37,831 nt of DNA from Candidatus Pelagibacter communis (GTDB taxonomy: Bacteria > Pseudomonadota > Alphaproteobacteria > Pelagibacterales > Pelagibacteraceae), in the NCBI GenBank assembly GCA_001180065.1, contig CVSM01000113.1, forward strand, positions 1 to 37,831. The letters run 5' to 3'. Shown piece by piece: positions 1 to 37,831 of the stretch (position 1 is the first letter of the stretch; every line of letters starts with the position of its first letter). Position numbers and translations under genes: made by a program. Below the pieces are notes generated by a model. That model was given only the letters and a program-made list of their open reading frames with translations. It was not told the DNA's origin and ran no database searches.

Positions 1-424
1 AGTGGGACTAGGTGATACTACTGGACTATATCATGGTACTCAACAAATAAACCAAGGACAGATGGATAGATGGAATATTGTAACAAGTTTAAACTATTTA
101 AGTCTTGATAAAGAAATGGAAATAATTCTAGCTAAAAATAAAAATTTTAATAATCAGAAGGGCAAAGAGGTTGTTGCTAACATGATTAAAGTTGCTTCAC
201 TTACAAGAAAAGGTTTTATAGCTGGAGACATCTCTACAGTTATGAGCCCAAGAACAGTTATGCATTGGGCTGAAAATACAGAAATATTCAAAGACACGGG
301 ATATGCTTTCAAAGTAACATTTTTAAATAAATGTGATGAAATCGAAAAAAATATAATTGCAGAATACTATCAAAGATGTTTTGGGGATGAACTTCCAGAG
401 TCACTGGCGAATACTCAAATTTAA
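1..424 (+). CDS. cobS: CobS-like AAA+ cobaltochelatase subunit, 5'-truncated by window edge
   Basis: C-terminal ~140 residues of CobS, the AAA+ ATPase that works with CobT (and CobN) in aerobic cobalt insertion into the corrin ring. The frame is open to the left edge, so the GTG at position 2 is not a real start. The stretch [20 protein letters not shown] is near-identical to the part of alphaproteobacterial CobS following the Walker B region. Further on are [19 protein letters not shown] and FLNKCDE, and the tail ends near ELPES as in the family. The Walker A part lies outside the window. The stop abuts the cobT ATG (425) with no spacer. Many alphaproteobacteria keep cobS/cobT-like pairs even without full B12 synthesis, so an actual cobalt chelatase role is not shown here. 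Confidence 0.9.
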
Positions 425-673
425 ATGAGTGGTAACAATAAACTAACAGATCTAAAAGAAAAATTAAAACAAGCTCTTATCTCAACGTTTAAAGTTATCG
501 CTGATGATTTCCATCAAATTGACAAAAATGATAAAAATAAAAATTCACATAAATATGATTTCTTAGATTTAGATAATCTTAATAGCAAAGCTGATTTTAT
601 TCCCGGAATTCATATCAGGGTGAAATTTTTTGACAAGTGTTTTGAATTTTTCTTGAATTTTCTTCCATTTTAA
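425..673 (+). CDS. cobT: CobT N-terminal fragment, broken after ~59 codons
   Basis: Residues 1-59 (MSGNNKLTDLKEKLKQ... to KADFI) read as the N-terminus of CobT, the VWA-domain partner of CobS. It starts directly after the cobS stop, as in the normal cobS-cobT operon. After codon 59 (599-601) the reading frame runs into the antisense of the neighbouring J-domain gene. The last ~23 residues (PGIHIRVKFFDK...) are therefore not CobT. A full CobT is about 550-630 residues, so more than 85% is missing. The break coincides with the break in the facing dnaJ-like gene, which points to a single recombination or assembly join rather than gradual decay. Only 425 to about 601 should be treated as cobT. 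Confidence 0.75.
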   Translation: MSGNNKLTDLKEKLKQALISTFKVIADDFHQIDKNDKNKNSHKYDFLDLDNLNSKADFIPGIHIRVKFFDKCFEFFLNFLPF

Positions 674-1042
674 ACCAACTGAGAGGCCAAGGATACTAAA
701 GGCTTTTATATCTTTATGGTCAAATTTAAATTGACGCATGTTATTTAGATCACTCTTGAATCTATTTGTATCTAATTCATCTCTCAGAGTATTATTCCAT
801 AAAACTTTAAAAAAATTATCTGAAGAGCTAAAACTTTGAGTAGGTTTATGCCAGACCATATCTGATCTTAAAAAATCCATTATTTGATTATCATCCATCC
901 CTGAAAAATAATTCCAATTTTTGTTAAATTCCTTTATATGCTCGAGACAAAGTAATCTAAATTTTTTACTATTATCTTTTTCCACTGGAGCTTTATATTC
1001 TCCTATTTTTTTGCAATTATTCCAGTCACAAATATTTTTCAT
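569..1042 (-). CDS. J-domain (DnaJ-like) protein, 3' end lost at junction
   Basis: The N-terminal half has paired Cys (C5, C10, C32) and a stretch typical of the alphaproteobacterial J-domain protein encoded between bolA and cobS. The C-terminal part starts a J domain: AFSILGL, a basic helix, then FHPDMNSG with the diagnostic HPD at residues 141-143. J domains need about 25 more residues (helices III-IV). Here the protein instead ends in KISFAIKII, which is translated from the antisense of cobT. Real coding sequence stops near 596-604. J proteins stimulate the ATPase of Hsp70 (DnaK), and HPD is the contact motif. The gene is divergent from bolA with only 20 nt between the two starts. Confidence 0.7.
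   Translation of the reverse strand: MKNICDWNNCKKIGEYKAPVEKDNSKKFRLLCLEHIKEFNKNWNYFSGMDDNQIMDFLRSDMVWHKPTQSFSSSDNFFKVLWNNTLRDELDTNRFKSDLNNMRQFKFDHKDIKAFSILGLSVGLKWKKIQEKFKTLVKKFHPDMNSGNKISFAIKII
596..604. other. Junction where cobT and dnaJ-like gene are both broken
   Basis: Left of this point the plus strand matches cobT; right of it the minus strand matches the J-domain gene. A short AT-rich stretch here (TTTTATT, about 596-601) could belong to either side and may be microhomology at the join. In other alphaproteobacteria the order is bolA (divergent) dnaJ-cobS-cobT with the last three co-directional. Here cobS-cobT is inverted relative to dnaJ and about 1 kb of the expected order is missing between them. 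The join lies close to the window edge. Confidence 0.6.
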
Positions 1043-1062
1043 GGTATATAATAAAGTTATTT

Positions 1063-1323
1063 ATGGATATAAATGAATTAATTGCAATTGTAAAAAAAAA
1101 ACTTCAAACCAAAATTGATATAGAAAATATTGTAATTGAAGATAAATCCTTTCTTCATAAAAGTCACAAAGGGAATCAGAAAGGAAAATTTCATTTAAAA
1201 ATTAAAATTAAATCTAAAGAATTAAAAAAAATGAGTAAGATTGAAAATAACAAAAAGGTCTATAAAATTTTAGAGGAAGAAATCAAAAATAATATTCATT
1301 CAATACAAATTTTAATTATTTAA
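1063..1323 (+). CDS. bolA: BolA family protein
   Basis: 86-residue small protein with the BolA fold pattern: an N-terminal helix (ELIAIVKKKLQ), a central segment ending in GKFHLKIKIKS (equivalent to the family's G-H-[YF]-H-[LV] strand), then a helix and IHSIQI at the end (family: GIHALSI). BolA proteins partner with monothiol glutaredoxins in iron-sulfur handling and stress or morphology control. The gene is divergent from the J-domain gene, as in many alphaproteobacteria. Its 3' end overlaps the convergent aroB 3' end by 12 nt. Lys and Ile enrichment is in line with the genome's AT bias. Confidence 0.85.
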   Translation: MDINELIAIVKKKLQTKIDIENIVIEDKSFLHKSHKGNQKGKFHLKIKIKSKELKKMSKIENNKKVYKILEEEIKNNIHSIQILII

Positions 1324-2418
1324 TTCTTTTTTAAAAAATAATCTTATTTGATTTTTATTATATTGACTATTTATTTCAGGCAAACCAATTTTTTTTAATA
1401 ATATCAAATTTATCATATTAGATTTATTTTTTTTATCTTTTGTCATGAATGATATTATTTTATTAATATTTTTTGATGAGAAAAATTTTTTCAAATTATA
1501 AGGTAATTTTGATTTTTTGAAATGATCAATAATTGAACTGTATTCTTTTTTTTTTAAAATATCGTTATCCAGACTAAATCTAAGTGCTGAATGCATGCCT
1601 AGTAATACGGCCTCACCGTGATTTAATTTTTTAGAGTACCCTAGAGATGCTTCATACGCATGAGCGAAAGTGTGCCCAAAATTTAAAACTTTTCTTAAAT
1701 TCTTCTCTTTTTCGTCTTTCTCAACAACTTTTTTTTTAATCTTACAACTTTCATAAATGGCTTTTTCTATGAAAGATGATTTTAAATTAATGATCTTTTC
1801 AAAATTTTTACTTAGAAACATATAAAAACTTCTATTTGAAATTAAAGAATGTTTTAATATTTCACCATAACCACAAATTAATTCCCTTTTAGGAAGGGTT
1901 TTCAAAAAATTGGATTCACTGACTACAAGTGTAGGCTGATAAAAACTCCCAATTAGGTTTTTTCCATGAATAGTATTAACACCTGTTTTCCCCCCTATTG
2001 AAGAGTCAACTTGAGCCAAAAGCGTTGTTGGAATATTTATAAATTTTATTCCTCTTTTAAATAAGCTAGCTGCGAAGCCGCTTATATCACCTACTATACC
2101 TCCTCCGATTGAAATCAAACAATCATCTCTTGAAAAATTTTTATCAAGTAATATTTTGATAATATTATTTGTATTTTTTAAATTTTTATTTAATTCATTT
2201 GCTTTAACATAGTGAATGAAAGTTTTTTTATTTTTTAAATTTTTCTTAATTAATAAAATCATTTTTTTGGGAACATTTCTATCAACAACTAATAGACAAT
2301 TGTTAAATCTGATTGAATTTTTTTTTAGTATTGAAGAAAGTTTAGATATTATATTTCTGCCTATAAATATTGAGTATTTTTGACTTTGTGTATTGACTAT
2401 TATTTTTTTTAAATTCAT
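1312..2418 (-). CDS. aroB: 3-dehydroquinate synthase
   Basis: Converts DAHP to 3-dehydroquinate, the second step of the shikimate pathway, using NAD+ and a divalent metal. The NAD-binding loop SIGGGIVGDISGFAAS is at about residues 103-118 and IPTTLLAQVDSSIGGKTGVN at 129-148. Metal ligands are visible as E186 (GYGEILKH), H249 (LNFGHTFAHAYE) and H267 (LNHGEAV). At 368 residues it has the usual family length. The start overlaps the aroK stop by 4 nt, giving the typical aroK-aroB operon. Its downstream end overlaps convergent bolA. Confidence 0.97.
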   Translation of the reverse strand: MNLKKIIVNTQSQKYSIFIGRNIISKLSSILKKNSIRFNNCLLVVDRNVPKKMILLIKKNLKNKKTFIHYVKANELNKNLKNTNNIIKILLDKNFSRDDCLISIGGGIVGDISGFAASLFKRGIKFINIPTTLLAQVDSSIGGKTGVNTIHGKNLIGSFYQPTLVVSESNFLKTLPKRELICGYGEILKHSLISNRSFYMFLSKNFEKIINLKSSFIEKAIYESCKIKKKVVEKDEKEKNLRKVLNFGHTFAHAYEASLGYSKKLNHGEAVLLGMHSALRFSLDNDILKKKEYSSIIDHFKKSKLPYNLKKFFSSKNINKIISFMTKDKKNKSNMINLILLKKIGLPEINSQYNKNQIRLFFKKELNN

Positions 2419-2918
2419 AAATTTTTTATAACTTTTTCGACAATCTCTATTTTTGTAAGATTATTACAGTTTATCTTATAACGTGCTTTTGAGTAGATAC
2501 TAGAACGTTTCTCGATTAAATCTAATAATTCATCATTAGATGATTGAAAAGCAATTGGTCTTTTTGAACTATTTTTTATTCTTTCAAGAAGAATTTTATC
2601 ATCCCATTGTAACCAAAATGACAAATGATTATCTAAAATCTCTTTTCTCACTTTTTTATTCATAAATGTCCCTCCACCTAAAGAGATAACAATTTTACTC
2701 TTTTTGAGTATTTTTAAGGCCATTGTTTCCTCTAATTCGCGAAAAAATTTTTCGCCTTTAGTTTCAAAAATTTTTGATATTTTCATGCCTAATTCGTTTT
2801 CAATTTGTCTATCTATATCAAAAAAATTTAATTTGAGCTTTTTAGAAACTAAAGATCCGATAGAGGACTTTCCAGACCCCATCATTCCCAAAAATACAAT
2901 ATTTTCTTTTGATTTCAT
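2415..2918 (-). CDS. aroK: Shikimate kinase
   Basis: Phosphorylates shikimate to shikimate 3-phosphate with ATP. I place the start at 2918 (MKSKENIVFLG..., 167 residues). The longer frame from 2981 adds 21 residues with no family counterpart and would run through the start of the divergent small gene at 2976. Motifs: P-loop GMMGSGKS (11-18), FFDID with the shikimate-binding Asp (34/36), GGGTF (81-85) and the lid Arg in SKRPIA (R120). It is translationally coupled to aroB by a 4-nt overlap. Together with aroA at 34.6 kb it gives three shikimate-pathway enzymes in the window. Confidence 0.95.
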   Translation of the reverse strand: MKSKENIVFLGMMGSGKSSIGSLVSKKLKLNFFDIDRQIENELGMKISKIFETKGEKFFRELEETMALKILKKSKIVISLGGGTFMNKKVRKEILDNHLSFWLQWDDKILLERIKNSSKRPIAFQSSNDELLDLIEKRSSIYSKARYKINCNNLTKIEIVEKVIKNL

Positions 2919-2975
2919 AAGTTTCTTTATTGAAAAAACACAAATATGTCTTAATTTGAAATTAACTAAATTTAT

Positions 2976-3155
2976 ATGCAATTTATAAAAAAAACAAGTT
3001 CGAGAACAAGCATTATAAGCTTATCAATAAAATTTGCTTTATTTTTAGTTGTAATTCTTGGAGTTATTTTTTTATTGAATAAGATAGATTTTCCTGCGCC
3101 AAAAAAAGAGATAGAAAAAATTATTCCAAATGAAAATTTCAAAATCATTAAATAG
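2976..3155 (+). CDS. Small single-pass membrane protein (59 aa), unknown
   Basis: Short frame ATG 2976 to TAG 3153-3155. It has a basic N-terminus (MQFIKKTSSRTS), one strong hydrophobic segment at about residues 14-34 (SIKFALFLVVILGVIFLL) and a charged tail rich in Lys/Glu ending NFKIIK. The expected topology is an N-in membrane anchor. The last 26 nt overlap the start of the next gene (ATG 3130), which suggests translational coupling and supports the frame being real. It diverges from aroK with 57 nt between starts, presumably holding both promoters. I do not recognise the family. Confidence 0.55.
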   Translation: MQFIKKTSSRTSIISLSIKFALFLVVILGVIFLLNKIDFPAPKKEIEKIIPNENFKIIK

Positions 3156-4908
3156 AATTAGTTTTGTATTATTTTTTATAATAATACTTTCTGGGACACC
3201 TTCGTATTCGGAAGAGCAACCTGTAGACATTTGGAACCTTGAAAAAAAAGAAGTTGAGAAGAAAATTACAAACGATAATACAAATACTTCCCAAAACAAT
3301 AGTGAAATTCAAACATCTACAGAATCAAGTATTTTTTCTTTACAGTCCTCTAATGATAATGATTTAATTTTACAGGATAAGAAAATAGAGTCACAAGAGA
3401 TAAAAATAATTGGTCTGTACGATCCTGAGGATTATGGGTTAGATATTAATATGTGGTCAAATTCTAATGGTGATCAACTAAAAAATATTTTTTCAAATTT
3501 AGCAAAAATAGATTTTTCTGACGATGCAACTGAGATTATGAATATTTCTATGTTAACAAATGCATATCTTCCTCAGAAAAATATATCAGAGAAAGAATTT
3601 TTGAAATTTAAATCTGATTGGTTAATTAAAAATAATAATCTTGAATTAATTGAAGAATATTTGATTAAAAATCAAATTATTAATATTCACCCTGAATTAT
3701 CAAAACATCTAGTAAACCAATATCTATCAGAGGCAAATATTAATAAATCTTGTAGTTTCTTCTCAAAAAATATTGAACCAATTAAAGATGAATATTTATC
3801 AAAATTTAATATTTATTGTTTGATTGTTTTAGGTAAAAAAGAAGATGCTCAAATTAATCTAGACCTAAAAAAAGAATTAGGATTTAAAGATAAATATTTT
3901 GAAAATAAAATAAATTTTATTCTCGGGTATGATGATAAAGTAGATAAAAAAATATCTGAAAAAACAATCCTTGATTTTCATTTAGCACATATAACAAACT
4001 CAGAATTTTTTTTTGAACCCAAAGAATCAACTAGTAAAATTATTTGGAAATACCTTTCTTCATCAAATTTATTATATAATATTCAAGAAATTGAAATTAC
4101 AGAATTAGATCGAATTTCAACTATTGAAAAGGCTGTTCATAATGAAAATTATCCAGAAAAGGATCTATTCGAATTATATAAAAGGTTTCAATTCAACATT
4201 AATCAGTTATTGAATGCAGAAACATCTTATAAATCATTGTCTAATATTGAAGCGAGAGCATTAATTTATCAAAAAATTTTATTAGAATCTGAGATAGTCG
4301 AACAACTAAAATTATTAAAGATATTAAAAAATCTTTTTAAAAAAGATGACATCAATCAAGCTTTTAATCTCGAGCTAAAAAAGTTTTTAGCATTAATAGA
4401 CCCTTTAGATGTACCAGATAATCTAACTAGCTTTTATTATACTAATGTCACAATTGAAAAAAATTTGGAGAAAAATATAAAATTTAATAATGATATTATT
4501 CATCAATCAAAATTGATTAACTACTTTAATGGAGATTATGCGAAATCAAAAATCGAAAAAGATATCAATAATTTTTTAAAAAAAATTAAAAAAAATAAGA
4601 ACTACTTTTTATCAAAGAAAGATATTATCTTCTTAGAGTCCCTGAAGTCAGATGGCATACAAATTTCAAAAAAATTTGATGATCTCTATGAAATAAATGA
4701 CTCAGAAATACCTACAGATATTCAAGTTATGATAAATAACAACGAGGCTGGTACAGCTTTATTGCGAATAGTAGAAGTTATAGGTCAAGATGAATTGGAG
4801 AAAATAGATGAGGATACGATCTATTTTATCATTGCCACTTTAAATCAACTAGATATTGATTTTATAAGAAATAAAATTTTACTTAAAGTTCTTCCTTTAA
4901 AAGTTTAA
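3130..4908 (+). CDS. Secreted/periplasmic helical protein of unknown function
   Basis: 592 residues. It opens with a clear Sec signal peptide: basic MKISKSLNR, hydrophobic ISFVLFFIIILSG, and probable cleavage after about residue 27 (SYS/EEQ). A low-complexity Asn/Ser/Thr/Gln linker (about 49-75) follows. A long, Leu/Ile/Lys-rich, mainly helical body shows no catalytic motif I can name; it could be a solenoid of irregular helical repeats, but I cannot define a repeat unit. The start overlaps the 59-residue membrane gene by 26 nt, so the two are likely co-expressed and may act together at the inner membrane/periplasm. def follows 23 nt downstream. Function unknown. Confidence 0.8.
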   Translation: MKISKSLNRISFVLFFIIILSGTPSYSEEQPVDIWNLEKKEVEKKITNDNTNTSQNNSEIQTSTESSIFSLQSSNDNDLILQDKKIESQEIKIIGLYDPEDYGLDINMWSNSNGDQLKNIFSNLAKIDFSDDATEIMNISMLTNAYLPQKNISEKEFLKFKSDWLIKNNNLELIEEYLIKNQIINIHPELSKHLVNQYLSEANINKSCSFFSKNIEPIKDEYLSKFNIYCLIVLGKKEDAQINLDLKKELGFKDKYFENKINFILGYDDKVDKKISEKTILDFHLAHITNSEFFFEPKESTSKIIWKYLSSSNLLYNIQEIEITELDRISTIEKAVHNENYPEKDLFELYKRFQFNINQLLNAETSYKSLSNIEARALIYQKILLESEIVEQLKLLKILKNLFKKDDINQAFNLELKKFLALIDPLDVPDNLTSFYYTNVTIEKNLEKNIKFNNDIIHQSKLINYFNGDYAKSKIEKDINNFLKKIKKNKNYFLSKKDIIFLESLKSDGIQISKKFDDLYEINDSEIPTDIQVMINNNEAGTALLRIVEVIGQDELEKIDEDTIYFIIATLNQLDIDFIRNKILLKVLPLKV

Positions 4909-4931
4909 AAATTAGTTTATTTATTTAATTC

Positions 4932-5456
4932 ATGAGTATTAAAGATATAATCACAGTTCCAAGCGAAATTCTAAAAAAAAAATCAGAACCAATAGAAAAA
5001 GTTGGTAAGAATGAAAAAAAATTAATTAAAGATTTATTTGATACAATGTACGCTTCAAAAGGAATTGGATTAGCAGCGGTTCAAGTTGGTATTCTTAAAA
5101 GAATTTTAGTAATTGATGTGTCTAATAAAGATGAGCAGAAAAAACCAATTAGCCTTATCAATCCTATAATTAAAAGACTTAGTGATGATACCTCTGTTTA
5201 TGAAGAAGGATGCTTATCAATTCCAGAAACTTTTATTGAAATTGAGAGACCCAAGATATGTGAAATTGAATATATTGATTTAGACGGCAATAAGAAAGAA
5301 TTAAAATGTGATGGTTTAATGTCTACTTGTGTTCAACATGAAATTAATCATTTAGATGGAAAACTAATTATTGATCATTTATCTAAACTAAAAAAAGATT
5401 TCATTATTAAAAAAATTTCAAAACTACAAAAAAATCCAGATAGAGTAATAGTTTAA
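4932..5456 (+). CDS. def: Peptide deformylase
   Basis: Removes the N-formyl group from nascent proteins. All three signature motifs are present: GIGLAAVQ (residues 44-51), EGCLS with metal ligand C94, and QHEINHLDG with H136, E137 and H140 (HExxH). At 174 residues it is a normal bacterial enzyme. It sits 2 nt upstream of fmt, the enzyme that adds the same formyl group to initiator Met-tRNA, which is the usual def-fmt pairing. Confidence 0.98.
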   Translation: MSIKDIITVPSEILKKKSEPIEKVGKNEKKLIKDLFDTMYASKGIGLAAVQVGILKRILVIDVSNKDEQKKPISLINPIIKRLSDDTSVYEEGCLSIPETFIEIERPKICEIEYIDLDGNKKELKCDGLMSTCVQHEINHLDGKLIIDHLSKLKKDFIIKKISKLQKNPDRVIV

Positions 5457-5458
5457 AG

Positions 5459-6391
5459 ATGGGAAAAAAAATTATTTTTATGGGTACCCCTCTATTTGCG
5501 GTGCCAATATTAAAATCATTGTATCAAAATGGATTTCCTATAAGTGTGGTATATACTCAACCACCACAAAAATCTCATAGAGGCCAAAAAATAAATAAAT
5601 CACCAATTCAAGGACTATCAGAAACTTTAAATATAGATTTTAGATCTCCACAAAGTTTAAAAGATAATAAAGAGGAATATGAATTTCTAAAAAATTTAAA
5701 TGCCGATTTAGCTATAGTTGTTGCTTTTGGCCAGATAATACCAAAAGAATATTTAAGTCTAACTAAAAATGGTTTTATAAATATTCATGCATCAATTTTA
5801 CCAAAATGGAGAGGTGCAGCACCTATACAAAGATCAATAATGAATTTAGATACTGAAACAGGAATAAGTATTATGAAGATAAATGAGGAATTAGACAGTG
5901 GGCCCATTAGTAATATATATAAAATTAAACTTGATCAAAATCTAAATGCACAGGAAGTCACAGAAAAACTCTCACTTTTAGCAGCTAATAAAATCTTGGA
6001 CAACGTAGACGATATATTTGATGGAAATTCAAATTTTATTGATCAAGATCATTCAAAAGCAACTTATGCAAAAAAAATTTTAAAAAGTGAGGGAAAAATT
6101 AATTGGAATGATGATGCTATTAAAATTATAGGAAAAATAAATGGCTTGTATCCTTCTCCAGGTGCTTTCTTTAATTTTAATGGAGAGAGATATAAAATTC
6201 TAAAAGCAGAAATTGGTAACGGCTTAGGTAAAAGTGGTGAAGTTATATCAAACAATCTCGAAATTGCTTGCATAAACAAAAAATCTATTAAAATTCTTGA
6301 AATTCAAAGAGAAGGAAAAAAAGTGCAAAAAATTGGTGAGTTTATGCTTGGATCTCAAATAACAAAAGGATCTCTAATATCTAATGTTTAG
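5459..6391 (+). CDS. fmt: Methionyl-tRNA formyltransferase
   Basis: Formylates initiator Met-tRNA using 10-formyl-THF. The formyltransferase domain carries the catalytic triad N108, H110 (NIHASILPKWRGAAPIQ) and D146 (ELDSGPI). The substrate-loop region around Q35-K44 (PPQKSHRGQK) resembles the family's PDRPAGRGKK loop. The C-terminal tRNA-binding OB domain follows from about residue 205 (INWNDDA, LYPSPGAFF). 310 residues, the usual length. The stop overlaps the truA start by 8 nt. Confidence 0.98.
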   Translation: MGKKIIFMGTPLFAVPILKSLYQNGFPISVVYTQPPQKSHRGQKINKSPIQGLSETLNIDFRSPQSLKDNKEEYEFLKNLNADLAIVVAFGQIIPKEYLSLTKNGFINIHASILPKWRGAAPIQRSIMNLDTETGISIMKINEELDSGPISNIYKIKLDQNLNAQEVTEKLSLLAANKILDNVDDIFDGNSNFIDQDHSKATYAKKILKSEGKINWNDDAIKIIGKINGLYPSPGAFFNFNGERYKILKAEIGNGLGKSGEVISNNLEIACINKKSIKILEIQREGKKVQKIGEFMLGSQITKGSLISNV

Positions 6392-7124
6392 GTATCAAAT
6401 TTTAATTGAATATGTTGGAACTAATTTTAGGGGTTGGCAAATTCAAAAAAAAGGAAAAACAATCCAAGGCCTTATTCAACAAAAAATTTTTAAAATATTA
6501 AAAGAAAAAATCATTTTGATAGGTTCTGGAAGAACTGATACTGGAGTTCATGCAATTGGACAATCTGCTCATTTCGATTGTAAATCAGAAATTGTAAATC
6601 TAGATAAATTTTTAAAATCTATAAATTATTTTTTAAATAAAGATTTGATAACAATTTTGAAAATAAAAAAAAGAAGCAGTCACTTTCATTCTAGATTTTC
6701 AGCAAAAATGAGGATTTACAAGTATATAATTATAAATCGAATAGGAGGACCAGTTTTAGAGAAAGAAAGAGCCTGGCATATCATTAATAAGCTTAATTTA
6801 CAAATGATGAAAAAAGCAGCAAAAAAATTAGTTGGTACAAAAGATTTTTCAACCTTTAGAGCTTCGAGTTGCAGAGCAAAAACTCCAATTAAGACTATGA
6901 AATCAGTTAAAGTGAAATCTAGAAATAATAAGATAGAAATAGAGTTTCAATCCAAATCTTTTTTACAGCAACAAGTAAGGTCTATGGTTGGATGCTTAAA
7001 GTATGTTGGTGAAAAAAAATGGAGTGTTAAAAAGTTTAATACAGTAATGAATAAAAAAAAAAGAATTTTGTGTGCTCCACCAGCGCCTCCTGAGGGACTA
7101 TATTTAGCTAGAGTTATTTATTAA
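6384..7124 (+). CDS. truA: tRNA pseudouridine(38-40) synthase
   Basis: Makes pseudouridine at positions 38-40 of the tRNA anticodon arm. The catalytic Asp is D52 in GSGRTDTGVHA, and the N-terminal YVGTNFRGWQ strand and FLQQQVRSMVG (family: FLyhMVRnivG) are present. 246 residues, typical. It starts within fmt (8-nt overlap). Its 3' end overlaps the convergent SET-domain gene by 21 nt, a measure of how tightly this genome is packed. Confidence 0.97.
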   Translation: MFRYQILIEYVGTNFRGWQIQKKGKTIQGLIQQKIFKILKEKIILIGSGRTDTGVHAIGQSAHFDCKSEIVNLDKFLKSINYFLNKDLITILKIKKRSSHFHSRFSAKMRIYKYIIINRIGGPVLEKERAWHIINKLNLQMMKKAAKKLVGTKDFSTFRASSCRAKTPIKTMKSVKVKSRNNKIEIEFQSKSFLQQQVRSMVGCLKYVGEKKWSVKKFNTVMNKKKRILCAPPAPPEGLYLARVIY

Positions 7125-7598
7125 TTTTTTCTTATTACCCATTGCATATTTTTTATTTATTCGCCACCTACTTTCCTCACGAATTATAAAACCACAACAA
7201 TTTTTTGATTTACATTTACAAGGGAATTGTTTGTAATCTTCCTTATCAAAACTAAAACCATAATCACAAGTTATCTCTTCACCTTTCTTAATATTTCTAT
7301 CAGCTGTTATCCAAATCTTTAAGCCTTTACCATCATAACGTGCATTTGCATCACAACTATGATTAACCAATCCAGCAATATTAAATGAAAAATCACCATC
7401 TAAAGTAAATTTTTTATTTAGAGTAAATAAGTAAATTGGTTTTTTGTTGTCATATTTATTAGATTCTTCCACTTCTTTATTTGTAATTATTCTTCCTAAA
7501 TAATTGATAATTTTTGTACCCTCTTTAATATCTTTAGCAGCATAGAGCCCTCGACCTTTATTATCAATTTTTGATTTTCTTATTTTGTATAATTTCAT
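7104..7598 (-). CDS. SET-domain protein (putative protein-lysine methyltransferase)
   Basis: 164-residue stand-alone SET domain. Motifs in order: KGRGLYAAKDIKEG (14-27), NHSCDANA (79-86, cofactor pseudoknot), GEEITCDYGF (106-115, with the catalytic-site Tyr), and a post-SET CxCx4C cluster (C127, C129, C134, plus C135) that would bind zinc with SET cysteines. The fold uses SAM to methylate lysine. Bacterial versions occur widely, but substrates are mostly unknown. It is the last gene of the long rpmH-to-SET minus-strand run, 30 nt after the HDAC-like gene, and overlaps truA convergently by 21 nt. A ribosomal or other translation-factor lysine is one possible target, inferred only from context. 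Confidence 0.85.
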   Translation of the reverse strand: MKLYKIRKSKIDNKGRGLYAAKDIKEGTKIINYLGRIITNKEVEESNKYDNKKPIYLFTLNKKFTLDGDFSFNIAGLVNHSCDANARYDGKGLKIWITADRNIKKGEEITCDYGFSFDKEDYKQFPCKCKSKNCCGFIIREESRWRINKKYAMGNKKKLINNSS

Positions 7599-7628
7599 GA
7601 TAGCGATTTATTATGAGTTAGATATTTA

Positions 7629-8552
7629 TCAATTAAATTCTACCAATGCATTAACATGTTCATTAGCGCTTTCAGCCAAGGCATTTAAATCATATCCGCC
7701 CTCAAGTATTGAAATAACTTTACCCGCAGTAAACTTATTGGTAGCTACTAATGTTCTTTTAGTAATCTCATAAAAATCTTTTGAACTTAATTGAAATTGA
7801 GCTAATGGATCATCTTTATGTGCATCAAAACCTGCTGAAAATATAAGAAAATCTGGTTTATATTTTACTAATCTGTCTAACACTCTATCAAATGCATTAA
7901 AGTATTTTTCTGAGTTTGTCCCAGCGGGCAAAGGGATATTCAATGAATTATTAAAGTCTCCTTTATCTTTATCTGTTCCACCCCCAGGATAAAAAGGATA
8001 TTGGTGCGTAGAAATATATAATGAATTTTTATTATTACGCATGACATCATAATTTCCATTACCCCAGTGCACGTCAAAATCTACACAGGCAATTCTTTTA
8101 TACTTATATTTTGACACTAAATAGTTTGTTGCTACTCCCGCGTTTGATATACAACAAAATCCCATAGCTTTATTTTTTTCAGCATGGTGCCCAGGAGGTC
8201 TAGCCAAACAGAATGCATTTTTAAATTTATTACTCTCTATTCCATCTATTGCTCTTATTGTTGAGCCTGCAGCATCAAAAACTGCTTTTTTACTTTCAGG
8301 TGATACAACAGTATCGCCATCTAGAAACTTAAGGCCTTTCTGGGGAAAAGAATTTTTTAAATTACTTATATAGTCTTTTGAATGTGTCATAGACAATATA
8401 TTATCTGGAACATTATCTGGTTTATCCCATATTAAATCTTTTCTTTTCTTTAATTTTTCTTTTATAGCAATTACTCTTTTAGGCTGCTCAGGATGACCAT
8501 CGCCAGTGTTATGTTTCTCATAGGAGTCAGAATTTATGATTGCTGTTTTCAT
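7629..8552 (-). CDS. Histone-deacetylase-family deacylase
   Basis: 307 residues with a complete arginase/deacetylase-fold active site. ARPPGHHAE carries the H122-H123 dyad. DFDVHWGNG gives zinc ligands D160 and H162, and SAGFDAHKDDPLA gives D243. EGGYD carries the transition-state Tyr (Y287). Bacterial relatives remove acyl groups from acetylpolyamines, small amides or protein lysines; sequence alone does not choose between these. The start overlaps the dapE stop by 4 nt (8549-8552), so the two are translationally coupled. The SET-domain gene follows 30 nt later. Confidence 0.9.
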   Translation of the reverse strand: MKTAIINSDSYEKHNTGDGHPEQPKRVIAIKEKLKKRKDLIWDKPDNVPDNILSMTHSKDYISNLKNSFPQKGLKFLDGDTVVSPESKKAVFDAAGSTIRAIDGIESNKFKNAFCLARPPGHHAEKNKAMGFCCISNAGVATNYLVSKYKYKRIACVDFDVHWGNGNYDVMRNNKNSLYISTHQYPFYPGGGTDKDKGDFNNSLNIPLPAGTNSEKYFNAFDRVLDRLVKYKPDFLIFSAGFDAHKDDPLAQFQLSSKDFYEITKRTLVATNKFTAGKVISILEGGYDLNALAESANEHVNALVEFN

Positions 8553-9706
8553 TTAAAATAATTTATTAAAATATTTTCATAAATTTTCTTAAGATTTTTC
8601 AAATCTTTCAAAGATACGGCTTCATCAACTTTATGCATAGTTTTTCCTACTAAACCAAACTCAAGGCCTGGTGATATTTTTTTTATAAATCTTAAATCTG
8701 ATGTCCCGCCTGTAGTGGATAGCTTTGGTTTTATTTTAGTAATTTTCTTTACAATATTTTGTATCATGTGAGTTGTTTCATTTGGCTTTGTTAGAAATGC
8801 TTCACCCGAAACTCTATAATCAATTTTAAATTTCGATTTATTTTTCTTGGTTATTTTTTTAAAAATTTTATTAAGTTTAATTTTTATAGAATTTGACGAA
8901 TGTTTATTATTAAACCTTATATTAAATGTTGCCTCAGCCATAGCTGGGATAACATTATCAGCGTTATTATTTATGTCTATTTTTGTAACTTCTAAGTTTG
9001 TAGGTTGGAAGTTTTTTGATCCTCTATCAAATTTAATATCTTTTAATTCTTTTAAAATATTTACAATTATAGTTGAGGGATTATTAGCTCTATGAGGATA
9101 TGCAACATGGCCTTGCTGACCAAAAATAGTTAATTTACCGGTTAAACTACCCCTACGTCCAATCTTTATCATTTCACCTAATTTATTTGGATTTGTTGGT
9201 TCACCAACAAGACAAAAGTTAATTTTCTCTTTCCTTTTTTTTAAATAATCTACAACTTTTTTGGTACCATTTACTGCATCACCTTCTTCATCTCCTGTAA
9301 TAAGTAAACTTATTGACCCGTTGAATTTTCTATTTTTTGATAAAAAAGTGCTTACAGCAGACACAAAAGCTGCGACAGAGCTTTTCATATCATTTGCACC
9401 TCTCCCAATCAAATGGCCTTTTTTGATAGATGGTTTAAATGGATTAACTGTCCAATCCTTAATATTTCCTGGAGGGACAATATCAACATGTCCTGCAAAC
9501 ATAAAATTCGGTTTCTTAGATCCTAATCTTGCATACAAGTTTTTCACAGGCTGAAATCCTTTTTCTTTAAATTCCAATATTTTTGTTTTGAAACCTAATT
9601 TTTTTAATTTTTTTTCTAAAAATTTCATTACTCCAGCATCAACTGGGGTGATGGAAGGAAATCTAATTAGCTCTTTGGCTAATTGTAGCTCATTCAATTT
9701 TTGCAT
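8549..9706 (-). CDS. dapE: Succinyl-diaminopimelate desuccinylase
   Basis: Di-zinc M20-family hydrolase that cleaves N-succinyl-LL-diaminopimelate, leading to lysine and peptidoglycan DAP. Metal-site motifs: FAGHVDIVPPG (ligand His), GRGANDMKSS (bridging Asp), GDEEGDA (catalytic and ligand Glu), GEPTN, and the C-terminal GKTMHKVDE (ligand His). The dimerisation lid starts at GRRGSLTGKLTIFGQQGH. 385 residues, typical. It starts 2 nt after dapD and overlaps the HDAC-like gene by 4 nt. Confidence 0.97.
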   Translation of the reverse strand: MQKLNELQLAKELIRFPSITPVDAGVMKFLEKKLKKLGFKTKILEFKEKGFQPVKNLYARLGSKKPNFMFAGHVDIVPPGNIKDWTVNPFKPSIKKGHLIGRGANDMKSSVAAFVSAVSTFLSKNRKFNGSISLLITGDEEGDAVNGTKKVVDYLKKRKEKINFCLVGEPTNPNKLGEMIKIGRRGSLTGKLTIFGQQGHVAYPHRANNPSTIIVNILKELKDIKFDRGSKNFQPTNLEVTKIDINNNADNVIPAMAEATFNIRFNNKHSSNSIKIKLNKIFKKITKKNKSKFKIDYRVSGEAFLTKPNETTHMIQNIVKKITKIKPKLSTTGGTSDLRFIKKISPGLEFGLVGKTMHKVDEAVSLKDLKNLKKIYENILINYFK

Positions 9707-9708
9707 AA

Positions 9709-10512
9709 TTAATCTCTAAGAAGGTCGTTAATTGATGTCTTTGATCTGGTTTTAGAATCTACAGTTTTAATTATATGGACAGCATAAAGATCTTTATGTG
9801 TGCCAGGTACAACAACTGAATAAGGAGGTATACGACCTTTTGTAATTTCTCCATTAGATCTGTTAATGATTTTAGTACTTTGCCCGATATAGCAACCCAT
9901 TGAAAGAACGCTACCTTCTTCAACAATAACACCCTCAACAACTTCAGACATAGCTCCAACAAAAACATTATCCTCAATGATAGTTGGTAATGCTTGAGCG
10001 GGTTCCAATACACCTCCAATTCCTGAGCCAGCAGATATATGACAATTTTTTCCTATCTGAGCGCATGATCCCGCCCGCGAGAAAGTGTCTAACATTGTGC
10101 CTTCATCAATATAAGCGCCTATATTTACGTAGCAGGGCATCAAAACAGCATTTTTTCCAACAAAAGATCCTTTTCTCACCGGGGAATTTGGTACCATTCT
10201 AAATCCTGCCTTTTCATGTTGTTCTTTTGTCCAGCCGGCTGTTTTTCCTTTTAACAAATGAGCTTTGTCATACCAACTGGAGTATGGTCCATTTAAATTT
10301 TCCATTGGGTAAATTCTAAAACTTAGCATAATCGCTTTTTTTAGGTACTGATGCGTTACCCAGTCCCCTTTTATTTTTTCAGCGACTCTTGACTTACCAC
10401 TATCTAAATCTGCAATCACTTGATTTATGGCATCCTTTAAAGACTGATCCGAATTAGGACTCACCTGGTCTTTATTTTCCCATGCATCATTGATAATTTT
10501 TTCTAAAGACAT
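9709..10512 (-). CDS. dapD: Tetrahydrodipicolinate N-succinyltransferase
   Basis: Transfers succinyl from succinyl-CoA to tetrahydrodipicolinate, the step before dapC/dapE in the succinylase DAP route. The helical N-domain is followed by a left-handed beta-helix built from hexapeptide repeats (about residues 105-215: [72 protein letters not shown]). 267 residues, slightly shorter than the usual ~275-285. Spacing of 2 nt on both sides shows one transcription unit with the upstream HAD gene and dapE. Confidence 0.97.
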
Positions 10513-10514
10513 AA

Positions 10515-11207
10515 TTAATTACTTTTTAATAGCCTTATTTCTTTTAGAAATAAAGATAGATTTTCAATTTTATGAGAAATATATTCCTTATCAGAGTCTA
10601 TCTTTCCAAAATGTTCATCATTAATTAACCAAACAGTTGTACATCCTCGCTCATATCCAATGTTCAGATTTTTTGCAATATCCTCTATGTAAATAGTCTC
10701 TTTAGGGTTGATACCAAATTTTTTGACCATAAGATCAAAGGTTTTTGCCTCAGGTTTAGGCACATATCCAGCGTCTTGAATATCAAAAATTTTTTCTCTC
10801 CCAAAAAGATCATAAATTCCGAGATGTGTTAGGATATTTTGTGCGTGTTCAGCACTACCATTAGTGAAAATAAATTTTTCCATATCTAGCTTTTCTAGCT
10901 CGTCTCTCATAATTTTGTCCTCCTTCATAAACGAAAGGTCTATATTATGAACATATTTTAAAAATTCTTGAGGTGGTATATCATGGTGGATCATCAATCC
11001 GTTTAAACTTGTATTATATTTATAAAAATAATTAGTTTGGAGTTTTTTAGCTTCCTCGGAACTTATTTTTAGTCTTTTGGAAATAAACATAGTCATTCTT
11101 TTAGAAACTTGGCCAAATACTTTTTCCAAAGAGTAATTATTATGTTTACCGTAACAAACACCATCAAGATCTAATAGGAGGTATTTCATTTTTTTAATAT
11201 TTTTCAT
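10515..11207 (-). CDS. HAD hydrolase, pyrimidine 5'-nucleotidase-like
   Basis: 230-residue haloacid-dehalogenase phosphatase. Motif I DLDGVCYG gives the nucleophile and acid D13/D15, motif II is FTNGS, motif III the Lys in PKPEAKTF, and motif [11 protein letters not shown]. The alpha-helical C1 cap lies between motifs I and II. The sequence resembles the family annotated as pyrimidine 5'-nucleotidase, which in alphaproteobacteria sits between argB and dapD, as here. The start codon overlaps the argB stop by 4 nt (ATGA). The ATG six codons further in ([10 protein letters not shown]) is an alternative start. Substrate is inferred from family only. Confidence 0.85.
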
Positions 11208-12052
11208 TTTCTAATTAATGTACCAGAACCTTTATCAGAAAAAATTTCAAATAATAAAGAGTGTTTTCTTCTTCCATCTATTATTCCAACAGCAGTAACT
11301 CCATTATTTACTGCGTCTAAACAAGTATTTATTTTTGGTATCATACCTTCTGTAATAGTTTCATTTTTAATCATTTCTAAAATTTCTGATGAGGAAATTT
11401 CTTCTATAAGTTTTTTTTCTTTATCTAAAACACCTTCTACATTTGTCATTAAAAGCAATCTTCTAGATTTTAAGGATTTTGCAACTGCTCCTGCAGCAGT
11501 ATCTCCATTTATATTATACGTCTGACTATTTTTGTCTAAACCTAATGGTGAAATAATAGGTATCATATTCTTTTTAATTGTTTCGATTAAAAAAGAATTA
11601 TTTATATTATTTGGTATTCCAACAAAACCAAGTTCCTTTGCTTCTGGAACTACTTCGATAATATTATTATCTCTTGTATGTACTGAAATAGCTTTAGAAC
11701 CTTTTTGATTTAAAGAATTCACAATATCATTATTAAAGTCAATTAGTACGTTCTCTACTATATTTATAATTTTTTCATCTGTAACTCTTAGACCTCTTAT
11801 AAACTTCGATTTAATTTTTGATTTTTCCAATTCTCTTTTTATTCTTGGCCCACCACCGTGCACTACTACTATTGATATACCTAATTTATTTAAAATGTTT
11901 ATGTCAATTATGAAATTATCAAAAATATTTCGATCGATAAAGACATTTCCACCATATTTAATTACTATTAACTCATTTTTATATTTTTCAATATACTTGG
12001 AAACTTCATTAAGTGGAGGTCCATTTTCTGGTAAAATTTTTTTTATATTCAT
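11204..12052 (-). CDS. argB: Acetylglutamate kinase
   Basis: Phosphorylates N-acetylglutamate, the second step of arginine synthesis. Amino-acid-kinase motifs: VIKYGGNVF (N-terminal Gly loop with Lys), VVVHGGGPRIKREL, FIRGLRVTD, NINGDTAAGAVA and GMIPKINTCLDAV. 282 residues, usual length. It follows yidC by only 26 nt, whereas many alphaproteobacteria have engB (yihA) between yidC and argB; that gene is not here. Confidence 0.97.
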   Translation of the reverse strand: MNIKKILPENGPPLNEVSKYIEKYKNELIVIKYGGNVFIDRNIFDNFIIDINILNKLGISIVVVHGGGPRIKRELEKSKIKSKFIRGLRVTDEKIINIVENVLIDFNNDIVNSLNQKGSKAISVHTRDNNIIEVVPEAKELGFVGIPNNINNSFLIETIKKNMIPIISPLGLDKNSQTYNINGDTAAGAVAKSLKSRRLLLMTNVEGVLDKEKKLIEEISSSEILEMIKNETITEGMIPKINTCLDAVNNGVTAVGIIDGRRKHSLLFEIFSDKGSGTLIRK

Positions 12053-12078
12053 TTTAAGTTTAGACTTTTAATTAAATA

Positions 12079-13758
12079 TTAAGTTACAGTTTTTACTGTT
12101 GTTCGTCTCATGATAAATACTTGCTGTGCCATAGTTAAAATATTATTCACAGTCCAATAAATAACTAGTCCACTTGGGAACGGCGCAAGTATTACAGTTA
12201 AGAAAAGAGGGAAAAACATAAATATTTTTGCTTGCATTGGATCAGTAGGTGCTGGGTTTAGCTTTTGTTGGATCCACATTGAAACACCCATTGCTACTGG
12301 CCAAGCACCAATAACTAAGAATGATGGTACATCATAAGGCAATAAACCAAATAAATTAAATAGACTTGTTGGATCACGTTCACTTAGATCGTGTATCCAG
12401 CCATAAAAGGGCATTTGTCTCATTTCGATAGTCACAAATAAAACTTTGTATAAAGCAAAAAAAACTGGAATCTGAACAAGTATTGGAAGACAACCTGACA
12501 TGGGATTAACTTTTTCTTTTTTATAGAGGGCCATCATCTCTTGCTGTAATTTCATTTTATCATCCTTGTGCAATTCTTTGAGACGTACCATTTCTGGCTG
12601 AAGTGCTTTCATTTTAGCCATACTTCTAAAAGAAAAGTTTGCTAATGGAAAAAAAGCTAAACGGATGCAAATAGTGATAGCTATAATGGCCAATCCGTAG
12701 TTTCCTAAAAGTTTGAAGAAATAATCGATTCCAAAAAATAAGGGTTTAGTAATAAAATATAAGAAACCCCAATCAATAACTAAATCAAATTTTTCTATAT
12801 TTAGTGTTTCTGCATAACCATCAATTACATCAACTCTTTTAGCCGCTACAATTATTTTCAATTCTTCCTCAATTGAGCCATTTTTATTTAATTCTAATGG
12901 ATCTGTTGTAATAAAGTTTGCTCTAAATTTATTTTTATAATCAAATGTTGTTTTAAATTCTGTATTTTCTGGTGGAATTAGTGATGTAATCCAATATTTA
13001 TCACTTATGCCTAACCAACCTTTCTTAGCTATTTTAGTAAACTTCTTTTCTTGAATATCATCATAATCTTCTTCAATTAACTCGTCATCTAAAGTTGCAA
13101 TTAGACCCTCATGAAGTATTAAAAAATCGATTATTTCTGGGATCTCATTTCTTATTATTTGACCATAAGAATAAAAGTCATATTTTTTATCTGAATTATT
13201 AATTACTTTTTGTTTTACTGTAAAAAGATATTCATCATCTAATGATATTTCTTTCTTAAATGTTAAACCCTGATTATTAGTCCACGATAGTTTGATCGGA
13301 GATTTATCTGTAAGCTTATTATTTCCCTCTAGCGACCAAACGGTTTTTGAATTTGGGACATCAATATTTTTATCAGAAGTAACAAATCCACTTTCAATTA
13401 AATAACCTTGTTTAATGTTCCTTGGTCCTAATAAGGTTACTCTTTCCTCCTCATCAAGACTTACTTTATATTTTTTAAAAGTTAAATCGTCTATTGATGC
13501 ACCTTTTAAAGATATTGATCCTATAATATTATTATTTTCAAATTCAATTCTTTTGCTTTCACTTAACGCCTCATCTCTTGAAATAGCAACTATGGTTTCT
13601 TTTTTTTCAATACTCGGAGTTTCAGTACTTTGTTCAATCTTATCATTTTCTGCTTTATTTTGATTTACAGATGTCTGTTCAGGTATAAAAAATAAAGAGT
13701 ATAAAACAATTACTGCTGTAGATAAGGCTACGGCAGCTATAACATTTTTTGAGTCCAT
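12079..13758 (-). CDS. yidC: Membrane protein insertase YidC
   Basis: Inserts and folds inner-membrane proteins, alone or with SecYEG. 559 residues. An N-terminal transmembrane anchor (about 6-23) is followed by a Gln/Glu/Thr-rich linker and the periplasmic beta-sandwich domain (about 60-325). The conserved Oxa1-like core comes next (about 340-545): LAIIAITICIRLAFFPLANF, MKLQQEMMALYKKEKVNPMSGCLP, IPVFFALYKVL and GLVIYWTVNNILTMAQQ. The start overlaps the yidD stop by 1 nt in the classic rpmH-rnpA-yidD-yidC cluster. Confidence 0.97.
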   Translation of the reverse strand: MDSKNVIAAVALSTAVIVLYSLFFIPEQTSVNQNKAENDKIEQSTETPSIEKKETIVAISRDEALSESKRIEFENNNIIGSISLKGASIDDLTFKKYKVSLDEEERVTLLGPRNIKQGYLIESGFVTSDKNIDVPNSKTVWSLEGNNKLTDKSPIKLSWTNNQGLTFKKEISLDDEYLFTVKQKVINNSDKKYDFYSYGQIIRNEIPEIIDFLILHEGLIATLDDELIEEDYDDIQEKKFTKIAKKGWLGISDKYWITSLIPPENTEFKTTFDYKNKFRANFITTDPLELNKNGSIEEELKIIVAAKRVDVIDGYAETLNIEKFDLVIDWGFLYFITKPLFFGIDYFFKLLGNYGLAIIAITICIRLAFFPLANFSFRSMAKMKALQPEMVRLKELHKDDKMKLQQEMMALYKKEKVNPMSGCLPILVQIPVFFALYKVLFVTIEMRQMPFYGWIHDLSERDPTSLFNLFGLLPYDVPSFLVIGAWPVAMGVSMWIQQKLNPAPTDPMQAKIFMFFPLFLTVILAPFPSGLVIYWTVNNILTMAQQVFIMRRTTVKTVT

Positions 13759-13997
13759 TATTTTTTAACTTTCATTTCTTTTTTGAGAGGATCATATCCT
13801 CCATTACCCCAAGGGTGACAAGATAAGATTCTTTTTAAGCTAATGTAAATACCCTTAATGAATCCGTATGATTCCAGTGCTTCAATACTATACTCAGAGC
13901 AAGTAGGTAAATATCTACATGAGTGTCCTGCTAAAGGACTTAAAAAATATTTGTATACTTTTATAAGTTTGATTAAAATTTTTGTAAAAATATTCAT
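13758..13997 (-). CDS. yidD: Membrane protein insertion efficiency factor YidD
   Basis: 79-residue YidD/DUF37 protein with the family core: [18 protein letters not shown] followed by [32 protein letters not shown]. The Cys residues and the C-P-T-C / C-H-P-W pattern are as expected. It is thought to associate with the inner membrane through an amphipathic N-terminal helix and help YidC-dependent insertion. It overlaps its neighbours by 1 nt on both sides, so it is tightly coupled to rnpA and yidC. Confidence 0.95.
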
Positions 13998-14338
13998 TAT
14001 TTAATTTTTTTAAAATCTTGAAATATAGTATCCTTTATAATTTTAAATTCATTATTTAGCATAGTTGACTTAGCAATAACAAGAAAAGAAAAATTACAAT
14101 TTATTGATATTCTTTTAACTGCATCATTCATTATATTTTTAAGCCTTCTTTTTATCTTGTTTCTTTTGACAGCATTCCCAATTTTTTTTTTTACAGAAAA
14201 TGAAATATTTAATTTTTTGATATCTTTATTATCTAATTTACCAAAGTAGATTGTAATGTACTTGTTTGAAATCCTTTTTTTTTTAATAAGTTCCTGAAAT
14301 TCTTTATTATTAGAAAGAGCAAGGATTTTGCTTTTCAT
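13997..14338 (-). CDS. rnpA: Ribonuclease P protein component
   Basis: Protein subunit of RNase P, which matures tRNA 5' ends. 113 residues from the ATG at 14338 ([14 protein letters not shown]). The longer open frame from 14407 overlaps rpmH and begins with an acidic stretch foreign to RnpA, so I reject it. The RNR-type signature [19 protein letters not shown] is at about residues 70-88, preceded by the strand ITIYFGK. The protein is basic, as needed for RNA binding. It starts 4 nt after the rpmH stop. Confidence 0.93.
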
Positions 14339-14342
14339 ATAA

Positions 14343-14483
14343 TTAACCAGAAACTGTAAGTGATTTTCTTCCTCTTGCTCTTCTTCTAGCCAGAAGCTTT
14401 CTTCCACCTTTAGTTTTCATTTTTGACCTAAAACCGTGTTTTCTTGCTCTTTTAATTCTAGATGGTTGATATGTTCTTTTCAT
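14343..14483 (-). CDS. rpmH: Ribosomal protein bL34
   Basis: 46-residue gene. It begins [20 protein letters not shown], followed by [11 protein letters not shown] and an Arg-rich tail ending LTVSG. This is the bL34 consensus ([30 protein letters not shown]). The stop is TAA at 14343-14345; rnpA starts 4 nt later on the same strand. It is the first gene of the minus-strand operon, with a plausible promoter just upstream. Confidence 0.96.
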
Positions 14484-14516
14484 AAAATGTGGTTAATTTT
14501 TTATTAAATTTGGCTC

Positions 14517-14545
14517 TTTATAGTGATTAAATATATAAATAGCAA
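14517..14545 (-). promoter_or_regulatory. Candidate sigma-70 promoter for rpmH operon
   Basis: On the minus strand TTGCTA (14540-14545) and TATAAA (14517-14522) are separated by exactly 17 nt. Transcription would begin near 14510, leaving about 27 nt of leader before rpmH. No clear Shine-Dalgarno is seen. Motif match only; such hexamers arise easily in AT-rich DNA. Confidence 0.4.
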
Positions 14546-14576
14546 ATAGAAGATTTTATAATTACGATAACAATTA

Positions 14577-15299
14577 ATGGAAAAACCAAAAAAAATTAAA
14601 TTAATTATTGGTGTATCTTATGTACTATTAATCGGACTATTTTTATTTTATTTATTTTCAAAGTTTTCTTTTCAAGAATTAACATCTTATGATTTTATTA
14701 AAGTAAATATTGAATATTTTTCTGAGCTTAAAGAAACAAATATTCTTTTATTATCATTAGGTTTTCTTATTTTTACAATTTTCTGGGTATTTCCTTTTTT
14801 AGGTTTTGGATCTCCCATTGCTTTATTAGGGGGTTTCATATTAGGAAAATGGATAGGTGTGATTGTAGTAGTTTTTGGACTAAGTATCGGTGCAACTTTT
14901 TTGTATATTTTTGGAAACTATTTTTTGAAGGATTTGATTAAGGAAAAGTTTCTAAATAAATTTCAAAATTTAGAAATTAAATTTAAGAAATCAGAATTTA
15001 ATTATTTATTATTCTATAGGTTTTGTGGCGGTATTCCTTGGCAATTAAGCTGTCTTCTTCCAGCTTTATTTAACGTCAAAATAAGTAACTTTTTCTTTGC
15101 GACACTTATTGGAATAGTACCTCAAATTTTTTTGGTATCCTCTATTGGGAGTGGTTTAGAAAAAATTATAAACGAAAATCTTCAAATACCTAAAATTAGT
15201 GATATTATTTTTTCCCCGGATATTTATATTCCTCTAATTATATTTGCGGTTTTAGTAATAATAACATTTTTATTAAGAAAAAAATTTTATAGAGAATAA
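14577..15299 (+). CDS. TVP38/TMEM64 (VTT-domain) membrane protein
   Basis: 240 residues with about six hydrophobic segments (about 9-27, 56-75, 80-105, 108-118, 172-197, 218-234). The VTT core is visible: FGSPIALLGGFILGKWIGV, then LLFYRFCGGIPWQL(S) (family F-x-R-[FL]-x-P-x-[PV]-x-x) and FNVKISNFFFATLIGIVPQ. VTT/DedA-like proteins are implicated in lipid scrambling and membrane homeostasis. The bacterial role is often undefined. The gene diverges from rpmH with a 93-nt intergenic region. Confidence 0.85.
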   Translation: MEKPKKIKLIIGVSYVLLIGLFLFYLFSKFSFQELTSYDFIKVNIEYFSELKETNILLLSLGFLIFTIFWVFPFLGFGSPIALLGGFILGKWIGVIVVVFGLSIGATFLYIFGNYFLKDLIKEKFLNKFQNLEIKFKKSEFNYLLFYRFCGGIPWQLSCLLPALFNVKISNFFFATLIGIVPQIFLVSSIGSGLEKIINENLQIPKISDIIFSPDIYIPLIIFAVLVIITFLLRKKFYRE

Positions 15300-15302
15300 T
15301 AA

Positions 15303-15376
15303 TGGTGCTCCCACCCTGTACTGACCAGGGAATTAGTCCTTACCAAGGACTTGTTATACCATTTAACTACAGGAGC
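15303..15376 (-). tRNA. tRNA-Thr (anticodon GGT)
   Basis: Reads 15376 to 15303 with encoded CCA (15303-15305). Acceptor GCTCCTG pairs with TGGGAGC (last two pairs T-G and G-T), discriminator A. D-arm is GTTA/TAAC with loop AATGGTA. Anticodon arm is AGTCC/GGACT with loop TTGGTAA, anticodon GGT. The variable region is only AATT. T-arm CCCTG/CAGGG is perfect, but its loop is GTCAGTA, lacking T54 and A58 of the usual TTCRAN. It is the only minus-strand gene in a plus-strand stretch. Confidence 0.88.
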
Positions 15377-15475
15377 AATTACCTATAATTGTATTTTTAG
15401 CTTATAAAGCATTTTTTTCAAATTATTGCCTTAATTTTCTTAAGAATATGATTTATATCTAATTAAGGAAATTTT

Positions 15476-15676
15476 ATGGGCATTCACTACGACTATAAAT
15501 CTACAAAAAGTGCTAAGCTAATGGAAAAGCAAGCAAAAAGAGAAAAAAAACTTGCTGAAAAAAAAGCTAAACGTTTAGCAAAAGAGGGCGTAAAAAAAGA
15601 TGAAAAAAAAGACAAAGTTTTAGATGCTTCAAAACCAATCACTTTAGATTTTCTGACGAATCCAGATAAAGAATGA
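15476..15676 (+). CDS. Small Lys/Ala-rich conserved-type protein, unknown
   Basis: 66 residues. A short N-terminus (MGIHYDYKSTKSAK) is followed by a highly charged helix (about 15-48) of Lys/Ala/Glu heptad-like character, and an ordinary tail ([16 protein letters not shown]). No catalytic or membrane features. An AAGGAA-type ribosome site lies a few bases before ATG. The stop overlaps the next tiny gene by ATGA (15673-15676). The basic helix would suit nucleic-acid or ribosome association, but that is inference only. Confidence 0.7.
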   Translation: MGIHYDYKSTKSAKLMEKQAKREKKLAEKKAKRLAKEGVKKDEKKDKVLDASKPITLDFLTNPDKE

Positions 15677-15774
15677 ATAATAAAGATAAAAATGAGAAAT
15701 TAAGTTTAGCGTTAAGGAAAAATTTAAGAAAAAGAAAGATATTTCAAAAAAAAAATAAAAAGAAGAGTAAATAA
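15673..15774 (+). CDS. Tiny basic protein (33 aa) between Lys-rich gene and dcd
   Basis: Frame ATG 15673 to TAA 15772-15774: [18 protein letters not shown], then [10 protein letters not shown] and KKKSK. Its start overlaps the upstream stop (ATGA) and its stop overlaps the dcd start (TAATG), so it is bracketed by two translational-coupling overlaps. This is stronger evidence than length alone. The [10 protein letters not shown] core resembles short alphaproteobacterial proteins of the form ALR-NL-RRK found near murA, an impression not checked by search. Very basic; no known function. Confidence 0.6.
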
Positions 15775-16328
15775 TGTCAGTCTTGTCAGATAAATGGATA
15801 AGAAAAATGTCTAAAGAAAAAGATATGATTTCTCCATTCGAGGAAAAACAAATAAGAGGTGATAATATTTCATATGGACTCTCTTCCTTTGGATATGATG
15901 CCAGAGTTTCTGATGAATTTAAAATTTTTACAAATGTAAATTCAGAAATTGTTGATCCAAAGAATTTTAAACCAACTAATTTTGTGACAAAAAACGTCAC
16001 CGAATGCATTATACCTCCTAATTCATTTGTGCTAGCTAGAACTGTTGAAAAATTTAAAATTCCAAATGATGTTTTGGTAATTTGCTTGGGAAAATCAACA
16101 TATGCCCGTTGTGGTATTATCGTAAATGTAACACCTCTTGAGCCTGGATGGGAAGGTTATGTGACATTAGAGTTTTCTAATACAACACCTTTGCCAGCAA
16201 AAATTTATGCCAATGAAGGAGTTGCTCAGTTCATTTTTCTAAAAGGAAATGAAAATCCAGAAGTGACTTATGCTGATAGAAATGGAAAGTATATGGGTCA
16301 GACTGGCGTAACATTACCTAAAGTCTAA
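15774..16328 (+). CDS. dcd: dCTP deaminase
   Basis: Deaminates dCTP to dUTP, the main source of dUMP for thymidylate in many proteobacteria. 184 residues. Conserved stretches: [15 protein letters not shown], the active-site loop [26 protein letters not shown] carrying the catalytic Glu, and the C-terminal GVAQFIFL and [10 protein letters not shown]. Length and motifs fit the monofunctional deaminase rather than the bifunctional dCTP deaminase/dUTPase. It starts on the A of the previous stop (TAATG) and is followed 2 nt later by murA. Confidence 0.96.
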
Positions 16329-16330
16329 TC

Positions 16331-17584
16331 ATGCAAAAACTTGAAGTTTTTGGAGCAAATAAGCTCAGAGGACAAATAAAGATTTCAGGTTCAAAAAATG
16401 CTTCACTACCGATACTTGCAGCTACTTTGTTATCAAAAAAAAAGGTTTATTTAAAAAATTTACCGAAAGTAAAAGATATAGAAACAATGATTAATTTACT
16501 ACAATCATTAGGATCAAAAATAAAGTTTGAAAAAAAAAACTTAGTTATAGATAATCATAAACAAAATAAAAAATTTGCATCTTATAGTCTGGTTAAAACT
16601 ATGCGTGCAGGAATTTTAGTATTAGGCCCTTTATTGGCAAAATTTGGAAATGCTAAAGTTTCATTACCAGGTGGTTGTGCAATTGGTTCACGTCCTGTAA
16701 ATATTCATTTAGATGCCTTATCAAGACTTGGAGTTAGGTATAAAATTGTCCAAGGCTATATTTATGCAACTGCACCAAAAGGATTAGTTGGCACAAATAT
16801 AAATTTTTCAAAAATATCAGTTGGAGCTACAGAAAATTTGATAATAGCAGCTTGTTTAGCGAAAGGAACAACAACTTTAAATAATTGTGCAATAGAGCCA
16901 GAAATAAAAGATTTAGTAAACTTTTTAATAAAACTTGGCTGTAAAATAAAATGGACTGCAAAACGTTCTCTAAAAATCTTGGGAGTTGAACAATTAAATC
17001 AAATAACTTACTCAGTTATGTTTGACAGAATTGAGGCAGGTACCTATTTAATTGCTGCAGTAGTAACTGAGGGAGATTTAAAAATTAAGAATATAATTCC
17101 ACAAATAATTCAAACAGAAATAAATCTATTAAAAAAAATTGGAGCAAAAATAATTATGAAAAAAAATGAGATAAGAATTATAGGCAGTAAAAAGATAAGA
17201 AACTTGAATATAAGAACTGCTCCATATCCTGGATTTCCTACTGACTTACAAGCTCAGATTATGGTGCTCCTATGCAAAGCAAACAAAAATTCTTTAATAA
17301 AAGAAGATATTTTTGAAAACAGATTTATGCACGTTGCTGAACTGAATAGAATGGGTGCACGAGTTTCAATTAGTGGAAACAAAGCTTTTGTAAAAGGTAA
17401 GACAACTTTTGCGCCAGCTGAATTAATGGCTACAGATTTAAGAGCATCTGTATCACTTATATTAGCAGCGCTTTCGGCGAAAGGTAAGTCCGTTATAAAT
17501 AGAATTTATCATCTTGATCGAGGATATGAACATATTGAAAAAAAATTACGTAAAGTAGGTGCTAAAATAAGACGGATCAACTAA
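16331..17584 (+). CDS. murA: UDP-N-acetylglucosamine 1-carboxyvinyltransferase
   Basis: First committed step of peptidoglycan synthesis: transfers enolpyruvyl from PEP to UDP-GlcNAc. 417 residues. It has the substrate-site K22-N23 (GSKNASLPILAA), the catalytic/fosfomycin-binding Cys C116 in LPGGCAIGSRPVNIH, the inside-out barrel with ATENLIIAACLAKG, and PGFPTDLQAQ near the C-terminal half. It overlaps the DUF2948 gene by 1 nt. murA-DUF2948-hisD is a standard alphaproteobacterial order. Confidence 0.98.
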   Translation: MQKLEVFGANKLRGQIKISGSKNASLPILAATLLSKKKVYLKNLPKVKDIETMINLLQSLGSKIKFEKKNLVIDNHKQNKKFASYSLVKTMRAGILVLGPLLAKFGNAKVSLPGGCAIGSRPVNIHLDALSRLGVRYKIVQGYIYATAPKGLVGTNINFSKISVGATENLIIAACLAKGTTTLNNCAIEPEIKDLVNFLIKLGCKIKWTAKRSLKILGVEQLNQITYSVMFDRIEAGTYLIAAVVTEGDLKIKNIIPQIIQTEINLLKKIGAKIIMKKNEIRIIGSKKIRNLNIRTAPYPGFPTDLQAQIMVLLCKANKNSLIKEDIFENRFMHVAELNRMGARVSISGNKAFVKGKTTFAPAELMATDLRASVSLILAALSAKGKSVINRIYHLDRGYEHIEKKLRKVGAKIRRIN

Positions 17585-17985
17585 TGGAAAAAAAATATCA
17601 ATCACAAATTATTGCTACAGATAATGAAGGTTTACAAATGATTTCAGCTTGTAGTGCAGGTGCTAAAGTGAAAGTAAAGGATATAAAGTATCTTGCTTCA
17701 AATAAAGTTTTTTTATTGTTAATAATGCGTAAAAAAATTGAAAAAAATCAATTAAACAAAAAAATTAATAGTATCTGCAGATTTGATTTTGTCGATAAGG
17801 TAAAATCAAAAAATATTGACCAAAAAAATAATGAGTTAGTTTTAGAATTAATTGGTATAGATTATATGAAAAATAGAGATGATTATGAAATAAATTTAAT
17901 TTTTAATAATAACGCACACATTGTTTTGACTACTGAAACAATTGAAGTAAGACTGGAGGATCAAAACGAAATAGAGGATAAATGA
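17584..17985 (+). CDS. DUF2948 family protein
   Basis: 133 residues matching the DUF2948 pattern in layout: N-terminal ATDNEGLQMISACSAGAKVK (family: ALDAEDLxVISAHLQDAxV), a central basic segment with RFDFVDKVKSKNI, and the diagnostic end NAHIVLTTETIEVRLEDQNE (family: ...IRLDVECIEARLEDLG). Role unknown. It is conserved between murA and hisD in alphaproteobacteria. It overlaps murA by 1 nt and hisD by 4 nt, so expression is coupled to both. Confidence 0.82.
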   Translation: MEKKYQSQIIATDNEGLQMISACSAGAKVKVKDIKYLASNKVFLLLIMRKKIEKNQLNKKINSICRFDFVDKVKSKNIDQKNNELVLELIGIDYMKNRDDYEINLIFNNNAHIVLTTETIEVRLEDQNEIEDK

Positions 17986-19265
17986 GAGAACTAGATAGCA
18001 GTAAGAAAAATTTTTATAAAACTTTAGATATTATATTGAATAAAAGAAAAAATAAGATTAATTCTAATATAGGATCAGTAATCAATATAATTAAAGATGT
18101 AAAAAAAAATGGGGATAAAGCTTTACTTAAGTATGAAAAAAAGTTTAATAAAAATAACGTTTTAATTCCATCTAATAAAAGAATTTCTAAATCAATAAAT
18201 TTGCTTGATAAGAAAGTAAAAAAAGCAATAGATTTAGCATTTAATAGAATTTTTAAGTTTCATTCTTTTCAAAAGTTCAAAAATATAAAATATACTGATA
18301 AATTTAAAAATAAACTTGAATACAGATATTCTCCGATCGACTCGGTAGCTATTTATGTTCCGGGTTCCTCAGCATCTTATCCCTCAAGTGTTTTAATGAA
18401 TGCAATACCTGCAATGGTAGCTGGAGTTAGAAGAATTGTTATGATAAATCCAAATTACCAAGGAAAACTCAACCCAGCAGTTTTGTATGCAGCCCGTAAA
18501 TGTAAGATTAAAGAAATATATTCTATAGGTGGCCCCTCTGCAATTGCAGCTTTAGCTTATGGCACAAAAAAAATAAACAAAGTAAATAAAATTGTAGGAC
18601 CAGGAAATGCTTATGTGGCTGCAGCTAAAAAAGAAGTTTTCGGTGATGTAGGAATAGAAGGTATGACAGCAGGACCATCTGAGGTTACAATAGTAAGTGA
18701 CAAATTTTCAAATCCAGAATGGATTGCAAGTGATTTAATTGCTCAAGCTGAACATGATATTAATACGCAGTGTATATTATTAGCTAAAGATAAAAATTTT
18801 ATAAAAAAAGTTAAGATAGAAATTTTTAATCAGCTTCAAAAAATTTCAAGATTATCTACTGCTAAAAAAAGCTTAATTAATAATGGAATTATAATATATG
18901 TAAGATCAAATAAAATGATAATTGATGTAATAAATAAAATTGCACCAGAGCATTTAGAACTTAATGTAAAGAATTACAAATCTTTTTTGCCAAAAATCAA
19001 AAATTCAGGATCAATTTGTGTTGGAAAATATGCGGTCATGGCTATGACTGACTATAATATAGGGTCAAATCATATATTGCCAACAAATGGTTCAGCAAAA
19101 TACTCTAGTGGTATGAGCGTGAATGAATTCTGTAAAAGAATTTCATATATAAATTTATCAAAAAAGGGTATTGAAAGTCTTGGACCATCAGTTATAACTC
19201 TTGCAAATTATGAAGGGTTAGCTGGACACGCTCAATCTGTAATTAAAAGAATTAGGAGAAAATAG
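17982..19265 (+). CDS. hisD: Histidinol dehydrogenase
   Basis: Zinc- and NAD-dependent four-electron oxidation of L-histidinol to L-histidine, the last steps of the pathway. 427 residues. Motifs: [48 protein letters not shown] (zinc ligands Gln/His), and APEHLEL with the catalytic Glu-His. It overlaps the previous gene by ATGA and runs 2 nt ahead of infA. With hisS-hisZ-hisG 1-3 kb downstream it makes a loose histidine region. Confidence 0.97.
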
Positions 19266-19267
19266 AT

Positions 19268-19483
19268 TTGTCAAAACAAGACTTACTTGAATTTAAAGGT
19301 AAAGTTACTGATTTATTACCAAATGCAATGTTTAGAGTTCAACTAGAAAATGGACATGTGGTTACAGCTCATACGGCTGGTAAGTTGAGAAAAAATAGAA
19401 TTAGAGTGTTACAAGGTGATAATGTTACTGTAGAAATGACACCTTATGATCTTACTAAAGGCAGGATAATCTTTAGAGGTTAA
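19268..19483 (+). CDS. infA: Translation initiation factor IF-1 (TTG start)
   Basis: 71-residue single OB-fold protein: [62 protein letters not shown]. It is almost colinear with enterobacterial IF-1. The family start aligns with TTG at 19268-19270, and no ATG exists nearby. The start lies 2 nt after hisD with GGAGAA in the hisD tail as a likely ribosome site. tRNA-Phe begins 5 nt after the stop and is probably co-transcribed. Confidence 0.96.
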
Positions 19484-19488
19484 ATTTT

Positions 19489-19563
19489 GCCTCGGTAGCT
19501 CAGGAGTAGAGCAGAGCCCTGAAAAGGCTTGTGTCGGAGGTGCGAATCCTTCCCGAGGCACCA
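19489..19563 (+). tRNA. tRNA-Phe (anticodon GAA)
   Basis: Acceptor GCCTCGG/CCGAGGC perfect, discriminator A, encoded CCA. D-arm GCTC/GAGC with a short loop AGGAGTA. Anticodon arm GAGCC/GGCTT with loop CTGAAAA, anticodon GAA. Variable region GTGTC. T-arm GGAGG/CCTTC with loop TGCGAAT, i.e. G where U55 (pseudouridine) is otherwise near-universal. It starts 5 nt after infA. Confidence 0.94.
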
Positions 19564-19573
19564 TCAAAACAAC

Positions 19574-19602
19574 TTGAAATTAATTTTAAAAAAATTTAAC
19601 TT
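19574..19602 (+). promoter_or_regulatory. Candidate promoter for cold-shock gene
   Basis: TTGAAA (19574-19579), 17-nt AT spacer, then TAACTT (19597-19602), placed 37 nt before the csp ATG. AAAGGA lies about 12 nt upstream of the ATG as a ribosome site. The -10 is weak and evidence is motif only. Confidence 0.28.
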
Positions 19603-19639
19603 AAATGATTAATAAATAACAAAAGGACTAAGAAATAAG

Positions 19640-19852
19640 ATGAGTACATTAAAAGGAACTGTAAAATGGTTCAATGGTAAGAAGGGGTTCGGATTTATCG
19701 AAAGAGAAGATAAGGAAAAAGATGCTTTCGTTCACGCTAGTGCAGTAAAAGCTGCAGGAATGAGATATCTTAATGAGGGAGATAAACTTGAATTTACATT
19801 AGAAGATGGTCCAAAAGGCCCTTCAGCAGTTAATTTGAAAAAATTGGATTAA
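19640..19852 (+). CDS. Cold-shock-domain RNA chaperone (CspA family)
   Basis: 70-residue cold-shock domain: GTVKWFNGKKGFGFI contains RNP1 (KGFGFI, 15-20), DAFVHASAV contains RNP2 (28-35), and the end matches the family (GPSAVNLKKL). It binds single-stranded RNA/DNA through surface aromatics and melts RNA structure. It stands as its own unit: a leader of 76 nt after tRNA-Phe and a strong intrinsic terminator 18 nt after the stop. Which csp paralogue it is cannot be decided. Confidence 0.95.
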   Translation: MSTLKGTVKWFNGKKGFGFIEREDKEKDAFVHASAVKAAGMRYLNEGDKLEFTLEDGPKGPSAVNLKKLD

Positions 19853-19869
19853 TATTCGTTATATAATTA

Positions 19870-19909
19870 GGGCGTTTTCTTTAAAATTGAGAAAACGTCC
19901 TTTTCTTTT
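19870..19909 (+). terminator. Rho-independent terminator after cold-shock gene
   Basis: GGGCGTTTTCT (19870-19880), a 9-nt loop, then AGAAAACGTCC (19890-19900) pair over 11 bp with one G-T, followed by TTTTCTTTT. It is the clearest intrinsic terminator in the window. Confidence 0.88.
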
Positions 19910-19949
19910 AAGGGTTGAATAATTTTAATTTTTGTCTAAAAGACCGCTC

Positions 19950-20051
19950 ATGAATAAAAAAGTATTTTATTACAAACAAAATTCAAGTACTCAAAGATTT
20001 TCTCTTAGAGGAACTAATAGAGGTGTGCACTCTCATTTCCATGCTGGCTAA
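19950..20051 (+). other. Possible 33-codon ORF and hairpin between csp terminator and tRNA-His
   Basis: The 211-nt gap between terminator and tRNA-His contains one short frame, ATG 19950 to TAA 20051: MNKKVFYYKQ, NSSTQRFSLRG, TNRGVHSHFHAG. Codon choice (A/T third positions, AGA for Arg) looks like the genome's genes and the peptide is Arg/His-rich. There is no convincing ribosome site. The 3' end overlaps a hairpin GCTGGCT/AGCTAGC (20043-20058) without a T-run. It may be a tiny gene, a structured small RNA, or neither. I do not recognise it. Confidence 0.25.
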
Positions 20052-20074
20052 AGCTAGCAAATAATCATTTATAT

Positions 20075-20080
20075 TATAAT
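20075..20080 (+). promoter_or_regulatory. Candidate -10 box (TATAAT) upstream of tRNA-His/hisS
   Basis: Perfect TATAAT inside an AT-rich stretch about 40 nt before tRNA-His. No good -35 lies 16-18 nt upstream. It would give a joint tRNA-His-hisS transcript starting near 20087. Confidence 0.3.
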
Positions 20081-20120
20081 TTTAAATAACAATAAAATAA
20101 GATAAAACTAAAAAGGATAT

Positions 20121-20194
20121 GCCTTGATGGTGAAATAGCATCACGTCGGTTTGTGGATCCGAAGTCGTAGGAGCGTAACCTACTCAAGGTACCA
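20121..20194 (+). tRNA. tRNA-His (anticodon GTG), no G-1, atypical loops
   Basis: Acceptor GCCTTGA pairs with TCAAGGT (first pair G1-T72), discriminator A73, encoded CCA (20192-20194). The base before G1 is T, so the G-1 that normally marks tRNA-His is not encoded. D-arm is GTGA/TCAC with loop AATAGCA, lacking the G18-G19 pair. Anticodon arm is TCGGT/TCCGA (T-T at 31-39) with loop TTGTGGA, anticodon GTG. Variable region AGTC is 4 nt. T-arm is GTAGG/CCTAC with loop AGCGTAA. U72 and A73 without G-1 are the known identity pattern of the special alphaproteobacterial tRNA-His. The hisS ATG follows 4 nt after CCA. Confidence 0.9.
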
Positions 20195-20198
20195 AAAA

Positions 20199-21596
20199 AT
20201 GAATAAAGAAAATAAATTAATTCCTGGATTACCCTCAGGTTTTGAAGATAGATGGAATAAAAAATTACTTCTCAAAAAAAGACTATTAAGGGTTATTGAG
20301 AAAAATTTTATAAAATATGGATTTGATCCATTAGAAACTCCATCATTTGAAATTAGTGAAAATATAGGCTCCTTTCTTGCAGAGGATGAGAATAATCCTA
20401 TGTCTGATGTGTTTACATTCGATGATGGTGAAAAGAATATTACTTTAAGATATGACTTATCAAGTCCACTTGCTAGATTTGTTGCACAAAATAATCAAGA
20501 GCTTCCTTCAATATATAAAAGATATGCAATTCAAAATGTATTTAGAAATGAAAAATCTGGAAATGCTAGGTACAGAGAATTTACTCAAGCAGATTGTGAT
20601 ATAGTTGGAAATGTTAATCCCGCACAAGCCAATGCTGAGTTGTGTAATTTGATCTCAAATACTTTAATAGATTGTGGTTTAAAAAAAGATCAGTTTATTA
20701 TTAATGTGAGTAATAGAAAAATCGTTCAAGGTTTAATCGAGGATTTGAAGATTGAAAAAGATAAACAAATTAAAGTAATGAGAGCTATAGATAAACTCGA
20801 TAAACCAGGTTTTGGTTTAAATGGTGTCGAAGAATTATTAAAAAAAGAGAGAAAAGATAAAAGTGGAGCTGTAACAAAAGGAGCAAACCTAAGCGATGAT
20901 CAAGCTTCAAAAATCTTAAATTTTTTAAGGATTAAAGATTTAAAGGAACTTAAAGAAAATTTTAAAAATCCTGTTACCCAAGATGGCATTAAAGAATTGG
21001 AAGAATTATTTGAAGTTTTAAACTTTGGAAATTACTCCGATCAAGTAAAAACTAATTTTGCGATAGTTAGAGGTTTAGATTATTATGATGGGTTTTGTGT
21101 TGAAACCAATTTAAATTTTAAAGCAAAAAATATTAAAGGTAAGGAAGTTGATATTGGAAGTATTTGCTCAGGCGGACAGTATAATAAATTAATTTCAAGA
21201 TTTAAGGGTGTAGATATTCCAGGGACAGGTATGAGTATTGGTGTTGATAGATTGCTATTTGCAATGATACAATTAAATCAAGTAGAAATTGATCTACAAA
21301 ATCCAGTTATCGTTTGTGTAATGGATGAAAAATATTTAAAAAATTATTACGAAATTTTAGATAATCTAAGAAAAAATAATATCAATTCTGAAATATTTTT
21401 GGATAGCAAAAAAAATCTAGGTAAGCAACTTACTTATGCTAACAAAAGAGAATGTCCAGTTGCAGTTATTTGCGGTGAAAATGAATTTAAAGATAATAAA
21501 ATAACATTAAAAAATTTACTTGGGGCTAAAGGGGATAATAACCAAATTACATTTCCAAAAGAAAATTTAATAAATGAAATCAAAAAATTTATCTAA
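20199..21596 (+). CDS. hisS: Histidyl-tRNA synthetase, eukaryote-like type
   Basis: 465 residues from ATG 20199 (MNKENKLIPGLPSGFEDR). The longer frame from 20151 would translate the tRNA-His gene and is rejected. Class II motifs: LRYDLSSPLARF (83-94), motif 2 FRNEKSG-ARYREFTQADCDIVG (115-137), HisA RGLDYYDG (291-298), CSGGQYN (323-329), motif 3 GMSIGVDRLLF (344-354). LRYDL and RYREF-QxDxDI(A/V)G are the eukaryote/archaeal style; ordinary bacterial HisRS has LRPEGT here. In alphaproteobacteria this horizontally acquired HisRS type goes with tRNA-His lacking G-1, which is exactly the neighbour. The stop overlaps hisZ by 23 nt. With only AAAA between the tRNA CCA and ATG, there is no room for a Shine-Dalgarno. 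Confidence 0.96.
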   Translation: MNKENKLIPGLPSGFEDRWNKKLLLKKRLLRVIEKNFIKYGFDPLETPSFEISENIGSFLAEDENNPMSDVFTFDDGEKNITLRYDLSSPLARFVAQNNQELPSIYKRYAIQNVFRNEKSGNARYREFTQADCDIVGNVNPAQANAELCNLISNTLIDCGLKKDQFIINVSNRKIVQGLIEDLKIEKDKQIKVMRAIDKLDKPGFGLNGVEELLKKERKDKSGAVTKGANLSDDQASKILNFLRIKDLKELKENFKNPVTQDGIKELEELFEVLNFGNYSDQVKTNFAIVRGLDYYDGFCVETNLNFKAKNIKGKEVDIGSICSGGQYNKLISRFKGVDIPGTGMSIGVDRLLFAMIQLNQVEIDLQNPVIVCVMDEKYLKNYYEILDNLRKNNINSEIFLDSKKNLGKQLTYANKRECPVAVICGENEFKDNKITLKNLLGAKGDNNQITFPKENLINEIKKFI

Positions 21597-22632
21597 CAAA
21601 ATCCTTAAATCAGTTCAGTCTAAAGGATTTAAATATATTGAATTACCATCAGTTATTGAGACAAATCATATAGTTCAAAGATCTGGTGAAAGTTTTAGAA
21701 AATTTATTTTTTCATTTACAGATCAGACAGGTAATGAATTATGTTTAAGACCAGACCTTACCATTGCTTCTTGTCTTAGATATTTAGAAAACAATTTAAA
21801 GGGCAAAGAAAAAATATTTTATAGCGGACAGGCTTATAGAAAATCTCAGAATAAAAAGGACTCTATAATCCGAAATCAAGTTGGTTTTGAGATTATAGGA
21901 TCAAAAGATGAAAAAAATGATGACAAAGAAATAATAAATACATCACTTAAATCACTAAAAAATTTGAAATACTCAACTGGCACTCTCACTATTGGTAATG
22001 TAGAGATTTTTAATCTTCTAATATCTAAATTAGATATACCAAAAAGATGGAAATTGAGACTTACAAGACATTTTTGGCGAGAAGACTATTTCAGTGATTT
22101 ATTAAAAAGATTAGAAACAAATTCTGATGTAGATCCAACTATTGTTGAGGTTGATAAAAGACGATATTTAAAAATGTTAAAGGATGATCAATCATCTATT
22201 GTTGCAGGTAGAACATTAAAAGAAATTTTAGAAAGGTTTGATAAAAAGATTAAGGATCCAAGAAGAGCGAGTAAAGGAAGTAATACATCCAAAATTATTA
22301 AACAGTTTCTAAAAATTAAATGTCCAATAAATAAAGCTGCAAAGGAATTAAATAAATTCTTTAAAAAACATAAAATAAACCTTTTTGTTGATCCGAAATA
22401 TTTTCCTGTCTCGAAAAATAAAATATCTAAATTGAATGTGGTTTTCTCAACCGCCTTTGGTAGACAATTGGAGTATTACACTGGCATAGTTTTTAAAATA
22501 GACATCAAATCAAAGTCAAAAATTATTAATTGTTGTAATGGCGGTCGTTATGACAACTTAATTTCTGATCTTGGTTCAAAAAAACATGTGCCAGCAGTTG
22601 GAGCAGCTCTTAACATAAATTATCAATCATGA
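21574..22632 (+). CDS. hisZ: ATP phosphoribosyltransferase regulatory subunit
   Basis: HisZ is a catalytically dead HisRS paralogue that joins short HisG to form the first enzyme of histidine synthesis and its feedback control. The 352-residue protein keeps class II core motifs in weakened form: LRPDLTIASCLRYL, YSGQAYRKSQ, GFEIIG, FGRQLEYYTGIVF, and NGGRYDNLI near the end. Its LRPDLT resembles other HisZ and not the neighbouring HisRS, so it is not a recent duplicate of hisS. It overlaps hisS by 23 nt and hisG by 4 nt. Confidence 0.92.
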   Translation: MKSKNLSNKILKSVQSKGFKYIELPSVIETNHIVQRSGESFRKFIFSFTDQTGNELCLRPDLTIASCLRYLENNLKGKEKIFYSGQAYRKSQNKKDSIIRNQVGFEIIGSKDEKNDDKEIINTSLKSLKNLKYSTGTLTIGNVEIFNLLISKLDIPKRWKLRLTRHFWREDYFSDLLKRLETNSDVDPTIVEVDKRRYLKMLKDDQSSIVAGRTLKEILERFDKKIKDPRRASKGSNTSKIIKQFLKIKCPINKAAKELNKFFKKHKINLFVDPKYFPVSKNKISKLNVVFSTAFGRQLEYYTGIVFKIDIKSKSKIINCCNGGRYDNLISDLGSKKHVPAVGAALNINYQS

Positions 22633-23315
22633 AAAATTTAATAAATATAGGAATACCAAGTAAGGGACGACTAAGAAAAGATGTTTTAAAAATTTTTACC
22701 AAAAAAAAATTAAAACTTAGCTCTGAACGAGGAGAAAGAGATTTAATAGGTTCAATAAAAAATAAATCAAATGTAAAAATTTTATATTTGCACGCTAGAG
22801 AAATTATTGAAAGATTAGGAGATGGCTCTTTAGATATCGGTTTTTCTGGTTTTGATTTATTAAAAGAAAGCGAGATTAATACTCAAAACAAAATAAATGT
22901 AATTAAAAAACTTAATTTTGGAAAAGCCAATTTAGTTGTGGCTATACCTGATCCTTGGATTGATGTTCAAACAATAGCTGACTTAGAAGAAATTGCATTT
23001 GAATTTAGAGACAAAAAGAAAAAAAGATTAAGGGTTGCTACCAAGTATGCTAATTTAACCAGAAATTTTTTATTTTCAAAAGGTGTTACCCAATTTAAAT
23101 TGATTGATAGTTTGGGAGCGACCGAGGCATACCCTTTTACTGGTTCAGCAGAATTGATCACAGACATAAGTTCAAGTGGTGAGACTTTAAGAGCAAACAA
23201 TCTTAGAGTTTTAAAAGACGGAGAAATTTTAAAATCTCAAGCTTGTATTTTCACTTCAAAGAAAAACAGTAAAAAGAAGGGATTAAAAAACTTGATTAGA
23301 CTACTTTCCAAGTAA
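22629..23315 (+). CDS. hisG: ATP phosphoribosyltransferase, short form
   Basis: Condenses ATP with PRPP, committing to histidine synthesis. 228 residues, so it lacks the C-terminal regulatory domain of long HisG and needs HisZ, its upstream neighbour (4-nt overlap). Motifs: GIPSKGRLRKDVL, DIGFSGFDLL, RVATKYANLTRNF, the phosphate loop GATEAYPFTGSAELITDI, and SSGETLRANNLRVL. Confidence 0.95.
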   Translation: MKNLINIGIPSKGRLRKDVLKIFTKKKLKLSSERGERDLIGSIKNKSNVKILYLHAREIIERLGDGSLDIGFSGFDLLKESEINTQNKINVIKKLNFGKANLVVAIPDPWIDVQTIADLEEIAFEFRDKKKKRLRVATKYANLTRNFLFSKGVTQFKLIDSLGATEAYPFTGSAELITDISSSGETLRANNLRVLKDGEILKSQACIFTSKKNSKKKGLKNLIRLLSK

Positions 23316-23371
23316 TTTATCTTTAAAATAAATTAGTAGATTTAGGGTAAAACACGTATATCTTAGTAAAT

Positions 23372-24469
23372 ATGGACACGATTCTACTAATAATTTTGAT
23401 CATATTGCTTGGTGCAACATTAGGTATTTTATACTTAAATTTAAAATCAAAACCTAAAGACGAAAATGAGAATAAAGAAGCTGAGGAATTAGCTAATTTA
23501 AATGCTGAAATAGTGAGGTTAAAAGATAGCCTAAATTCTACAATCAATACATCCTTAAGCTCGATGTCTACTTCATTTAACTCTTTATCAACTGGGGTTA
23601 CAAAAGATATGACTGAGGCCTTAACTAAAGTTGATGAGAAAGTTGGGAATTTTAACGAGCAAGTAAAATTGCTAAATCAAAGCCAAGAGGGGATTACTAA
23701 AATTTTAGCAGGGGTTAAAAAATATGGAACTTTAGCTGAATATTCTTTGGATGCTTTAATCAAGGATTTGTTACCTGCGTCTCAATATATGACTAATGTC
23801 AAAATGAAAGAAGATACCAGTGAAAATGTAGAATTTGCAATCAAGCTTCAAGGAGATGTTTTGGTTCCGGTAGACTCTCATTTTCCAGTAGAAAAATTTA
23901 AGGCAATTACAGATGCGCACGAGGCAGATGATAAGAAGGCAGTTGCTGATGCTAGAGCAAAATTAGCAAGTGCATTTAAGGCAAAAGCAAAAAGTGTTAT
24001 GGAAAAGTATATTGTTCCACCTAAAACCTCAAATTTTGCAATAGTATACGCGCCTACAGAAAGTCTTTATAAAGAATTAACTGAGTATCAAGACCCAAGT
24101 ACTAAGGAGTTATTAACGCAAGAATTAATGAAAAAATATAAAATAGTAATTTGTGGCCCAAATACTCTTTCAGCTTATTTACAATCCTTACACATGGGCT
24201 TTCAGTCTCTTAAAATTTCAAAACACGCAACTGAGATTTATGATCATTTAAAAACTATAAGTACGAGATTTTCTAGTCATTTTGATAATATTTATAAATT
24301 AAGAAAAAAACTTGAAGAAGCGATGACGGTTGTTGATAGTTTTGGAAAAGATGCCAGATCAATTACTAGGACTCTAGAAAATATAAAAGATCCCGAGCAA
24401 GTTGAAAAAGCTGTTCTAACAGAAAACGTTGAGAGTTTTGTTGAAAGAAATAAACAAGTTAAAAAATAA
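23372..24469 (+). CDS. rmuC: RmuC-family DNA recombination protein
   Basis: 365 residues. An N-terminal membrane helix (about 4-22, ILLIILIILLGATLGILYL) is followed by a coiled-coil region (about 33-115) and the RmuC nuclease-like domain (about 120-330). Family signatures: DALIKDLLPASQY, VLVPVDSHFPVEKFKAI, YIVPPKTSNFAIVYAPTESLY, VICGPNTLSAYLQSLHMGFQ. RmuC limits recombination at short inverted repeats in E. coli; its exact biochemistry is unsettled. It begins a run of three DNA-processing genes. Confidence 0.92.
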   Translation: MDTILLIILIILLGATLGILYLNLKSKPKDENENKEAEELANLNAEIVRLKDSLNSTINTSLSSMSTSFNSLSTGVTKDMTEALTKVDEKVGNFNEQVKLLNQSQEGITKILAGVKKYGTLAEYSLDALIKDLLPASQYMTNVKMKEDTSENVEFAIKLQGDVLVPVDSHFPVEKFKAITDAHEADDKKAVADARAKLASAFKAKAKSVMEKYIVPPKTSNFAIVYAPTESLYKELTEYQDPSTKELLTQELMKKYKIVICGPNTLSAYLQSLHMGFQSLKISKHATEIYDHLKTISTRFSSHFDNIYKLRKKLEEAMTVVDSFGKDARSITRTLENIKDPEQVEKAVLTENVESFVERNKQVKK

Positions 24470-24506
24470 TTTCTTTTTTCAGATAATACCGACTATAAGA
24501 AATCAC

Positions 24507-25193
24507 ATGCGTTGGAACAAAAAATATAACTATCCTAAAAGTTCAAGAGCAACAGAAGATGGAATAAGAAGATACTTATTAGGAGAAACAAAGTTACCAA
24601 GTGTAACATCAATACTTGATGCAACAAAGTCCGAGGAAGATAAAGCAGCCTTAGCTAACTGGAGAGAGAGAACCGGTCACAAAGAAGCTGAAGCTATTAC
24701 AAAGGCAGCAAGTAGTAGAGGTTCTCAGATGCATAGCTATTTAGAGTCTTTTCTTTTAGGGAGAGAAAATTTGAGTTTCTTTGAGGACAATGAGCAATAT
24801 AAAAAAATGGCAAAAGAAATTATTGATAAAGGTTTAACAAATAGATTAGAGGAAATATATGGTGTGGAGGCCACTATGCATTATCCTGAAAGATATGCGG
24901 GCACAGCAGACTGCGTGGGTGTTTATGAGGGAAAAGAAACAATAATTGATTTTAAACAGTCAAACAAACCAAAAAAAGCTGAGTATATAGACTCTTGGTT
25001 TTTACAAACTGCAGCCTACTCTTTAGCACATAATGTTGTTTATAATTCAAATATCACGTCTTGTGTTATTCTAGTTTGTACAGTGGAAAATTTATTTCAA
25101 GAGTTTAAAATTCAAGGGCCTGAACTAATAACATATCAAAATTTGTTTTTAGGTAGATTAAAAAAGTTTAATGAAATGAATAATTTACTTTAA
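24507..25193 (+). CDS. PD-(D/E)XK exonuclease, MGME1-like
   Basis: 228 residues from ATG 24507 (MRWNKKYNYPKSSRA). The longer frame from 24429 starts inside rmuC and adds nothing family-like. Core: helix with RGSQMHSYLES, then ERYAGTADCVGVYEGKETI with D135, IDFKQSNKPKK with D148 and K150 (DxK), and WFLQTAAYSLAHN (family Q-x-x-x-Y). This arrangement resembles mitochondrial genome maintenance exonuclease MGME1 and related phage nucleases, which trim single-stranded DNA. A phage origin is possible but not shown. It sits 37 nt after rmuC and 6 nt before the ExoI gene. Confidence 0.78.
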   Translation: MRWNKKYNYPKSSRATEDGIRRYLLGETKLPSVTSILDATKSEEDKAALANWRERTGHKEAEAITKAASSRGSQMHSYLESFLLGRENLSFFEDNEQYKKMAKEIIDKGLTNRLEEIYGVEATMHYPERYAGTADCVGVYEGKETIIDFKQSNKPKKAEYIDSWFLQTAAYSLAHNVVYNSNITSCVILVCTVENLFQEFKIQGPELITYQNLFLGRLKKFNEMNNLL

Positions 25194-25199
25194 TAAAAA

Positions 25200-26636
25200 A
25201 TGGATAAGATAGTAATTTACGATACCGAAACAACTAACAGTACCATTTGGGGATCTATTATTGAGGTTGGGGCAGTTGTTGTTGATAAGAATTTAAAAGA
25301 AATTGGGAAATTGAATATTAGGGGTCGAATGCCAGAAGGAGAAGTTCCTAGTGCAAAGGCCTTACTTGTTAATTCGACTAGTATCGATTTGTTAACCAAA
25401 GGCAATTATTCACATTACGATTTTTTAGGTGCTGTTGAAAATTTTTTCTCTAAATGTGCCCCAGCAATGTTTATGGGCTGGTCAAATTTGAATTTTGATC
25501 GAAGAATGTTTCACTTTAATTTTTTTAAGGGCAATCGTTACCCTTACGCGACTCACTCATCCCCTAACTGTGAACATGATGGTTTACACATAGCTAGAGC
25601 AGCTCAAACTTTAAATTTCGAAACTTTAAAAACGGAATTAACGGAAGCAGGAAACCCAAGCCTTGCATTGGAATCTTTATCAAGAATGCAAGGTTTTGAC
25701 ACCTCAGCAAGTCACACTGCTTATGTAGATGCTCAAAATTCATTAAAGGTCCTTCGAATTATTAAAGATAAACATAAAGAAAATTGGGAAAAATTTTTAA
25801 AAACATCAACTAAAACAAGCGTAGAAACGTTTTTGAAAAATGAAGGCATATATTCTATTTTTGAAAATGTGAAGGGTAGAAATATGATGTATCTCACTAG
25901 CACACTACATCCAAATCATTGTTTTCATCCATCTTACGCATCGTGGGGATATGTTTGGGATTTAAGAAGAGATCCAGAACCAATATTAAACTTATCAGTA
26001 AATCAATTAAGAGATATATTAAAAAAATATAGCCCTAAAGCTTTGAGAGTTTTGAAAACTAATAAAGCTCCAGTAATTTTGGATAAAGAGTTTGCCTTAA
26101 AACAAAAACCCTATTCAGACCTAGATTTAGAAACAATAAAAAAAAGAGCACAAATGGTCAGAAATAATGAAAATTTTTGTAAAAATATACAAATTATAAA
26201 TAGAGAGGCAGCAGAGGAAAAAGAGCAAACCAAAACCCAGGAAGATTTGTTACCTGAAGAAACTTTGTATGAAAAATTTATTCCAAATAAAGATACTGCT
26301 CTTTTTAAAACCTGGCATAGTTCATCTTGGGAAGATAAGTTGAGATTACTAGATAAATTTCAAGACAAAAGATGTAGTTGGTTTGGTCAAAAAATAATTT
26401 ATCAAGAAGCACCCCAAATTTTACCACCTGATTTATATAGAAATATTAAGAGTGAAATTGCTAGACGTATATTAAGTAAGAATAAGGAGAAATGGCAAAC
26501 GGTTAATATGGCATATAATGAAATCGACTATTTGAGAGATCAAGCAGATAAAAGAGATGATAAAATTGAATTAAATAAACTAGACGAAATAAACGATTTT
26601 ATTATGTCTATTGAGAAGAAATATGAAATTGCCTAG
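25200..26636 (+). CDS. sbcB: Exodeoxyribonuclease I (SbcB-like)
   Basis: 478 residues, the normal size of ExoI, a 3'-5' single-strand DNA exonuclease. DEDDh catalytic residues: YDTETT (D8, E10), GWSNLNFDRRMF (D100), and SHTAYVDAQNS (H172, D177). Beyond the nuclease domain, LHPNHCFHPSYASWGYVWDL and LRVLKTNKAP match the ExoI SH3-like and helical regions, so this is full ExoI rather than just a DnaQ-like exonuclease. It is encoded 6 nt after the MGME1-like nuclease, so the two are almost certainly co-translated. Confidence 0.9.
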   Translation: MDKIVIYDTETTNSTIWGSIIEVGAVVVDKNLKEIGKLNIRGRMPEGEVPSAKALLVNSTSIDLLTKGNYSHYDFLGAVENFFSKCAPAMFMGWSNLNFDRRMFHFNFFKGNRYPYATHSSPNCEHDGLHIARAAQTLNFETLKTELTEAGNPSLALESLSRMQGFDTSASHTAYVDAQNSLKVLRIIKDKHKENWEKFLKTSTKTSVETFLKNEGIYSIFENVKGRNMMYLTSTLHPNHCFHPSYASWGYVWDLRRDPEPILNLSVNQLRDILKKYSPKALRVLKTNKAPVILDKEFALKQKPYSDLDLETIKKRAQMVRNNENFCKNIQIINREAAEEKEQTKTQEDLLPEETLYEKFIPNKDTALFKTWHSSSWEDKLRLLDKFQDKRCSWFGQKIIYQEAPQILPPDLYRNIKSEIARRILSKNKEKWQTVNMAYNEIDYLRDQADKRDDKIELNKLDEINDFIMSIEKKYEIA

Positions 26637-26670
26637 TTGACTTTAAGATACAAGTTTATAGAAAGTATTT

Positions 26671-26988
26671 ATGCTTATAGATTTCAAAGATGAAGATTTT
26701 GAAAACAAAATTAAAAGTGAAGACGTTTCAGTAATTCAGTTTAGCGCTGCTTGGTGCGGCCCTTGTAAGTCTCTTAAACCAGTTATGGATAAACTTGCAG
26801 TTGAGTATAAGGACAAAGCTGGTTTTTATTACGCTGATATAGAAGATGGTGGTATTAACACAGGAAGTGCTGCTGGAATAAGAGGCGTTCCAACAGTGAT
26901 AATCTATAAAAAAGGTGTTGAGGTTGATAGAAAAGTTGGTGGGGTTCCTGAAAGTCAAATGAAAGAATTTTTAGAAAAAAATATTTAA
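26671..26988 (+). CDS. trxA: Thioredoxin
   Basis: 105 residues with the redox motif AAWCGPCKSLKP (C29, C32), the conserved cis-Pro P74 in RGVPTVIIYKKG, and the thioredoxin fold length. It reduces disulfides in cytosolic proteins such as ribonucleotide reductase. It differs from E. coli Trx1 by DIEDGGINTGSAAGIRG before the cis-Pro loop. It is convergent with folC (4-nt overlap); trxA-folC-accD-trp is an alphaproteobacterial neighbourhood. Confidence 0.93.
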   Translation: MLIDFKDEDFENKIKSEDVSVIQFSAAWCGPCKSLKPVMDKLAVEYKDKAGFYYADIEDGGINTGSAAGIRGVPTVIIYKKGVEVDRKVGGVPESQMKEFLEKNI

Positions 26989-28250
26989 TTTAAGTTTAAT
27001 ATTTCACCAGCTAAATATAAAGATCCTGTAATTATCAAAATATCATTTTCTTTAAGCGACAAGTTTTTAATTGCTTTCTCAATATTTTCCTCATAATTAA
27101 CGTTTAAAACATTTTTAAATTTTTCTTTCAATTTTTTACCACTGATAGCATTTTGTTGATTAGGGATGTCAACAGTGGTTATAGATGAAATTTCTTTAAA
27201 GTAGCTAATATATTTTTCATGATCTTTATTAGACATCATTCCTATAATAAAATGCTTATTACAATCTAAAGTTTGAAGATACTCATTTAAAACCCTAGCG
27301 CCATCTTCATTATGACTTCCATCTAACAATAATTTGTTATTTTTGATTAAATCTTTAATTTTTCCAGACTTTATTTCTTGTAATCTGCCAATACTTTTTA
27401 TTTTGGTAATTCCTTTTTTTATATCATCATCCTTAATTTCTAAATTTAGATGTCTTATCGATGCTATTGCTGTTGAAATATTTTCTAACTGAAATTGTCC
27501 AAGAATATTTGGTAATGGTAGTTTTAACCCACCAAATTTATCTTCATAATAAAAAAAACCATTCTCTCCATTAGAATAACTATAATCTTCATTAAAGAAC
27601 AATTTATTAGATAAGTTTTGTGAAATTGATTTTTTTATACTTTCAGTTGTTTTAATTGAGCTTTGTTTAGATACAATTATATTTGAGTTTAAAAGAGATG
27701 ATGTTTTTTCAAATACAATTTTCTCAATTGTTTGCTGATTTTTTGGCAACCAATCAAGATGATCTTTACTTATTGAGCATACTATACTAGCTAAATTACT
27801 TTTAAGAATGTTTGTTGCATCAAATCTATGAAATAATCCTGCCTCAATAAGATTAATGTTGTCAGGATATTTAGCTGACTCAAAGAAATAACATGCTGTT
27901 AGCATCTCAAAAAATGTAATTTGTTGATTATCATTAATTTTTTCAACTTTTTCAAAAAGATCAGCTAATTTTTCATCATCTAATTCTTGGTTATTAAAAA
28001 TATATCTTTCATTAATTTTCTGAATATGAGGACTAGTATAAATATTGCATTTATATTTTGACTCTTTAAGGATTGCAAAAATTGCATTTATCGTTGATTG
28101 TTTACCATTAGTACCCACTACAGAAATTGCTTTAATTTTGTCTTGAGGATTACCTAATTTTTTACATAGTGTTTTTATACGATCAAGGCTTAGATCAATT
28201 TCTTTAGGATGCAGCTTTTGTAAGCGATTGAGTATCTTCTGAAGTTTCAT
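26985..28250 (-). CDS. folC: Folylpolyglutamate/dihydrofolate synthase
   Basis: Mur-ligase-family enzyme adding glutamate to dihydropteroate and folates. 421 residues. The opening LQKLHPKEIDLSLDRI is family-typical and supports the start despite a 47-nt overlap with accD. The P-loop is GTNGKQST (46-53) where most have GTNGKGS. Later are EAGLFHRFDATN (family ExGLGGRLDATN), SKDHLDWL and LLDGSHNEDGARVL. The changed P-loop residue and the FH for GG are noted but do not by themselves mean loss of activity. Confidence 0.93.
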   Translation of the reverse strand: MKLQKILNRLQKLHPKEIDLSLDRIKTLCKKLGNPQDKIKAISVVGTNGKQSTINAIFAILKESKYKCNIYTSPHIQKINERYIFNNQELDDEKLADLFEKVEKINDNQQITFFEMLTACYFFESAKYPDNINLIEAGLFHRFDATNILKSNLASIVCSISKDHLDWLPKNQQTIEKIVFEKTSSLLNSNIIVSKQSSIKTTESIKKSISQNLSNKLFFNEDYSYSNGENGFFYYEDKFGGLKLPLPNILGQFQLENISTAIASIRHLNLEIKDDDIKKGITKIKSIGRLQEIKSGKIKDLIKNNKLLLDGSHNEDGARVLNEYLQTLDCNKHFIIGMMSNKDHEKYISYFKEISSITTVDIPNQQNAISGKKLKEKFKNVLNVNYEENIEKAIKNLSLKENDILIITGSLYLAGEILNLN

Positions 28251-29133
28251 TTTCCTCAGAATTTATAACAGAATTTTTCTTTAACAATATCGATAATAAA
28301 GTTCCAATTTTTTCTGATAGATTTTTTCTTTCAACAATCAAGTCAACAAATCCTGTTTTTTCAACATATTCGCTTTTTTGAAAACCCTCAGGAAGTTCTT
28401 CTTTAACAGTTCCTTGGATTACCCGAGCTCCTGCGAAAGCAATTAGAGCACCAGGCTCAGCAATATGAATATCACCTAACATCGCATAAGACGCTGTAAT
28501 TCCTCCAGCAGTAGGATCAGTAATACAAACTAAATATGGAAGATTATTATTTTTTAATTCATTAATTGCTAAAGTCGTTCTTGTCATTTGTGATAAAGAA
28601 ATTAGACTTTCCATCATTCTCATCCCACCACCAGAACTTACACATAAAAAAGGTGTTCTATTTTCTATTGCATATTGAATACCGTACAAAAAAGCCTCAC
28701 CTTCTGCTGCTGCCATTGAAGCACCTAAAAATTCAAAATCTGAAGCAACTGCAGTAATCTTAATATTATTTATTGATCCAGATACAACCATCATTCCACA
28801 ATCCATATCAGTTTTTTTTCTAGCACTTTTTAATCTAACTTTATACGATTTAGAGTCAGTCCAATTTAAAGGATCATCTTTTGGAATTGGTGTTTTAAAT
28901 ATTTGATAATTATTTTTTCCAAACAAAATATCAAATCTTTGTTTAGGATTTATTCTGTGATGTTTATTACAATCAGGGCAAACCCAAAGATTTTCTTCTA
29001 ATTTTTTTTTTAGAATTGGACCTCTACAACATGAAGTCCAATCACTATTAGCCATGTCTTCTTTTGTTGCTCTTTTGTGGATAGCAGATTTAATTTTTTC
29101 GCCTGCTTTGATTATTTTAGTTATCCAATTCAT
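28204..29133 (-). CDS. accD: Acetyl-CoA carboxylase carboxyltransferase subunit beta
   Basis: Beta half of the carboxyltransferase that makes malonyl-CoA for fatty acid synthesis. 309 residues. An N-terminal metal-knuckle region has C35-C36 and C52-x-x-C55 (VCPDC); the first pair is adjacent rather than CxxC. The crotonase-like core shows SSGGGMRMMESLISLSQMTR, VCITDPTAGGITASYAMLGD and IAFAGARVIQGTVKEELPEGFQ. A Ser/Glu-rich tail ends the protein. It starts 4 nt inside trpA and overlaps folC by 47 nt. Confidence 0.95.
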   Translation of the reverse strand: MNWITKIIKAGEKIKSAIHKRATKEDMANSDWTSCCRGPILKKKLEENLWVCPDCNKHHRINPKQRFDILFGKNNYQIFKTPIPKDDPLNWTDSKSYKVRLKSARKKTDMDCGMMVVSGSINNIKITAVASDFEFLGASMAAAEGEAFLYGIQYAIENRTPFLCVSSGGGMRMMESLISLSQMTRTTLAINELKNNNLPYLVCITDPTAGGITASYAMLGDIHIAEPGALIAFAGARVIQGTVKEELPEGFQKSEYVEKTGFVDLIVERKNLSEKIGTLLSILLKKNSVINSEENETSEDTQSLTKAAS

Positions 29134-29933
29134 TTTATTTCTTTTATTAATTTTTTTACCACATTAGTAACATTTGTGACGATATTTTGTCTTTTTTTAA
29201 TTGAGTTAGTTATTTCTTTACAAATCGCACTTCCAACAACTAATCCATCAGCTTTTTTGAGAGACTTTATAGTTTTTTCGGTTATTCCGAATCCTATAAC
29301 TACGTTTTTAGATAAATTTTGTTTTTTTATTTTTGAATATTCCTCTAATATTTTTTTTGGAGAAACTTTTAATTTTCCTCCGGTCGTAGATAACATACTA
29401 ATATAATAAATCATATCATGGGAATTTTTGACAATTTGTTTTAAACGTGTTCTTGATGTAGTGGGTGAAATAAGCTGAATAAAATTAATATTTTTTTTTT
29501 TACACTTTTCAGCAAAATTTTTGTTTTCAGGAAATGGCAAATCTACAACAATAAGACCATCTACTTGTGATTTTTGACATCTTTTAATAAATTTATTTTC
29601 ATCATATTGATAAATCATATTGTAATAACCCATTAAAATAATTGGTTTGTTTTTATTAAGTTTTTTAAATTGACCTGCAATTGAAAAAACGTCATTAATT
29701 TTAATTCCATTTTTGATTGCACGATAAGCGCTAGTTTGAATCTGACCACCATCAGCAATTGGAGTGTTATGAGGAAAGCCTAATTCACAAATATCAGCAT
29801 ATTTAGAGATTGATTTTAATATTTCTAATGATTTTTTTTTTGTATTATCCCCAGCGACTATATATGTCAGTAAAGCTGGTCTATTTTCACTCTTTGTAAT
29901 TTTGAATGTTTGATGAATTAAAGAATTATTCAT
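29130..29933 (-). CDS. trpA: Tryptophan synthase alpha-chain homologue
   Basis: TIM-barrel lyase that releases indole from indole-3-glycerol phosphate. 267 residues. The catalytic pair is retained: E50 in CELGFP and D61 in PIADGG. Loop 6 with Thr and the substrate Tyr are present in YYISMLSTTGGK (family YYVSxxGVTGAR), and VIGFGI and DGLVVGSAI bind the phosphate. Differences: NTP for the usual SDP, and STTGGK for GVTGAR. The start overlaps the trpB stop by 1 nt. It is probably partnered with the divergent TrpB upstream. Confidence 0.9.
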   Translation of the reverse strand: MNNSLIHQTFKITKSENRPALLTYIVAGDNTKKKSLEILKSISKYADICELGFPHNTPIADGGQIQTSAYRAIKNGIKINDVFSIAGQFKKLNKNKPIILMGYYNMIYQYDENKFIKRCQKSQVDGLIVVDLPFPENKNFAEKCKKKNINFIQLISPTTSRTRLKQIVKNSHDMIYYISMLSTTGGKLKVSPKKILEEYSKIKKQNLSKNVVIGFGITEKTIKSLKKADGLVVGSAICKEITNSIKKRQNIVTNVTNVVKKLIKEIK

Positions 29934-31162
29934 TAATATTTTCCTAATCTTTGTTTTAATATATCTCTATCTTTTTTTGCATCTCCACAAGAGTTCACAA
30001 TACAAATCGTATCTTTACTTAATTTGGGAGCAATTTTAATTGCTTCTGCAAAAGCATGACTAGGTTCTAAACTTGGGTTTAATTTTTCAAATTTTGTTAC
30101 TAATTTGTATGCACTTAAAGCCTCCTCATCAGTTGCAAAAGTATATCTTGCTCTTTTTGTATCTTTCAAAAAACAATGAATTGGACTTACTCCAGGATAG
30201 TCTAAACCAGCACTAATTGACTCTGTTTCGTGAATTTGACCTTCATTATTTTGACAAACATAAGATGCAGCACCATGTAGAACTCCAATTTTAGCATCTC
30301 TGCTCAAGGGTGCAGCGTGTAATTTTGAATTTTTTGGACCACCTGCTTCGACACCAATTAATTCAATCTGTTTTTTGCTATAATCAATAAATTCACTCCA
30401 AAAACCATAAGCAGAACTACCACCCCCTACACAGTTGATAAGCTTAATTTTTTTTGGCATTTTTTTAAATTTTTTTATTAATTGAATCTTTAATTCTCTT
30501 GAAATTTGAGCAGTACTCCATCCACAAATTTTTACAAAAATATTTGGCCCAACTGTGGAGCCTACACACATATGTGTATTATCGCAGTTTGATACCCAAT
30601 ATCTCATACATTCACTTACAGCATCTACCAAAGTTTGACTTCCAGAATAAACAGGTACAATTTCAGCGCCATTTCTCCTCATTGCATCACAATTAGGTTT
30701 TTGTCTTTTAATATCTTTCGCCCCCATAAAAATTTTACACTTAAGTCCAAATTTTTTAGCAGCCATGCTCAACATCTTACCTGCATATCCAGCTCCAGTA
30801 TCACCAACAATATATTTTTTACCCATGGCTTTACATATCAAAGCATGAACAGTAGCGTTATATATTTTATGGGCTCCACCATTAGCCTCTGATACAACTT
30901 TTGCCCAAATTTGAGCTCCACCTAGATGACCAGATAGATTTTCTAATTTTACAAATGAAGTTGGAGAACCGATGTAATTTTGGAAGTAAAAATCTCTTTT
31001 TTTTATGAATTTTTTATCTTTTCTTAGTTTTTCAAATTTTATGGTTAAGTCTTCAATCGGTTTTTTAAGAGTTTCGGGAATAAAACTACCACCAAATTTT
31101 TTACCCCAAAATCCATGTCTGTCATGTTGATCAATTAAGGGGACATTTTTTTTTAATTTCAT
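29933..31162 (-). CDS. trpB: Tryptophan synthase beta-chain homologue with altered active site
   Basis: 409-residue fold-type II PLP enzyme, colinear with TrpB: GGSFIPETL near the start, GGAHK with PLP Lys K99, GGGSSA (246-251) for PLP phosphate, SAGLDYPGVSPIH, and SLEPSHA with E366. Several residues considered hallmarks differ (Salmonella numbering): E109 to Asp and Q114-H115 to Tyr-Ala (DTGAGYAG, 121-128), HPYP to NIFV, D305 to Arg (KRARY), and S377 to Cys (NSCGDAKKD). N145/K87-type scaffold and length are intact and the frame is clean, so it is under selection. It sits in the canonical trpF-trpB-trpA slot. Either a divergent tryptophan synthase or a re-purposed relative. Confidence 0.85.
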   Translation of the reverse strand: MKLKKNVPLIDQHDRHGFWGKKFGGSFIPETLKKPIEDLTIKFEKLRKDKKFIKKRDFYFQNYIGSPTSFVKLENLSGHLGGAQIWAKVVSEANGGAHKIYNATVHALICKAMGKKYIVGDTGAGYAGKMLSMAAKKFGLKCKIFMGAKDIKRQKPNCDAMRRNGAEIVPVYSGSQTLVDAVSECMRYWVSNCDNTHMCVGSTVGPNIFVKICGWSTAQISRELKIQLIKKFKKMPKKIKLINCVGGGSSAYGFWSEFIDYSKKQIELIGVEAGGPKNSKLHAAPLSRDAKIGVLHGAASYVCQNNEGQIHETESISAGLDYPGVSPIHCFLKDTKRARYTFATDEEALSAYKLVTKFEKLNPSLEPSHAFAEAIKIAPKLSKDTICIVNSCGDAKKDRDILKQRLGKY

Positions 31163-31163
31163 A

Positions 31164-31781
31164 TTATAAATTTTTCATTTTATTTAAAAAAATATTTATT
31201 TTGGAAACATCTTTTAATCCATCAGTTTCTAATCCACCAGATATATCAACAATATGTGCTATTTTATTTAAATTTTCAAGATCGTCATCAACTTGAATAT
31301 TACCAGCAATCATAACTTCTTTATTTAGATCTAATTTTTCTATAAGTGTGTGATTAAATGACATGCTATTTTCGTATCCTTTGCTATCAAATAAATAAAT
31401 ATCCGTTGTATCAATAAACTTTTTGTATTTATTTACATCTCCAATATCATTTATTGTTATTGCAGTAATAATTTTCTTTTTATATCTTTCTTTTATTGAT
31501 TTTATTTTACTAGGGTCACAATCATAAAGTTGATAATAGTCGAATGGCATTCCATTAATTTCTTCTAGAATATTTTGATTAGGATTCACAAGGACTGCTA
31601 CATAGAAAGAATTTTTTTTTTCAATTTTCATAAGTTCTTTTAGTTTTTTAATATCAACATATCTTTTCGATTTTGGATAATTAACAATAAATCCTATAAA
31701 CTGTGGAGGGTGGTTATGATTAACAATAAAATTTAATACTTTAGGATCTGAAACCCCACAAATTTTAGACTTTAGCGTCAT
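31164..31781 (-). CDS. trpF: Phosphoribosylanthranilate isomerase homologue
   Basis: 205-residue TIM barrel. Catalytic Cys in KICGVS (C8) and catalytic Asp in LFDSKG (D132) are present, with FIGFIVNYPKSKRYV and VAVLVNP as in TrpF and VDISGGLET near the end (family VDVSSGVE). QLYD (84-87) replaces the near-constant QLHG, and the Gly-rich loop GGTGKxFDW after the catalytic Asp is replaced by a non-Gly stretch (YENSMSFNH). IAGNI replaces LAGGL. It starts 4 nt inside pyrF and ends 1 nt before trpB. Confidence 0.83.
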   Translation of the reverse strand: MTLKSKICGVSDPKVLNFIVNHNHPPQFIGFIVNYPKSKRYVDIKKLKELMKIEKKNSFYVAVLVNPNQNILEEINGMPFDYYQLYDCDPSKIKSIKERYKKKIITAITINDIGDVNKYKKFIDTTDIYLFDSKGYENSMSFNHTLIEKLDLNKEVMIAGNIQVDDDLENLNKIAHIVDISGGLETDGLKDVSKINIFLNKMKNL

Positions 31782-32452
31782 TGTTTTAAATGATCGATTA
31801 ATCTATTTATATTTTTTTTGATATTACCTTTTGTTATAGGCCTTCCTATTACAAGCCAATTGCTTCCATTTTTAAAAGCTTGTTTTGGTGTTAAAGTTCT
31901 TTTTTGATCATTATTTTTTGAATTAAATCTTATTCCAGGAGTAATAATTTCTTTTTTAAAAACTTTTTTAACAATATTAACTTCTTGAGCGCTACAAACT
32001 ATTGCATCTAATTTAGCCTTCGAAGCTAGCTTTGCCTGGTGTAAAACTAGTTTTTTAACATCTTTATTAAAACCAATTTGCTTTAAAGCTTTGTTATCCA
32101 GTGACGTTAATACAGTCACTCCTGCTAGTTTAATTTTTCCAGATACTTTTTTTGAAAAGGATAAAGCTTTCAGTCCCGAACTAATATGTATCGTTAAATA
32201 ATCTATTCTCAGGTCTTTGATTGCATTTATTGCAGAAACACATGTGTTTGGAATGTCATGAAGTTTTAGATCTGCAAAAATAATCTTATTTCTTAATTTC
32301 GATATAAAATTTCTTCCATTTTTTGAATTTAAAAATTCAAGACCAAATTTATATCCAATTTTTAAGTTCGAACTCTGTGTTTTTTTTATGATTTCTTTAA
32401 TTTTAAAAACATTAGTGTTGTCACAAGCAATGAATATTTTATTCTTTCTCAT
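31778..32452 (-). CDS. pyrF: Orotidine 5'-phosphate decarboxylase
   Basis: Last step of UMP synthesis. 224 residues with the catalytic array D61-x-K63-x-x-D66 in FADLKLHDIPNT, plus D11 and K35 from the first strands, TVLTSLD, and the phosphate-binding GIRFNSKNNDQKR and WLVIGRPIT at the end. The start overlaps ihfB by 14 nt and the stop overlaps trpF by 4 nt. Confidence 0.96.
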   Translation of the reverse strand: MRKNKIFIACDNTNVFKIKEIIKKTQSSNLKIGYKFGLEFLNSKNGRNFISKLRNKIIFADLKLHDIPNTCVSAINAIKDLRIDYLTIHISSGLKALSFSKKVSGKIKLAGVTVLTSLDNKALKQIGFNKDVKKLVLHQAKLASKAKLDAIVCSAQEVNIVKKVFKKEIITPGIRFNSKNNDQKRTLTPKQAFKNGSNWLVIGRPITKGNIKKNINRLIDHLKQ

Positions 32453-32732
32453 TATTTAATTTTTTAAACAAATCTTTAGCCATTTTGAAGTGAATTGTTT
32501 TTTTTTCAGGAGTATTTACCTTTTCTCCTGTTTTAGGGTTCCTTGAAATTCTCGCTTTTTGGACATTAGATGAAAAAACTCCAAAACCTCTAAGTTCAAC
32601 TCTCTCATTTCTTTTTAGGGTTTGTTTTATTTCTTTTAAAATAATGTTGATAAATTTTTCTAAGTCTTTTTTAAGAAAATTTGGATAATTTTTTGAAAGT
32701 TGTTTTAAAAGCTTTGATTTTACAATAGCCAA
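32439..32732 (-). CDS. ihfB: Integration host factor beta subunit (TTG start)
   Basis: 97-residue HU/IHF-fold DNA-bending protein. VELRGFGVFS and RISRNPKTGEKVNTPEKKTIHFK (short pieces shown) carry the beta-arm with the intercalating Pro region RNPKTGE. Position after rpsA is the standard ihfB locus, favouring IHF-beta over HU. The family N-terminus (AIVKSKLL) aligns with TTG at 32732, 3 nt after the rpsA stop. It bends DNA at promoters and recombination sites. Confidence 0.9.
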   Translation of the reverse strand: MAIVKSKLLKQLSKNYPNFLKKDLEKFINIILKEIKQTLKRNERVELRGFGVFSSNVQKARISRNPKTGEKVNTPEKKTIHFKMAKDLFKKLNNEKE

Positions 32733-32735
32733 TTT

Positions 32736-34457
32736 TTAATCTTTATCTTTCTTTTTTAAATCCTCAGACAAAGATGAGAATGGTAAATTTTTACCTGAAC
32801 CTTCAGCTCCATATTTTTCTAAGGCTTCTTTTTTTTCTATCTCTTCTAAAAGTTTAATACTTAAAATAGCCTTTCTTTTAGTAAAATCAAGTTCAGCTAT
32901 CGCACAGTCGATTCTTTCACCACCTGTAAATCTAGATGGTCTTGCATCAGCAGAGTTAATTGCAATTTGAGATTTTTTAATATTGAAATCCATTTCACAC
33001 CCTTCTGGCCTTACGATCAAACCCTTATTATCTGTTGATATAATTTTCACAGTTATGGTTTGATTAATTTTCTTATCTTTGAACCAATCAAAAGGATCCT
33101 TTTGTGTTTGTCGTAATCCTACTCTAACTTTTTGCTCAGGAATTTTGATCTCTAAAACTTTTACTTTAATTTTATCTCCTTTTTTATACTTTGTTAATTC
33201 TTCCTCACCATTATTTAGATAGGTTAGATCATTACAATGTAAAAATGCATCGACATCAATGTCATTAGTCCTTAAAAAAAGTGAATATTCATTTTTGTTA
33301 ACCACTTCTCCCTCGATAATAGTCCCGATTGGATATTTCTTCTCAAATACTTCAAAAGGATTTTCTTGAGTTAATTTATGAGAAATAGCGACTCTTCTTT
33401 TTTCTTTATCTATTTCTGTGATGACACAGTCAATCTCTTGACCTACCTTAAACATTTTTTTTGCAGAGACATTTTTTTTTACCCAACTTAGTTCACTTGA
33501 GTGAAGTAAAGTTGTCAAACCTGGCTCTAATTCACAAAATGCTCCGAAGTCCATTATCTTCACTACTTTAGCTTTGTAAACTTTCTTTAATTCATAATTC
33601 TCAATATGCTCGAAAGGATCAGGAGATAATTGTTTTACAGAACACCCCACTTGTAACTTTTCTTTATCAACAGAGATAACTTTTAAATCATGTTTCTCTC
33701 CAATATTAAAAACTTCATCTGGATGATGAACTCTTGAGTATGAAATTTCCTGTAAATGAACTAATACATCAAGTTCACCATTAACATTAAAGAAACATCC
33801 AAAAGTACTATAACCTTTTACTTCAGCACCTTTAATTATATCTCCAACCTTGTATTTTTCGATAATTTTTGCCTTATCTTCTTTTTTATGAGATGAGATA
33901 ATTTCTCTCCTGGACACACATGCATTGCCACGAACTTTATCCAATTTTATTAATGCAAATTTTTGAGGCTCATTCATTAAATGACTGATATCTTTTAACG
34001 GTTTTGAATCAATTTGAGATCCTGGAAGAAACATTAATGAACCAGTGTCGATATGCTCTACAATACATCCTCCTTTACATTTAGACGTAATTTTACCCAT
34101 TATCGGTTCATTTTTTTCATATGCTTCAACAAGTTTGTCCCATCCTTTAATTTTCATAGCTTTAGACGCAGATACAAGAACTTCTCCATTCTTATCTTCA
34201 ATTTTTTCAAGTAATACTGATATCGTCTCTCCGACTTTTATTTTGTCTGTCATACCCATGCTTTTTAACTCATTTATATCGAGCACTGGTTCACTTTTAA
34301 GACCCTCAACAAATAAAAAAACAAATTTTTCAGTTATTTTATTTATTTTTCCTTCAATAATTTTTCCTTCTTCAATATTTATTTTAGAAAGTTGACTATT
34401 TAATAACTTCTCAAACTCTTTAGAGGCAGGTGTTGAAAGATCTTTAAATATTTCCAT
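32736..34457 (-). CDS. rpsA: Ribosomal protein bS1
   Basis: 573 residues with six S1/OB repeats, beginning near 33, 117, 203, 289, 375 and 461. Typical cores are VGDIIKGAEVKGYSTFGCFF, KAKVVKIMDFGAFCELEPGL, GTIIEGEVVNKNEYSLFLR and the linker DKEKRRVAISHK. S1 recruits mRNA to the 30S subunit, which matters where Shine-Dalgarno sites are poor, as in this window. Downstream is ihfB (3-nt gap). Upstream is a 165-nt intergenic region, where most alphaproteobacteria have cmk. Confidence 0.97.
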   Translation of the reverse strand: MEIFKDLSTPASKEFEKLLNSQLSKINIEEGKIIEGKINKITEKFVFLFVEGLKSEPVLDINELKSMGMTDKIKVGETISVLLEKIEDKNGEVLVSASKAMKIKGWDKLVEAYEKNEPIMGKITSKCKGGCIVEHIDTGSLMFLPGSQIDSKPLKDISHLMNEPQKFALIKLDKVRGNACVSRREIISSHKKEDKAKIIEKYKVGDIIKGAEVKGYSTFGCFFNVNGELDVLVHLQEISYSRVHHPDEVFNIGEKHDLKVISVDKEKLQVGCSVKQLSPDPFEHIENYELKKVYKAKVVKIMDFGAFCELEPGLTTLLHSSELSWVKKNVSAKKMFKVGQEIDCVITEIDKEKRRVAISHKLTQENPFEVFEKKYPIGTIIEGEVVNKNEYSLFLRTNDIDVDAFLHCNDLTYLNNGEEELTKYKKGDKIKVKVLEIKIPEQKVRVGLRQTQKDPFDWFKDKKINQTITVKIISTDNKGLIVRPEGCEMDFNIKKSQIAINSADARPSRFTGGERIDCAIAELDFTKRKAILSIKLLEEIEKKEALEKYGAEGSGKNLPFSSLSEDLKKKDKD

Positions 34458-34542
34458 TATTAATGTTTTAATCCTTTTTGCATTAAAATTTTAAAAACCT
34501 GGAACTTTTAGTTAAATTTGGCGTTTTAATCAACATCGAATC

Positions 34543-34571
34543 TTATAATTCTCATAATATATTTAAAACAA
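34543..34571 (-). promoter_or_regulatory. Candidate sigma-70 promoter for rpsA
   Basis: In the 165-nt gap between aroA and rpsA the minus strand has TTGTTT (34566-34571), a 17-nt spacer and TTATAA (34543-34548). A start near 34536 would leave a leader of about 80 nt. AAAGGA lies about 12 nt before the rpsA ATG. The rest of the gap shows no gene. Motif evidence only. Confidence 0.35.
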
Positions 34572-34622
34572 TACCTAATTTTTGAGTTTTTTTATCGATT
34601 TAGAGCATATCTCTCAAAATTT

Positions 34623-35948
34623 TCACTTAATTTGAGCCCCTAATTTTCTAATTTTCCTCAGAAAAGAGGGGAAAGAAGTATTTATTGAGATTTTATCAAA
34701 TATTTGCCAATTCCCCCCAAAGATTAATGCAGCTATAACACTTGTCATAAAAACTCTGTGATCTTTTAAAAAATTTTTAATTACAATATTTTTTTTTATT
34801 TCTAATTTAGGATTACCATAAATTTTAATACTATCATTTGATACTATATTTTTAATTCCCATTTTATCTAAAATTTTAGACCCCCACAAAAGTCTTGGAC
34901 TCTCTTTTTGATTAAGTTCAGACAATTTCTTAAAATACGAAACTCCTTTTGCTTTTGCTGCAACTAGGAAAATCAGTAGAAATTCATCAATTGCTTGGCT
35001 ATTTAATTTAATTGGACAATTTATTGATTTCAATTTTTTTGTACTTTCTACATATAAATCAGCTATCTTTTCCCCTTTATAAATTCTTTCGTTATTAGTT
35101 TTTATTTTAATACCCATTAATTTTAGAATTTTCAATATGCCTGTTCTAGTTGGATTAACATTAACGTTCTTTATATTCAATTTTGAATTTTTCGATAAAG
35201 CTGTAAGAATAATAAAAAAAGCACTAGAACTTATGTCTGATGGAATTTTGTAATTAATTGGTTTAATTTGTCTACCACCATCAATATCAATATAATCAAA
35301 TTTTTTATTTTTATAAATTTTTATTGGTAAATTCAGATGTTTAAATAATAATTCAGTATGATCACGAGATTTTTTTGCCTTAATCTTTGTTATACCTTTA
35401 GTATTTAATGCAGCTAACATAATGCTGCTTTTACATTGAGCTGAACCTTTATTTTCATAGTAAGTTATTGGTCTTGGTTTATTAGTTCCATTAATATAAA
35501 TAGGAAGTTTTCCTGAATTTGTTTGGAACTTTGCACCAAAGTTAGATAAAGGTTTTGTGACTCTTTGAAAATCTCTTCTAGATAAACTTTTATCACCAAT
35601 AATTTTTATTTTCTCATTTGAGTGGATTAAAAGTCCAATTAAAAGTCTACCAAGTGTTCCGGAATTACCAGCATTTAAAACTAAATTTTTCTTATATTTG
35701 AATTTATTAAGACCATTCCCTATGATTTCACAAAAATTTTTGGTTAGCCTAACTTTAATACCAAGTTTTTTTAGACATCTTAATGTATCAATCACATCCT
35801 CAGATTTTAGAAGATTTATAGATTTTGATTTTCCTGATGCTTGAGAAGCTAACAGTGCCCAACGAATTGATAAACTTTTATCACCTTCTATTGTTAGGTT
35901 TTTATTGAAAGGTTGAATAGTTTTAGAAATGCTTATAAAATTTTTCAC
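34623..35948 (-). CDS. aroA: 3-phosphoshikimate 1-carboxyvinyltransferase
   Basis: EPSP synthase: joins PEP and shikimate 3-phosphate. 441 residues. The substrate loop GDKSLSIRWALLAS has K24, S25 and R29. LNAGNSGTLGRLLIGL (91-106) is the PEP-site loop, with Ser in place of the Ala of common class I enzymes (GNAGT). SLSRRDFQRV, GSAQCKSSIMLAAL, PSDISSSAFF and the late KESPR and DHRVFM also match. It follows lptB by 10 nt. It shares the enolpyruvyl-transferase fold with murA in this window. Confidence 0.97.
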   Translation of the reverse strand: MKNFISISKTIQPFNKNLTIEGDKSLSIRWALLASQASGKSKSINLLKSEDVIDTLRCLKKLGIKVRLTKNFCEIIGNGLNKFKYKKNLVLNAGNSGTLGRLLIGLLIHSNEKIKIIGDKSLSRRDFQRVTKPLSNFGAKFQTNSGKLPIYINGTNKPRPITYYENKGSAQCKSSIMLAALNTKGITKIKAKKSRDHTELLFKHLNLPIKIYKNKKFDYIDIDGGRQIKPINYKIPSDISSSAFFIILTALSKNSKLNIKNVNVNPTRTGILKILKLMGIKIKTNNERIYKGEKIADLYVESTKKLKSINCPIKLNSQAIDEFLLIFLVAAKAKGVSYFKKLSELNQKESPRLLWGSKILDKMGIKNIVSNDSIKIYGNPKLEIKKNIVIKNFLKDHRVFMTSVIAALIFGGNWQIFDKISINTSFPSFLRKIRKLGAQIK

Positions 35949-35958
35949 TATATTTTAA

Positions 35959-36735
35959 TTAACTAATTTTAAAAGAATCTCCAAAATAAACGTTTTGGGC
36001 ATCAATATTTTGGATCAAATTAGTAGGAGTTCCATGAGCAACAACTTTCCCATTATGAATAATTGCTGCAGTATCAACACATGCCAATAAATCTCTAGCT
36101 TGGTGATCGCATAAAATAACAGAGATATTATTATTTCTTTGCAGATCAACAATAATTTCTTGCAAGGTTTTTATTGTCATCACATCCAAAGCTGCAAATG
36201 GCTCATCAAGTAAAAGAATTTTTGGATCAGATATTAATGCAATTGCAATAACTAGTTTTTTTTTTTGACCACCTGAAAGGAAATCCGCCTTTATATCTCT
36301 TACAGGATCAAGTTCAAATTTTGAAATTAATGAGTCAATTTTTTCTCCTCTATAACTTTGATTTTCTATGGTTATTTCAGCTATTGCTTTTAAATTTTCA
36401 TAGACTGTTAAGTCGTGAAAAAAACCACCATGTTGTGGAACAAAACCTATCTTGAATTTTAGAGTTCTTTGATAAATTGGATAATCATTAACAATTTCAG
36501 TATTAATTGAAATTTTACCAAAATCAGGAGAAAGCAATCCAGTGATCAGGTTAAATATTGTTGATTTACCTACACCATTCGGACCTAATAATCCTAATAT
36601 TTGACCGTTATTTAATTTTAAATTTAAATTATCAAGAATTATTTTTCTCCCAAATTTAAGAGAAATCTTATCAAGGCTTAAAATTGATCTATTTTCTTTA
36701 AACGATTTAATCCTAAATTTTTTAATATTTGACAT
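35959..36735 (-). CDS. lptB: LPS export ABC transporter ATP-binding protein
   Basis: 258-residue ABC ATPase that powers LPS extraction with LptFG. Walker A is GPNGVGKST (51-59), Q-loop FVPQHGG (Q101), ABC signature LSGGQKKK (153-160), Walker B ILLLDEPFAALD (173-184) and switch His in ILCDHQARD. These match LptB. An N-terminal extension of about 18 residues precedes the fold. It is encoded 15 nt after lptC. The lptA gene usually between lptC and lptB is absent here. Confidence 0.95.
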   Translation of the reverse strand: MSNIKKFRIKSFKENRSILSLDKISLKFGRKIILDNLNLKLNNGQILGLLGPNGVGKSTIFNLITGLLSPDFGKISINTEIVNDYPIYQRTLKFKIGFVPQHGGFFHDLTVYENLKAIAEITIENQSYRGEKIDSLISKFELDPVRDIKADFLSGGQKKKLVIAIALISDPKILLLDEPFAALDVMTIKTLQEIIVDLQRNNNISVILCDHQARDLLACVDTAAIIHNGKVVAHGTPTNLIQNIDAQNVYFGDSFKIS

Positions 36736-36750
36736 ATTTATTTTCTTTGA

Positions 36751-37332
36751 TCATTTAGTAGAAATTTCAATTTTTTTATTATTGTTTTGCATAAAAATTT
36801 CCATATTTTTTGACGCTAAATTTAACTTAACATTATCAGCTTTGACAGTTCCTTGTAAGCCTTCGTATACAACATTTTCATAAATTTTAATAATATTTTT
36901 ATTAAAATTAATATCTAGTTTTTCTGATAGGAGTACATTATTTAGATAAATTACTTTGACACTATTGGAAAAACTAGTGTTGTAGTTTAAGTTATTGTAA
37001 GAAGCATTTTTTGATGTAATAATAAGAGGAATCCCATCTTTATCATTAAAAATGGCTGTAACAAATTGCATTTTGACAATTTCAATATCATCTTCATATT
37101 TTAACTCACTAAGTTCAGCAGTTATAGTATATTTAGTGTTGTTATCAAAAGTGACATTATACTCAAGATTTTTGATTAAATTATTGTCACTTTCTAAAAG
37201 TGAAGAGTCTTCTTTTATTTCAATTTCCTTTAAGTCCGAGGTTTTGTTAGTTTTTAAGAAATTAAAGTAAAATGAAAATGATACTATAATCAGTATTAAA
37301 AAAATGGATAATTGAATTAACTTTTTCATCAA
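36751..37332 (-). CDS. lptC: LptC-family LPS transport protein
   Basis: 193 residues. One N-terminal transmembrane anchor (about 4-24, IQLSIFLILIIVSFSFYFNF) is followed by a periplasmic domain of beta-strands with the LptC/LptA-type pattern: LSELKYEDDIEIVKMQFV, ITSKNASYNNLNY, YENVVYEGLQGTVKADNVKLN. Overall identity to LptC is low, so the call rests on architecture plus position between kdsD and lptB. It starts immediately after the kdsD stop. Confidence 0.78.
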   Translation of the reverse strand: MMKKLIQLSIFLILIIVSFSFYFNFLKTNKTSDLKEIEIKEDSSLLESDNNLIKNLEYNVTFDNNTKYTITAELSELKYEDDIEIVKMQFVTAIFNDKDGIPLIITSKNASYNNLNYNTSFSNSVKVIYLNNVLLSEKLDINFNKNIIKIYENVVYEGLQGTVKADNVKLNLASKNMEIFMQNNNKKIEISTK

Positions 37333-37831
37333 TTATTTTAAATTTTTGATAAGGTCATGAATATGTATTACTCCAACGGTTTTTCTTTTGTTACCTCTTT
37401 TAAAGACACAAACATTTGTAATTTGTCTTTTATTCATTTGTTTCAAAACATCTGTAGCAAGTGTATTTTCTTCCACACAAAATGGATTTTTTGTTATAAA
37501 AGACTTAATTTTTGAATTATCAATTTTACGTTTTTTTTGAATTAATCTTTTTAGATCTCCATCTGTGAAAACTCCAGTTGTTAAACCTTGATTATTAATA
37601 GTCACAATAAAACCAAGACCTTTTAAATTGAGGGTTTTTAACGCGCTCTTCATAGTTTGACCTTCATAAACGAATGGCACTTTTTTCTCAATTAACATTA
37701 GATCTCCCGCAGTTTTTAATTTTAGTCCTAAATTTCCTGAGGGATGAAATTTTTTAAAATCTAGTTTACCAAAATTTTTTTTTCTCATTAAAGCAATTGA
37801 GAGTGCATCCCCGAATGATAATTGCGTTGTT
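37333..37831 (-). CDS. kdsD: Arabinose-5-phosphate isomerase (KdsD), 5' end beyond window
   Basis: C-terminal part of the isomerase that makes arabinose 5-phosphate for Kdo. The internal ATG at 37788 is not the start: the frame stays open to the right edge and reads TTQLSFGDALSIAL before MRKKNFGKLDF, matching the family's end of the SIS domain (LALGDALAVALL). FHPSGNLGLKL and two CBS domains (about 75 residues each after it, ending GVIHIHDLIK) follow. It leads the minus-strand LPS block kdsD-lptC-lptB. Confidence 0.92.
   Translation of the reverse strand, partial: TTQLSFGDALSIALMRKKNFGKLDFKKFHPSGNLGLKLKTAGDLMLIEKKVPFVYEGQTMKSALKTLNLKGLGFIVTINNQGLTTGVFTDGDLKRLIQKKRKIDNSKIKSFITKNPFCVEENTLATDVLKQMNKRQITNVCVFKRGNKRKTVGVIHIHDLIKNLK

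Follow-up and report, generated by a model that had tools for sequence, protein, structure and literature searches.

The trpB-type gene at positions 29,933 to 31,162 of the window (the whole stretch analysed, 37,831 nucleotides, contig CVSM01000113.1 of Candidatus Pelagibacter communis) very probably encodes the working beta subunit of the SAR11 tryptophan synthase, an enzyme whose indole site has been rebuilt and whose coupling between subunits is altered. We put the probability of this reading, in which the activity is deduced from the sequence, at about 0.86. SAR11 is a very common bacterial group in the sea. The genome of the window belongs to it (835 kb, 150 contigs, 71% complete), and almost all of the 80 named loci nearest to the window are titled Pelagibacteraceae or Candidatus Pelagibacter. 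The gene is read on the minus strand, from 31,162 down to 29,933, where the plus strand is rich in stops. The preliminary description rightly took its frame to be intact: it has an ATG start and zero internal stops. The genes around it are the following:

26985..28250, minus strand: folC, downstream neighbour (profile search)
28204..29133, minus strand: accD, downstream neighbour (275.6 bits, below the cut-off of 317.45)
29130..29933, minus strand: trpA; E50 (E49) and D61 (D60) are kept, and T57 (29763-29765) stands at the equivalent of D56
29933..31162, minus strand: trpB-type beta subunit, SAR11 variant, 409 aa (ORF, profile, structure matches)
31164..31781, minus strand: trpF (best model 105.5 bits, below its cut-off of 216)
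31778..32452, minus strand: pyrF, upstream neighbour (profile search)

A short ORF (32439-32732) occupies the position of himD in the gene order of Kagan et al., a match by position alone. The genes trpE, trpG, trpD and trpC, whose presence the preliminary description had left to be checked, lie together on another contig (C15) of the same genome. A second canonical trpB, also raised there, was not found in this 71% complete genome: it has three PALP matches, and the TrpB query finds only itself.

The window TrpB scores 387.4 bits with the NCBIfam profile TIGR00263 (trpB), below the curated cut-off of 392.45, and members of the same clade fall on both sides of this value (L034 passes with 406.5 bits, L035 fails with 345.5). 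The profile TIGR01415 (trpB_rel), a distant homologue that we take to be of the TrpB2 kind, gives only 85.1 bits for a cut-off of 518.85. The protein is 38% identical to the TrpB of E. coli. Its AlphaFold2 model is confident (pLDDT 88.7, pTM 0.89); in a Foldseek search each of the 50 PDB matches listed is a tryptophan synthase chain, with TM values of 0.86-0.92 relative to the query. With TrpB1 (TIGR00263; E. coli, Salmonella, Pyrococcus furiosus) the SAR11 protein shares the fold, the adjacent TrpA partner, the PLP lysine K87, the GGGS phosphate loop, E350 and the R141-D305 switch pair. It differs from TrpB1 by E109D, Q114Y/M, H115A/N/F, N89Y, K167V, Y186M, N236S, R379D, and the replacement of HPYP. 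Two of these differences affect features of canonical TrpB1: E109 within ETGAGQHG, which is DTGAGYAG in the window, and beta-K167 facing an acidic alpha-56, replaced by Val or Ile facing Thr, Ala, or Cys. On these two counts we do not file the SAR11 TrpB as a canonical TrpB1. Its family score indicates that it derives from TrpB1 stock, and it is expected to work like TrpB1.

To follow these residues beyond the window, we used a census of the order, a set of 117 Pelagibacterales genomes of which 96 bear the variant, and of the 80 named loci, which are the closest matches to the window. Loci L002, L004, and L165-L169 were left out as repeat fetches of genomes already in the set. Positions 109 and 167 are gapped in the partial gene of L267, and L258 lacks TrpA. 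Residues are numbered as in E. coli TrpB, our reference, which has the same numbering as Salmonella TrpB. The equivalent sites in the window are:

30866..30868, minus strand: K99, the PLP lysine K87, kept (alignment)
30800..30802, minus strand: D121, position of the catalytic E109 (alignment, census)
30782..30787, minus strand: Y126-A127, positions of Q114-H115 (alignment, census)
30626..30628, minus strand: V179, position of K167 (alignment, census)
30533..30544, minus strand: N207-V210, NIFV replacing HPYP (alignment)
30413..30415, minus strand: S250, position of N236, PLP phosphate loop (alignment, census)
30200..30202, minus strand: D321, the equivalent of D305, kept (alignment, census)
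30065..30067, minus strand: E366, the equivalent of E350, kept (alignment, census)
29987..29989, minus strand: C392, position of S377 (alignment)

The PLP lysine, the phosphate loop, and E350 had been described as kept, and this holds across the order: K87 is present in 95 of the 95 genomes with the residue, GGGS in 96 of 96 (GGGSS in the window), and E350 in every genome with the residue, as is N145. The Asp noted at E109 is equally general (all 95 order genomes in which the residue is present, and all 80 named loci). The Tyr-Ala pair noted at Q114-H115 is found in the window, and both positions are changed order-wide: Q114 is Tyr in 89 genomes and Met in 6, and H115 is Ala in 88, Asn in 4, and Phe in 3. 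NIFV was correctly read in the window and HPYP is replaced throughout the order, but not always by NIFV. Position 195 varies most (Asn in 40, Thr in 37, Ala in 17, Met in 1), position 196 is Ile in 83 genomes and Val in 13, and position 198 is Val in 83, Ile in 10, and Leu in 3. The claim that D305 had become Arg was wrong. Its equivalent is D321, within SAGLDYPGV. Asp occupies this site in all 96 variant genomes of the order and in all 80 named loci, and the partner R141 is retained in the same 80 loci and in 95 of the 95 order genomes that have the residue. The Cys at S377 is real, but it is no anomaly: 36 of the 63 distinct canonical-type TrpBs also have it. We thus rejected the idea that Cys377 points to a dehydratase.

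Several changes were absent from the preliminary description: N89Y (94 of 95 order variant genomes), K167 replaced by Val (94) or Ile (1), Y186 by Met (88), Leu (7), or Ile (1), N236S (96 of 96), R379D (91 of 96), and the matching change at alpha-56. In addition, A108 is Gly in 91 genomes and Thr in 4. The changed positions are uniform over the 80 named loci. The 63 canonical-type TrpBs—a panel with a canonical bias, as it was taken from the best-scoring matches (L135-164, L170-176, L188-211)—agree at 92 positions; 58 of these are retained in 95% or more of 120 variants, and the other 34 fall below that level. Taken with the dN/dS given below, this pattern exceeds what chance would produce. 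At 25 sites the panel has one residue and the variants another, nearly fixed one. Low-scoring divergent TrpBs of other Alphaproteobacteria (e.g., G181, G190, G252, and G334) are outside the panel.

One could propose that these changes reflect the neutral drift of a small-genome lineage, in a tryptophan synthase of normal chemistry whose mechanism and signalling were not rebuilt. SAR11 proteins of this region are indeed divergent in general, with median identities to the window of 0.63 for TrpF and 0.54 for PyrF in the named loci. However, TrpB has the highest median of the five genes (0.90, with 0.88 for AccD and 0.82 for TrpA), its new residues are nearly uniform, and the 25 sites switch from one canonical residue to another that is nearly fixed. 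We regard drift as an improbable explanation.

The changes in TrpB are accompanied by one in its partner. In the variant genomes, TrpA retains E49 (175 of 175 in the census) and D60 (174 of 175), and its positions 183, 184, 211-213, and 234 are kept in 119 of 119. In the textbook enzyme, alpha-D56 and beta-K167 form a salt bridge. In variant TrpA, position 56 is Thr, Ala, or Cys. A table of 187 rows shows Lys at beta-167 with Asp or Glu at alpha-56 in 67 of 67 cases (two of them identical canonical rows that had been dropped from the panel above) and Val or Leu with Thr, Ala, or Cys in 120 of 120. The census of the order and named loci gives 175 rows with Val, Ile, or Leu facing Thr, Ala, or Cys, nine with Lys facing Asp or Glu, and two that could not be scored (one gapped at 167, one without TrpA). 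These rows are related: the trees described below look like one joint change of both positions on the variant stem and another in L047, and the independent events behind the coupled change would be few, not 120. Both D56 and K167 are described, in the available text of PMC8187860, as contacting beta-Tyr279, a residue on the wall of the indole channel. In two genomes the TrpA match adjoining an intact variant TrpB is broken by a stop or a split (G107:C7:64121-64432 and G031:C5:58381-59141), possibly through sequencing error.

TrpB was found in 106 of the 117 order genomes and a TrpA match in the same 106 (fragmentary in G031, G051, and G107); the remaining 11 have neither. The sole TrpB match of G078 (E 2.3e-4) was excluded from this count. 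The variant accounts for 96 of the 106. TrpC is above its family cut-off in 92 of the 117. Three genomes that are 94-96% complete (G078, G101, and G106) have trpC and lack trpA and trpB, from either a missing contig or a loss of the last step. Outside the order, identity to the window TrpB is at most 46% among the listed matches in 385 genomes of the class (five of them Pelagibacterales), and residue 109 was read there in the fetched loci L170-176. The dN/dS of TrpB between the window and six close relatives is 0.03-0.07.

We rejected decay, in agreement with the preliminary description. Its proposal that the enzyme is still a tryptophan synthase, rebuilt at the active site, also gains from the same evidence: the order-wide fixation, the purifying selection, the finding of a sole TrpB, a TrpA with its catalytic residues, the other trp genes of the window genome, and the natural exchange of trpBA in place (see below) all point to it. 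External observations are consistent with it. Kagan et al. (2008) found in HTCC1062 one trpB, with the gene order seen here and in a distinct cluster, and concluded that it must be functional (PMC2395257, available text). Artificial seawater has supported growth of the strains HTCC1062 and HTCC7211, with additions—pyruvate, glycine (or oxaloacetate), methionine or DMSP, vitamins, and once glycine betaine—that do not list tryptophan, in texts where the vitamin mix is not itemised (PMC5069961; PMC8437039). Because of the paired TrpA, the dN/dS, the structure matches, these growth media, and the conclusion of Kagan et al., tryptophan synthesis is the best reading of the variant.

These observations also bear on the idea that the protein is a pseudoenzyme, which would have lost tryptophan synthesis and would only bind TrpA for the release of indole, as does TSB-like of eudicots. 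The likeness lies in the TrpA kept by SAR11 and in the indole-activating glutamate at position 109, which TSB-like has lost and SAR11 has changed; the plant protein is thus the closest cautionary case. Yet the available text of PMC12727527 gives TSB-like as having Ala (or Ser, Pro) at this Glu and Glu at the switch-pair Asp, next to a canonical TSB. SAR11 has Asp at both positions, a second TrpB was not found in the SAR11 genomes searched, and isolates grow in media without listed tryptophan. A pseudoenzyme is extremely improbable.

The preliminary description had also allowed for a TrpB turned to another beta-replacement or elimination reaction. A serine deaminase would be one example, an O-phosphoserine-dependent synthase another; such an enzyme would fit the altered indole pocket and, in the comparison made in that description, the Cys377 of some dehydratases. 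But this Cys is common in canonical-type TrpBs, a TrpA match with its catalytic residues accompanies TrpB in 106 of 106 TrpB-bearing genomes of the order, the interface change is coupled across beta-167 and alpha-56, and other trpBA pairs fill the same slot. Moreover, trpEGDC would be left without their last step, and SAR11 without a known enzyme for it, yet isolates grow without listed tryptophan. The option gained no positive support and we consider it highly improbable.

In the favoured reading, the SAR11 TrpB and TrpA would condense indole and L-serine on PLP. Glu109 is described as stabilising the charge at N-1 of indole, and its role as essential (PMC9512447; also PMC12727527, for the indole-activating glutamate), while Gln114 is given as maintaining the closed state via N145 and R148 (PMC9512447), all from the available portions of these texts. 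The title of Brzovic 1992 states that the change of Glu109 to Asp alters the specificity and activity of the Salmonella enzyme. In SAR11 the activating carboxylate is retained as Asp109, one carbon shorter than Glu, and would still polarise the N-H of indole. The residues that we place around it (89, 108, 114, 115, 186, 196, and 198) have been exchanged as a set, nearly uniform in the order. The bulky Tyr89 and Tyr114 and the small Ala115 and Gly108 may repack the pocket around the shorter side chain and preserve the same chemistry; this repacking is our guess from the residues. Both sides of the D56-K167 contact now carry uncharged residues, and signalling between alpha and beta would proceed without that salt bridge. 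The changes would have arisen on one long stem branch and then been held by selection.

The phylogenetic trees agree with such a stem. In the TrpB tree (49 rows), the 23 variant rows form one clade with support 100/100, whose stem, at 1.16 changes per column, exceeds every branch within it; L034 and L047 are long branches of unsure placement, and some rows have an odd letter composition. The TrpA tree recovers the same clade (17 rows, stem of 1.34), with warnings for L054 and L047 and for the composition of seven non-SAR11 rows. The AccD and PyrF trees of the same loci scatter the trpBA types. In four genomes of the window's genus (G026, G103, G024, and G082), other kinds of TrpB and TrpA occupy the slot between trpF and accD. 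These TrpBs are 27-36% identical to that of the window, and the AccD and PyrF of the same genomes group with those of the family. The flanks recombine too, and it looks as if genes were often replaced in this slot.

We can go further, tentatively and at somewhat less than even odds. The SAR11 TrpBA may have been re-engineered, with its own indole activation (Asp109 in a Tyr89/Tyr114/Ala115 pocket), a coupling without the D56-K167 salt bridge, and a different specificity for donor or indole or different kinetics, perhaps for scarce serine. SAR11 lineages would swap whole trpBA pairs of differing design in one fixed slot, the unit of replacement being the pair and not the single gene. The deep SAR11 TrpB cluster has been known since 2008. 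It is the same as ours, and the available text of that account deals with neither active-site residues nor the coupling to TrpA. We found no residue-level account of SAR11 or Pelagibacter trpB or tryptophan synthase in the literature searched, where the paper of Kagan et al. was the one relevant match listed. Tryptophan synthase has long served for the study of substrate channelling and allostery. A natural clade under strong selection, with Asp109 and with D56-K167 replaced on both sides, can be used to test which of its rules are general. It also provides a natural starting point for TrpB enzyme engineering and a caution on motif-based annotation in SAR11.

Other TrpB kinds in the order are themselves diverse. 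Those of L041 (G026), L045 (G103), and L046 (G024), genomes of the window's genus with TrpB near 4001-5150, have Gln at D305 and canonical residues at E109, Q114, H115, and K167; the paired TrpAs have Glu at D60 and Glu at 56. In L042-L044 (G027, G085, and G089), the switch pair of TrpB is changed on both sides, with Asn at D305 and Leu at R141. The TrpB of L047 (G082) is very divergent, sharing 27-28% identity with the window TrpB; it carries Leu at K167, Asn at H115, and Met at Q114, and its partner has Thr at alpha-56. Within the pyrF-trpF-trpBA-accD-folC slot, very long AccD branches were observed in L022, L034, L036, and L051.
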